Below, one piece after another: positions 1-64,000 of a stretch of DNA of 64,000 nucleotides (its first letter is position 1; the number at the start of each line of letters is the position of its first letter). The notes beneath the pieces are model-generated. The model did not search any database. It was not told the DNA's origin and was given only the letters and a program-made list of their open reading frames with translations. Location of the stretch: positions 186,001-250,000 of the forward strand of contig NBAY01000061.1 in NCBI GenBank assembly GCA_002794775.1. Reading direction: 5' to 3'. Position numbers and translations under genes: made by a program. The stretch comes from Porodaedalea pini. Its lineage: Eukaryota; Basidiomycota; Agaricomycetes; Hymenochaetales; Hymenochaetaceae.

Positions 1-2249
1 TGTTTTTAGACATGCGTGACGCTCTAGTCACGTGCTGTGCGCTATTTTGCCCGATACTTTTCTTTCTTTATTATTTTAATAAAGTTTTGACTGAGAGTTA
101 CACAACGCATCTTCCCTTAGGCAACCCCAAGGTGTTACGAATCCTGTTTAATGATAGATCTAGTTAATGAAATATGGTGGTAACGGACATCCTTGACGAG
201 TATCACTGGCATGTATGGACTATTTGGACCGCTGATCCACGTGAATCCCGCCTCGACTCTTACATTAACCACCATGTCGAGCGTCGACGACCCCCGGGAT
301 GCCAACTTGGAGGTGAAGCTTACTCTCCCGAACACATGGAACACAGGAGGCACAGGTGAACATCGCGTTTGCAAAAGAGTTAATTTCGGGTTGACATTTG
401 CGTCGGACAGACGGGTTCTCAGTGTCGAGTATGCTGCTCGCTGGCGCGGTCATGGTGACTCGTAATAGGTGCGTCTCGCTTGGCTCGTGGATACGCGAAT
501 GACATTGAGCTTCCATAACTGCAGGTTTCTTGCATGGCCCGCCATGGTGCTCGGCGTAAGCGGTTTCTTCAATCAGCATCCGCTACGCTCAAAGGAGTCT
601 GGGCCGTCGTGGCAGAGCCTTATGTGCGTCTTCTAACACGTATTTTTCTATCTTCAATGCATTGACAACTCGGTCCCCTTTTTTCCGCCGGTTCTCAAGC
701 TCGGGAATTTCCGCGCTCGTCATGTCGTACTTGCCCATGATCCTCATTGCAAAGCCCCCGATGCAGGTGCCCTTGGAGTCGACGGCGTGATGCAAACTAG
801 GAGCGCGCTTTATTTAGAATGCTTTGGTTGTGTGTGTCTGCCTATTATGTTCTTGCTGGACGTTCTCACTAGGAAGCCATCCTCGTGCTACAGACCACGC
901 GGATTTAGCCTCGCATCTAGGTTTATATTTGTCGCATCTGGTGGCTGTTCCAAACGTGTCAACCCAGAAGACAGTACTACTGAATGTTATGCTACTTTTT
1001 GCGGGAACCATCATTCGGATGTTCGCATTCGTCAAGTTTAGGACCGGAAGATGCATTCAGCCATGTGCGCCTGCCGAGAACGAGCAATGCGAGTGGCCGT
1101 TTTTTTTTCGCCGACGTCCACTCACTCTTAAGTCTGCGCCCTCATGACGCGTCAGGTGCTGTTTCGATTTTCAGGCTTGGAAACTCCTTGATGGCCTTCT
1201 ATAACACTGGCGAAGACTATACTCTTACTCCTGAACAGGTGTTCACTCAACAGGCTTTCTTTATCTTTGATATCACAAATTTGGTCGATAGTGTCGTCGC
1301 TATCTTCTCATCTTCGTCATCCGGATGCTCATGCGTTACTCGGATCAAGTACAAGCTCGCTTTCGCTTGTGTCATGCCGCATCGTACCAGCGGCTCGTCT
1401 CGTATCTGGGGTCGAGAACAGCTTCTCTCACAGGGATCCTAACCGTGTGCACGGGCCATCACACAATATCCAGCCAGCGTGAACCAGGTTTCTCGTGCCT
1501 CGACGAGTCTCCATGTGATAAGTCTTACATCTTTCTCCTTTTTTCTTCCGTCATCGAAGACTTCGCCAGACTGGAATTTTTATTTTCGAAGCGCTTCAAC
1601 ATCAATCGGCGCGTCGGAGACCAAACTCCGCTATACTTTCTTCTGCATGAGTAGCTTCACGGCCTGAGAAAACCGTCAGAACTAACTAAACAGAAGCATT
1701 CCGGATATTCCGATTCTTATACGTTTGCAAGTATGGTATTTCTTGAGATAGTGGGTCCCGATGCCAAATGAATAAGGGAGTTCCTCATCCCATGTACCTT
1801 GATGCCTTCTGCGGTTCAACTTGCCGTAAGTATTAAAAGTGATCTCCCCCAGGTTCAAGAACGAGAGAGGGAGTTCATGCGCGCAGATCGTGTGTCTGGC
1901 CTATCTGCACATGCAATCATGCTTCTTCGTATTCAAAGCCTGATGTATGGCGGCGAGAGGGGGGAGGTTTCCGGGATCATGAGACGCTCAGAAGTACGCA
2001 CACGCACCTTATGGGGTCGAGCCCGAGGACGTCTTAAAATCTACACCAACACAGATGAAGCAAGCGTCAATCCCATCTGTCTATCTATGTATACCAGAAA
2101 GAAAAAATCTGCCAGCTCCGTCGGAGTTCTCTTAACCTCTCATCTTCCCTCATCCCCAGTCTTCCCTTCCTCACACACACACTCTTCCTCTTCCTCAGCT
2201 CCCCCCCCCCCTCTCTCTCTTCCTCTTCCTTCCCGCCTGATAATTCTCA
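1..2249. other. Region without a defensible gene; pyrimidine-rich leader at its right end
   Basis: I recognise no gene family here on either strand. A 68-codon minus-strand stretch at 589-795 has protein-like composition (contains GKYDMTSAEIPELENRR) and could be an exon or relic, but its neighbours on that strand do not join into a recognisable protein. The last 100 bases (about 2,145-2,245) are a C/T-rich tract with short CA, TC and poly-C runs directly before the ATG at 2,250. That looks like a fungal promoter/5' leader for the thioesterase gene. Confidence 0.5.
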
Positions 2250-3210
2250 ATGTCTTCCGACAACTCCCTTGGCTCTTCTCCTGCGAAGCCATCTACCCAA
2301 GCAAAGGCATGGGTCGATCCCGCTGCGCTCCCGAGCGCAGATTATACCATGCTCGCGCACCCAGACGCAGCAAACATTGCGGGGAACGTGCCTACACGCG
2401 TGAAGCAACTCGCGCTGAACACATTTGCGTCCTACGGCGTCGGTGATGCGGCCGCGTTCGGGCACGCCGCCGGCCGTCAAGTGCGCTTTGTTCGCATCGA
2501 CGTCGAGGGACCCGGGCTTCCCGACTACTCGGACGGGGAAGGAAGTAGCCCAGAGGGGAAGTACGATGGAGGCGCGGCGACGTCGGCAACGGCGGTGGCG
2601 GAGTTGGTTGTCGATAAATGTGCGTCCTGTTGACGACCATCGATTACCAAACGTCGTCGTGTTTAGATCTGATGATTAACGTCGCAGCGATGGTAAATGG
2701 AAACGGAATGATGCACGGCGGATGCATAGCCTATTTCATCGACAAGTTCGTTCGGCAGATTTTTTTCAGCAAACCTTATCTGTGCACCATTGGGAAATGA
2801 CTGACCCATTCGTCTAGCTGCGGGAGCGTTCCGCTCGTCGTACTTGGCGTAGTACGCGCCCGAAACGGAGTCGGTGTCACGCAAGCACTGAACATCCTCT
2901 TCCATGCACCGGCACCGCTGTTTGTACCCGGTCTCCGTCTACCCCTCTTCGGTCAGAGAAGCTGACTCCGAGGTGTTCATAGTGGATCAACGCTAAAGAT
3001 TATCAGCACATCTCTAGCTCTAGGCGGACGCTCCATGACGTCCAAATGCGAGGTATGTTCTGCTTCTCACTACCTCTTCTAAAGGCCCCGAAAAAAAAAG
3101 TCGAGCCCGACTGACTATTTCTTGATTTGTCCGGTCCACAGATATTCAACAACTCTACGGGCCGTCTCGTTGCGTCTGCCTTCATAAACAAAATGGAGCC
3201 AAAGCTGTGA
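2250..3210 (+). CDS. Thioesterase superfamily protein (ACOT13/PaaI-like hot-dog fold)
   Basis: This is a five-exon gene for a probable small acyl-CoA thioesterase. The ATG follows a pyrimidine-rich leader. Intron 1 is 2,620-2,666 and intron 2 is 2,746-2,817; splicing both gives the hot-dog-fold block NGMMHGGCIAYFIDNCGS, in which the HGG segment and following Asp are typical of 4HBT/ACOT13-like proteins. The reading continues through LVVLGVVRARNGVGVTQALN. A third intron starts near 2,924 and its acceptor is uncertain (2,982 or 2,998). A fourth starts at a GTATGT donor after TSKCE, and the last exon ends INKMEPKL. Family members hydrolyse acyl-CoA esters in mitochondria or cytosol; the substrate here is unknown. 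The gene lies tail-to-tail with HMG-CoA lyase, 109 bases apart. The family is fairly certain, the exact exon 3/4 border is not. Confidence 0.82.
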
Positions 3211-3319
3211 ATAGCACGTAGAAAGCAATGCACAAAATACTATACAAATGTGTTCTTACTGCAATTTAGATTCCAATCCATGTAGTCCTACACAACCTCC
3301 TCCTGTATCGCTTGCTTTC

Positions 3320-4532
3320 TTACGTCGTCGCTTCTTTCTGCTTGCTCTCTTGCCGAAGCTTGGCCGCGCGGTAGGCGCGTCCGGCACGGCTGGTGTTCTC
3401 CCGGCCGAGTTGCTCCGAAATCCAGAAGCCGGTTTCAACAAGTGCGGGCAGGTCGCCTGCTACATTGTAGCCTGAGTCTTGCAGTGCGTGAAGGACGTCC
3501 TCCGTTGCGACGTTGCCCGTCGCGCCAGGTGAATATGGGCACCCGCCAAGACCGGCGATGGACGCGTCAAATGTGCGCACACCTACGGAAAGCGCAGCGA
3601 AGACGTTCGAAACTCCCGTTCCAAAGGTGTCGTGGAACTAGACAGACTCGGACTTAATGACTAAAATATTTGTATCTTTTTATTTCACTCACATGTCCCT
3701 GATATTTAATGTCAGTTTAAATCTTATTGACACGGAAACGGAGCACTCACAGCTAGGTTTCGGACCGGGATTGTGCTTGCAACTACTGAGAGCATGTCAA
3801 GTACAGTTCCTGGCGTACCCGTTCCAGTCGTGTCTCCGAGGCTCACTTCATAACAACCCATATCGAGCAGCGCACGGCTCACGTCACGCACGCGCTTGTA
3901 ATCAGCGCGTCCGCTGTACGGACACGAGATCACCACACTAACGTATCCACGCACACGAAGACCTGCTGCTGCAGCGCGTTCTGCGACCGGCGCGAGACGC
4001 TCTAGTGACTCCTTAACGGTACAATTCGTATTCGCGCGACTGAACGCGTCCGTCGCGGCAGCGAAGACAGCGATCTCGTCCGTCGGAAGTGGTACGTCCG
4101 TCTTGGACGGAGAAGCCAAGAGTACGAGAAGGTCGTCCAGGCCTCGACTGTTCGGAACAAGGACAGGATAGTGTACATTTGGATGTCGCTCCATTCGCGA
4201 AAGTACGTCTGCAGTACCCGCCATCTACATTAATATAAATTAAAAGACTCCGCTGCTTGACTGGTGCGCTAAAGACGCACCTGAGGTACCCACTTCGGAC
4301 TAACGAAACTTCCGGACTCAATCGTTGTCATCCCTGCCCGCCCAAGTCGGTTTATTAGCTCGACCTTGACGGAGGGCGGGATTACGGCCTTCTCATTCTG
4401 AAGACCATCGCGCGGGCCAACCTCCACAATATTCACGAAGTTTGGGTGTCTTGAAACAGTCGCTAGAGTGCGTTTGCACTTCAATATATTTCCTGCTCGC
4501 AGCCGGAGAGCGTTCATGGGAGACAAGTTCAA
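3320..4532 (-). CDS. Hydroxymethylglutaryl-CoA lyase, mitochondrial
   Basis: The enzyme cleaves HMG-CoA to acetyl-CoA and acetoacetate in leucine degradation. There are three phase-0 exons: 4,532-4,281, 4,224-3,751 and about 3,637-3,320. The protein is about 348 residues. The N-terminus is basic ([20 protein letters not shown]), as expected of a mitochondrial presequence; a second Met (4,517) is also a possible start. Family hallmarks are [30 protein letters not shown] across the first splice, [18 protein letters not shown], and the HMG-CoA lyase signature [22 protein letters not shown] with its catalytic Cys. Donors and acceptors are canonical, and the joined frame matches the family without gaps. 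No peroxisomal C-terminal signal is seen (it ends KEATT). It diverges from IRE1 with 275 bases between the start codons. Confidence 0.95.
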
Positions 4533-4807
4533 GAATATAGTAAGTACTGTATACGCGCGTTACCGTAAGCTAATTGTATTCGTGCGAATATTCCCACGAA
4601 TAGGACTCTTACCTTGAACAACAGACGTGTTAAGCGTCTGCGCACTTACCATCTTGCTTTGACACTCACTTTCTTATATATAACGGTTTTAAGTCTGTGC
4701 TGTGGTCTATCCACTCATAAACCTCATTCTAGACTATCTTTGGACGTCTTGGGGCTGCGAACTTCAGAGTGTGGCGGAACCTCAAACGGTGATGCTCATG
4801 CACCATC
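4533..4807. promoter_or_regulatory. Shared divergent promoter region of HMG-CoA lyase and IRE1
   Basis: These 275 bases separate two opposed start codons, so they must contain both promoters and leaders. A TATATATAA run at about 4,675-4,683 lies about 125 bases before the IRE1 ATG and could be its TATA element. No clear binding motif was identified by eye. Confidence 0.55.
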
Positions 4808-7800
4808 ATGACCCCGCTCTCTCGTCTATCTAATGCGCTCTTGACTTGCGTTGCTCTCGTGTCTACGTGCTTGTCCGAAAAGTTCGCAGTTAGAAATGTT
4901 ATTCAGGAACGAAAGCTGTCTCTGGAACCGGTCGAGCAATACCACTTTCTTCCGCCTATAAAGACGTCCCACGGCGGCTCTGAGGACGAGCTCGAGCTGC
5001 TTGATATATGCCTTGTCGCATCGGTAGATGGCAAGTTTCATGCGTTGAACCGCTCATCTGGACAGGTCTTGTGGTCGATGGGCGCGTCTGCAGCCGCAGC
5101 ATCTCCAGCTGCGCTTGGTCCTCTGGTTCGCACGCAGCACGCCGATCCCGATCCAGTACACGATGATGGCGAGTCCAAGGAACTGTACATTATTGAACCT
5201 CAGTCAGGAGACATATATGTTCTTCCAAAGGCGGACGAGCCGCTGCAGCGTTTGCCCTTTTCTATGGCACAGCTGGTCGACATGTCACCATTTAGTTTCT
5301 CAGGCGACGATGAACACCGTGTCTTTGTCGGGAAGAAGGAAACGTCGCTACTATTGCTCGAACTAGAAACGGGGCGCTTGAAAGGCACGGTCAACTCGGA
5401 GTGCCCGTGGGACCCATTTGGCGATCCGGACCTTGAGCAATCGAGTGCGGAGCTGGATTTGGACGAGCTGGATGGGACGAAACCACCAAAGATCAAGCCG
5501 GTATCTACGGAGGTTCTCATTGGTAGGACAGGTATGTCTACGGTACGCATTTCTCCAATGGCGCGAGCTCATGACTATAGACTACCATGTTTCGATCCAT
5601 ACGCGTCCGCGCAGTCCATCTGAGCCCAAGCCGCCGGTACAGACCCTGACGTTCTCGACGTACGGGCCGAATAACGAAGACCTTCCGATGCAGTCGACAT
5701 ACAGTCGGACGCCGGACGACATGTACATCCAGCCGACGTCGGCCGGCGAGGTCATGTCCTTCCGAACCTCGAGCGAGAGGTCGGGGTCGGTGCCGCTCTG
5801 GGGGGTGACTTTCAAGAGCCCCATCGTTGCCGTCTTTGATGTGCTACAATCATCGAAGCGCCAAAACCCTATGGTCTTGCTCCAGCCGCAGCCACGTCTG
5901 CAAGAATTCATCCCGAACTTCGCGAGCGATTCGAACCTCGATGTCGGCGCAACATATATTGGTCTCATTTCGGAGAACCGTGCACTCTTCGCACTCAGCC
6001 CTGCGCATTTCCCGCTTGCAGTCTTCGCACAGTTGAACTATAACTTTGCGGGACGGAAGCGATTGCCGACTATCGACGCGCCGACCGGCTACGAGCCAGA
6101 TGCGGAGAATGGGGAACGGGACCTTCCGCTTAGTGTCGATGACGTGACGCGTCTGCTGAAGGAACGTGCTCGATGTACGAATGGTAAATGGGATCGGTCC
6201 TGCGTCGTCGGAGCGCGTCCCGTGGCGGCTGCGGATCAGAGCCGTCTCAGCCGACTCCTGCCTGACCGCCCATTTGAGCCTGAAACTACGGAGGTGCGTG
6301 ACGCCCCACTCCAATTTGGGTCTGGTGGAATAGGGAATGGTAGTCAGGCCGTGCTTGAGAATGAACAGATAGGGCCCGGATTAGGCAGGCAAGCGCAGGC
6401 GCTTAGTGGAGGCGCAATGGCGCTCGCGATTTTCCTAGTTGGCCTTTGGTATATCTCGCGGAAGACGAGAACGGGAAGAGAAGGAGGAAGGACTGTGACC
6501 ACGCCCGCGGAAGTCCATGTGCAAGCTGAAAAACCGGCTGAGCGACATGTCCAAATCGTAGATTTCGCAGAAGCCAAACCACTTCCAGCACTTCCAGAAC
6601 CTATACTGCCCACTGGTTCTGTCAGTTCGCCTTCGTCTAACTCAGACGATTTTGTCATCATTCCTTCAACTCCCAAACCCCAAACACCCGAAACTCCGAC
6701 TCTAAATAAGACGGTTGCGATTGAAGCAGTTGAAGAGGCAGAGGCCGACGAAGACAGCGGTCACGAGGGTGATAATGCGGCCACTCCGGGAAGGAAGAAG
6801 GGGACGAGACGAAGAAAACGAGGAAAGAAGAATAAGGGGAATGTCGTTGCGAATGGCGACGAGCCTGTCGGAGAGGCCAAAGACGGAGTAGAGGATGGGA
6901 ATGGAGATGAGGTGTCCCCTGCTCCAATACCTGTTCCAGTCCTGACGCCATCGCCCTCTGTACAAGGTGCTCCTCCATTGCAACAGCTAGTGGTGTCTGA
7001 AGAAGTATTAGGTGCGTTCTTCTCTTGCTTTTTATCATGCTCTACTAACGCTCTCAAAAGGATACGGCTCTCATGGCACTGTCGTTTATCGTGGCTCGTT
7101 GCAAGGACGTGCGGTGGCAGTGAAGCGCCTTCTGCAGGACTTCGTAACTCTCGCCTCCCGAGAAGTGATGATCTTGCAGGAGTCCGACGACCACCCTAAC
7201 GTAATTCGTTACTACTACCAAGAGTCACATGCGAATTTCCTTTACATCGCACTGGAGCTCTGTCCCGCGTCACTAGCAGATGTCATCGAGCATCCAGACT
7301 TGCACCGCGAACTCTCAAATGCATTTGACCCAAAACGTGCGTTACAGCAGATCGCAGCGGGCTTGCGGCATTTACACGCCCTAAAAATTGTACACCGTGA
7401 CATCAAGCCGCAGAACATCCTCATCTCTGCTGCGAAACGAGGCGTGGGCGTTATGGCCGGACATCGCATGCTTATATCTGACTTTGGGCTTTGCAAGCGG
7501 CTTGAGGTCGATCAGACGAGCTTCCTGCCTACTGCTCATGGTGCGGGGGCTGCTGGCACGGTGGGCTGGCGCGCGCCTGAGATCCTGCGCGGTGAAGTCA
7601 ATCTTGACGAACCACCCGCGGATGATTCCACGCAGTCGTCTCGAGGCAGCAGCGTTGGCACCGCTACGAATGGATCTGTGCCTAAGCCAACGCGCCTTAC
7701 GAAATCTGTCGATATTTTTGCGTTGGGCTGCCTTTTCTACTATATCCTCACTGGTGGTGGACATCCGTTCGGTGATCGGTACGAGCGGGAGGTGAATATC

Positions 7801-8469
7801 CTGAAGGATGCCAAGTCTCTTAGCGCTTTAGAATCTTTCGGTGAGGAAGGACTAGAGGCGATCGACCTTATTACTCTCATGCTAGACCCCGAAGCATCTA
7901 AGAGGTACAGTTGATTTATCAGGTCCTAATTTATGTACTGACATGAATTTCCACAGACCAGACACCACCACTTGCCTTACACATCCCTTCTTCTGGAACC
8001 CGGCCCGACGACTAGCATTCCTGCAGGATGCCTCGGATCGATTCGAGATTATGTGCAGAGATCCGCGTGATGCCGACCTTATCGAGCTGGAGAAAGGTGC
8101 CTTTGGCGTCGTCGGTAATGACTGGCAGAGCCGTCTAGATAAGGTCTTCCTCGAAAATCTCGGCAAGTTCAGGAAGTATGACGGCAAGTCTGTGCAGGAT
8201 CTCATGCGTGCCCTGCGGAACAAAGTACGCAATTCATCATTAGACCGAACTGATACTTTGATACAGCTGCTGACGGTGCCAAATAGAAACATCACTATCA
8301 GGACCTCCCCGAAAACGTCAAGCGGCATCTTGGGCCCCTCCCAGATGGCTTCCTCTCTTACTTCACTCATCGCTTTCCTCATCTTTTCATGCACGTCCAC
8401 TCTGTCGTGTCCCGGACAAATCTTCGCTACGAGTCCATGTTCAAGTCCTACTTTGAGCTCTCCGACTAA
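4808..8469 (+). CDS. IRE1: IRE1-type ER stress sensor: transmembrane kinase/endoribonuclease
   Basis: This is the unfolded-protein-response sensor. A luminal domain detects misfolded proteins, and the cytosolic kinase-RNase performs non-conventional mRNA splicing. There are five exons: 4,808-5,531, 5,581-7,011, 7,061-7,904, 7,957-8,224 and 8,287-8,469. They total 3,450 nt, or 1,149 residues. A signal peptide covers residues 1-23; the luminal beta-propeller includes ASVDGKFHALNRSSGQVLW. The membrane helix is about residues 515-535 (GGAMALAIFLVGLWYIS), followed by a basic, acidic-rich linker. The kinase starts near 719 (GYGSHGTVVYRG), with Lys740, HRDIKPQN near 831 and DFG near 859. The KEN RNase domain (about 1,010-1,149) keeps Tyr1074, Arg1087, Asn1088 and His1092, with the same spacing as the catalytic set of yeast Ire1. 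The last intron falls directly between the RN and HH catalytic residues. Everything needed for activity appears intact. Confidence 0.97.
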
Positions 8470-9506
8470 TCCTCCCACTTCTGATGTGATCGCTTACAAC
8501 CCCTGCTGCTTTTATCACCGCATTTTCGATCCCCTATCTACCTATGTTATCGCACGTTTTCTTATTAACACTTATTTGCTGTCGTGGACTCCGGGCTTGT
8601 ACTTGTATACTATCATCTCACACATTCCACTGCATTCTGTTTCAAGATAGTCAATGGCACTTGTCTTATGATAGACTACTAAGAATACTTACTATCAGTT
8701 CGCTGTATCTAAGAGCGAAGTTTGTAGACAAGGAAGCATTCATTCGACAATACACTAAGCATGGCATGTATTTTAAGCAATGATCATACAAAAAGCGGAG
8801 CTGTGATGGAAGGTCGGGTGGGAAGATCTCCATGCCAGGTCGAGTCTATCAGATTCAAACAGTGAGGCGAGACCTACCTTATGGATAGGTTAAATATACC
8901 CACTAGAGTTCATTTAGCTACCTATAATAGACTCAAATTTGACTGACGAGCTCGGGGCTCGGCTCAGAAATTGTTATGTGTTGTTTGTAATTGTTTGTGC
9001 TGTGCTTCTGACGTTCGGCCGTGCCGCGTCGCATCGCATGATGAACCTTTACTCTATACATGATTAGGGCTGGTCCAAGACGTCTATACGCTGACATCTG
9101 GCGCGCAGACTTAAGGCGCTTGTGTTGGACTACAGAGTGTGGATTGCCTGAGCTCTTGGGCTGATTTCTTATTCAGATCTGTCGATTGAATCACAGGGTT
9201 TTTCTAGCGGCGGAGATGCGGTCAACACGACGAAGACTATATTGTGTCGAACGCTACTACAGCAGATCCTTTTTGATTCGCCATGATCAAGTTGGTTGAA
9301 TATGTGACATTCGTGCCTTCTCAGGCACTCTTTATGATCCCCGAACAAATCTTGAGGACTCGATAAAGATGGCCATCTGCGCACTGGTCCTCTCTGCCCT
9401 TGACATCTTCGTTACCACACTGCAAGATCACCTATCCCCTCCTGAGTTTCCCATCCGCAGGTCTTGCAGAAGAGTTCAGCTCCGTTTTTGCTAGTCATAC
9501 GGACAA
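8470..9506. other. Intergenic region between IRE1 and a DUF6533 gene
   Basis: It contains the IRE1 3' untranslated region and the promoter of the next gene. Short open frames here show no family resemblance. I see no RNA gene or repeat. Confidence 0.6.
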
Positions 9507-11349
9507 ATGTCTGAGTCCTCCTGCATTACGCTGTCCTGCGAAATCGAGGAGTTGAAGAATGGTCTAAATGTTATATTCCTCTCGAAGCTTGTTAGCAGTA
9601 TGTCTTCCGTCGCAGACGTTATTCTACATCCTGATCCACATTTGGTTTCTTCCAGTCGCCTCCTACACCGTTCTGATATACGACTACTGTGAGTTGCATT
9701 TTGATCTCAATCGCAACCTCCACTTTCTATTTAACCTGGTGACTGGCGTCTTGTTCAGTTCTGACGTTTGGGAGAGAGAAGGAGTTGATATGGGTTTGTG
9801 ATGGGTTCAGCTGCTTTCCTCGTGTGTTCTGAGATACTAACGGTGATGGTCTGTCGAAAACATGTGCAGCACTGTGCAAAATTCAACGTTGGAAAGATCC
9901 TTTTTCTCTCGGTACTTTGAAAGCCACCTCCGTGAATCAGCCTGAGTCTACTCATTAATGCCTTTTAAATTACAGATTCGCTATTTCACCCTCTTTGTCA
10001 TGACGTACGTCTGTAATGTTTACTTTTTGCTCAGTCGCGATTGAAGAGTCTTCGGCAGGTTTGTTATTACTCGTGAGATAGCTCGGGCTGATAATGTTCA
10101 AGTCCTCGAATTCTAACGCCAGATGGGATAATGATGTTCACGGATGGGCTATCCAAGGAGGTAAAACAGCTATCAATTGCTTGACACTACTCTTGCTTAC
10201 ATGGCTATTTTAGACGTCTGTCACTTCACTCTGCAATCAGATACATTACACGCAAGCTCATGAACCTTCTGACATGAAATTTATAACCGTATAGGTGTAA
10301 GTCAAGTCGATAAGCAGCGTGTCAATTATCTTATGTCGTTTACCAGGCCTTGCTTGGGTGCGATTCCACTGGATCGCTGGTTTAATCACTGTCATGCTTG
10401 CAGAATGTACATGTGTTCTCCTACTGATACAATGTGATGGAAACACGACCTGACAAGTTCTGCACAGTGACACTTCAGGTCAGACTTTATGCCATGTACG
10501 GCAAGACACGCACAATCTTGCTGTTCATGATCTTCACCTTTCTCACAACATTTGGGATCATCCTGATGTTTATCGCCCGACTTTTTACAAAAGAAGATGG
10601 CGAGCCTTTCTCGTCCTGCTCCCCTCCCTAATTAATTCCCTTCCTCTCTTTACGACATATACTCTCGCTGATTCGTCCAACTCTGTCATAATTCAAAATC
10701 CAACAGCGACGTTCTTCCACCCATTTCCAGATAACGAGCTCTTGATCTGCATTCCTTCGAACGTCCCAGGCTTCTATATCGATGTCTGGGTACCGCTCTT
10801 CGTGCACGAATTCGTCCTCTTGGCACTGGCAGTCAACAAAGGCGTTCAGAGCGTCAGGGCACATCATAAATCTGGCTACGTGAGCCGCCTCATTGTGTTC
10901 CTTGTGAAAGACTCGGTGCTTTATTACTTTAGGTGCGTTTGCTTCGGAATGTCGTACTGTGCTAATGTGCTAACATTTTGTGAATAGTGTCTTTAGTGTC
11001 TCTCTTTCGTTGGAGCTAGTCTGGGCGATCGGTGGAGTAAGTACCCCTTTCGCTTCAACATTTTTTTCTCTCTAACGAGCACAAATTTGACATCACACTC
11101 TTTACATTGTCACAGGTGAACTACATCGAGCTGCCTTACGGACTCGTCGTGGTCATTGTGAGCACTATGTGCCAGCGCATGCTCCTGCAGATCAAAAGCC
11201 ACTTCAACCGTCGAGAGGAAATCATTACTACCCCTAGCTGGCTCGCGTCCAGTCAAGGATCCGGGGGAGTCGTGCACGATAAAGGACTGGGAAGCGAGCA
11301 TAACGTCTATGAAGAGAATATCATGCTTTCGACGTTCCGCTCTCGATAA
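9507..11349 (+). CDS. DUF6533-type multi-pass membrane protein (copy A)
   Basis: Basidiomycete-specific integral membrane family of unknown function. The start MSESSCITLSCEIEELKNGL opens an exon ending at 9,597. After the intron the frame reads IASYTVLIYDY, then FLTFGREKELIW, then KFNVGKILFLS, then RYFTLFVMTY. This is the ordered N-terminal DUF6533 block, spread over several tiny exons with GT/AG borders. Later exons read LAWVRFHWIAGLITVMLA, VRLYAMYGKTRTILLFMIF, a long exon at about 10,734-10,933 (VPLFVHEFVLLALAVNKG), SLELVWAIGG, and a final exon with VNYIELPYGLVVVIVSTMCQ ending ENIMLSTFRSR. Hydrophobic segments suggest about seven helices. An inverted paralogue lies at 23,180-24,883 with the same exon order and ends. 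Exact borders of the short middle exons are approximate. Confidence 0.85.
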
Positions 11350-11784
11350 AGGCATAATTTGCCAGTCATCAGACAGGTTGTGCGCCGTAATGCGCAGATG
11401 ATATATGTACCTAACAACTCACGGCTATTTGAGATTCAAACATCGATTTTACGGTATTATTACTGTAAGGCGCCAGGGTGAAGCAAGAGACCGCTATGAA
11501 GTAAGAAACTTAGTAATGCAATTTGAGTATCGTCATGAACGTCCGGGTGAAATTGCAGGAACACAAGTGAACAGGCACGTGTATGCGTCAAAGCAGGTGA
11601 ATACAGAGAGCAGTTAGGCGCAGGGAAAGAGGAGTGGCGAAGATTCGAGAGAATATCGACATTTATGAGTGCAAAACAAAGAAAACATGGTGAAGAACAA
11701 CATGAGTAGACGAAAACATGCAATAACCAGCACACAATGATACAAAGGGACGCGAGAGAAGAAGGGTAGGAGAAGAACGACAAG
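11350..11784. other. Tail-to-tail intergenic spacer
   Basis: It separates the stop codons of two convergent genes and holds their 3' untranslated regions. No gene or repeat is seen. Confidence 0.6.
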
Positions 11785-14003
11785 TCAGAGCGAGCGGACT
11801 AAGACGATGAGCGCGACAATGCACAACGCTAGGATGAACATCCCGCTCACGACAGCCGCCACCCGGCAGCGCGCCACCCACGGATCCAGTCGGCTACTGA
11901 TCATTATCGGTACGTCGCCCTGCAACTGCAGCGTATGCATGTTCGACTGCGAGTCCTCTTGCGTGCGGTGCCCCCGCAGCGATTCAATCAATTCAGTAGA
12001 CGAGTTCTTCGCTGCTTGCCATGTGGATGTCGCCCCTGCATTGTGCTTCTCACCTGAAAACCCGACAGGTAGACAGGCCAAATCCCGCGACCTCTGCTCA
12101 CGCAGCTGGTGATGCAGGCTTGATGTGCTGCGAAGAGGCAAGTCTGGCTCTTTCGCACCGCTCGGAAGACCCTCGGCCATCGTTTCCCCACTGCGCGCGA
12201 GCATCCATCCACCGATCAACCAACACCATGGCGCCAGGAATCCTGTCCAAAATAGAACCTCCGCAGGCTTGCCCTTGCCCTCTCCCTCTCCCCATGGCGC
12301 TCGCTTCTTCAGACCCTCCTGCAAATGCGAAAGCCATTTTGCGGCCTTCGGCGAGATGGAAAATGTGCTCCCTGCGTCGGGCGTGGTATGGTCCAGGCCC
12401 GCGCCAGGTGACTTGCGCACAATGGGCGATTTAGACAACAGAGTGTCGAAGGATGCCTTGAGACGAGCGGCGGGGCTTGAAGTCTTTGCGGATGTGTCAA
12501 CGAGAGTCGTGTCTCCATCGGCAAGCTGTGAGCGTTGTCTATGGCCGGCCTCTAAATCGTCTGGCGGCATGGCACTTGCCCGTCGGCTTGCTGCCGCAGA
12601 GTCCTGTGCGGTCAGATACGTCAGCTCCGTCCTGACAGACTCAGAGCGCGAGAGGAGTGACGGCGTGCGCGAGTGCGGGACAGAAACTCTAGGTGGAACC
12701 GCCTCGCCCAGATCTTGCTCTTCCATAGTGTCAAAATCCGACCGATAATTCGGGGCAGCAAATCGTGGCGGAGGCAACGAATCTCCCAGGTCCTGCTCTT
12801 CCGGAGGTTCGAATGCCGAGTATTCTATCTGAGGAGGGTAGACGACGGGCATGGGATACGCCAGAGACGCCTCTTCCAACGATACCGGATCCTGTTCAAA
12901 TACGTTTTGCGACTCACGAGGGCTTGCAGGGATGACAGGTAGGGCGGGAAATGGACGTGATTGTCCATATGCGCGCGATGGACTCGTTCCGTACGGAGCA
13001 GTTAGATCGTCCGGCGAACGAGACGGTGCGGAGTGGTTCGAGTTGAACGTCGATGTAGAAGGTGTGCGACGAACGGAGCGGTGGATGAAGAGATTTGACT
13101 GTGCCGACGTCGCTGTGCGTCAATAAAACGTCAGAGAAACGTAAGGTCGTACAACACAAGTTGCATTCACGTACCCGAGTTTAAGGACGCCGAGTCTCCC
13201 TGCTTCTCAGGGAAGAACTGAACCTCCTCAATGGGAGATAAATACCGGCCGCGCGTCGGACACCATGCAGCCGGGACGCTCGGAGCTACAGGCATATTCT
13301 CGACAGCTTCCTGGTACACAGGCGTGCCAAAGCCGGGACTGTACGATGCATTCTGCTTGTGCATCTTTGGCGCTTGCTGCAGGTGGCCTGAGTCGGCAGC
13401 TGCATCTGCGGACTGACTGCGCGTGATATAGTGATAGCGGCGCGAGGCAGGTGTCGTGCCGCTTACCGCCGCTTGCGCGTCTGCTACCATCGCCCAGAAA
13501 TCCTGATTGTCTGACGACATGGGCGTCGCCGACGCGGAGCGTGTCCACTTCTTCGCCGGGGAGCGCGAGAGTGACGCCTGGGGATGAAGGCTGGTGAGCG
13601 TGGAAGATGAAGAAGACGAGGAGGCGCCCGCGCCGCTCGCGGCCTTTTCTGCGGAATGACGCTGTGATACACGAGGCGGCTCTTCACATGCGCTTGCTTT
13701 GTTCGGTTTCCGAGGGTACGTGCCGGAGGAGAGTACGCCGTTCGGACCTATTGCGAACGCCGACAGTTCATAGCGCACGCCCCCTGGCGCCGAGTCCTCA
13801 AAGCGCTGCCCTTCTTGTAGGTGCGCATGGAAGAACGTCCCCGAACCCAGCGAGGCTTTGAGCCCGGTGACCACGCTCGAGGAGGAAGGTGTGTGTGGCG
13901 CTGACGTCGAGGAGTCTGAGGCGGTTGTAGTCATGGTCGACATTGTACGCGCCAAGACGGAAAGGAGAGAAGACATTCGTTCTGCGCGGAGGACCTGGTA
14001 CAA
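11785..14003 (-). CDS. Serine-rich membrane protein with C-terminal hydrophobic anchor, function unknown
   Basis: Two exons (14,003-13,175 and 13,112-11,785, intron 62 bases) join in frame to 719 codons including the stop. The N-terminal two thirds are low-complexity, rich in Ser, Pro and Thr, with many RS/SP sites (TPSSSSVVTG, SRSPAKKWTRSASATPMSS), so probably disordered and phosphorylated. A repeated acidic phrase EEQDLG(D/E) occurs twice at the start of exon 2. Near the C-terminus a conserved-looking hydrophobic stretch FWTGFLAPWCWLIGGWML is followed about 110 residues later by a final membrane helix (AAVVSGMFILALCIVALIVL) with almost no tail. The most upstream Met is used for the coordinates; later Mets at MSSLL or MSTMTTTAS are possible. 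Similar serine-rich proteins exist in other basidiomycetes, but I know no function. Confidence 0.72.
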
Positions 14004-14903
14004 ATAACTAGAGTAGCAGGCAGCGCGTGAAACAGCAGGTAGGTGAAGGCCTCAGCGGAAGGGCAAGGACTACACACGGTTCCCTTAATTATCGGAGCAC
14101 GCCTCTTTACAGCATGGTATTACCAGCTCCAATCATGAACAGTGTATCCGGGAAGTAGTCCTCCAGCCGTAAGAATTGAGAGCACTGTTCGTCAGATGCA
14201 ATTAGTCTTGACCAAGAAGTAAGAAAGCACGTTCAGAGCTCTCCATAATGCTTCGAGAGAGAGGGCTGTGAATTTTGGACTTCATGGAGGTGACGTGAAT
14301 TTGGAGAGCGAGAGCAACGTTGTCGCCACACCGATTGCGGTGCAGCACGGCAGGCACTGCGCCTAAATGAGAATTTGCTATCGCCACTGGCATTGCATAG
14401 GCACTAGTACCAGGAAGATTATAATAAGACTAGTTCGTTGTAGATATGCTCGAGTTCCAGTTTAGATGAAGTTGGCGTATAAGGTCAGGAAGGAAGAGCT
14501 CGGTCGGCGCGGGTTCAGTTGAGCTCGTGGAAATAACATACCATATATAATTTACTGGCCCGCGCTCACACTTTTACGCATAAGCACCAGTAGAACCTAT
14601 ACATCTTCGAGGTCATCAGCATGGCATTTCGTAAAGCACATCAAAGACTAACATTGTAACAAGATCGAGTGAGAATTCAATACTTGAAGAGGAGGTATAC
14701 TCAGTACCATTATGATCATATAAGATAAATAAAGTACGAGTGGTTCCGAATAGCAATACAAGGTTGGGTGCAAGCGAGATAAAGCAAGGAATGCAAAAAG
14801 ACGCAGCCAAGATCGTTCAAGACAACGTACAAGCAAGATATTATAATGCTCCTCCATCTGCTGATATAAATCCCTCATAGATGATCATACGGGCACCCGA
14901 AGT
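14004..14903. other. Intergenic region between two minus-strand genes
   Basis: This is the presumed promoter of the serine-rich gene plus the 3' end of the acidic-protein gene. It is AT-richer than its surroundings. No conserved frame, repeat or RNA gene is recognised. Confidence 0.55.
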
Positions 14904-15741
14904 CTATTCCTCTTCCTGGACCCTTGCGAGCGATTCGTCGGATGCTCTGCTGACCGGTGATTCAGAGACAGGTGCAGGCTCGAAGTCGGCAGCTTGTTTG
15001 TCTGCAAGCGGAGCGACCAGAGTTGAATCGGAAGCTTCTTTCGCATCGGCGACGGCAGCAGCAGGCTCTTCCGGCGTTGGTTTGCTCTCTGATGGTACTT
15101 CGGGAGCGTCAGCGCTGACTGACGCATCAGTAGGAGTGTCGTCCTTTGATGGCTCCGAAGTCTTGTCCCCTTTCGCGTCACTCGCTATCGGCTCAGTGTC
15201 GGTCACTTCCTCGACCTCGGGCGCTTCATCAGGCTTCGATTCCTCCACGGAAGGTGTATTCTCGCTTTTCTCAGCAATCGACTCAACCTTCACTTCATCC
15301 CCCGGCGCTTCCTTTATAACTTCCTTGCCCTTCCCCTTTTTGTCCTCCAGCTCAACCTCCTTGACGCCCTTCGTAACCTGGCGCACCTCCTCCGTCTCCT
15401 TTCTAGGCAGCGCAGGTGACACTGTCGAAGCAGGCGAGTCATCACGCTTCGGCGTGGCAGTCTCGCTCTCATTCTCATCCGTCTGCGTGCTGCCATGCGC
15501 CCGCGAGCGCTTAGACAGACTGCCCGTCGGCTCCTCGTGCTCGTCGCTCATACGTCGCTTGCTTCCCGTCTGCGGAGCGTTTGACGTCGCTAAAGGACAT
15601 CCATTGTCAGTCCCGTAAAATGAACCAAGGTGCGCGTAGACTGAGCCCCATGGTCGCGCTCTGGCACTCACCATCGTCGTCCCACGTTCGATCAAGACGG
15701 CCTGTGAACGAGCTCGAAATTCGGCGCAGGAGCTTGTACAT
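14904..15741 (-). CDS. Small acidic, low-complexity protein, function unknown
   Basis: Exon 1 (15,741-15,672) encodes MYKLLRRISSSFTGRLDRTWDDD. It joins through an 82-base GTGAGT...TTTAG intron to exon 2 (15,589-14,904), giving about 251 residues. The N-terminus is basic and amphipathic. The middle has two basic clusters (SKRRMSDE, LSKRSRAHG) that could serve nuclear import, and the rest is a long Glu/Ser/Pro/Ala-rich acidic tail, probably disordered. No domain is recognised. The long open frame on the opposite strand is a by-product of the biased composition. It is divergent to the Jip5/WDR55 gene, with 265 bases between starts. Confidence 0.65.
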
Positions 15742-16006
15742 CGCGATATAACAGAGGCTACCGCTTGAGATATTCGATATTATGGATAGGAGATGTGAGA
15801 ATAGCCGAGGGATATTATCAACGCGACGCGACGTGGTCAATGGTGAAGGGCGACGTGAAGCGGTTTTCCGCATTCGAGCGCGTTTGATGGCTTCAAGCTC
15901 CGACGCCACGCGACACTGTCGATCTCCTAGTAGAAATTATTGCAGTTCATACGTTGTCATAACACAATACCACAGACCCGAGCTTCTACCACAAAAGTCT
16001 CATGAA

Positions 16007-17511
16007 ATGCCGGATATCAACATAGGAGCTCAAGTATTCGATATCTCTTTCCATCCTACCGAGTCTCTCGTCTTCGTTGGACTTCTGGCTGGCGGAATCA
16101 AGGCATTCGGCTACGATGAGCAGGGCCAATCCGAGGAAAAATTCTCAGTCAGGCCTTCAAAACGTTCGTGTAGAGGGCTTGCAACAAATGAGGATGGCTT
16201 GCATCTTTACGCTGTGGGGAAGGGAAAGGCGATGCAGTGAGTATCTTTTTTAAGGTCGAGTTTTATCTGAGTCGGACTCGCGATGTTTGAAGCACGGTAG
16301 ACACCACTACAGGAAAGATCGTCGATTCGCGACTTGGAATCCACCAGTGAGCAACATAGCATCCTCCATGCGATGTGCTATATTTGACTCTCATAGACGT
16401 TGCAAGAGCTCCAATCAACAGAATAAAATGGCTCGCGCCGACTTTGCTATGTACAGGTGACGATGACGGTGTTGTGAAGGTCGGCGTTCTCACTACTCCG
16501 TTCTTCTTCGAGTCCGATACACAAGTGTTGTACAGCTATGGGATCCCCGCAAGCCCGATGAAATTGGAGCATACGACCACCATTACGACTTCATTTCCGA
16601 CTTCATGTGGATCGAGGGTAAGAAGCAGCTCATTGTGACGAGGTAAGGGCCCCGGCTTTATGTTTTGTATTACCGGATTGTAATGAACTCATTAACTATA
16701 TTTTAGTGGAGACGGCACGCTTTCCGTGATTGACGTGCGTTCGCCGAAAGCGGAACCGTTTGCACAGTCCGAAGACCAGGAAGACGAGCTACTCTCCGTT
16801 GTTCCTATCCGCGGCGGCGAAAAGACCGTCGTCGGTACGCAACAAGGGATACTCTCCATCTTCAACCGCTCGAGCGGCTGGGGCGACTGTGTTGACCGCG
16901 TTCCAGGGTGAGTTTCCCCATTCTGTCATTTAAGCACGAGACTTATGGCTGTGCGCAGCCACCCACACTCGATTGACGCGCTCTGCACGCTGCCATCGTC
17001 CTACCCGTCCTCGCACTCGACTCTTCTAACCGGTTCCTCGGATGGCCTACTCCGTGCTGTGCAGCTCTTCCCGACAAAGCTGCTTGGCGTCATCGCGGAC
17101 CACGGCGCTTTTCCGATCGAGCGCATCGCGGTCGACCGCGCGGGCGAGGGCCTTTGGATCGGAAGCGTCGGGCACGATGAGGTGCTGAGGCTGACGGACC
17201 TACGGGAGGTATTCGAGGATGAGGATGGTGAGGATGAGGAAGATAAAAATGCTGAATGGAAGGAGGGACAGGGTGAGGACGCAGCGTCGGCTGCTGCTGG
17301 GAGTGATGACAAGGATATTGCTGAGCAGCAGGCAGAACCGCAAGACGAGAAACCGTCGGATTTGGACGAGGATTCGGACGAGGAGCCGAAAGAGAGGAAG
17401 CGGCGGAAGAAAGCCAAGATCGAGGACCCATTGGCAACTGACAGGAAGAGGAAGCGGAAAGCAAAGAACGACGAGGTTCTGGCAGATCCGTCCTTCTTTG
17501 CAGACCTTTGA
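16007..17511 (+). CDS. JIP5: WD-repeat protein of the Jip5/WDR55 family (60S ribosome biogenesis)
   Basis: There are six exons: 16,007-16,236, 16,293-16,346, 16,407-16,479, 16,536-16,642, 16,707-16,907 and 16,959-17,511. They sum to 1,218 nt, or 405 residues. The start MPDINIGAQVFDISFHP is typical of the family, followed by WD40 blades: VDTTTGKIVDSRLG, INRIKWLAPTLLCTGDDDGV then LWDPRKPDEI, SGDGTLSVIDVRS, GGEKTVVGTQQGILSIFNR and LLTGSSDGLLRAVQLFP. The C-terminal 100 residues are acidic then strongly basic (KERKRRKKAKIEDP, RKRKRKAKND), a nucleolar-type tail. Yeast Jip5 and vertebrate WDR55 act in nucleolar large-subunit maturation. The acceptor of exon 3 (after 16,406) was chosen because it keeps the blade in frame. 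It ends tail-to-tail with the cohesin gene. Confidence 0.92.
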
Positions 17512-17895
17512 GTCCATAGCTTTACTATTCTCACTTCTATGTTTTTTCTTTCTTTCATTATATGCATTTGGCCATCGCTTTTGAAGGGGCTCTCCGTTGC
17601 TTGAATGATCGGTACAACGTTAGAGAAAATCAGACTGCCACAACGTACAATAACAGAGCATCGAATAAGGAATGATTCCTACTGCATAGAGCGCACGTAC
17701 AATTCGGAAGCTAAGTGCAGGCATTACAGTTGATGTATATACGGATCCGGGACATAAATGATGTAGACATTCTTCGAGAGGACAACGAGTAGCGAAAGCA
17801 CGATAACGGAGAATATGAATAAAAAATAAGACGGATATCTCGGAAATCAGTAGTTTATATTGATAATAAGTGACGTAGTGAGTCTGCCCATTTTT
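17512..17895. other. Tail-to-tail spacer between Jip5/WDR55 and cohesin genes
   Basis: AT-rich 3' untranslated DNA of two convergent genes. Nothing else is seen. Confidence 0.6.
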
Positions 17896-20800
17896 TCAGT
17901 GCCGCACCCTCTTTCGTCGCACTACAATATCGCTAGCTTGTGTAGGTACAGGAGATGCGTTGTCTCTACCTGCTCCCATGTCAGCATCTTCATTGGCGGA
18001 GTCGGCGTCGGCGCCGGGAGACCGTGCCCGTTTCTTCGCAGGGGTTCTGTTGACTGTCGGAGTAGATTGGAAGGGAGCGGGCGACAGCGAAGGTATAGGA
18101 GAGGCAAAGGCTCCATTGGTCGAAGGGCGCGGCTCCGGCTCTGGCGCCGGAGACCGTTCATCCTCAGTCATCTGCGTCAGCTCCGAATGAGCGTCATTGG
18201 TACCATTCTGCGATGGCTGCTTCCGGAATGTAGGCCTCGGCCGGATTCTAGGAGCAACGGGCTGACTCGAGATGCCATTCGTCTCGACCAGCCCTTCGAC
18301 ATCCTGTTCGTCATCATCGGAAGATACAAAGTCGGCGCTTTTCGCAGCTGCAGAAGTTCTTTTAGCGCCCCTCTTGCTAGGCAAGCCTAAATTATCCCAT
18401 GTCAACTCTTGTCGTCTATATCACGTTTGAAAAAGCCCACCTTTCTCCTTCGTCGTGACAGTAGAAAGTCTCTTTTCATATGCGCGGTAAGGTTCCCATG
18501 CTTTTGAGGTCGGGGGGATTTCGATACCAAGCATCGCAATATCTTGATCAAGGTGGGCTTTGCTGCACAAAGGATCGAAGCTTTAGCAACTGAGATTATA
18601 AAAGAAAAAAAAGCACTTACATCTTTAATGCGTCTCTGGGATCAATACCAATGAGCAGATGTTGAAGCACCTTGAAGAACAAGATGGACTTTGTCCGTCC
18701 TCGTTTGTTCTTCGTTGTATCATAGGCTGAAATTTTCTTCGTGATCCAGGATAATAGTGTCGTATGTATTTCAACAATGTGTTCACTGGGAAGCTTCCTT
18801 ATAACAGATAGTTGTGCCCCTCGCATGAGCAAGCAAGGTGTGAGAGCCTTTGCCAATGCTAATGCATGTTGTTCTGTCTCGACGATACGGTCGAGCAATA
18901 GAGTAAAAGACTGGGAAATGCGGTAAGTCTTGAACTCTTCTCTGAGCAGATCAGACGACGATCATACCTCTCTTAGTGCATCTATAATGACTTCGACGAC
19001 GAGCTTGCCGTTGTCCTTAGCCAATCCTTCTTCTCGAAGAATATCAACCATCAGTTTAGTCGATAGATCGATAGCTGAGCCAAGACGCCCGTAATGCGCC
19101 AGAAGAAGCGCCCCATGCCGCACGTGGATAACACCCGCCTTCAAGGCACGTAAGAAAGTTGTCATAGTCGCATTGAAGATATATTCTTGCTCGAGCAGGG
19201 CCTTGCTCTTTATGACTATTTAAGCACGTTTAGACACCCGTAAATTAGAAGGTAGACAGTCCTTACCGTTTATTTCCTCATCATGATCTAGCTTCTTCCC
19301 CTTCCCTTTTGTCGGTCGGGACTTCTTTTCGGGTGCGTCAGAGGCGGTTTCACTGCCAGAATCGCTGCCAGCATCGCTTTCCTCCCCGCGACCCGGACGA
19401 TCACCCTCCAACTCCTCGGCGTACCGCTCGATCTCAGCCTGCACGAAGCCTGCACACCGATACTGAACCTCATCACCCATCGATAACGCAAGAGGAGCAA
19501 GCGGATTTTCCTTCTGTTCGGCACCCTCAGGACCGGCAGAAAACAAAATATACAAAGTCAAGAGGTTTTGAAAAGCCTATTTTGCAATCAGTAGCCTTAG
19601 AGGTAATAGTCATCTTAGATGACTTACAGCACGCTTTACTCCGAGCAGCGTATTCGACTGGGTTCCGACGGCGTATTCAACAAGCTTTTCAAGGAGAATG
19701 TCTCGCTGCTCGCGAACTGCGTCCTGCAGCTGCTCCTCGTCGGCAGAGGTGTCTTGGGTGCGCATGAAATGCCTTGCCTTCCAAATGACGTGGAGCGACA
19801 GCAGTTGCAGTGCACGTTCGACCATCTAGATCATTATGTTACATGATTGATCGCACATAAAGACTGAATGGAACGTACCAGTTCCTCCTCTTTGTAGCCC
19901 AAACGTCCTCTTTCCGCCAATGCACAGACGATGTCCCAAGCACTGCTTTGCTTGCCACCTTCATCCTCTTCCATCCATGCTGTCAAGTCTCGCGAACCAA
20001 CGAGGGCACATAGACGAGCGCAGATGGCACCGAGAGTATGTGCCTCGTCATCACTGAAGGTGGCAACTTCCAGCTCATCTCGACCGCCGACAGCATCTCT
20101 GAGGGAAGACGCGAGCTCATCCTCCAGTTCAAGAACCTTCGTGCTGTTTGTATTTGAAAGGCTTGTCGCATCCATGAAATGTCTTATGGCTGCAATAGAG
20201 TTGGTTAAGACTGATGCAGAAGTGTGGGTAAGGAACTGCTTCGATACGTCGTCCCAAAGTGATTCGTAGGCCTTCATATCCAGCGATCAATCAAAATGAA
20301 CAGTAAAATCAAAGTGTAGAGAAAGTTACATACTGTTATCATGCGCATCTCGAGGTACATATCCATGTTCATAAGCTCCGGAATGAGAAGCACGTTGGCT
20401 ATGCGGCTCTCGTCAGTCTGGTGCTTTGCAATGAGGCTCGGGAGGCTTTTTATCAGTTCTCTAGTGATCTCCGAAGTCATTGCTTCCCCTTCGCCCTGGC
20501 CCACGTATTAGTGTGAACCGTGTCTCCATGTAGAAAACGGACTCAATACCTTTTTACCTGCAGAAGCTTCAGCCTTCGATTTGCGCAAAGTTGCAACAAA
20601 TACGTCAAGAAGAATCGCTTCTTCCCCTCCTCAAGTCTCCAAGCCTCATCCACGAGCGCATCATCCATAGTTTTCTTCGTCTTCTTGCGACGCGAAGATA
20701 CCGGTGTACCACCCTGTGAAGCATCCACACCGGCGGAGTGATCAAGAAGAAGCAGATCAAGCATGGCCTCCCAATCACCGACTACGTCGTCCTCGTCCCA

Positions 20801-22665
20801 TAGTGCCTCCACCGCCATCGCGACACGGCTTTTCTGCTGCGACGAGAGGATTATGCTGGCCTCGCGTCCGCTAGCACTCGGTCCGTCGCCCTGCGAGCTC
20901 GACTCACCGTCGAGATCCTCTCCGCTCTCGGCGCTGACGCGGTCCAGTGACCGACCCCATTGCACAAGCAGCTGAGCGAGTGCCTTCAGTCCAGCGCGTT
21001 TCTTCTCCTTCTCCGTCGGCTTTTTCTTCCCAACAAGGCGCTGCTCGGTGGCATCCTCCCATACACCACGCACGAAGTTGCTCACCGCACGGCGCACCTT
21101 TGTGTCCTTATCAAAAACAAGAAGGCACAATGATGCACGTTGTGGCTCATCAAGCAATCCCTGGGCATCCACTGCACTCAAGACTTGTACAACGGCCACA
21201 CGTACAGCGATCTCAGTGTCGCCAGTTGCCATCTCCACTAATCGAGGTTTGAATCGTTCCGTGAAAGATTGCAGAGAGACTATAAAGTCTTGTTTTGCGT
21301 ATAGGGATATCAGTGCCTTGACAGCTTCGAGTCTAACGTGTGTATTTGCGTCGGAGAGAACCCAGCCAATATAACGAAGGTATTGGCCGTCGAGGAAATG
21401 AGCAGGAAACTTCTTTAGCCAATCACCCATCGCGTGCACGCATTCCGCACGTATATTAGGATCGAGATCACGGTACCGATGGATGAATACGCCATCGAAA
21501 AACTCCTTGAGAAACTCCGCAAGTTTCGCGCGCCGTTCCTTCACTTCAGCAGCCTTGGCCTCGAACTCCTTCTCGCGTCCGCCAGGAGTGCCCTTTGCTG
21601 CCTTGCGTTTGCGTTCACCTTCACGCTGACGCGTTATAATCTCTGCTTCCTTCTCTACTGCTTCCGCAACATCACATAGGGCAGTCTCGATCTCCAATGC
21701 GATGACCGTTGCAGTATGTCGGAAACTGCGCAGCTGGGACGATGACATCGCGACAACCCACGCTTGAATAGTCATCAGCAAGTCAGACGTATACAAAACT
21801 CCCAGCTCCGCGGATGCTTGAACGAGGCGCATTAAGAACTCTGACAGAGACCTGCGGAACTTCTTGAACATGGGATGTTTGGAGGTGAGCGGATACGTCG
21901 GAGCTTCATCCTGGTACAAAGTCACAGATTTAGCATATAGGTTCAGCCAAGCATGATTCAACAGACCTCCTTGAGTAGTTCCGTGAAGTCGTCCAGAGCA
22001 TCGACGACACCATCATAATCAACGGCCTTGTCGGCATCCACGGAGTCATTGGACCCGCATGTACGTAGTACACATGTTATAAGATCCGCCAGCGCAGGCT
22101 CTGGAGCCTGCTGGAAAGAATCGAGGAAGTCTTCGGCTGTGGATTGCAATGCGGCGACAGGATTCATAATCGAGTCTGTGGGATTTGCGTCAGTAATTAG
22201 CCGAATGCGAAGTGCGACGCGACACGCACTGAACAGCGCGTTATCGTCGGTGATTTTTGCCTCTGCGGGCGTCTTCGCAGTAGCTACCACTCCTTCCGCG
22301 GCTTTTCGACCCCTGCGCGTCGGGGTCTTCGTCGTCGCCGCCAAGGCTCTCGTCGGGCGTGGCTTCTTGGGCGCGGGCGGTCCGCGCACCTTCGCCTTCC
22401 CTTTCGCGCCAACCCTAGGCTTACGCGGTGCTATGTAGTCGTCTTCTTCATCTGAATCCTCCAAGTTCGGTATATCGACGTCGCTCAGCGCCTGATCGTC
22501 GTCCACACCGCCGACGCGTTTCCTCTTGCTCGGCGTTGCTGCAAACTTATTCAGTAATGAATTTGATAAGCTACGCGCGGAACACGTACATAGGGTGAAT
22601 GGCTGAGAGATTTTCTTCTCTCGCGCTGAACGACGCGGTGCGGGCGTACGCTCTACGTCGGACAT
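17896..22665 (-). CDS. SCC3: Cohesin subunit Scc3/Psc3 (STAG family)
   Basis: Large nuclear HEAT-repeat protein that binds Scc1/Rad21 and loads cohesin on DNA. The start MSDVERTPAPRRSAREKK leads, after a short intron (about 22,546-22,595), into a basic, disordered N-terminus (KRKRVGG, TPTRRGRKAAEG). The STAG region follows: HPMFKKFRRSLSEFLMRLVQ and LRSFRHTATVIALEIETAL. The stromalin conservative domain is very clear (FFDGVFIHRYRDLDPNIRAE, HAMGDWLKKFP, YLRYIGWVLSDANTHVRLEA). Exon 3 covers about 21,911-20,562. C-terminal exons encode more helical repeats (VRHGALLLAHYGRLGSAIDL; acidic EEESDAGSDSGS-type loop) and a final exon (18,405-17,896) with TWDNLGLPSKRGAKR and a basic end RRKRVRH. There are roughly ten exons and more than 1,100 residues. 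Small exon borders were not all resolved; further upstream Mets exist up to 22,704. Confidence 0.94.
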
Positions 22666-22704
22666 GGTCATGGTTGTCGTCAGAGACATGCTAAACGCGG
22701 TCAA

Positions 22705-23179
22705 AACGCGTCGCGTGTGTCCCCTGCAGCCACAACAAGGTTGTATTCGTGAGAAAATCGTCTAAAGAGGAAATCGTTATGCGCAATAACCCTGTCGATC
22801 AGTGAGTCCACTCCGCTTTAATTTCCGCTTCCTAGTGTTTGCAGGATTGAGTGCAAACTACACCGGAACCTGAGCTCGTATGTCAAGATAGGGCTGAAGT
22901 GGGAGAGACCCAGATGTACAGACGGCGATGAAATTTTCAACTCGACTCAGGCTACTTATCTCACGTGTCTACTTTCGACATCTATGAGTCACTTCGGAAA
23001 TGACGCATGATCTACGACCGAAAAAGGTTGTTCTTTGATCTCCAGGATTTGCGAGAAAGCTAGGCATGGCTCACTAAGCAGTCAAAGCACAGGTGCATAA
23101 TGGTGCGTACATTGATAGAATTTTATTCATATCCGCTCAATGGTACAGAATCTTACATGCCCGTTGTCAAGAATTATAC
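22705..23179. other. Intergenic region
   Basis: It contains the promoter of the cohesin gene and the 3' side of the DUF6533 copy B gene. No feature is recognised. Confidence 0.5.
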
Positions 23180-24883
23180 CTATATAGAACGTAACGTCGC
23201 GAGCATAATATCGTCGCTCTCGCCTCCCATCACATGCTTTGTCCCTCGGAACTTCGACTGTCTGTCATCCGAGTCACTGAACCGGCGTCGTATCTTCAGA
23301 AGTAACCGCTGACTCATGATACTCCCGACTACTACTGCGAGGCCAAACGGAAGTTCAATGTAGTTTACCTGAAGAAGGGGTGGGGGTTAGAATCATCGTG
23401 ATAATCGGAGAATGGGTAACGAAGCTTACACCACCAATCGCCCACACGAGCTCGAGTGAGAAGAACACGCTAAACACACTGAAATGAAGCGTTCATCAAC
23501 GTCTAGATCGCAGCAAAACAAAAGAACCGTACCTGAGATAGTAAAGTACCGAATCCCTGACAAGGACTACCGTGAGCCGACTGGCATAGCCAGTTTTCTG
23601 CTGTGATCGGAAGCTCTGGATGCCCTTGTTCACTGCGAGTGCCATAAGGATAATCTCGTGTACGAATAAAGGTACCCAGACGTCATGAAAATAGTCGGGG
23701 ACTCTCTCCGGAACACAGATGAAGAGCTCGTTGTTCGGGATGGGACGAGAGAACTCCGCTTTCAGACCGCGATCAACAATATTAGTAAGGGTGTCGAGCA
23801 AAGCAAACCGAAGAACGCGCTCACCTCCTGTTCTTCCTACGAGGCGCCCTATGAACATCAAGATTGTGCCGAATGTCGCAAGGAAGGTGAAAATCATGAA
23901 GAACAGTATTGCTCTGGTCTTGCCGTACATAGCATATAGGCGAACTTGCAATGTGACTGGTATGTAATGTCAGATAAGTTATTACATGTTTCATGAGTTA
24001 TGCGCACGTTCGGTCAGCATGACGATTGTCACACCGGCGAACCAGTGGAATTTCGTCCAAGCAAGACCTAAAGCGCCATGGAGATCTGTGAATACAGTAA
24101 GTATCCAGAGAAGGTCATTACTTACACCTGTTTGGATTTGAAGAAGATTGCGGACAGGGTTAGAGGAGTTTCTGTACAATTCAGACGGACGAGTAAGAGT
24201 ACAAACATCTGATGACTTTTAGTTTAGCAATAGTTATGATCAGGACAGAATCAAGGCGCATACTTCTCGCGATAGGCCGGGAGTAAACATGACTTCAAGA
24301 ATGAAGTGTCAGACATTCCAGAGACATGACGGATTCAACAATGGGTACCGCACCAGAAATAATGAACCTGTATCAATTTGATCAGTGACATTTCAGTGTA
24401 GATAGTACACCTTGACGTACGTCATGACAAGGAGTGTAAAGTATCGTATCTGTTCTAACAAGTAAGTTCTTCCGGAACACTTAGTAAAATGTGGGGAGAC
24501 TTGCCGAAAGGAAGAGTAGCTTTCCCAGACCAAAGGTTGACCAATTCTGCACAAGACTCTTCAGCAGATGCACAACGGGTTTTTGTGTGTAGTTGTCGCC
24601 TACCCATATTGATTCCTTCTCGTTCGCAAACGTAAGCACTATGAGAGAAAAAGGTAAGACGGTAAGGCCTTGCGAGAAGTGAAGTGAGGACGTAAAATAA
24701 TCGTAAATCAGGATGGTGAATGAGGCAACTGTTGGGGAGAGATGCAAGCGTTAGCACGGCTGTCTGTGATAGAGAACAAAAGTTGAGATTACTGTTCACG
24801 AGCTTCGTGTAAAATATTGCGTTGAGCCCACTCGTCAGCTCCTCGAGCTCGCAAGAAAGAGTGTCGCAGGAAAGGTCAGACAT
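23180..24883 (-). CDS. DUF6533-type multi-pass membrane protein (copy B, inverted paralogue)
   Basis: Paralogue of the gene at 9,507-11,349, on the opposite strand. The start MSDLSCDTLSCELEELTSGL aligns with copy A. Successive exons read VASFTILIYDYF, LTFANEKESIW, FGLGKLLFLS, LAWTKFHWFAGVTIVMLT, VRLYAMYGKTRAILFFMIFT, then a long exon with FICVPERVPDYFHDVWVPLF and LVRDSVLYYLR. The final exon contains VNYIELPFGLAVVVGSIMSQ and ends SDDIMLATLRSI before the stop at 23,180. Introns fall at the same places as in copy A. The family is predicted to be an integral membrane protein with unknown role. The open frame extends upstream of 24,883 without a stop, but the Met chosen is the one aligned to copy A. 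Confidence 0.83.
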
Positions 24884-26381
24884 GGGACTTTGGAATCCTC
24901 GTACGAGGAACCCAATCGTCTTGAATGCCTGAAAGTGAAACCGATCCAGATCTGGACTCCGATATGTATTTAAGGCTAATTGAAACCAATTGACATATGT
25001 TCTCCGAGCGCTGAGATTTGACATCATTTGATGTGCTGTTGCTAGATGATGAAGCTTGATGATCCGAGGATGGAGGGGAGGGTACAACGTGCGATCTAGC
25101 CTGAGGAAATGGGGAATTGTCACACACACCGGTCTTATGTTGTTCACAAGGAACAGTGAAACAGAGGCGAGAGGTCAGTTGACAAGCATGGAAGAGCAAG
25201 ATGAACTATTGACATCATGATGGATCAGAGCTACAATCGACAGTACCTTTAGTGGGCTAGCCCGGAGCATAGAAAGGCGGTATGCCGTTCCCTACATGTC
25301 AGGATCAATGTCACTAGGATCAACGGTCCGCATATAATTTGCGTGCTCTATTTGATGAATCGTGAAGGCAGTCTCGGGTCTTGCGGCTTAAGAAGCGATT
25401 AAGGGAAGACAAGATGAGAATATATTCAATGATGGAGAAGGCACTCCTTGATCTTCACAGCTTGAATTAGCGACACTGGAGGACACCTTCGGGCTATACT
25501 TAACCCAATTGACTTCTCCAGCGGCATACAAGGACCCTTTTGCTAAGTCTATCACAGCAGCGTTTGACAGCGGGCACGATGGAGCATTAATTGGTCCTAG
25601 GCCTGACAGTGCTAGCAATGGTTCAAACTGGGAAGAACCCGAATTGGGGGTGAACTCGGACTTTTCCAGCTTCCGTTCCTCGTATATGGAAACGGCATCA
25701 TTTGTCCGGGCTCATCCATATGAAAGCCATGAAGATTTTCGCCTTGGAGGGGGAGTTGAAAGGAGCAAGCTCGACTCCTTGAGCAAAGAGATTGCAGATG
25801 TAATTACCTGTTATAGCCATGCATAACGTGACTGGTGCTATGTAGTAACCGTCTAAATTGCACCTCTTCGTCTCCGAGCCGCTTCCTCTCAAACTTGAGC
25901 TGCTCGGTGACATCCTGCTTTCTTCGGTCTCTGAATGGCGTTCTTTGGACACGATCTTCTGTATTGCAAAACTAGAAGTGCGTATCGCATTACGAGCTAT
26001 CCGTTTTTCTCGCACCTTACCATGCGAAGTCCCGTCAACAAAGACACAGCAATTCATTGTGATATTGAAAATCTATCCGGAAATCGCGCTGAGCCCGTCC
26101 ACTCACACGGGCGCTCCAAAGTCTGGGTTGTCTGTTGTGCCTTTGCTCGTATCTCAGTTAGATCAAGTCCGGCGTGCTTCCGTGCAACATTTCATACTTT
26201 GATGGAGTCTCTTCTGGGATGGAAACAGCCTGAGATATTATTGGAATTGACTACTGACATTTACCATGGATCAAACGTCACGAAGCCTCTTCCTTCAACC
26301 TCTATCTCTCCCCCTTAACCCTCCTCTTTCGTTCCTTTCCCTCTCCTGGTCCAGACACAATCACCTTCCGCAAGAATTGAC
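24884..26381. other. Divergent intergenic region with unassigned open stretches
   Basis: This 1.5 kb separates the starts of DUF6533 copy B and the MFS transporter. Protein-like open stretches exist on both strands at 25,388-25,826 and 25,698-26,057, but none matches a family I know and they overlap each other, so at most one is real. The last 90 bases before 26,382 are strongly C/T-rich, the likely core promoter of the transporter gene. Confidence 0.45.
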
Positions 26382-28608
26382 ATGACAAGCACCTCTTCCT
26401 ATGAAGACTCCACGTCCCAGAAGCCAGGCCTGAATGGAGGTCAATCCTCTTTTACCGAAGCGACCGCGGACGTGAAGGCATCGACTCAAGTGCTCTTGAA
26501 CAACGATGGAAACAAATTCGACGCCGGTGGGGACGACCTCCCTAAGCGCCCAGAGAGGGGACTGCGATTCTGGATGTGCATTGTAGCGATAATGGTGTCT
26601 TCTTTCCTGATGGTCTTGGACCTGGTAAGCCTCGCATTCGTCTGTACGATGGCACTGCATCGTACTAAACGATGCAAAACCATAGTCGGGAGTCGGCACT
26701 GCGCTTCCCGTAATCGTTGCTGACCTTCACGGGCGTGAGTTCGAATGGGTAGGCTCTGCATATGCCCTTTCTGCAACAGCTTTCTTGCCTTTGAGCGGAG
26801 GCCTGGCTCAGGTACGCAATTTTAGCATTGATCCGTCGACAGGCAACTTACTTTCTTTGTTGACAGGTGTTCGGTCGGAGAAGCGTCATGTTATCGCAGG
26901 TATTTCTTTTTGCCGTCGGAAGTGCGATGTGCGGCGCCGCTCCAAGTCTAAACTTCCTTATCGCCTCGCGAAGTGCGCCTTTTTCTCTCTCCATTGATCA
27001 TCAGCGGCTGAAGTTACTTTCTTAGCACTCCAAGGCATCGGTGCAGGCGGAATTGCATCCCTGACGCAAATTATTATTGCCGATCTCGTCCCACTTCAAG
27101 AGCGCGGAACGTTCAATGGCCTTATTGCCATGTAGGTTTTCCACCAACTAAGTCCTGGCTCACTACTGAGTTATTTTCCGAAGTGCATACTGCTTCGGAA
27201 CCTCTACCGCTCCAGTAATTGCCGGTGCGCTCGTACAACGCGGGCAATGGAGATGGTTCTTCTGTATGTGTATCCACTACAGCTCCGGCTAATATTGACC
27301 TCGTGTTGTACAGATATGAACCTTCCTATATGCGCGGTCACTGCTTTCCTCGTCCTGACCTGTCTCGATCTGAAAGTCCCCCACGGAACCATCAAGGAAA
27401 AGCTTTTGAAGTTGGACTGGACGTGAGTTCCCCCGTATATCCGCGTTACGCAACTCATTCGAGTTTCGTAGAGGTAACTTCCTTGTCGTCGCTTCGACAA
27501 CAGCCGCCGTCATTGGGTTAACTTGGGGAGGCGTCAAGTTCCCGTGGTCCTCAGCTCAAGTGCTAGTTCCTCTGATCCTCGGAATCATTGGCTTCGTTGC
27601 TTTCATAGTCTACGAAGCAAACGTCGCGAAACAGCCACTGGTACATATCAGAGTTGGTATTGCTGATTGCGCGTCTAACCTCGGACCTTAGGTTCCGTTT
27701 GAAGTGATGTCAACGCGCACGGGCATCAGTGGATACATCCAAGGATTTTTCACAAACTTCTACCTGCTTGGCTCTATCTGTGCGTCGACTCATTCAATAC
27801 TTTCAATATTTTGTCACTAAGTTCCTACAAGACTACCTGCCCGTCTATTTCCAAGCGTGCAAGTTCGCATCGCCTGTCGGCTCGGGTGTCGACATCTTCG
27901 GTCTAGGGTTCACCATCATGCCGTTCGGCCTCGTCGCCGGCATCAGTGTAGCCAAGTCGGGCAAATACCGACCTCAGCTTTGGCTCGCGTGGGTGTCGCT
28001 GATTATCGCGGGCGGACTCCTGATGTCGCTCGACGCGGACAGCAGTCGTGGCAAGTACATCGGATACCAAGTGCTCATTGGGCTCGGGCTCGGGATCCTG
28101 ATGACGACAGCGTTCTTCCCCGTCCTCGCCCCACTGCCGGTCTCGCTGAACGCCAGTGCGCTCGCATTTTTTATGTTCGTACGTTTCTTCTCGCAGGTAC
28201 GTTTGTGTCAATTATCTAGTCGTGTCGATTGAAACCGGATTTTGTTTCGCGCAGGTGTGGGGCGTCACCGTCGGGGGCACGATCCTGCAGAACGAGCTGC
28301 AGAAGAGACTGCCCGCGGAGTTCATCCAGCAGTTCCCCTCGGGTACGTCCGTCGCGTACTCAATCATCCCAATTATTCCCTCGCTGGACGAGCCATTCCG
28401 CACGAGCGTGCGCGTCGCGTTCGCGGATAGTCTGCGTGTGTACTGGGAGGTGCTTCTCGCAGTCGGCGCGGCGGGTCTTGCAGCGAGCCTGCTGATGAAG
28501 GCGCTGCCGCTGCACACCTCGCTGGATAAGGACTGGGGTCTTAATGAGGAGCCGTCTGCTGGGAGGAATGGCTCGAGGATTGAGTTGACCGAGTCGAGTT
28601 CTGCATGA
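26382..28608 (+). CDS. MFS drug/toxin-type exporter, DHA2 (14-helix) family
   Basis: Plasma-membrane proton antiporter of the major facilitator superfamily. A hydrophilic N-terminus of about 60 residues leads into the first helix (MCIVAIMVSSFLMVLDL). After short introns the frame reads GVGTALPVIVADLHGREFEW, SAYALSATAFLPLSGGLAQ, the motif-A loop VFGRRSVMLSQV, LQGIGAGGIASLTQIIIADL and the DHA2 hallmark WRWFFYMNLP. Further helices follow through FTIMPFGLVAGISVAKSGKY and LIGLGLGILMTTAFFPVLAP to a last intron at about 28,197-28,254 and WGVTVGGTILQNELQKRLP. It ends SRIELTESSSA. The protein is close to 600 residues and looks intact. This subgroup includes aflatoxin-type efflux pumps, but no biosynthetic cluster is visible nearby, so the substrate is unknown. 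A C/T-rich promoter precedes the ATG. Confidence 0.93.
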
Positions 28609-29156
28609 ACCAATGTCTTCGGACACCCTTCTCTCTCATTGTTTCGGATTATTTGCACGGTGTATTATAGGGTTATTATTCATGTCGTATTAAATTCAGT
28701 CCGCTCCTACTTTTATAGACATACTTTTCCGACTGCTTGTATATGTGAACCTGAGTATCAGGATTTCGATTCTCCTGAGACATCGAAAAGGTATCTTGGA
28801 GAGATGTAGCTATAATGACTCGCAGTCATTTGATGTCCACGACACGATGAACAGTTTAAGGCCCCGCGCAGCCATCTGATCTCATAAAGACGTGTGAGAG
28901 CGAGGTAACATGGAAATAGGTATAGCCAACAGCCTGATAAGCATGGACGACCACTGGTTTGATATGCATGCACACTGATACATTGATAGTGATATACCAT
29001 CTGGCGAGATAGCCCACATGGCAGAGTAAACACCACAACATGTTTACACAACATACCGCTGGCCGTCAGCCGTTTCTTCCTGGCATACTCGGTGCACACG
29101 CCGCATGAGCCTTCCTCGAGGTTCGCACGCGCAACATATCAAAATTAAGGGGTATA
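28609..29156. other. Tail-to-tail spacer between MFS and ALDH7 genes
   Basis: 3' untranslated DNA of two convergent genes. No gene or repeat is recognised. Confidence 0.55.
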
Positions 29157-31276
29157 CTACGGCGTCGGTGTGAAAGTCACACCCTGCGCGAGTGGCGCTG
29201 CGTCCGAGAAGTTGATCGTGCACGCGCTCCAGCGCACGTACTGCTTCCACGCATCGCCGCCCGACTCACGGCCCCAGCCCGTACTCTGTCGAGTCAATTG
29301 TTGTTAGTGATGAAGGTAATCAATTAAACAACTCAATGGCAAGGACGAACCTTGTTCCCGCCGAAGGCAGCACCGATCTCAGCGCCGCTAGTACCAACAT
29401 TCACCTACAAGCCACTTTAACCGGTTTACTGTCTACAGAAAAGAAAGAGACTGACGTTGACAATCCCGGCGTCCGACCCTGCGGGTCCGATCCACTTGCC
29501 CACTGCACGGATATCACGTGTCCACAGGCTGCTCGACAGGCCCTGCGGCACTGCGTTATTCCACTCAATCGCCTCCTCGAGCTCGTCAAACACGCCGACC
29601 TGCAGCACCGGTGCGAACGTCTCCGTGCGCCACAGCCGCCCCGCCTCCGTATCCGCGCGCGGGTCCGCACTCGCAGGGCGCGCAATCGTCGGCTGCACGT
29701 AGTTCCCGCGCGCGAGTGGTCCGTTGTCCAAACCGAAGGCGCGCGCCCCACCTACGAGGACCTCCGCACCGCTGCTACGTAACGCATTGACGGCGTTGTC
29801 GAAGAGCGAGAGTGAGCTGCGCGCATGCAGAGGTCCGAGGAGTGTATCGGATATGAGCGGGTCTCCAGGGCGTACGCTGCTGTAGAGGGACTGCAGCTTC
29901 TCGAGGATTGGCGAGGCGACGGTGTGGTGGAGGTAGAGCCGCCGAGTAGAGGTGCAACGTTGCCCTGCTGTGCCAATTGCGCCGAAAAAGATTGAGGGTA
30001 CGGCGAGAGAAAGGTCTGCGTCGGGCATGACGATGGCCGCTGCAACATGGATCTCATTAGTGTGAAAAGAGGAGAAGGGGCAGGCGAAGTGCGTACCATT
30101 ATTACCGCCGAGTTCCAGAAGGACCTTGCCAAAGCGAGACTGCACGATTTTGGCGACCTTCCGGCCTGTATCCTCACTACCCGTGAACGACACTGATTGT
30201 AGAGGTTAGCATCTTCAGAATCGACATTCAAGATAACACACCCATATCGACGTCTCGACTCTCGGTAATCGCCTCCCCAACGTCTTTTCCTCCAGTGACC
30301 AGACCTGCGACAGCTCCTGGAATGCCGTTACGCTCCAGAACACCCGCGATGATTTTCGTAACCGCTATGGAACAAAGCGGGGTCGACGGCGAAGGTTTCC
30401 AAAGGGTCGCATTCCCGGCCGCCAGTGACAGAGAAAGATTCCTTCGGATAAGTTCAGAGGTAATTGCCATTAGAGTAGAATCAAAGCATACCAGCCGTAG
30501 ACCGCGACTGGGAAGTTGAATGCGGAGAGCACTGCGACGACTCCAAGCGGGTTCGGCACTTAAGTTGGAGTCAAACCTGAACTAGGGAACAGAACGGAAG
30601 GGCGCACCTTCTAGAATGGAATGCCCTGGTCGCTCTGAGTTAACGACGTTGCCGTTCATCATCCTCGACAAGCCCACGGCATAGTCGCACTATCACGCTG
30701 TTAAGCATTGCACCTCAATCTTATGCCTATAACTTACTATGTCGATAAATTCCTGCACTTCACCCTCGCCCTCAGTTCTAATCTTGCCCATCTCAAGGGA
30801 GACGAGGGCACCGAGTTCATCTCTCTACTCTGCGGTCTCATCAGCTGCTTTAATACATATGATATCATTCTAGCCTTTCTTGCGAGCGCTTCGCGTATCT
30901 GACGCAAGATTTCCCCTCTCCTTGGCGCTGGTACACTACGGAAGCTCAGGAATGCTTCACGCGTCTTCGTCAGAGCTGTCCGCATTTCCTTTGGCGTCGC
31001 CTTGATAATTTATCTGCTATTATTGCACGGTTGCCAACACATTGAATTGAGACGCACCGACCGGACGCGAGCGAGAATTTCACCCGTCGTGGGACATACA
31101 CTATCAAAGACATCACCATTACCTCCCCATGTCCCATCGTAGACGCCAGGCAGTTCTGCACCATCGGCCGTCGGGAGGTTGAGCTCGCTGAGTACGCGAC
31201 TTGCCCTGCTTGAGAGAGCACGAATAAGACGACGTCGGAAGACAAGCGAGCTGCACGGTGAAATACGCGTGAGCAT
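29157..31276 (-). CDS. Aldehyde dehydrogenase, ALDH7A1/antiquitin family
   Basis: NAD-dependent oxidation of an aldehyde; animal and plant members act on alpha-aminoadipic semialdehyde and on stress aldehydes. The start [20 protein letters not shown] is basic, consistent with a mitochondrial presequence. The exons give, in order, [59 protein letters not shown] and the Rossmann loop [15 protein letters not shown]. Next come the catalytic Glu region [18 protein letters not shown], the catalytic Cys region [16 protein letters not shown] and [20 protein letters not shown]. The antiquitin-specific end is [15 protein letters not shown], then [16 protein letters not shown] and a stop at 29,157. The last three blocks are what separates ALDH7 from other ALDH families. 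There are about nine introns, several near 50 bases. The start codon lies only about 170 bases from a retrotransposon ORF. Confidence 0.93.
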
Positions 31277-31448
31277 GTTTGATCGTCGTCGTTGAAAGGA
31301 GAGTCAAGGACGATGAGCGCGTGCTCCTAATTCAAGAATCATGTTCAAGTTTCGCGTGTCGCGACGCGCAATCAGCACTCTTCTTCCTACCATCATCATC
31401 CATCGTGGGAAAATCTGTGTCCAAGCTATATCTTTCTCTCCTCTCGCA

Positions 31449-34206
31449 ATGGACAGCAAAATGCTGACCAGAGCTAAAGCATCTCTCCATAAAACAAAGT
31501 CTTCTCGTTCCCTTGTTAATCCCAAGGACCCCACCAAGTGTGAGGAGTGTAAACAGGATTTACCCTATCACAGCCGCAAATGTGTTAGTGGTGCCACCAA
31601 GTTATGTGCCGAGTGTGGTCGCGACAAGACCTACAACCACAACGACGCCGTCTGCGATCAAGTCCGAGAGAACCGTGCCGCCTGGTCACCCGATACCGAG
31701 GCTGACAAACATGCAGCCAAGTTGCATCAACAAGGGGACCTCCCCCTTACTCCCGTAATCGAATATCAGAACAGTCTCAAATGTTCGAACTCGGAAGAGG
31801 AACACTCCGTTCGTCAGCCCCCAGCCCACATCGACACACAGGACGACATGGACGCGGACGACCTGTACATCTCAGATGAATACACATGTACCAGTCAGGC
31901 CCCTCAACTCGACAACGATATGGATGTTATCGATGAGATGGAAGATCCGGCAATCGCCGAAAATGTCAACCGCTCCTTCCAAGACCTAACCAAGGAAACG
32001 ATCAAGCACATCACAACTTTTATCACCCAACCTACTTGGACTTCGGCCATGCCATGGTACAAGGACCCTGTCTTAGCTGGCAAAGCTCTCACAGATGTTA
32101 GTTCCAACCTTGTCTCCTGGATCAACAAAGTGAAACATGTTGGATGACGAAACCACTGTGTCAAACAATGCAAATGAGAGTCTCGAGGCATTCCACTCAG
32201 CCTATCGCATCCACTTGCCATCCTTCAAATATGTGTTTGAAAACATTTATGTTTCTGCTCAGACCATCCGTGACCAGGAAATCATGGACACTATGCATTC
32301 CATGTCTTATGCCATTCAATCTCTATCTTCTATAATTTCTTCCCTTGCTGACAAAACTGATAAAATTGAAAAACAGCTTTCCACTTCCTGTTCCCCTGTT
32401 AACATGGCTCCTTCTTCAACTAACACAAACAAAAACATCAAATTTCTTTCAGACCCAATTGGTTCACATTTTGTTCATGACCCTAGATTCCCTTCCCTGG
32501 CCCCAATTGTTAAACAACACATTCAGACTCCTAAAGATGGGAAGACTGAATACACAGCAGCTATTGCCAAGACCCACATCCCTGGGTCAGGCTACCGTAT
32601 GGATTTGGAAGGCACTATCTTTGCACCTGATGGATATACCCATTCAGCACACAATGCCCCCCAGGGTTCCAAAACTAAAGTTTATTACCCCCCTGTCCAG
32701 TCCATTGGAATGGACAAAGATGGTTTCACCACTGTTACTTATGCTAAAGCAGCACAGAAGAAACTGAAGCCCACACTCACAAAAGTGATGCATTCAACTG
32801 AACAGAACCCTGACAGGGAAATCTCTACAGTTCCAATTAACAGATCTGACAGATCTGTAAACACCCATGTTCGAAATGTCTGACACATATACTTCTCACT
32901 CCCCGGGGACCTTGCTGTCCGACCATCGACCCTTTCTGTCAAGAACACAGTCCACACTGGCCTGAAGGGCAATCCGCTCTTCAAACATCTTGTTGTTTTG
33001 AACATTGAATACACATCCAACAGCAACCTTCTCATTGCATTCACTAACATCACAACAGATTTTGATGCTCAGTATAATGCACTTGTTAACCAACTCAATC
33101 GCATCATCAACATCAGCGGTGCACAAAGCCTTTACACCATCACCACAGTTCAAGATGGTTATCCTGGGTGTTCCAGTGTTCAACAGGGATACCAAACTCA
33201 TATATTCTAAAAAGGAGTTGTTGGATGAAATTTCAGCACTTCCCCAATTCAAGGGGCACAAATTCATGTTCCCTCCGTAGTTCATGTCTTCCATCGAATG
33301 GCTTAATGAATGAGATTTCTGTAACATCTCTGTCGTTATTAAAGACACTGACCATCTCGCTTTCAATCATTTCTTCCTCCACAACAACTGTTCAGTCCCA
33401 GTCTTTGGAGTCATTTGTCACCTCAAAGAAATGAAAGCCCACCCCACCATCAACCAATGCGACAACTGCCATCATCTCAGACACCCAGCATCCAAATGCC
33501 GATCTGTTGCACGCTGCATGATTTGTTCTGAACGTCACCATACAGCGGTTCATGTCACCAAATGTGCACCATGCACTGCTTTCCAACAATCTACAGTGTG
33601 AGCATTTCACGCATTGTATCAACTGCCAAGGCAATCACAGTGCTCGCTCATTGGAGTGCCCCACTTGCCAAAACTATTGCTCACCCTATTAATCTTATGA
33701 CAGACACTATTTCCATCTTTTCTCTTAACATTTATAATGCATCCCCTACTTTTGATTATCTTTTATGCTCCTTTTCATCTACCCATGCAGCACCTGACAT
33801 TATTTGTTTTCAAGAGGTTCCCCTCATCAAACACATCATTCCTTCTAAGTCTTCAGCAACAGAGACTAAAGTTTTCAACACTTGAAATCATAGCCCTTAT
33901 ATCACCTTTTTATCTGCTGCAGCTGGCAAACTGCAATGCTGCACTTACGTTCACTCTCGTATCATTCATCATGTATCCATGCACCATCCTTTGACACCTT
34001 CTCCAAACCTTTCTGTCATCACAATTGCACATGACTCTTTAACTCCCCTTTTTCTTTGGAACATCTACAGTTTATCTGCACTTCATGAATTCGAAGACAA
34101 TCTTCCTGTCCTCACATCCCCATCTCATATTTTTGTTGGTGATTTCAACTGTCACTCCCAACTTTGGTCACTCCCTTCTCAGACAAATCATTTGTCCAGC
34201 TCTCAC
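31449..34206 (+). mobile_element. Non-LTR (LINE) retrotransposon, 5' part, decayed and interrupted
   Basis: The first frame starts MDSKMLTRAKASLHKTKSSR and holds a Cys-rich block (CEECKQDLPYHSRKC, then CAECGRDKTYNHNDAVC). It runs to a stop at 32,147, then continues shifted by one base from 32,137 to 32,883, so it is frameshifted. After further breaks, 33,434-33,600 encodes gag-type zinc knuckles (CDNCHHLRHPASKC, CMICSERHHTAVHVTKC, a third CINCQGNHSARSLEC). From about 33,700 an endonuclease/phosphatase-fold domain follows, with IICFQEVPL and, near 34,133, the catalytic GDFNCHSQLWS. Reverse transcriptase is absent because gypsy element E0 starts at 34,207; the rest of the LINE, if any, would lie beyond 64,000. 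The 5' end could not be set exactly. Confidence 0.82.
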
Positions 34207-34570
34207 TGTTAGGACTTGAACTTTTTCCTTTTCTCTTATTTTCCCCTTTTACCATTCCTTTTCTTTTAATTGCTCCCCTTCCATTATATTTAATCATCTT
34301 TCCAACCATTTCCCACACTCCTTGACACCTGACCTTCATTCATTCCATTTCTGCTCCTTTATGTAATCTTAGATAATATAGTCTCACAGTCACCACTATA
34401 AGAGGCCTCAGGAATTGCATGAACTCCTTGTTCTGCTTTTCCTCTTACCTCTGCAATGACCTAGCCTGAGTACAGCATGTCCCAAGTCCCCGCTCAAGTA
34501 TAGCATGTCCCAGATGACAGTCAGCTGAGGCCTGCCCAGTCTGAGCCTTCTCCCAGACTTCTGCCTAACA
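34207..34570 (+). repeat. 5' LTR of element E0
   Basis: It starts TGTTAGGACTTGAAC and ends TGCCTAACA (TG...CA). Its first 160 bases match the 3' LTR at 62,438 almost perfectly, differing by a few transitions. It is about 75 bases shorter than the LTRs of E1 and E2, and the middle around 34,375-34,420 differs from theirs. Confidence 0.88.
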
Positions 34571-34874
34571 TAAAAGGAGAACCCTACCCAGGCTCATCCC
34601 CAGCATACATCATCACTGTCGACTCGCCTTCACTCAGTCTAGAGGAGTGCTCCTCTTGATGGACTTGACATGTAAACCCCCTAAACGACAACCCTCAACC
34701 CTGCCTGGACGTTTTTGGATGTTTGTGTATTACATAAACCCCTCAAACTGACTTTTCCCGACCCTGGCCCTCCACATCTCCCTTTGGTGGAGGAGCCATC
34801 TGACCTGGACATGGGTAATGCATCACATACAGTTGTTGACGTCATTGTCGATTGTTATCTCAGCTGCCCCCTTC

Positions 34875-35316
34875 TGTTAGGCGGGAGTCTGGGAGACAAC
34901 TTGGACTGGGCAGGCCTGGGCTGACTGTCATCTGGGACATGCTATACTCGAGCAGAGACTCAGGACATGCTGTACTCAGGCTAGGTCATCATGGAGGTAA
35001 GAGGATTAATACAAGGTAAACTAATACAGGAGGGGGGCGTGGTCTCACCTAGGTTGTCGCAGAGGTAAGAGGAAAAGCAGAACAGGTGTTCAGATGCGAT
35101 TCCTCTTCCTTATATACAGTGATCACCTCATGAGAACCGGTTGCCCAATTGTCTAAGATTACATAAAGGAGTGGAATGGAATGAATGAAGGTCATGTGAA
35201 AGGAGTGTGGGAAATGATTGAAAAGATGATTAAATGTAATGGAAAGGGGTGATTAAAAAATAAAAGAAATGGTAAAAAGGAAAATAAAAGAACAAGTGAA
35301 AGTTTGAGTTCTGACA
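34875..35316 (-). repeat. 3' LTR of element E1
   Basis: 442 bases, reading TGTTAGGCGGG...CTGACA on the plus strand. By hand alignment it differs from the partner LTR at 49,307 at about 21 positions, nearly all transitions, with no gaps. Confidence 0.93.
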
Positions 35317-35319
35317 TTA

Positions 35320-38300
35320 CCCTCCCCCTCAAGGTTGGGTGTCCCAACCAACCAAGATTGTGGTTGTCTGGCTCAGTGTTAACAAAGAGTGGACAGAGTC
35401 GTTGGTGAGGGATGTCGAGTTTTTGAGGAGCGCTGGAATGTTTTTGATAGAATTCATCGATTGCCTCCTTTGCATTCTCACCAAAGTCCATCTTAGGCTG
35501 CCAAGTCAGTTCATTGTACCCGACCCACTTAATGAGGTACTGTAGTTTTCCTCGGTGCAGACGTGAGTCGATGACCTCTTCGACCTCATACTCCTCCTCA
35601 TTGTCGACAATGTCTGGCGGCGGCAGTGGTGGCTGTTTCTGACTTTTGAAGGACGGTTCGACGGCAGGTTTTAGCAAGGCCTCATTGAAGACAGGGTGGA
35701 CCTTTTTCCATCATTTCAGGAGCTTGAGCTTGTATGCGCTTGCTCCTACCTTGTTAATGATGTCAAAGGGGCCATACCACTTGTCGGCCAGCTTCTTTGT
35801 TGGCGAATCTGTGCTTATGTTTTGCCCGTCGAGGAAGACCTTGTCTCCAGCCTTATACTCCACTGAAGTTCCTGCTGTCTGGTCATGGTAGTGCTTCATG
35901 TCCTCCGCTGCCTTGATCAGATTGTCCTTCATGATGTGATGAGTCTCCTTGATGTGCTTTGCAAATTCTTCTGCCGACATGTTGGCAGAGGAGGTTCACG
36001 TTGTGTCAAAGCCCATGGGGTGACGTCCTGCATTCACATAGAAAGGAGACATCTTCATTGCCGAGTGTTCACAGTTGTTATACATGAACTCTGCAAGTGG
36101 GAGCCAATCCTTCCAGTCTGATTGCTGATGGTTGACAAAGAGTCGAAGATACTGTTTGAGCTCTTGGTTAACACGTTCCGTCTGACCGTCCATCTGTGGG
36201 TGGTATGCCATTGATGGGTTCCCTTCGATGTGTAGGAGTTTATATAGTTCCTTCATCATCAAGGCATTGAACTGTGTGCCACGTTCATAGATGATCTTCC
36301 TGGGTAGACCGTGCAGATGAAAGACGTGATCCTGGTACAGTTGAGCCATGCCTTCAGCCAAGAGTTTCATTGTTGTTGGGATTGCATGCATCTGCTTTGA
36401 GAATCTGTCCACAAAGATGCAGATCACATTATGTTCCTTTGAGTTTGGGAGCTCTCTAATGAGATCGACTGTGACAATTTCCCAAGGACCATCAGGAACC
36501 GTGTTCAGATGGAGTGGCCTTGATCTTGATGTCCTCAGAGCTTTTGTTCGCTGACAGCGATCACATCCTCGAATGTATGCTCGAACATCAGAGAACACTG
36601 ACGCCCACCAGAAGTCCCACCTGACCAGTTCTACCATCTTTGATGCTCCCAGATGTCCAGCCAGCACCGAGTCATGACACTCCTGCAATATGGCCTCCTT
36701 CATTGTCGAGGGCACATACACCTTGCCCTTTATCTGCCACAACCCTTTGACCTCTGTCATACCTGTCGGCCTCTCCGATTCATCCTGCGTCTTCTGTGCT
36801 TCACCCACTTGTTCCACCACCTCATCATGTGACGTCCTTACTACCCCACAGTTCAGCCACTTTTCCTTGATGAACATGACCCCATCATTGTCATTCTTGC
36901 CCTCATCATATCCCGCCTTGCATGACAGCAGGTCGGCCTTGCCCATGGTCTTCCCCAACTTATGTTTGAGGTGGAAGTCAAACTCCTCGAGTTCCGTCCA
37001 CCAGCGAGCTTGACGATAGCTCAGTTTTTGCGCTGACCTGAAGTACATGAGGTTAGCATGGTCGGACCAGATCTTGAACTTGTGTTGGGTGCCTAGGAGG
37101 TATTGTCACCACTCCTTTAGTGCCAAAACAATTGTGAGCATCTCCTTGTCGTAGATCTCATAGTTTCATTCCACCAGTAGTAGCGCCTCTGACCTGTAGG
37201 TGATCACCCTCCACTTGCCTTCCTGCTTCTGCAATAACACGCCTCTGAGCGCAAAGTTCAACGAGTCCACCTCTATGTGGAAAGGGCTCTCATTGTTGGC
37301 AATTGCTAGGACTGGAGGTGAGCTGAGATGATGCTTCAGTTCCTCGAACGCTTCTTGCTGTTCAGTTTCCCATACCCAGCCCTTCTTGCCTGTCAGTGAC
37401 ATCAGCGGTTGGACCACTTTTCTGTAGTCCTTGATAAACTGTCAAAGCCAGTTACCCATACCAAGGAACTTTTGAAGTTCCTTGAGATTCCTAGGTGCGG
37501 GCCAGCTAGTGATCGCTTCCATCTTCACCGGGTCAGCCTTAAGCTCACCATTGCTGATGATGTGGCCAAGGTATTTAACAACCTTGATGTCAAACTCACA
37601 TTTCTCTGGTTTCAGATACAGGCCATTCTCTTGAAGGATCTGAAGTACACACCTCAACATCTCAATGTGCTCCTCAATGGTTTCCGAGAGGATCAGGATG
37701 TCATCGAGGTAGATGATGATCAGGTTTGCATAGATCAGGTCCTTGAAGATGTGGTTGACAAATGCCTGGAATGTCGCCGGTGCATTGCAGAGACTGAAGA
37801 ACATCACTGTCAGTTTGAAAAGACTCATGTTTGTGTGGAAAGCTGCCTTCCACTTGTCACCTTCACAGATCTGGATGTTGTAGTATCCCCATCTTAAGTC
37901 AAGCTTCATGATGAACTTTGCTTTCTTGACCTTGTCAACTAATTTGTCGATGAGGGGGAGAGGGTACTTGTTCTTTATCATGCCCTCATTGAGTTTCTGG
38001 TAATCCTGAATCGGGTATAGGGACTTGTCAGCCTTCTTGATGAAAAAGAAGGGTGACGCCATTGGTGATATTGACTTTCGTATGCAGCCCGACTTCAAAT
38101 TCTCCTCGAGGAAATCCTTCAGCGACTGTTGTTCTGTCGGTGTCAGTGGATAGATTAGACAGTCACTAGGCTTGAAGTTGAGTTTCAGGTTGATGACATA
38201 ATCCCATGGTCAATGTTCCGGCAATTTCTCGAATCCCTTCTCTGAGAAAACGTTGGCATAGTCATTGAGATATGCAGGCCAGGATGCCTTGTCCATTCGC

Positions 38301-38780
38301 ACTTCTCACACCCTCCTCATCTCTTCCACAGCCTCCTTCTCAATCATGCATTCCTCTGGGCAGCGGGTGAATCCAATTGATCCTCTCTTCCAGTTGACCT
38401 CTGGGTTATGACATCAAAGCCAGTCGTATCCTAGGAATGTTTGAAGATGCCAGGGATGTCACCACAAGGATGATCCTTTCCTTGTGATGTCCAATCATTA
38501 GTTCAACATCAATGTATTCCTTGATCAAGCCAGCCTCATTGTGTGTGCCGTCAGTGTTGAGCACCACGAGGGGCCTGATATAGCACTTGGTCTCCAACCT
38601 GTACCATTCAATGAACCCTATGTCAATACATGATCCCGTGCACCCCGAATCCACAAGGGCACGTGCATCCACTTCTCTCATCTCACCCACTATACTGTGT
38701 CCAACGTTCAGGAGGAGGTCCAGCTGGTGTCCACCAGTTCCCCTCATGAACAACTGTTCATATACGTTGTCCTCATTCAC
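35320..38780 (-). pseudogene. pol region of E1 (protease, RT, RNase H, integrase, chromodomain)
   Basis: The protease lies at about 38,780-38,500, with the active-site-like LVDSGCTGSCID. Reverse transcriptase is at 38,098-37,442: FFFIKKADKSL, YPLPLIDKLVDKVKKAKF, then the catalytic IIYLDDILILSE and GHIISNGELKAD. RNase H sequence spans about 37,420-37,020. Integrase is in the 350-codon open frame 37,048-35,996, containing CDRCQRTKA, DLIRELPNSKEHNVICIFVD and MAYHPQMDGQTERVNQELKQ. A chromodomain follows at about 35,620-35,450 (EEYEVEEVIDSRLHRGKLQ, YLIKWVGYNELTWQP). Breaks between frames make it non-functional. The chromodomain places the family among chromoviruses, whose integrase tail targets methylated-histone chromatin. 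Confidence 0.9.
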
Positions 38781-39655
38781 ACCGGTGGGGGTCTCATATT
38801 TGGAAAAGTCATCAACACTGTTTGCATCTAGATGTTGTACAGGCGGTTGACTATATTTTAACGAATCCAGAATTGAGACCCCTTGAACTTCTTGGTCAGT
38901 CGCCCCGATGGCTATGCCTGACCACTCACAAAATCCTGCGAGTCAATGACCTCTTCATCATCACCTTCTTCTTCCACATAATCCTCCACTGTCATCTTCC
39001 GAGTGTCTATGACTTCCTTGAAAGCTGATTCCTTCATTGCACCTAGCTTGTCAGCGAGGAGGTGACGCTCACCTGGTGCCATCATCTGCAGCATATGCTG
39101 CACAATTGTCTTTCCCTGCAAGCACTTGTCCTTAAAGTGACCCAGCTGGCCACAGATCCAGCACGCCCGTCGTTGTTGCACCTCGTTCATCAAGACATCC
39201 ATTGGCTGACTAGTGTCTCCAAAGGTGATGCCAGTCACGTCACGCTTGTCGACATGGGGAGCCATGATCTTACGGCAAGCCAGGGGTGTCTGCTGTTGTT
39301 GCGGGCGCGGTGGAGGCAGAAATGTGCGGCCTCGTTGTATGGCCCAGATCTGTTGTTCACTGCGATTGATCTCAATCGCCTTCTTCTTCCAGTTGTCATA
39401 TGTCGTTGGGACTGGTGTTGACCTCAACACTCCATGGACCACCTCGATGTTCATTGCACGTTTCAGGTGGTCACAGATGATGGAGTTGTCCATCAAGCCT
39501 GCCATTGTGATGATTGTGTTGAGCTTCTGGAAGAACTCGTTGGCAGACAGGTCCTTCTGGACTTAGGTTTGGAAGAGTGCCAAGGCTTTCTCTTTCTGAT
39601 TCGGGTTGTCGAACAAGGCATCCAGCCATTCCTGGAATCTGGTCCAGCTGTCCGT

Positions 39656-40611
39656 TGTAGATCCTGTGTATGGGTTGTTTAGGATCAGTAGTTCGTTTGG
39701 GGATGTGTTTCCGTTGAGTTTTGCAGTAAATATATGCTCAGTATGAGCGCGGGAAAAACCCGGTACACGTCGGTACGTGTCGGTACGCGTCGGTACATGT
39801 CGGTACGCGTCGGTACATGTCAGTACGCGTCGGTACATGTCGGTACGCGTCAATACTGTAAGGTGCTCTGGACCCGATGTGAGTGTCGGTGCAGAGCCGG
39901 AACGAGTGAGATATCAAATCTGGTACGAGACAATAGTGATAGCAGAGACGAGAACAAGAATGAGACAAGAGATGAGACTGAAGATGAGGTTGCCACAAAA
40001 CTAACTGTTGCGGAGACTAACTGCACGCATGGAAGCTGCCCTATCTGAGGGGAACTCTGTGGTAGTTTTTTCCTCCCTTGCTACCTATGACAGGGAAGTC
40101 CCTAAATACAAGGTGCAAGAGATCTATCTACAGGAAAATTATTCCAAAGTGAGTATAATGTGCATACCGGATGAAACATAGAGCGTCGGAGAGAAAACAT
40201 TCAGAATGTAAGAGAAACATAGAAAATCAAAAGAAAACCTGTCCATGCGACAACTTCCCCATTTGCTTCAGTCCATCATCCGGTCATATCGCAGCTCCAC
40301 CAGAACTGAGATCCTCCAATCGGTGAGTCATCATCCATCATCGGGCAGATCTCCGGTACGTGTCCCAACTGACTCTGATGACATAAGCTTTCCGGTACGT
40401 CCCAAATTGCCAGGGGGATCTTCCTAGCGATCTGCTGATGTGATGTTGGGCAAATCATCCTGTGTCCGGTACGTGTTAGGCAAATCCTTCTGGGTCCGGT
40501 ACACGTCACGCCAATCCTTCTGAGTCCGGTATGCATCAATACCTGTCGGAATGTGCAACCGATGGCCTCTAGAGGGATCTGCAGTGGTTGGCCGCTCGTC
40601 GGAACTCTACA
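39656..40611. mobile_element. Solo LTR-like insert S1 (956 bp) in E1 gag
   Basis: It begins TGTAGATCCTG and ends AACTCTACA, so the ends are inverted (TGTAGA/TCTACA). It sits inside gag sequence that otherwise reads through. The flanks CCGT (39,652-39,655) and CTGT (40,612-40,615) look like a 4-base duplication with one C-to-T change. It shares start, end and several internal blocks with S2 at 43,125-44,516. No coding capacity is seen. I read it as a solo LTR or a short non-autonomous element. Confidence 0.72.
39762..39852. repeat. 10-bp minisatellite, unit GTCGGTACGY
   Basis: About nine head-to-tail copies alternate between GTCGGTACGC-type and GTCGGTACAT-type units. Further isolated copies of the core CCGGTACGTGT occur down the same insert (about 40,350-40,535), and a short run occurs in S2 (43,210-43,275). 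Confidence 0.9.
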
Positions 40612-41315
40612 CTGTGAAACTCACGATGCCATTCATCGTGAACTCCTTGATGTAGTTTAGCGCCCATGTCAACGTGTTGCCACCCTTGAGGTAGGAAAGG
40701 ATGAGGTAAATCTTGCTCGACGATGGGGGATACTTTGTAGGGTTCACTGAGACAAAGAGTGTGACTTCACGTCTGAAGTCAAAGTAATCATTGCCACCAG
40801 CAAATTTGTGTGGTCAGGCAATGTCAATATTGGGGTTCGGGGTGGCAGGGGCATGTGTTGCTTGATGAGTGAAGGCACCTGCAACAATGGCTGCGATCTG
40901 TTCCAGCTGTTGCTGGCTGAAACCTCCTGTCAACATCACTAGTTCAGGTGTAGGTGTCAAAGGTTCAGGGGGGCAGCGACAGGTCTCTACAGGTCTCGCG
41001 ATACGGCCCTGGAGTCAGAGGTAGAAGGACAGTAGATGTTGATACCGCAGGTGATGATGGTGTAGCTAGGGGCCACCTAGCTCTTCTTCCTTCTTCATCC
41101 GTCGAATACCAGCTGTGTCAGATATCACTCCACCAGATGTCATATACGACACCGCTATTGTTGGTTGCAACGTAGCCTGGTCAGTTTGGATCCCAACGTG
41201 CTGATGTCGGGAGGGCCCGTTGTTGTTTGTTGGTGAGATCTATCTTGATGATGGTGGGGGAACAGGGATTGGTTGTGTGTTAGATCCGGGGTTATGCCAA
41301 CATTGAACAGGTTCA

Positions 41316-41755
41316 TGTCAGGACTTGAACTTTTCCTTTCTTTTATTTTTCCTTTTATCATTTCTTTTCTTTTAAATCACTCCTTTTCATTATAATTAAT
41401 CATCTTTTCAATCATTTCCCACACTCCTTTCACATGACCTTCATTCGTTCCATTCTGCTCCCTTTACGTAATCTTAGACAATGGGGCAACCGGTTCTCAT
41501 GAGGTGATCACTGTATATAAGGAAGAGGAACTGCATCTGAACACCTGTTCTGCTTTTCCTCTTACCTCCATGATGACCTAGGTGAGACCGCGTCCCCCTC
41601 CTGTAGTAGAGTACATTGTATTAATCCTCTTACCTCCGTGATGACCTAGCCTGAGTATAGCGTGCCCCGAGTCCCCGCTCGAGTATAGCACATCCCAGAC
41701 GACAGTCAGCCCAGGCCTGCCCAGTCCGAGTCGTCTCCCAGACTCCTGCCTAACA
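41316..41755 (+). repeat. 5' LTR of element E2
   Basis: 440 bases, TGTCAGGACTTG...GCCTAACA. It has a TATATAA box at 41,514-41,520 and a probable transcript start around 41,545. Hand alignment to the 3' LTR gives about 18 mismatches, 17 of them transitions, with no gaps. Confidence 0.95.
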
Positions 41756-41756
41756 T

Positions 41757-41767
41757 AAAAGCAGAAC
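41757..41767 (+). promoter_or_regulatory. Putative self-priming primer-binding site of E2
   Basis: AAAAGCAGAAC begins one base after the 5' LTR. It is the exact reverse complement of GTTCTGCTTTT at 41,547-41,557 in the same LTR, 33 bases downstream of the start of the TATA box. This is the arrangement of Tf1/sushi retrotransposons, where the 5' end of the RNA folds back as the primer instead of a tRNA. E1 has the same match (49,295-49,305), and E0 has it with one mismatch. Confidence 0.72.
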
Positions 41768-43124
41768 CCCACCCAGGCTCATCCCCAGCATACGTTGTCA
41801 CTGTCGACTCGCCTTCACTCAGTCTAGAGGAGCACTCCCCTCGACGGACTGACGTGTAAAACCCCTAAACGACAACCCTCAACCCTGCCTGGACATTTTC
41901 GGACGTTTGTGTATTACATAAATTTCTCAACCGACCTTTCCCGACCCTGGCACTCTGCATAAGGCTCTGGTGGAGCACGCATCTGATGTGGATGTGGATA
42001 ACCAGATGAGTACAAGCATCTACAGCAATATCATTTGTAATCTCACTTGGCTCCTACCACCTCGTCATCAACTTCGCCGATGAACCTGTTCAATGTTGGT
42101 GTAACCCTAGATTGAATGAACAACCAATCCCTGTTCCCCCGCTGTCTTAGACAAGATAGATATCACCGAGGAACAGCATCGAACCCTCCCTTCATCAGCA
42201 CGATGGGACCCAGATCGACCAAGTTACGTTGCAACTGACAACAGCGGCATCATACACGAGATCTGGTACAGCGATATCAACAAGCATTGGTACTCAACGA
42301 CAGCAGAAGGGAAAAGAGCCAGGTGGTCCCCAGCTGTCCCTCCATCACCCACACCGTCAACGTTGACTGTGACATTACCATTGACCCCAGGTCCATACCG
42401 TGAGACCCGTAGGGACTCATCACCATTGACACCACCTGAACCTTCAACGCCAACACCCAAAACAATGTCGACAGGCTTCAGCCAACAGTAGCTAGAGCAG
42501 ATCGCAGCAATCATCGCAGGTGCATTCACTGCTGCTGCAGCAAACACCCTGGCAGGTCAAGGGGCTACCCTGACCCCCAATATCAACGTCGCCTGGCCAC
42601 GTGAATTCACTGGTGGTGATGATTACCTGGACTTCAAACGCGAGGTCCTTCTTTTTGTCTCTGTGAACCCAACCAGATACCCCATGTCAGAAAGTAAAAT
42701 CTACATTGCCCTCTCCTACCTAAAGGGTGGCAATGCAGTGACGTGGGTGCAGAACTACGTGGAGGAGTCGATGACAGCTGGCATTGTGACCTTCACTGAT
42801 AGTTGGACAAGATTCCAGGAGTGCCTCGATGCCTCATTTGACGATCCAAACCAGAAGGAAAAGGCGCTAGCAGAGTTCTGAACCAAGGTTCAGAAGGACC
42901 TCACCGCTGATGAGTTCTTCCAAAAACTCGATGTCATCATCACAAGAGCGGGTCTGACAGACAACAGCATCATCTATGACCACCTGAAGTGAGCAATGAA
43001 CATAGAGGTGGTCCGAGGAGTACTGAGGTCGACGCTGGTCCTAACAATGTACGATGCCTGGAAGAAAAAGGCCATCGAGATCAACCAAGGCAAACAACAG
43101 ATCTGAGCCATCCAATGAGGTCGT

Positions 43125-44516
43125 TGTAGATCCTGACTTAGGGGTGTCTGGGATCAGTGGTCCTTTTGGGGACGTGATCGTGTTGCTCTGGGAGGTTAGG
43201 GGTAGACTGCTGTGAGATCACTCGATGTACCGGTATGTGTCGGTACGCTTCGGTACGCGCCGGTACACGTCGATTTCAAGAACTAAGGTCGGGAACCCCT
43301 GACAGGTCTGTACTTGACCGGTACAGAGTCGGTATGCATGGGTAATCAACCCTGGTATGGTGTGATCATGACGAGCGACGAGGTTCGAGTTACGGAGTAA
43401 GAGATGAGAGATGGTTTTGAGAGACAATGTCATGGACGCTGTTTAATTATTTTTATTCTCTTATCATTTTCCCTTATCTTATCTTATCTTATCATATCTT
43501 ATCCACCCATCACTAATCACGCTTATTCCTGCTTACTCATTATTCATTACGCTCTTTCTCATACTATCCTTACTCACTGACCGATCCTATGATGTCGTTG
43601 TTCTATGAAGTTCCATGACGTTCTATCATCTATCTTTATGTAGTAGCTAATTCCCTGGTCCGTGCGCAACCTCTGAAGGGTATATAAGTAGGTAGTCCTC
43701 CTGTACTTATCCCTTAGTTTTGACCTGGTCAATTCTACCTAGCTATGTCCAGAAGCTGCCCCCCTACCTCTGCGCTGTGTCAGCTCCCCTGGCTCACTGC
43801 TCTCTCCCTCTTTCCTCTTCCTCTGACTGAGTTCTGCGCAACCCGGTTACCTTTTGTGTACCCATAGTCCGTCGCTGACAGACGAGATGCTAAGACGAAG
43901 ATGGAACGACTACGAGTTTCATGAGAACTAAGATGGATCGCACTCAAGTTACCCTATCTGAGGGAGGCTCTGCGGTAGAACTGACTTGTCCTCTACCTAT
44001 GACATGGGGTGCATATTTATACTAAGTCCAAAGATCTATCTACAGTTAATAATTTCCATACGGGCATAACGTGCATATCAGTTGAAACATAGAGAAGTCG
44101 AAGGGAAAAGTCATAGGTCATAGAGGTGCGCATAGAGTGCATAGAAATCAGAAGAACATAAGAAAAACATAAATCATAATGAAGAAAAATGTCCGCATCA
44201 CATCCGACCATACCGGTGCTCCACCAGAACTCAGATTGTCCAATCAGTATGTGGCTCCCATCATTGGACAGCAGTCCGGTACGCGTCTTGGCTGTATGCT
44301 CCATGTGACCACATCCCTAATCATCCAGATAAGATCTCTGGTACGTTCCGTCATGCCTTCAGAGGTCTCGGAACGTGTTGCTGACACGATCACGAGGTTC
44401 TGATTCGAAACCGGATGAATCAGATTGAGTCCAGTACTGATCGGTACGTGTCGGAACCAGTTCTTGAGTGCTTCTGGAGTGATCAGTGGTGATGGGATGA
44501 TCAGCACAGCTCTACA
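43125..44516. mobile_element. Solo LTR-like insert S2 (1,392 bp) in E2 gag
   Basis: Same family as S1: start TGTAGATCCTG, end GCTCTACA, with flanking TCGT on both sides (43,121-43,124 and 44,517-44,520). It contains a TATATAAGTAGG box at about 43,679 and a TATCT microsatellite (43,465-43,502). It also has CGGTACG repeats and the block CTCCACCAGAACT shared with S1. The internal promoter and TG...CA ends suggest a solo LTR. No ORF resembles a known protein. Confidence 0.72.
43465..43502. repeat. TATCT microsatellite
   Basis: Successive TTATC units inside insert S2. A simple repeat with no further meaning visible. Confidence 0.85.
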
Positions 44517-45065
44517 TCGTGTGTTCCCAACTCTGCCACACCTGCAGCAACAACAGGCACCCCCGGCTCACTGTCTGGCTGCGGTCCCACACATTGACAA
44601 GCATGACGCAACAGGCATCACTTTTGGAGGCACCGGACAACCAATAGACGTCTCGATGAATGAGGTGCAATGACAACAGGTGTGTTGGATCTGTGGCCAG
44701 CTGGGTCACTTCAAGGACATGTGCCTGCAAGGAAAGGGGATCATGCAGCGCATGCTGCAGATGATGGCACCAGGCAAACGTCGCCTCCTCACTGACGAGC
44801 TAGGTGCAATGAAGGAATTGGCATTTGAGGAAGTCGTAGACACTCAAAGGTCAACAGTGGAGGACTGTGTGGAGGAGGAAGGAGATGACAAAGAGGTTGT
44901 TGACTTGCAGGGTTTTGCGAGTGGTCAGGCGTAGCCATCGGGGCGACTGACCAAGAAGAACAAGGGACTTCAAATCCAGATCTGCTAAAATATAACCAAC
45001 TGTCTGTACAATATGTAGATGCAAACAATGTTGATGGTTTTCCCGATTACGAAGTCCCCACCGGT

Positions 45066-48000
45066 GTGAACAAGAACAACAAATGGAAGCAGCTGTTCAT
45101 GAGGGGAACTGGCGGACACCAGCTGGACCTCCTTCTGAATGTTGGATATAATGTAGCAGGTGAAATGAGAGAGGTGGATGTGCACACCCTTGTGGATTCA
45201 GGGTGTATGGGATCCTGTATTGATGTGAGGTTCATTGAGAGGTACAGGTTGGAAACGAAGCACTACATTCGACCCCTCGTGGTGCTCAATGCCGACAGCA
45301 TGCACAACGGGGCCAGGTTAATCCACAAATACATCGATGTTGAACTCATGATCGGTCACCACAAGGAGAGGATCGTCCTTGCAGTAACGTCCCTTGCATC
45401 GTCAAATATATTCCTGGGATATGACTGGCTTCAGCGTCACAACCCTGAGGTTGACTTGAAGACGGGTTCAATTGAATTCACCTGCTGTCCAGAGGAATGT
45501 GTGATCAAGAAGGAGGCTGTGGAAGAGATGAGGAGGGTGCAAGAAGTGTGAATGGACAAGGCATCCTGGCCCGCATATCTCGATGACTACACCGATGTCT
45601 TCTCAGAGAAAGGATTTGAGAAACTACCGGAACACTGCCCCTGGGACCACATTATTGACCTGAAACCCGACTTCAAACCCAGCAACTGTAAGATCTACCT
45701 GCTGACACCAACAGAACAGGAGTCGCTGAAGGATTTCCTGGAGGAGAACCTGAAGTCGGGCCACATACAAAAGTCAATTTCACTGATGGCATCACCCTTC
45801 TTCTTCATCAAGAAGGCCAACAAGTCCCTACACCCAATTTAGGATTATAGGAAACTCAACGAGGGCACGATAAAGAACAAATACCCTCTTCCCCTCATTG
45901 ACAAACTAGTTGACAAGGTCAAGAAAGCAAAGTTCATCATGAAGCTTGACTTAAGATGGGGATACTACAACATCTGGATCTGTGAAGGTGACAAATGGAA
46001 GGCAGCTTTCCACACCAACATGGGTCTTTTCGAACCAACGGTGATGTTCTTTGGTCTTTGCAATGCATTGGCAACATTCCAGGCATTCATCAACCACATC
46101 TTCAAGGACTTGATCTATGCAAACCTGATCATCATCTACCTTGATGACATCCTGATCCTCTCGGAAACCATAGAGGAACATATCAAGACATCGAGATGTG
46201 TACTTCAGATCCTTTGAGAAAATGGCCTGTACCTGAAACCGGAGAAATGCAAGTTCGACGTCAAGGTCATTAAATACCTTGGTCATATCATTGGCAACGG
46301 TGAACTAAAGGCTGACCTGGCAAAGACAGAAGCGATTGCTAGCTGGCCTGCCCCTCGCAACCTCAAGGAACTCTAAAAGTTCCTCGGAATGGGGAACTGG
46401 CTAAGGTGTTTCATCAAGGACTACAGCAAGGTGGTCCAACCACTAATGTTACTGATGGGAAAGAAGGACTGGGTATGGGAGACCGAACAGCAGGAAGCAT
46501 TTGAGGAGCTGAAGCGTCATCTCAGCTCACCTCCAGTCCTGGCGATTGCCAATGACGAGGGCCCTTTCTGCATAGAAGCGGACTTGTCGAACTTCGCACT
46601 TGGGGGTGTGTTGTTGCAGAAGCAGGAAGGCAAGTGGAGGGTGATTGCCTACAGGTCAGAGGCACTCCTACCGGCAGAACGAAACTATGAGATCTATGAC
46701 AAGGAAATGCTCACGATTGTTTCAGCACTCAAAGAGTGGAGGCAATACCTTCTCAGTGCCTGTCATAAGATTGAAATCTGGTCCGACCATGCCAACCTCA
46801 CGTATTTCAGGTTGGCGCAGAAGCTGAGCTACCGCCAAGCTCGCTGGCAAACAGAGCTCGAAGAATTTGACTTCCACCTCAAACACAAGTTGGGGAAGAT
46901 GATGGGCAAAGTGGACCTGCTATTGCACAAGGCAGGCTACGATGAGGGCAAGGATGACAATGATGGGGTCGTGTTCATCAAGGAGAAGTGGTTGAACCAT
47001 GGGGTGGTGAGGACATTGCATGATGAAGTGTTGGAAAGAGTGAGTGAAGCGCAGAGGGTGCAGAACGAGTCAGAGAGACCGGCAGGTATGATGAAGGTTG
47101 ACAGGCTGTGGCAGATGAAGGGCAAGGTGTATGTACTATTGACAGTGAAGGAGGCTGTATTGCAGGAATGTCACAACTCGGTCCTGGCCAGACATCCAGG
47201 AGCATCGAAAACGGTGGAACTCATGTGTCGTGATTTCTGGTGGACCTTGATGTTCTCAGACATGAGGGCATACGTCCGAGGATGTGATCAATGCCAACAA
47301 ATGAAGGCTTTGAGAATGTTGAGGTCGAGACCGCTTCATCCAAATGCGATACCGGAAGGCCCTTGGGAGATCGTCACAGTTGATCTCATCGGAGAGCTCC
47401 CAGACTCAAAGGGACACAATGCCATCTGCATCTTTGTAGACAGATTCTTGAAGCAGATGCATGTGATCCCTACGACAATGAAACTGTTGGCAGAAGGCAT
47501 GGCACAGCTATATTGGGATCATGTCTTTCGGCTACACAGTCTACCCAAGAAGATCATCCATGACCGTGGCACACAGTTCAATGCCTCAATGATGAAGGAG
47601 TTGTACAAGCTCCTGCACATTGAGGGCAACCCATCAATGGCATACCACCCACAGACGGATGGTCAGACGGAACGTGTTAACCAAGAACTCAAACAGTACC
47701 TTCGGCTCTTTGTTAACCATCGGCAATTGGACTGGAAGGACTGGCTCCTCCTTGCAGAGTTTGCATACAACAACTGTGAACACTTGGCGACAAAGATGTC
47801 TCCCTTCTATGCAAATACAGGACATCATCCTCTGAGCTTCGACGCGATGTGAACTTCATCCACTAACATGTCAGTGGAAGAATTCATGAAACACATCAAG
47901 GAAACTCATCATGTTACGAAAGACAATCTGGTCAAGGCGATGGAGGACATGAAGTGCTACCATGACCAGACAGCAGGAACTTCAGTGGAGTACAAAGCTA

Positions 48001-48535
48001 GAGACAAGGTCTTCCTCAATGGACAAAACATCAGTACGGATTCGCCAACAAAGAAGCTAGCCAACAAGTGGTATGGCCCCTTCAACATCATTGACAAGGT
48101 AGGAGCAAGTGCATATAAGCTCAAGCTCCCTAAGTGATGGAAAGAAGGTCCATCCTGTCTTCAATGAGGCCTTGCTGAAACCTGCCATCGAACCATCATT
48201 CAAAGGTCAGAAACAACCACCACCACCACCACCACCCAACATCATCGACAACGAGGAAGAATATGAGGTTGAGGAGATTCTGGACTCACGTTTGCACTGA
48301 GGAAAGCTACAATACCTCATCAAATGGGTCGGATACAATGAACCGACCTGGCAACCTGAAACGGACTTTGGTGAGAATGCAAAAGAGGCGATCACGGAAT
48401 TCTATTGAAGACACCCTGGAGCTCCTCAAAAACTCAACATTCCCCACCAATGACTCCATCCACTCTTCATCGACACTGAAACCAGACGACTGCGATCTTG
48501 GTTGGTTGGGACATCCAACCTTGAAGGGGGGGTAA
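45066..48535 (+). pseudogene. pol of E2 (protease to chromodomain)
   Basis: The protease frame is 45,066-45,551 (LLLNVGYNVAGEMREVD, then TLVDSGCMGSCIDV). Reverse transcriptase spans 45,552-46,380, broken by TAG, TGA and TAA, with YPLPLIDKLVDKVKKAKF and IIYLDDILILSE. The 487-codon frame 46,389-47,852 holds RNase H (CIEADLSNFALGGVLLQKQE) and integrase (GCDQCQQMKA, then AYHPQTDGQTERVNQELKQY). The tail 47,868-48,530 encodes the GPY-like linker KWYGPFNIIDKVGASAYKLK and the chromodomain EEYEVEEILDSRLH, then KWVGYNEPTWQPE. The order places it in chromodomain gypsy elements. Confidence 0.92.
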
Positions 48536-48975
48536 TGTCAGGACTTGAACTTTTCCTTTCTTTTATTTTTCCTTTTATCATTTCTTTTCTTTTAAATCAC
48601 TCCTTTTCATTATAATTAATCATCTTTTCAATCATTTCCCACACTCCTTTCACATGACCTTCATTCGTTCCATTCTGCTCCCTTTATGTAATCTTAGACA
48701 ATGGGGCAACCGGTTCTCATGAGGTGATCACTGTATATAAGGAAGAGGAACCGCATCTGAATACCTGTTCTGCTTTTCCTCTTACCTCCGTGATGACCTA
48801 GGTGAGACCGCATCCCCCTCCTGTAGTAGAGTACATTGTATTAATCCTCTTACCTCCGTGATGACCTAGCCTGAGTACAGCATGTCCCGAGTCTCCGCTT
48901 GAGTATAGCATGTCCCAGACGACAGTCAGCTGAGGCCTGCCCAGTCCAAGTTGTCTCCCAGACTCCCACCTAACA
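48536..48975 (+). repeat. 3' LTR of element E2
   Basis: 440 bases, TG...CA, directly preceded by a G-rich polypurine tract and followed by the duplicated target GTTCA. Confidence 0.95.
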
Positions 48976-49306
48976 GTTCATCGGTGAAGTTGATGATGAG
49001 GCAGTAGGAGCCAAGCAAGATTACAAACGATAGGGTCGTTGAGGCTTGTACTCATCTGGTTGCCCACATCCATGTCAGGTGTGTGCTCCACCAAAGGCTA
49101 ATACAGAGTGCTAGGGTCGGGAAAGTTTGGTTTGAAGGTTTATGTAATACATAAATGTCCGAAAACACCTGGGCAGGGTCAAGGGTTGTCGTTTAGAGGA
49201 TTTACACGTCAAGTTCATTGAAGGGAGTGCTCCTCTAGACTGAGTGAAGGCGAGTCGACAGCAACAACGTACACTGGGGATGAGCCTGGGTGAGGTTCTG
49301 CTTTTA

Positions 49307-49748
49307 TGTTAGGTGGGAGTCTGGGAGACAACTTGGACTGGGCAGGCCTGGGCTGACTGTCGTCTGGGACATGCTATACTCGAGCAGAGACTCGGGACAC
49401 ACTGTACTCAGGCTAGGTTGTTGCAGAGGTAAGAGGATTAATACAAGGTAAACTAATACAGGAGGGGGGTGCAATCTCACCTAGGTTGTCGCAGAGGTAA
49501 GAGGAAAAGCAGAACAGGTGTTCAGATGCGATTCCTCTTCCTTATATACAGTGATCACCTCATGAGAACAGGTTGCCCAATTGTCTAAGATTACATAAAG
49601 GAGTGGAATGGAATGAATGAAGGACATGTGAAAGGAGTGTGGGAAATGATTGAAAAGACGATTAAATGTAATGGAAAGGGGTGATTAAAAAATAAAAGAA
49701 ATGGTAAAAAGGAAAATAAAAGAACGGGTGAAAGTTCGAGTTCTGACA
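49307..49748 (-). repeat. 5' LTR of element E1
   Basis: 442 bases. On the minus strand it is followed by the self-complementary primer-site sequence (49,305-49,295). It is flanked on the right by the CCTTC duplication. Confidence 0.93.
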
Positions 49749-49753
49749 CCTTC

Positions 49754-51160
49754 TGTCTTGTCATCAAATTTGCTGATGAACCTGTCCTTCATCAGTGTAA
49801 CATTCATCTGGACAACCAGCCCATCCCCGTTCCCCCTCCATCTTAGCCAAGATAGATATTACAGAGGAACAACAGTGTGCTCTCCCCTCTTCATCATGAT
49901 ATGACCCTGAACAGGCCTTGTACATTACGACTGACAATCAAGGTGTCACCCACAACATCTGGTGGAGTGACATTAGGAAGGCATGGTACTCAACCAATGA
50001 CAGAGCACATAGAACCAGGTGGACCCCTCATGCACCATCATCACCTACAGTCTTGACATCATCAGTCATCCTCCCTAGTGAACCAGGAGGTTATCATATA
50101 CCTTGTAGAGATTCATTGCCACCAACTCCACCAGAATGCCTGATGTGCACACCAATACCAACAATGTCAACAGGAGGCTTCAGCCAACAACAGATGGAAC
50201 AGATCATGGCAATTGTTGCAGGTGCCTTCACTCACCAAGCGACGAATGCCCCAACTGCCCCTGCTCCCTCGATTGATGTTGCCTGACCATGCAAATTTGC
50301 TGGTGGCAACGACTACCTCGACTTCAGATGCAAAGTCACTCTCTTTGTCTCAGTGAACCCTATGAAGTATCCCTCATCATTGAGCAAGATCTACCTCACC
50401 CTCTCCTATCTCAAAGGTGGCAATGCAGCAACGTGGGTGCAAAACTATATTAAAGAATTCATGACGAATGGCATTGTGAGCTTCACAGATAGCTGGACCA
50501 GGTTCCAGGAGTGACTTGATGCCTCGTTCAACGATCCAAACCAGAAGGAGAAAGTGCTGGCAGAGTTCTGGACCAAGGTTCAGAAGGACCTCACCGCTGA
50601 CAAGTTCTTCCAGAAGCTCGATGTGATCATTACAATGGCAGGCCTAACAGACGACATCATCATCTGTGACCACCTGAAGCATGTAATGAACATTGAAGTG
50701 GTTGGTGGAGTGTTGAGATCTACACCAGTCCCAATGACATACAATGACTGGAAGAAGAAAGCCATTGAGATTGATCACAGTGAACAACAGATCCGTGCGA
50801 TCCAATGGGGTCACACATTTCCACCTCCTCCTCACCCACAACAACCGCAAGCACCACTGGCATGCCATCCATTTGTGGCCCCACACATAGACAAGTGCAA
50901 CGCAACTGGCATCACTTTTGGGGGCGCTGGACAGCCAATGGATGTCTTGATGAACAAGGCAAGACAATGACGGGCGTGTTGGATCTGTGGCCAAGAGGGT
51001 CACTTCAAGGACAAGTGTCCACAGGGTAAGACGATCATGCAGCACATGCTGCAGATGATGGAGCCAGGTGAACATCACCTCCTCACTGACAAGCTAGGCA
51101 TGATGAAGGAATCGGCATTCGAGAAAGTCGTAGACACTTGGAGGTCAACTGGGAGATGGG
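49754..51160 (+). pseudogene. gag of E0
   Basis: The frame at 49,918-50,286 carries MSTGGFSQQQMEQIMAIVAG-type N-terminus and 50,554-50,970 the gag core (HLKHVMNIEVVGGVLRSTPV). The zinc knuckle near 50,980 reads CWICGQEGHFKDKC. Near 51,143 the sequence jumps from the gag end to the end of the protease region at a short shared TCAAC. About 0.6 kb present in E2 is deleted, including the whole protease active site. Confidence 0.83.
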
Positions 51161-51245
51161 TTTGATTGAATTCACCCACTGTCCAAAGGAATGTGCAATC
51201 AGAAAGGAGGTTGTAGAAGAGATGAGGAGGGTGAGAGAAGTGTGA

Positions 51246-52458
51246 ATGGACAAGGCATCCTGGCCTGCCTATCTCAATGACTATGCTGACGTCTTCTCGG
51301 AGAAAGGATTCGAAAAGCTACCAGAACATCAACCCTGGGACCATGTCATCAATCTGAAGCCTGACTTTAAGCCTAGTGACTGCAAGATCTATCCATTGAT
51401 GCTGATGGAACAACAGTCACTCAAGGACTTCCTTGAGGAGAATCTGAAGTCAGGCCGCATCCAAAAGTCGATCTCACTGATGGCGTTGCCCTTCTTCTTC
51501 ATCAAGAAGGCTGACAAGTCTTTATGGCTGATCCAGGATTACTGGAAGCTCAATGAGGGTACGATCAAGAATAAGTATCCTCTCCCCCTCATTGATGAAC
51601 TTGCTGACAAGGTCAAGAAAGCAAAGTTTATCACCAAGCTTGACCTTCAGTGGGGATATTACAACATCCGGATCCGCAAAGGTGATGAGTGGAAGGCAGT
51701 GTTCCACACAAACATGGATCTTTTCAAACCAACGGTGATGTTTTTCAGTCTTTGCAATGTGCCGGCGACATTCCAGGCATTTATGTGAACCTGATCATCA
51801 TTTACCTCAACGACATCCTGATCCTCTCAGAAACCATCGAGGAGCACATCGAGACCTCAAGGTGTGTACTTCAAATACTTCAAGAGAACAGCCTGTATCT
51901 AAAGCTGGAGAAGTGTGAATTCAATGTCAAGGTCATAAAGTACCTTGGCCACATCATCAGTAATGGCAAGCTCAAGGCTGACCTGGCAAAGACAGAGGTG
52001 ATCACTAGCTGGCCCACCTCTCAAAACCTCAAGGAACTCCAAAAGTTCCTCGGCATGGGCAACTGGCTCCGATGGTTCATCAAGGACTACAGCAAGGTGG
52101 TCCAACTGTTGACGTCACTAATGGGAAAGAAGGGCTGGGTATGGGAGACCAAACAGCAGGAAGCGTTCAAGGAGCTGAAACATTGTCTCAGCTCACCTCC
52201 AGTCCTAGCAATTGCTAATGATGAAGGCCCCTTCCACATAGAGGCAGACTCATCAAACTTTGCACTCAGTGGTGTGTTGTTGCAGAAGCAGGAAGGCAAG
52301 TGGAGGGTGATTGCCTATCAGTTGGAAGCGCTACTGCCCGTTGAATGAAACTATGAGATCTACGACAAAGAGATGCTCACAATCATTTCAGCACTCAAGG
52401 AGTGGAGACAGTACCTTCTCAGTGCCTGTCACAAGATTGAAATCTGGTCCGACCATGC
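51246..52458 (+). pseudogene. Reverse transcriptase/RNase H part of E0 pol
   Basis: The 51,246-51,788 frame gives YPLPLIDELADKVKKAKF and the RT core. A short internal deletion near 51,780 removes the codons between QAF and the NLIIIYLNDILIL motif, where the usual catalytic YLDD is YLND. The frame resumes at 51,689-52,348 with GHIISNGKLKAD and RNase H. It is cut after GACCATGC at 52,458 by the 6.8-kb insert. Confidence 0.87.
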
Positions 52459-52609
52459 TGAAAGGAAATTTTTGCACATTTGGAAACACCGATCGAGGCA
52501 GATCATCATTGATCATACACATGATTATGCAGTCACTTGATCTTGATGGATACTTGCCTAGGCAAAAATCCGTCAGTCACAGTCACGCTACACTGTCACA
52601 CCTTGTGAC

Positions 52610-53176
52610 ATGGCACACAAACATCAAGAAAGCAAAGGACAACCAATGGAGGTTGATCCCCAATGCACGAAGTGCACACTACTACAGAACATAGCACAGA
52701 AGGTCCCAGAACTCCTAAAAACAATAGGACTAATGGACCAGGACGTCACATTACGTGCACACAAGTGGGAAGGCCAATCCCCATACTTTGAAACAGGACA
52801 GGCAATCTACTACTGAGATTCCAAGACATATAAGGTCCACATCAGTAAAGAAGAACATGGCATGGAGAACTACAAATGGGATACAGTGATCCAATATAAT
52901 AAAGAGCCACACGAAGAATGCAGGAACTGCAAGATGATAATACGAATACCTACTCTGAGTCCAGTACAAGGGAACGACATACCAATACATATAACAATGG
53001 CACTCAAGCACTGCTGGGCATACTTCAGGGACATAAAGCATCAAGGCACAATTACACTATATGAATTCAAGCACATGTCAGGAAGGCAAACATTCAAGAT
53101 TACTCTACCCTTAGGAGTACATGACTCACATCAGGAAAATGGCAAACACTATACACTGTTATATGCTACTATATAG
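52610..53176 (+). pseudogene. Orphan ORF at the left of the 6.8-kb insert
   Basis: 188 codons plus stop, from MAHKHQESKGQPMEVDPQ to HYTLLYATI, interrupted by one in-frame TGA at 52,814-52,816. Contains two CxxC pairs (CTKC near the start, CRNC in the middle), spaced like possible metal ligands. I recognise no family. It may be the element's own gene or another captured fragment. Confidence 0.45.
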
Positions 53177-53445
53177 CATTTATAGTAGTCCATAATTGTT
53201 TAGTAGTTAATGGTAACCCTCCCTCTATATAGGACCATATAGTACCATAGTGCCAAATAGTCCATAGCTGTATAGTACCATAGTGCTGAATAGGCCATAG
53301 TTGTATATTACATAGCACAGAATAGGCCATAGAGGGATAGTATTATAGTACTGAATAGCACATAGATTCAAATAGGCTATAATTTCTTAGAGACATATAG
53401 CTGCCTATATTGACATAAAGGAGTCTATAGCCAGGTGACTAGGCA
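53165..53445. repeat. ATAG-rich degenerate array, left side
   Basis: About 280 bases in which ATAG or CCATAG recurs every 8-15 bases on the plus strand (CATAGTGC, AATAGGCCATAG). It is much richer in A+T than the DNA around it. The right array at 57,780-58,190 has the reverse-complement motif. Confidence 0.7.
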
Positions 53446-53626
53446 GTGTCATACTTCCTAGAGTATCTCATGACCTCACACTTTTGTTCAGATAGTGGGC
53501 AGATTGCAAAAATCATATATTATAATATGCAAAATACATTGGATCTACTATCCTACTGGTGTAGCCATACACTTCCTTATCAGACTTGCTCCATGATGAT
53601 GCATGTTAGATACCCACATGTGTCTG

Positions 53627-54715
53627 CTATGTTCCTTGATGTTTGACTTCACCTACTTCCTCTTCACACCACAGAAGGACTGCAACACATTTGCTGTGAA
53701 GTGTCAGCATGACATCGTCCCATTTGGTCATGACGCACAGGTGAGACATGTACAGTGCTTTTGCGCACTCGAACATCTCCAGTTGGATAGTCTCGAGAAG
53801 TGCAGGTATGGCAATCTCCAGTTCTATGAGTGCTAGTAGCACTTGAACGCCTCAATCACATCACACAGAAAGTGTTTGCTTCTTCTGGATATCGACTGGA
53901 CCGAGTTTGAGGCAAAGTAGCACATTCTGGACAAAAAGCCATTTGTAAGATTACAGGCAAACTGGGAAGCAAGAAATAATATGTTTACACCTTCTGTTCC
54001 CAGTCATTGAACTTGTAGCCAGGAGTGTAGCTGTTGAGTACATCCGCCTTCGCATGGATACCGGCTCTCCTGAGTGTCTTTGCGAGCTCCTCACAGCGGT
54101 TGTATAATGCCTGCTTATTAGTGTGCACAGTGATACCGCAGGGGTCAATGATTGCTTGGACGCTTGCGACATGTGATGAGAGAACAAGACCCTGGTTGTT
54201 GCCATGAATCATGACCATGAATCCAATCGTGCATGTGCTTAGGCCCCACGAGTTCTGCCACACAAAATTTGCCACTGTTCGGACCTGTACATTGCGGATC
54301 GTCCAGGTCTTTGACCATAATTTTAAACATCTCTGGCCGCAAAAAGTTTTGGCCAAGGCAATGCGACGGATGTCATGACCAGTTGTCAGAATGAAGCCTT
54401 CCATGGTCGTCATGTATAGACCACCGGTGAACTTCTCCTTCTCAGACTTGATGCTGGGGATGGTGGGTATGGCGAGCAGCTCCTCATACACACACCAATT
54501 TAAGCCAAGAATTTCCCGTACTTCAGTGTCAGCCTCTTTCTTCATGAGATGCGCAGTGTGGCCTTCCTGCCATAGGAATTAGCACGTACAGAGGAATGGC
54601 TGGGGGCTCTTGAACTCCCAGTGCACAACACTGTTCACTGGTTGAGCTTGAGGGGGTAGATCACGATAGCTCTTGATCTATTTGGCATAGTAGAGATACA
54701 TGGCCATTTTTAAGT
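53627..54715 (-). pseudogene. Prolyl-tRNA synthetase fragment, catalytic core to C-terminal domain
   Basis: Read 54,715 to 53,627 it gives MYLYYAK, IKSYRDLPLKLNQ, HWEFKSPQPFL, FLWQEGHTAHLMKKEADTEV, SEKEKFTGGLYMTTMEGF, FVWQNSWGLSTCTIGFMVM, YTPGYKFNDWEQK and, further on, IPALLETIQLEMFECAKA, then TKWDDVMLTLHSKC. These are class-II motif 2, the Pro-binding region, the anticodon domain and the ProRS C-terminal domain, in the correct order. Trp-to-stop changes, two frame shifts near 54,300-54,350 and an intron-like GTG after WEQK show it is a decayed genomic copy. The 5' part lies separately at 56,145-56,850. Confidence 0.85.
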
Positions 54716-55080
54716 GGACATGCAATATGTACATGGACTCCTTGTGTTTCGTCCAGGCAAGCTCCTGCCTTGCATTTAGGCTCAAGCTGACATATGGGTC
54801 AGGTGTGCCTCCACCAATCTTAGTACCTTTCAGGCCATGTGTGGAGTGAATCGTGACCTGCAGCATGCTGATAGCAGTGTCAATTGGTGTGCCTGAGAGG
54901 AGCTGCTCAAGATTGAGGGTGAAGACTGGCACAAGGAGGGTCAGTGTGTGGTGGTGACAGTGAGGAGTCCAAGATGAGCTCACCATTCAGGTCATACATC
55001 ATTGGTCTGAGGATAGAGTGAACCATGTCTTGGATGAAGGCAGACAGACCAGGAATCTAAACTACCGTGTCAATGGAATT
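54715..55080 (-). pseudogene. Tricalbin-like fragment (SMP end plus C2 domain)
   Basis: The minus strand reads IPGLSAFIQDMVHSIL, MMYDLN, then across a retained intron (GTGAGC...GCCAG, about 60 bases) VFTLNLEQLLSGTPIDTAIS. It continues into the C2 start LQVTIHSTHGLKGTKIGG, GTPDPYVSLSLNARQELAWT and KHKES. Tricalbins tether ER to plasma membrane; this order (end of the lipid-binding SMP domain, then C2) is diagnostic. The open frame runs straight on into prolyl-tRNA synthetase sequence, so the junction lies at about 54,715-54,735. Retention of the intron means capture from DNA, not from spliced mRNA. Confidence 0.83.
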
Positions 55081-55129
55081 GTCAAATTCAATCAATAGAT
55101 CATACCCACAAAGCCAACATCCGGTGGTG

Positions 55130-56145
55130 TGTCCGTGCCTCAACCATTCCAAACCCGTGCCACTTTCTATACTACAACCATATGTCATCCTCTGCCAGTA
55201 CTTGATGATCAGTGCCAGTCGTATCATTCTTCCCCTCTATCTGCACTATCTTGTGGTCGATCACCCTCACAACACCTTCCACATCCTTCAGGATCTTGTG
55301 CTCAAGCTTTTTCCGCAAGTCATCCACCCATGCATCCTTGATCACCGCATCTTGCCCATCAAGCACTGTCTTGAAGCATCCTGTCCCTCGTCCACGCACC
55401 GACTTCTCAATGTAAAGCGGCTCTTCACATTTGTGACACCCACCATTCAGCCAAATATGATAGCCACCCTCCTCCAACTTCTCAATTGTTGGATCATATC
55501 CCAAACAAATCTCATCGACAAAGAGTATTCCACAGATGATGCAAACGAGTTTTTCAGGTTCTTGATTGATGTTGAAGTCCTCTGTACAAAGCAGACCGCT
55601 TCAGTCAAAGATGAAGAAAAACATTGTCGAGAACTAGAGAACGGCACCTAGGACAAATCGTCGGTTGTGCTGCACGGTGAAGACTATGCGAGCACAGTTG
55701 AGAAGTTCCCGATATGCATCCCTCAATGCTTGAGTGGAAGCAGCAAATTTTAATTCGAGCAGTGCACAGACATCACGCCAAGCAGCATCTTCTGATTCAG
55801 CCTTGTCCTTGTCGAGCCCGATGCAATCAGGTTTCCAGATGCAGTTGACGGGAGCATCCGCAGGGGCGCGATCCCTGAAGCGAGCAGAGAATATGCGTGA
55901 TTTAGGTGTAGTCCCGTTGATGCCATACCCCAAGCGAACACTGTCTGCTATTTCGTTGAGAAAATCGGCAACCTGCTCCTCATCCGACTTCTGTCAAACA
56001 GGCTTCCCATCCACATCCATCTTTGACTCCGAAGCCTCCAATTCACTTTCAAATTCCTTCTTACTTGTCTGCCATTTCTCCCAGCATTTTTTTCTGTAGT
56101 CGGACGGATTGCTGAGTTCCTCAAGCTTGGAGCTCCCTCTGAAGA
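55130..56145 (-). pseudogene. FunK1-type fungal protein kinase fragment
   Basis: The minus strand from about 56,145 reads SSKLEELSNPSDYRKKCWEK, EEQVADFLNEIADSV, then IWKPDCIGLDKDKAESEDAA, WRDVCALLELKF, CARIVFTVQHNRRFVLGAVL. After a break it continues GLLCTEDFNINQEPEKLV, ICLGYDPTIEKLEEGGYHIW, then RGRGTGCFKTVLDGQDAVIK and DAWVDDLRKKLEHKILKD. This is the ordered N-terminal half of FunK1 kinases, a family greatly expanded in Agaricomycetes. The C-terminal catalytic half is missing. It is cut directly onto prolyl-tRNA synthetase sequence upstream and near tricalbin sequence downstream, all on one strand. Confidence 0.83.
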
Positions 56146-56880
56146 TGCATGTCATATTGACCTTGATCAGTGCCTATAATACTTGTCAGCACAAAGTGAG
56201 GGATTACAGAACAATCAACGCACATTTGTATACCAACCCAGAAAGTAGACCTCTTTCTTCACACCAATAACAATCTTCACTGCGCCGTCGATTCTCCCTT
56301 CCTCCTTTCCTCCTTTGTTGCCTTTTTGTGGGCAGCAATTGCAGATGTGGGTGCAGCAGGCACCGCAGCATCAGTCTTGAGTTCCACAAAATCTACCTCG
56401 TTAAGCTTGGTCTCCCCAGTTTTGAGAGCACGCAAGTATGAAGCGATTTTGATTCCAGAGAAGAAGACAGTAGAATGGGAGGCGAGCATGTGTATGGTGA
56501 AGGGGGAATTCGACACTGCAAGTGATGCATCAAGGACCGTGACAACCTTTGGGAACATGTCATGTCAGGTGCTAATAGTTAAACTGGATGAACTTGATCA
56601 AAGTGTGTGGACAGATAAAGAGACTGTGCTCACGGGGGTCCTTATCCAACATGAAGGATTCTTTTAGCAGGTCCAGCGATGCGAGACACAACTCCTTCAA
56701 ATCCAGCTTTTGCCTAGCATGCCTGAGTTAGTCTCTGTCTCTTTACGTGCGATGATGCCAACAGGAGCTACCACAGCAGATTTTGTGGTCTTTGGCTTGA
56801 AGGCAAGTGTTCTAATAAGTTGAAAGTCAGACAGCACGCTGCTGCAAGCAATGGTGAATTTTACAAGTTGAAGTTGAAGT
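56145..56880 (-). pseudogene. Prolyl-tRNA synthetase fragment, N-terminal YbaK-like part
   Basis: The minus strand reads LAFKPKTTKSAVVAPVGIIA, RKETETNSGMLGK, then MFPKVVTVLDASLAVSNS, SHSTVFFSGIKIASYLRAL, ETKLNEVDFVELK, an Ala/Lys-rich linker, and VKIVIGVKKEVYFLGWYTNV. After a probable retained intron ending near 56,174 comes ALIKVNM, where ProRS normally continues into its catalytic core. This matches the N-terminal editing-like domain and linker of fungal cytosolic ProRS. It breaks into FunK1 sequence near 56,145, and the ProRS match resumes at 54,715. Frameshifts are present. Confidence 0.75.
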
Positions 56881-57019
56881 TGAAGTTGCGTCAAAATCAA
56901 CATGCATGTGACTGAATTCCCACGCTCTTGCTCGTGGATGGGTACCATCGAGCAAAAGCGTGGGAAATTAGACTTGGTGAATTTTGACGCATCTCACTGA
57001 CTCTCAGATCCTTACTCAC

Positions 57020-57600
57020 CACCTTCTACTTTTACCTGCTCAACAACCCCTTCACCCCAAAGTACTTTTTCAAAAAACTAGTGTGCTGAAGTTGGATGCT
57101 GTAGCAATGCACAGACCATTCCTGGAGAACACAGTGCTTACTTTGACTTGAAGGCACTCTTTTATTAGCATGCAGAGGTTTGGGAGGAGAACAGCAAGAT
57201 CTTCATCAAGGACATCAAAAGCTCAAACAGCACTTTTATAAATGGTGTCTGACTCTCTACAGAAGGTGTAGAATTACACCCCTATGACATTGTGGTGCAT
57301 TTGTTGCATCTTTGCTGTGTACATGGTAAAGTTTATAATGAGAGGTTACCAGTTCCACCAATGCCAGAGTCCTCTGTACATATTGACAAAGCAGCACACT
57401 CAGTGAAGAAAGGTTTTTAGCAGGTATGTTCTGTCTGTTCTGTCTGTTCTTCTAAGTGTAAGCTCTGACTTATATTGATGTGTACTTGCAGCAGTCAGGC
57501 AACAATCCACAAGTTGCATTAGGTATCTTTGTGCTCAGTCTTGTGACTGCTACCATCTTATGGTGGGTAAAAGAGTAGAGACAATTTAAATCTATATAAA
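57020..57600 (+). pseudogene. FHA-domain/tail-anchored protein fragment (SLMAP/Far10-like), internally deleted
   Basis: The plus strand reads YFYLLNNPFTPKYF, AYFDLKALFY, HAEVWEENSKIFIKDIKSSN, STFINGV, LSTEGVELHPYDIV, the core of an FHA phosphothreonine-binding domain. It then jumps to a C-terminal region, RLPVPPMPESSVHIDKAAHS, an intron-like GTATGT...GCAG, and a final membrane helix NPQVALGIFVLSLVTATILW with WV and a short tail. FHA at the front and a tail anchor at the back is the architecture of SLMAP and fungal Far9/Far10-type STRIPAK proteins. The long coiled-coil middle is missing. Stops interrupt the frame. The exact family is an inference. Confidence 0.68.
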
Positions 57601-57779
57601 TAAACATTTGAATGAGAGTGATACAATGCAGACTTGGGAACAGCCAAAAACAGTCTCCCAACCATAGTTATTATTCTATGCAGATATTTTTCTGATTGAT
57701 GAATATAGATTCTAAATGCTAGTCATTACTCAGTTTTGACCTCAGGTTGATTTTCATCTATGGTACTATTTAGATTCTC

Positions 57780-58190
57780 TACTCAGCATCATTGTAGATA
57801 TATATTACAGCTATATCTGACTATTGATACTATATAACTATATGCTATATAGCTTTATGTAACTATGAGAGGCTATAAGCTATATAAAACTATATGTACT
57901 ATACAATACTCTATCACTATATACTATGCAACTTTACATGACTATGAGAGACTATGAGCTATGAGCTATATAGCTTTATGTGACTATCAGAGGCTATTAG
58001 CTATATGAAACTATATGTACTATATAGTACTCTATCACTATGCACTAGGCAACTTTACATGACTATGAGAGGCTATGAGCTATATAAAACTATATGTACT
58101 ATACAATACTCTATCACTATGTACTATGCAGCTTTACATAACTATGGTATACTATATCCTACTATATGACTATATACTACTATAGCCAAC
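57780..58190. repeat. CTAT-rich tandem array, right side
   Basis: Imperfect tandem repeat with a shared block AAACTATATGTACTATA recurring at spacings of about 121 and 79 bases (block ends near 57,900, 58,021 and 58,100). The longer unit carries about 42 extra bases. CTAT on the plus strand is the reverse complement of the ATAG motif of the left array. Confidence 0.82.
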
Positions 58191-58199
58191 TATGGGTTT

Positions 58200-59282
58200 T
58201 TGCTGTTTTCCTGATGCACTGTTCATAATGGAGACATGTCTCGGCAGAGCAGCCCTATCACCGAGTGGACCTGATACTGAATGGTGATCCAAGAATAACC
58301 CATGGGTCCACATGGTTATCCCCAATGGATTTGAATGGGAGGAATGACCACCCAAGCACAGCAATGCCACCTGATAGGCTATGCAGTGCCACAACCAAGG
58401 AAGACACTTTGAGAAGCAGGGAAGTAAAGCCCCGATATAGAAGCACATGGGAGAAGCAGGAAGTTAATTAAACTGGAGCATGTGGAGAACGTGGGAGCCC
58501 GACTACCTAAGTAGTGATGTACTCACCTGAGTGCATGGGTCATGACATCACGTGACTCACACCTGCAGTCCAAATTGCAGAATGCAAGCAAACCATTGGA
58601 CGGAGTACATGTGCATACATCCCCACCACAGCAGCCAAGTGCTGTAGCCACCTGAAACATAGGAAGGAGACAGAAGGGCATCTGGTTGGACAGAACGTAA
58701 AGAAATTAGAAATTCAGTAGGCTATATAAGGCCGAGTAACTAGCACCCAGATCCCCATTCTCTATTGCTTTTACAGTATGGTTTTAGCTACCTGCATAGC
58801 TATCTTCTTACTCCTACCTCTACATCTATAACTACCACTGTGTAATATCCTCCTTGGTTGAATAACGAGTCCACCTCATACTGGGTTGAGGATTTGTCCC
58901 AAGTTGAATAAGGATTGACTTTGATTGAGTAGACCCTCAGCTATGCCATGCTTAGAAGGTTCCTCTCATTGTCCACAGAACCCAGTCTGGTTGAGTGCAT
59001 CTCAGCTACACCAAGCCTTGCAGTTTGCCTCCTAGACAACATTGCAGCATAACTGAATGTCTCTCGACTCTCTAGGGCATTACCTCCCCTATCTGCTGTA
59101 ACTAAGTGCTTTCAATACCAACCTCAGGTTCTACCTAATAAGGGCAGCAAAGGAGAAGCTGGCTACGGAATTAGTCAAAGATAAGTAAAGTCATCTCAGT
59201 AATACACCACTCAGAGGACCATACAGTCCAGAAGGCAACACCTTCATGGTCAAAGAATTGGAATATTCACCTGACCCTAACA
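58200..59282 (+). repeat. LTR-like right end of the 6.8-kb insert
   Basis: Non-coding. It contains TATATAAGGCCG near 58,722 followed by a pyrimidine-rich start region (CCCCATTCTCTATTGC) and ends ACCCTAACA at the insert border. This promoter-plus-terminus layout resembles an LTR, but its left edge is not clear and no second copy is present in the window. Confidence 0.4.
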
Positions 59283-60106
59283 CATGCCAACCTCACGTAC
59301 TTCAGGTTGGCACAGAAGCTAAGCTATCATCAAGCTTGCTGGCAGACAGAACTTGAAGAATTTGACTTCCACCTCAAGCACAAGTCGGGTAAGACAATGG
59401 GCAAGGCGGACCTGCTGTCACGCAAGGCGGGATACAACGAAGGCAAGGATGATAATGACGGTGTCATGTTCATCAAGGAGAAGTGGCTGAACTGTGAGGT
59501 GGTGCAGATGTCATGAGATGAGTTGTTGGAATGAGTGGGTGAAGCACAGAGGGCGCAGGATAAGTCGGAGAGGCCAACAGGTATGACAAAGGTCAACAGG
59601 ATGTGGCAAATGAAGGGAAAGGTTTACATACTGTCAGTGAGGAAGAAGGCCATATTGTGGGAGTGTCATGACTTGGTACTAGTGGGGCATCTGGGAGTGT
59701 CAAAAACAGTGGAGCTTGTCCATCGAGACTTCTGGTGGGCGTCTATGTTCTCCAATGTCTGAGTGTATGTCCGAGGGTGTGATTGCTGTCAGCGAATGAA
59801 GGCTCTGAGGGTGTCGAGATCAAGGCCACTCCATCCGAATGCAGTTCCTGAAGGTCCTTGGGAAATTGTGACAGTCAATCTCATTGGAGAACTCCCAGAC
59901 TCGAAGGGACATAACGCAATCTGCGTCTTTGTGGATAGATTCTTGAAGTAGATGCACGTGATCCCAATGACGACAAAACTCTTGGCTGAAGGCATGGCCC
60001 AATTGTACCATGACCATGTCTTCCACCTCCATGGCTTACCAAAGAAGATCATCCATGACCAAGGCACACAGTTCAATGCATTGATGATGAAAGAACTGTA
60101 CAAACT
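59283..60106 (+). pseudogene. E0 pol continued: RNase H end and integrase core
   Basis: Continues E0 after the 6.8-kb insert. It gives QTELEEFDFHLKHKSGKTMG, the zinc-binding CDCCQRMKA and LIGELPDSKGHNAICVFVDR, interrupted by TGA/TAG stops. It is cut at 60,106 by the 1.4-kb insert inside the KELYKL coding stretch. Confidence 0.87.
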
Positions 60107-61508
60107 TGTTAGGACCAGTGTCGGAACAGGTGACTAATCTGTCCGATGTACCGGAACTAGTAGACGTCCTTCTTGAAGACTCGAGGTAAGCGTTCTTGAG
60201 CTAGTCGTATGGAGGGGTGATTGGCTTGTTGAGCGCTTGGTCTTTAGCAGGAGAATAACAGTAATAGCAGCGAGCTGTGGGCTCAAGCTGAACTAGTATT
60301 GAAGACGTATCAAGGGCAGAAGAATTTTGCTGAGGAGACAAGGGCGCTCCTGCTCGCCTCTTTATAGAGTTCAGGTTCTTTGAACCTTAGCTCCACAGCT
60401 AACCTAATTCTAACTAGTTGGGGAATGGCTTCTCCAATTCTCCCGTGATCCACAGTAATTCTCAGAACCTTCCGCTCCACTATGACATTGTTGCATGCTA
60501 TAAATAGCTACTTGCGCCACTTGCTCCAAAGTTCCCATGCTTTACCCCACCGTTGTGGAGTATTGCATCATGGTGATGTCACTGTGCTATAAATAGCCAC
60601 TTGGTTCCGAGAGTCTCATTTATTCCCTTTCCAGGGATGAGTCATCCATTGGTTGGTCGGTAGATTCGGTGGTGTCTGTCTGGCTTCCTCCTGGTGTGGG
60701 GACTGGTAGTGGGTTTCCTTCACCACTTCTATCGTCTACTAGTCTGGTTGCTGCTATTAGGCGTTCTTCGTAGACCTGGGTGTATCCCACTGTTAAGCCA
60801 ACTTTGCTGGGTGCTACATCGATGCCAATTACCACTTTGAGTTGTACTCCATAATAGGTTTGGGTGGCGCGGCGGTCTACTGTTAAGTAGCCGTCGAAGC
60901 CCCTTCACCATGTAGTGATGAGGTCATCGATGATTTCATCTCTGAGTTCCCAGAGTTCATGATGCGCTTCTTGTTGTGTCTGGCGGGTAGTGATTGGCCA
61001 GTCGAGGAGAATTGCCCATCGGCCACATTGTCGGTGGTGTTCCCTTTGTGTGATCCATATTGTAAGGCCTGCTAGTGCTGCGTACATTTGTTCATCTGCT
61101 AGCCACCATTTGAGCTCGTGCATGTATGCCGTACTCGTCCTTCCCTGCATAACTGGCTCTTGCTGTCATTCGCTGAGCGGTCTGTGCTGCAAGGCAATGG
61201 GCATTGTGTTCTGTACTGATACTGCTTCCAGGACGCGTAGGAAGATTCGCTCATGTGCTGCCCATGAGTAATGATACAGCTCTCGGCAGAAGTTGCACAG
61301 CTCCATTGACTCAGGTAGGTGCATTTTATCGCTTCGGCATGGCCATGCTGTTCGATATGCTTCTTGCACTCGCTTCCTGGCTTTGTCATAGATTGTTGCA
61401 GGTGCCTCCTGGTCGAATCCTGGCTGGTAGGCAAATTGGTTCATTGTTGATCCTGTTGATCCCATGTCAATCTGCTGATCCTTCCTAAAATAGCAATTTC
61501 CTGTAACA
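60107..61508 (-). mobile_element. 1.4-kb insert with its own ORF, inserted in E0 integrase
   Basis: It starts TGTTAGGACCAG and ends TTCCTGTAACA. The flanks are AAACT on both sides (60,102-60,106 and 61,509-61,513), and removal restores the integrase codons. The ends are TG...CA, with TGTTA inverted at the two borders, but no LTR pair is seen. It contains TATAAATAG boxes near 60,500 and 60,590 and a minus-strand ORF. I do not recognise the element family. Confidence 0.7.
60620..61465 (-). pseudogene. Unrecognised ORF of the 1.4-kb insert
   Basis: One frame of 282 codons including the stop, from MGSTGSTMNQFAYQPGFD to DDSSLERE, broken only by two TGA codons (61,166-61,168 and 60,905-60,907). 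It includes YDKARKRVQEAYRTAWPCRS, ELKWWLADEQMYAALAGL, WAILLDWPITTRQTQQEA and IGIDVAPSKVGLTVGYTQVY, followed by a Pro/Ser/Thr/Asp-rich tail. Both stops could have been CGA before CpG decay. I cannot assign a function; a gag-like or host-derived protein is possible. Confidence 0.5.
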
Positions 61509-61513
61509 AAACT

Positions 61514-62437
61514 CCTGCACATCAAAGGCAACCCATCAACAGCATACCACCTGCAGACGGATGGACAGACAGAACAAGTTGACCAAGAGCTCGAACAGTA
61601 CCTTTGGCTCTTCATTAACCATTGACAATTGGACTGGAAGGACTGGCTCCCACTAGCAGAGTTTGCATACAACAACCATGAACATTCGGCAACAAAAATG
61701 TCCCCCTTTTATGTGAATACAGGACACCATCCTTTAAGCTTTGACATGACGTGAACCTCATCTGCTAACATGTCAGTGGAAGAATTCACAAAGCACATCA
61801 AGAAGACTCATCACGTCGCAAAGGACAATCTGGTCAAGGCAGCAGAGGACATGAAGCACTACAATGATTGGATGGCAGAAACTTTGGTGGAGTACAAGGC
61901 TGGAGACAAGGTCTTCCTCAACGGGCAAAACATCAGCACAGATTCACTGATGAAGAAGCTGGCCGACAAGTGGTATGGCCCCTTCGACATCATTGACAAG
62001 GTAGGAGCAAGTGCATACAAGCTCAAGCTCCCGAAGTGATGAAAAAGGTCCATCCTGTCTTCAATGAGGCCTTGCTGAAACCCGCCATCAAGCCGTCCTT
62101 TAAAAGCTAGAAGCAACCACCACCACCACCACCACCACCTGACATCGTCGACAATGAAGAGGAGTATGAGATTGAGGAGGTTCTAGACTCGCGCTTACAC
62201 CAAGGGAAGCTACAGTACCTCATCAAGTGGGTTGGCTACAATGAACTGACTTGGCAGCCTGAGATGGACTTTGGCAAGAACGCAAAGGAGGCAATCACAG
62301 AGTTCTATTAAAAACACCCTGGCGCACCTCGTAGACTCAAAATCCCTTGACAATGCCTCCATCTGATCTTTGTCGACACTGAACCCCACGACCATGATCA
62401 TGGTTGGTCGGGATGCCCAACCTTAAAGGGGGGGTAA
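61514..62437 (+). pseudogene. E0 integrase end, linker and chromodomain
   Basis: Resumes the integrase after the 1.4-kb insert (LLHIKGNPSTAYHLQTDGQT-type sequence). It goes on with MSVEEFTKHIKKTHHVAKDN (61,770), KWYGPFDIIDKVGASAYKLK, a CCA repeat giving polyproline, and the chromodomain EEYEIEEVLDSRLHQGKLQ, then YLIKWVGYNELTWQPE. A G-rich polypurine tract precedes the LTR at 62,438. Confidence 0.87.
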
Positions 62438-62606
62438 TGTTAGGACTTGAACTTTTTCCTTTTCTCTTATTTTCCCCTTTTACCATTCCTTTTCTTTTAA
62501 TCACTCCCTTTCCATTATATTTAATCATCTTTCCAACCATTTCCCACACTCCTTGACATCTGACCTTCATTCATTCCATTTCTGCTCCTTTATGTAATCT
62601 TAGATA
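62438..62606 (+). repeat. 3' LTR of E0, truncated by the pogo-like insertion
   Basis: The first 169 bases match the 5' LTR at 34,207 up to TTAGATA. The 5' LTR goes on with ATATAGTC, whereas here the transposon begins directly after TA. Confidence 0.88.
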
Positions 62607-64000
62607 CAGTCGAACCTGTGTATAAGCATTGACCTCGGTGGACACGTCGGCCAATGCTTATAGACAGTAATGCTTGTCCGCGTTATTGCGTAATAAACAA
62701 ATAAAGTTATTTCCATTTATGGAATGCTGTCTCACGCAATCCAATGTCAAGACCCACGCGCGCAGGTGAAGACATTTACATTATTTTCAGCTGTTAAATA
62801 GTTGAAAAGGACACTTTAAGAGAAATAACTACGAATATCAGCCTGGTTTAGACCCTTGTTAATCTCCTTCTGAAGCTCCCGTCGCAGCTTTGGTAACAGC
62901 TTGTGTGCCTGACTGAACTCTGCACCGGTCCGGCTTTGAAAAAGCGCATTGAGCTGCGAGAGCGCATGGCAAGCCTCTGGGAGGCTCATGAGTGGCTCTG
63001 GTTCTGGTTCTGGAGGTTCTAGCTCGGGAATGTGCTGGCCTTCCGCCTCCATTTGGTTCAGCCTAACCTGTGAGATAATTTCGTCGTCTGTCCACTCGGC
63101 CTCTGTGATTTTCTCGCCCTCCACATCAAGAAGTTCTTCAACCTTCTGCACGTCCTTGGTTCCAGCTTCCATAGAAAGTTCCTTCAGTGCTTCTTCAAGT
63201 TCTGTAACGGCCTTCTCGACTCCAACATCCTGGTTTATAGTTCTGACCGCCGAGTCAGATGTGCCTGTGCTAAGAATACCTGCATGCTTCCAGCAGTTTG
63301 CGACAGTTTTCGGTGTTATTAGGTCCCAAGCTTCCATAACAAGACGCATTCCCTGAAGCTGATCGATAAAATATATCTTTTCAGCCCCTTCTTCGTAACG
63401 ACTGAGAGCACCAAGAATGAACAAGCGCCGATAATGTGCCTTAAATGCACGAATAATCCCGGCGTCCATTGGCTGGATGTGTGACGTCATATTTGGGTCA
63501 AGGAAAATAACCTCTGTGTTTGTAAGCGCCTTTGGATCGAAAATGTGAGATGGTGCATTGTCGATTGTGAGGCAAATCTTGCGCTCCTGAGTGCGCATAT
63601 CTCTGTCAAGGTCCTCAAGAAAACTTGATAAGGTTTATTATCAATTAATGGATAAGAAATAAAATAAATTTTCACTCACATCTTGAAAACTGAGCCTGTC
63701 ATCCATGCTTTTTTATTCCAAAAGTAGTAAAATCCAAGATCAACACCTTCTTTCTTCTGGAAGCACCGAGGTTTACGTGCATGGCCTAAAAAAAGAGGAG
63801 CCCTAATATCTGATCCATCTGAGTTTGTAATTAACCCAAGCGTAATTCGTGTTTTGTCCCCTTTTCCACCAGAAATCTGCTGTGTAGCGAGTGTGCGATC
63901 TGGTGGCATCCTATAATAGAGGCCCGTTTCATCGAAATTGTATATGTCACATAGTTTGTAACCCGAAAGAGTGGTCTGGAGACGCTTCCGAGCGGCTGTG
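62607..64000 (-). mobile_element. Pogo/Tigger-like DNA transposon, left part
   Basis: The terminal sequence CAGTCGAACCTGTGTATAAG directly follows a TA dinucleotide of the E0 LTR. That is the target and the CAG-type terminus expected of the Tc1/mariner-pogo group. It carries a minus-strand transposase and runs beyond the window, so the other end and its TA cannot be checked. Confidence 0.83.
62816..64000 (-). CDS. Pogo-type DDE transposase, C-terminal part (5' end outside window)
   Basis: The minus strand reads YNFDETGLYYRMPPDRTLA with the first catalytic Asp, then GGKGDKTRITLGLITNSDG and FLGHARKPRCFQKKEG to SVFK. A 66-base GTGAGTG...CAAG intron (about 63,612-63,677) follows, then FLEDLDRDMRTQERK, the second Asp in LTIDNAPSH, and the third in SHIQPMDAGIIRAFKAHYRR. 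After the DDE domain come a charged tail with a short Pro-Glu repeat (LEPPEPEPEPL) and the end NQADIRSYFS. It cuts and reinserts the transposon at TA sites. No stop interrupts the visible part, unlike all the retroelements here, so this is the youngest and possibly still functional element. The DNA-binding N-terminus lies past 64,000. Confidence 0.88.

Follow-up and report, generated by a model that had tools for sequence, protein, structure and literature searches.

The 6.8-kb block at positions 52459-59282 of the window, by which we mean the whole 64,000-nucleotide stretch of the Porodaedalea pini genome analysed here, consists of two nested insertions, which a search of the genome against itself separates into an outer sequence (52459-53128 plus 58219-59282) and an inner one (53129-58216). 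In our reading, to which we assign a probability of roughly 0.88, the region has three layers: a Gypsy retroelement, a 1,734-bp unit with TG..CA ends within it and, within that unit, a 5,088-bp non-autonomous Pack-type PlavakaB element. The 1,734-bp unit would have entered the retroelement first, with a 5-bp CATGC duplication, and the 5,088-bp cut-and-paste element would later have entered the unit, with a 2-bp CA duplication. An initial annotation had described the block as a single element with TG..CA ends. Its boundaries are accurate, since CATGC at 52454-52458 and 59283-59287, the TG at 52459 and the CA ending at 59282 can be read from the sequence; the single element itself does not survive the own-genome search, which divides the block into a 1,734-bp repeat and an inner element. 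Stacked insertions, which that annotation had set against its own hypothesis, are what we find, because the TG..CA ends and 5-bp duplication are those of another repeat, 1.7 kb long, which the gene-bearing element entered later. The layers and their borders are as follows.

51246-52458, forward strand: host retroelement, pol of Gypsy type on the left side of the insertion (profile matches; the local frame resumes at 59288)
52454-52458, unstranded: outer repeat, left CATGC target duplication (sequence)
52459-53128, forward strand: outer TG..CA repeat, solo-LTR-like, left 670 bp (own-genome copies)
53127-53128, unstranded: inner element, left CA target duplication (flanks and empty sites)
53129-58216, unstranded: inner element, 5,088 bp, non-autonomous, PlavakaB-type, with captured gene pieces (own-genome copies, ends, duplication)
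53129-53149, forward strand: left terminal inverted repeat, CATCAGGAAAATGGCAAACAC (inverted-repeat scan; 86% complementary to the right)
53186-53375, unstranded: left subterminal AT-rich tandem motifs (repeat scan)
57828-58155, unstranded: right subterminal AT-rich repeats (repeat scan)
58196-58216, reverse strand: right terminal inverted repeat, GTTTTTGCTGTTTTCCTGATG (inverted-repeat scan)
58217-58218, unstranded: inner element, right CA target duplication (flanks and empty sites)
58219-59282, forward strand: outer TG..CA repeat, right 1,064 bp (own-genome copies)
59283-59287, unstranded: outer repeat, right CATGC target duplication (sequence)

The inner element is bounded by 21-bp imperfect inverted repeats (CATCAGGAAAA...TTTTCCTGATG). 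With at most one mismatch, this terminal pattern occurs at 54 places in the genome, against none for a reversed control, and neighbouring ends are arranged as 14 convergent pairs, 11 of them less than 20 kb apart, versus one divergent pair. A match to prolyl-tRNA synthetase lies inside all 11 of the shorter convergent pairs and 13 of the 14 overall. Every copy with both ends read (7/7) is flanked by a perfect 2-bp duplication (CA, AT, TA, CA, AT, AA and CT). Own-genome searches score the best candidates only, so all copy counts are lower bounds. Related copies with target duplications of their own thus bear out the original proposal of a mobile, multi-copy element that captures several genes.

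These ends also point to the type of transposon. PlavakaB transposons are described with CATCA..TGATG termini and 2-3 bp duplications in the passages of Kojima 2025 (PMC12730594) drawn on here; the same termini stand at 53129-53133 and 58212-58216, and the combination of CATCAGG..CCTGATG ends with a 2-bp duplication fits PlavakaB. None of the 39 stop-to-stop ORFs (at least 60 aa) overlapping the block contains a transposase domain, and no profile match to Plavaka, KDZ or Transposase_21 was found on the window's contig (C61) or, by comparison by eye, inside the 11 end pairs shorter than 20 kb. Elsewhere in the genome, Plavaka matches do lie between 11-bp CATCAGGAAAA ends. One such unit, at C17:22252-30402, is flanked by CA on both sides, and a 20.5-kb unit at C6:982462-1003021 by AT on both sides; a relative of the C17 unit at C3:1851919-1859653 encloses a Plavaka match between the same two ends with differing flanks (ac/at). 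On C40 and at C135:53340, long units terminating in the 21-bp pattern lie about 8.4-9.5 kb away from Plavaka matches. What ties the inner element to Plavaka is the outermost 11 bp of its ends and not the full 21 bp. The likely motor of the inner element is a Plavaka transposase that other elements supply and that recognises the shared CATCAGGAAAA ends in trans. The earlier view that the block fits no known kind of element, and might be an undescribed one, gives way to this assignment.

A different transposase using CATCAGG ends, whether EnSpm/CACTA-like or of an unknown superfamily, is the alternative that retains most weight, although we consider it improbable. In its favour, an autonomous copy with all 21 bp is absent among the elements read whole, and matching 2-bp flanks were seen in only two of the five Plavaka-enclosing pairs with ends read (C17 and C6), the others being C7 (aa/ca), C3:1851919 (ac/at) and C3:1262020 (gt/ca). 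In two of these three, C7 and C3:1262020, the bases beyond the right motif are nearly identical (13/14), so this motif is not their true border. Against our own reading, of 25 Plavaka matches on contigs C1-C19, six (four pairs) fall inside a pair shorter than 16 kb, two in the C6 pair and 17 outside; four of the latter score 40-52 bits, like that of C17, and the matches in C17 and C3:1851919 cover part of the Plavaka profile (positions 45-166 and 43-166 of 325). Against the alternative, PlavakaB is described with exactly such ends and 2-3 bp duplications in the part of PMC12730594 cited here, and in the C17 unit and its C3 relative Plavaka matches lie between the same 11-bp ends, which there form real borders. 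Among the families searched (Plavaka, KDZ and Transposase_21), Transposase_21 gave only five matches in all, and both it and KDZ were set aside as motors, no match to either being seen by eye inside the 11 short pairs. Two copies, C129 and C138, merely adjoin KDZ matches.

The outer unit is present in at least 15 full-length copies among the loci examined, 14 of the 15 with a perfect 5-bp duplication and one matching at 4 of 5 positions. When outer copies, which differ by C/T, were aligned across the inner insertion point, the site was empty in 18 of 18, without a gap and with a single CA. Solo LTRs of LTR retrotransposons have TG..CA termini and a duplication of 4-6 bp and lack an internal domain. 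The outer unit resembles them in its TG..CA ends, its 5-bp duplication and its want of an internal region; it differs in carrying a constrained 215-aa ORF, and no full-length element with the unit paired around an internal domain stood out among the best 39 of 1005 own-genome candidates. The 'orphan ORF' of the initial annotation was given no position there; its best candidate, 52562-53176, lies in the outer repeat and so, except for its last bases, outside the gene-bearing element. Around the block, the pol domains of the host retroelement (RVT_1 and RT_RNaseH_2 within 51689-52348, RT_RNaseH within 52349-52540) belong to a local Gypsy reading frame that carries on from one side of the block (SDH) to the other (ANLTYF). 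The claim that the block holds no transposase or reverse transcriptase accordingly stands for transposase and, for RT-type domains, with one exception, an RNase H remnant of this Gypsy pol at the left border. Scans of the region for tRNAs (bacterial code) and Rfam families returned nothing.

That the whole 6.8 kb is one gene-trapping LTR-type unit, with TG..CA ends, 5-bp duplications and genes captured between them, is suggested by the exact CATGC duplication flanking the block; it is, however, very improbable, since the outer 1,734 bp run uninterrupted and free of cargo in all 18 copies spanning the site, and since the cargo unit is found elsewhere without the outer repeat, with ends and duplications of its own. 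The own-genome split and the empty outer copies rule it out. Copies, duplications and empty sites together establish past mobility: the inner element moved, and so did its relatives, each taking its cargo along.

Within the inner element we recognise pieces of four genes.

53633-54709, reverse strand: 3' part of the prolyl-tRNA synthetase gene, including an intron (86% identity with locus L047 on C57)
54712-55121, reverse strand: tricalbin-like (SMP/C2) fragment with an intron (92% identical to C5:503435-503838)
55119-56087, reverse strand: FunK1 kinase fragment (88% identical to the C60/C98 genes)
56091-56842 (56091-56145 and 56153-56842), reverse strand: prolyl-tRNA synthetase, 5' part (between its two stretches, 306 bp of the parent are lacking)
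57016-57604 (57016-57287 and 57314-57604), forward strand: FHA-domain/tail-anchor gene fragment, intron retained (74-76% identical to C6:749877-752289)

Domain and DNA matches uphold all four gene identities first proposed. The synthetase piece combines HGTP_anticodon (6.9e-7) with a DNA match to the synthetase gene, and the FunK1 piece matches PF17667 at 2.4e-26 and 7.4e-9. The C2 domain of the tricalbin-like piece lies below the Pfam cut-off in the window (0.0026) and above it at the source locus (4.1e-6), while the FHA/tail-anchor source locus gives FHA at 1e-12. Parent genes had been expected elsewhere in the genome, and a candidate source locus was located for each of the four: C57 (ProRS-C_1 and tRNA-synt_2b), C5 (C2), C60/C98 (PF17667 at 3.6e-63 in C60) and C6 (FHA). 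A profile search with PF09180 gave 24 matches and missed many synthetase copies visible by DNA search. For a FunK1 gene of this genome, the best matches with a named source come from Fomitiporia (50%) and Phellopilus (47%), behind three others at 60-62%. Judged from reading frames and splice-like ends, three of the four captured genes retain introns, in agreement with the earlier statement that capture was from DNA; in the FunK1 stretch the source itself is without an intron. Being degenerate and joined end to end, the pieces might be taken for a segmental duplication or an assembly mosaic and not for cargo. This we regard as highly unlikely, given that related units elsewhere, unlinked and flanked by 2-bp duplications, show identical joins and that the four source loci sit on four different contigs. 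Capture by a Helitron or Pack-MULE is less probable still: multi-gene capture is typical of both, but Helitrons have no target duplication or inverted ends and terminate in TC..CTRR, and Mutator-like elements produce duplications of 9-11 bp and, as a rule, carry long inverted repeats, whereas the inner element has CATCAGG..CCTGATG in 21-bp inverted ends and a 2-bp duplication.

Sister copies allow the order of capture to be considered. Two of these, L045 and L046, have matching ends and contain the synthetase together with eIF4G (MIF4G at 3.4e-10 and 4.4e-15). The expectation of other copies with identical ends, different cargo and fresh 5-bp duplications is thus borne out for ends and cargo and not for the duplication, which is 2 bp. 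Synthetase and FHA pieces are common to the subfamily of the inner element and the sister subfamily; the tricalbin and FunK1 pieces, directly joined to one another, interrupt the synthetase in the window's subfamily and are absent from L045 and L046. Cargo may therefore have been gained stepwise. Joins between pieces are direct, with about 0-3 shared bases, which suggests either that a broken element was repaired from foreign templates or that neighbouring copies fused and were re-mobilised. A pogo-like transposase in L046 was set aside as the motor, as it sits in a 2.4-kb insert that interrupts the synthetase of L046 alone; the sister copy L045 lacks it.

Relative to their sources, the captured pieces have changed chiefly at CpG: 104/310 CpG C/G sites versus 54/675 other C/G sites in the synthetase, 24/58 versus 1/164 in the tricalbin piece, and 44/154 versus 16/343 in FunK1 (compared with C60). 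The synthetase copy of L045 has no such excess (23/274 versus 57/682). After its insertion the window copy would have decayed through deamination at CpG sites, in the manner expected of silenced, methylated DNA.

The inner element shares termini, 2-bp duplications and an Agaricomycotina host with PlavakaB of the CMCT clade, and differs in lacking a transposase and being filled with several host gene pieces; the passages of Kojima 2025 (PMC12730594) drawn on here report capture of TET/JBP genes by PlavakaB and mention no Pack-type elements. Pack-CACTA and other Pack-TYPE elements are described as 'found in plants' in the part of Gisby & Catoni 2022 (PMC8903248) consulted, which covers the MULE, CACTA, hAT, PIF/Harbinger and Mariner superfamilies, Plavaka not being among them, and proposes acquisition by tandem insertion and re-mobilisation. 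Like these, the inner element is non-autonomous, with inverted ends and a duplication, no transposase, internal DNA drawn from several chromosomal genes with source loci in other places, and several copies with the same ends and different cargo. Fungal cut-and-paste elements amplify host-type genes in ascomycetes also, namely histone H3 in hAT and an ORF in Tc1/Mariner (Manning 2013, PMC3538342; Dhillon 2019, PMC6710886). According to the excerpts available, those cases involve one gene per element and other superfamilies, and the Pseudocercospora H3 copies are intronless and inactivated by C-to-T decay with a CpA bias; here there are several genes, Plavaka-type ends, retained introns and CpG-biased decay. 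In the portions of the literature that we found, multi-gene capture by elements with inverted ends is confined to plants, fungal cases being these single-gene ones or Helitrons.

Our best reading is of a gene-collecting element of a known transposon type, much as Pack-type elements are in plants, and of a Pack-type, non-autonomous PlavakaB lineage with captured genes that is not found in the literature searched. The exact 11-bp ends number 349 genome-wide against 24 in the reversed control (positions are those of the matches listed, 100 of the 349). Plavaka might, at slightly less than even odds, be the mushroom counterpart of the plant Pack-MULE and Pack-CACTA elements, with abundant ends and non-autonomous subfamilies that repeatedly collect, join and spread gene pieces, the essential synthetase gene being a recurring core cargo. 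A lineage with at least 11 paired copies, 54 ends, four traceable sources, exact empty sites and sister elements of differing cargo would allow the order in which genes were captured, and the mechanism, to be tested in a small genome. For annotation there is a warning, in that fragmentary 'genes' for synthetase, kinase and eIF4G found in mushrooms may be cargo of transposons.

The block at 52459-59282 is an LTR-like 1.7-kb repeat together with a Pack-type PlavakaB element nested within it. The gene pieces and TG..CA ends described in the initial annotation are present in the sequence, as is the CATGC duplication (at 52454-52458 and 59283-59287), and none of the 39 ORFs of at least 60 aa that overlap the block contains a transposase domain, in agreement with the absence claimed. 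A single 6.8-kb element spanning the block is rejected: a DNA search of the same genome (an assembly of 53.3 Mb in 201 contigs, with the window at C61:186001-250000) yields two separate sets of matches, outer and middle, of which the middle (53129-58216) recurs elsewhere as a unit of its own. The TG..CA ends, which had been taken for those of the gene-bearing element, belong to the outer unit, since 52459-53128 and 58219-59282 form one contiguous unit of 1,734 bp elsewhere.

Fifteen full-length copies of this outer unit (among loci L014-L030) are 91.6-93.0% identical to that of the window, and the 5-bp duplication around them is perfect in 14 and matches at four of five bases in the other. All 18 outer copies that span the insertion point of the middle align there with a single CA and no gap, whereas CA is present on both sides of the middle in the window; hence, the outer unit was already in place when the middle inserted into it. 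The gene that hosts the block is a Gypsy pol, with RVT_1 and RT_RNaseH_2 matches in 51689-52348 and its own stop at about 52346; the local pol frame carries on across the block. The outer unit includes an ORF of 215 aa, for which a Pfam scan returned no family above its cut-off and a protein search one match (93%). A stop-to-stop frame of at least 236 aa is open in 10 of the 15 copies, variable sites by codon position number 29/18/51 within the ORF and 58/47/53 downstream, and pN/pS is 0.19 among the five open copies of seven natural ones having the exact start motif; the window's ORF has a stop after codon 68. These patterns suggest that the LTR-like unit encodes a protein under constraint.

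The inner element is 5,088 bp long and ends in 21-bp inverted repeats (86% complementary), with AT-rich repeats D1-D6 inside them on both sides. Its end pattern occurs at 54 places (49 exact, five with one mismatch), compared with none for the reversed control. Neighbouring ends form 14 convergent pairs, 11 of them under 20 kb as against one divergent pair, and a synthetase match lies inside all 11 and inside 13 of the 14 overall. The fresh duplications, anticipated as 5 bp by the initial annotation, are 2 bp long and perfect in all seven copies with both ends read (window CA; C19 AT; C69 TA; C138 CA; C25 AT; C24 AA; C21 CT). The ends lie 18.9 kb apart in C138 and 13.2 kb apart in C25, so further insertions must sit between them; in each contig the two ends probably belong together. 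The left flanks of the C129 and C138 copies, both adjoining KDZ transposase matches, are nearly identical (14/15 bases read), and these copies may therefore be one insertion, duplicated. Two partial copies lie inverted head-to-head at C23:469783-478888. In the window, an inverted repeat with 23-nt arms (56912-56971), between the synthetase and FHA pieces, is possibly a small nested MITE.

Captured gene pieces in the inner element, with candidate sources
53633-54709 and 56091-56842, minus strand: prolyl-tRNA synthetase; source gene C57:62471-64850 (L047)
54712-55121: tricalbin-like; source C5:503435-503838, 92% identical, intron kept
55119-56087: FunK1; 88% identical to C60 and C98, each with a long open FunK1 frame
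57016-57604, plus strand: FHA/tail-anchor; C6:749877-752289, 74-76% identical, intron kept

Candidate parent loci, predicted with the original reading, were thus found for every piece, and the retained intron it reported is borne out in the synthetase, tricalbin-like and FHA/tail-anchor pieces. No piece is a whole gene, reading frames are broken, and the joins between pieces are direct, with some 0-3 bases shared as judged by eye. The C57 gene has open exons with ProRS-C_1 and tRNA-synt_2b matches; the cargo is 86.0 and 84.6% identical to it in two main pieces, retains its introns and lacks 306 bp of the gene between 56145 and 56153. The tricalbin-like and FunK1 pieces jointly split the synthetase cargo and are absent from a second synthetase copy in C69. 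The C5 source has a C2 match above the Pfam cut-off, and we take the C2/SMP piece to be tricalbin. The best named relatives of one FunK1 gene of this genome are from Fomitiporia and Phellopilus, which points to a probable member of the Hymenochaetales. The C6 locus has an FHA match (1e-12) and about 1.85 kb extra between the two parts that match the cargo; the cargo piece itself presumably includes a tail anchor.

Relative to the source loci, CpG sites in the window copy have been lost far more often than other C/G positions: 104/310 against 54/675 in the synthetase cargo (C57 source), 24/58 against 1/164 in the tricalbin-like piece, and 44/154 against 16/343 (C60 source) or 45/156 against 16/341 (C98) in FunK1. 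Judged from sequence, this is the pattern expected for methylated, silenced DNA. The L045 synthetase has no such excess (23/274 vs 57/682).

Copies with the same ends and different cargo, also foreseen initially, exist in L045 (C24, 5,750 bp) and L046 (C21), which combine a synthetase without the tricalbin-FunK1 block, an eIF4G piece (MIF4G) and, of the FHA piece, no more than short flanks; they are 88-91% identical to each other over two main aligned blocks. The synthetase of the C21 copy is split by a 2.4-kb pogo-like insert (L046:864-3253; HTH_Tnp_Tc5 and DDE_1 in two frames). In C69, C25, C129 (cut by the contig end) and C138, the order is the window's left part, a second synthetase piece and the window's right part; the window and C19 copies may have arisen by recombination, with loss of one of two synthetase pieces. 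Other arrangements of synthetase, tricalbin-like and FunK1 pieces occur in C14, C19:306755 and C99.

PlavakaB elements are described with CATCA..TGATG termini and duplications of 2 or 3 bp (Kojima 2025, PMC12730594, consulted in part). The 11-mer CATCAGGAAAA occurs 349 times genome-wide, against 24 for its reversed control, and the first 100 of these places (C1 to C19) include 34 convergent neighbouring pairs under 16 kb versus three divergent. Nine of the 34, 3,221-3,286 bp long, are a further short subfamily, three of them overlapping synthetase matches by eye. Four of the 34 enclose Plavaka (PF18759) matches (C3 twice, C7, C17), and a fifth enclosing pair, on C6 (20.5 kb), holds two more; of the 25 Plavaka matches on C1 to C19, 17 fall outside all five pairs, while the four pairs account for six and the C6 pair for two. 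The 2-bp flanks match in two of these five pairs, C17 (CA/CA) and C6 (AT/AT), and differ at C3:1851919 (AC/AT), C3:1262020 (GT/CA) and C7 (AA/CA). C17 and C3:1851919 share two identical ends within different flanks, so that these ends are real borders; their PF18759 matches cover only part of the profile, at 49.3 and 57.2 bits against a cut-off of 26.3. In C7 and C3:1262020, 13/14 bases beyond the right motif agree, which places the true border farther out, and these units (C7:494687-500729, C3:1262020-1275264) look like one family. Each has a stop-free Plavaka frame, of 562 and 402 aa, between CATCAGG motifs. Given PlavakaB-like ends, and Plavaka matches within some CATCAGGAAAA pairs, a Plavaka transposase acting in trans would be the likely motor of the inner element.

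The anatomy, source loci and past mobility of the inner element are well supported, while its capture mechanism and motor we infer. A literature search (titles and abstract openings in one library) found no report of Pack-type Plavaka elements. Fungal transduplication is known, judging from the parts consulted, from hAT elements that carry histone H3 and from a Tc1/Mariner element carrying an ORF (PMC3538342, PMC6710886). In the portion seen of PMC8903248, Pack-TYPE elements are termed 'found in plants', and the inner element works like these and Pack-CACTA elements. The proposed gene-trapping element thus stands as multi-gene, mobile and copied, but not as an undescribed kind, since a Pack-type PlavakaB element fits.
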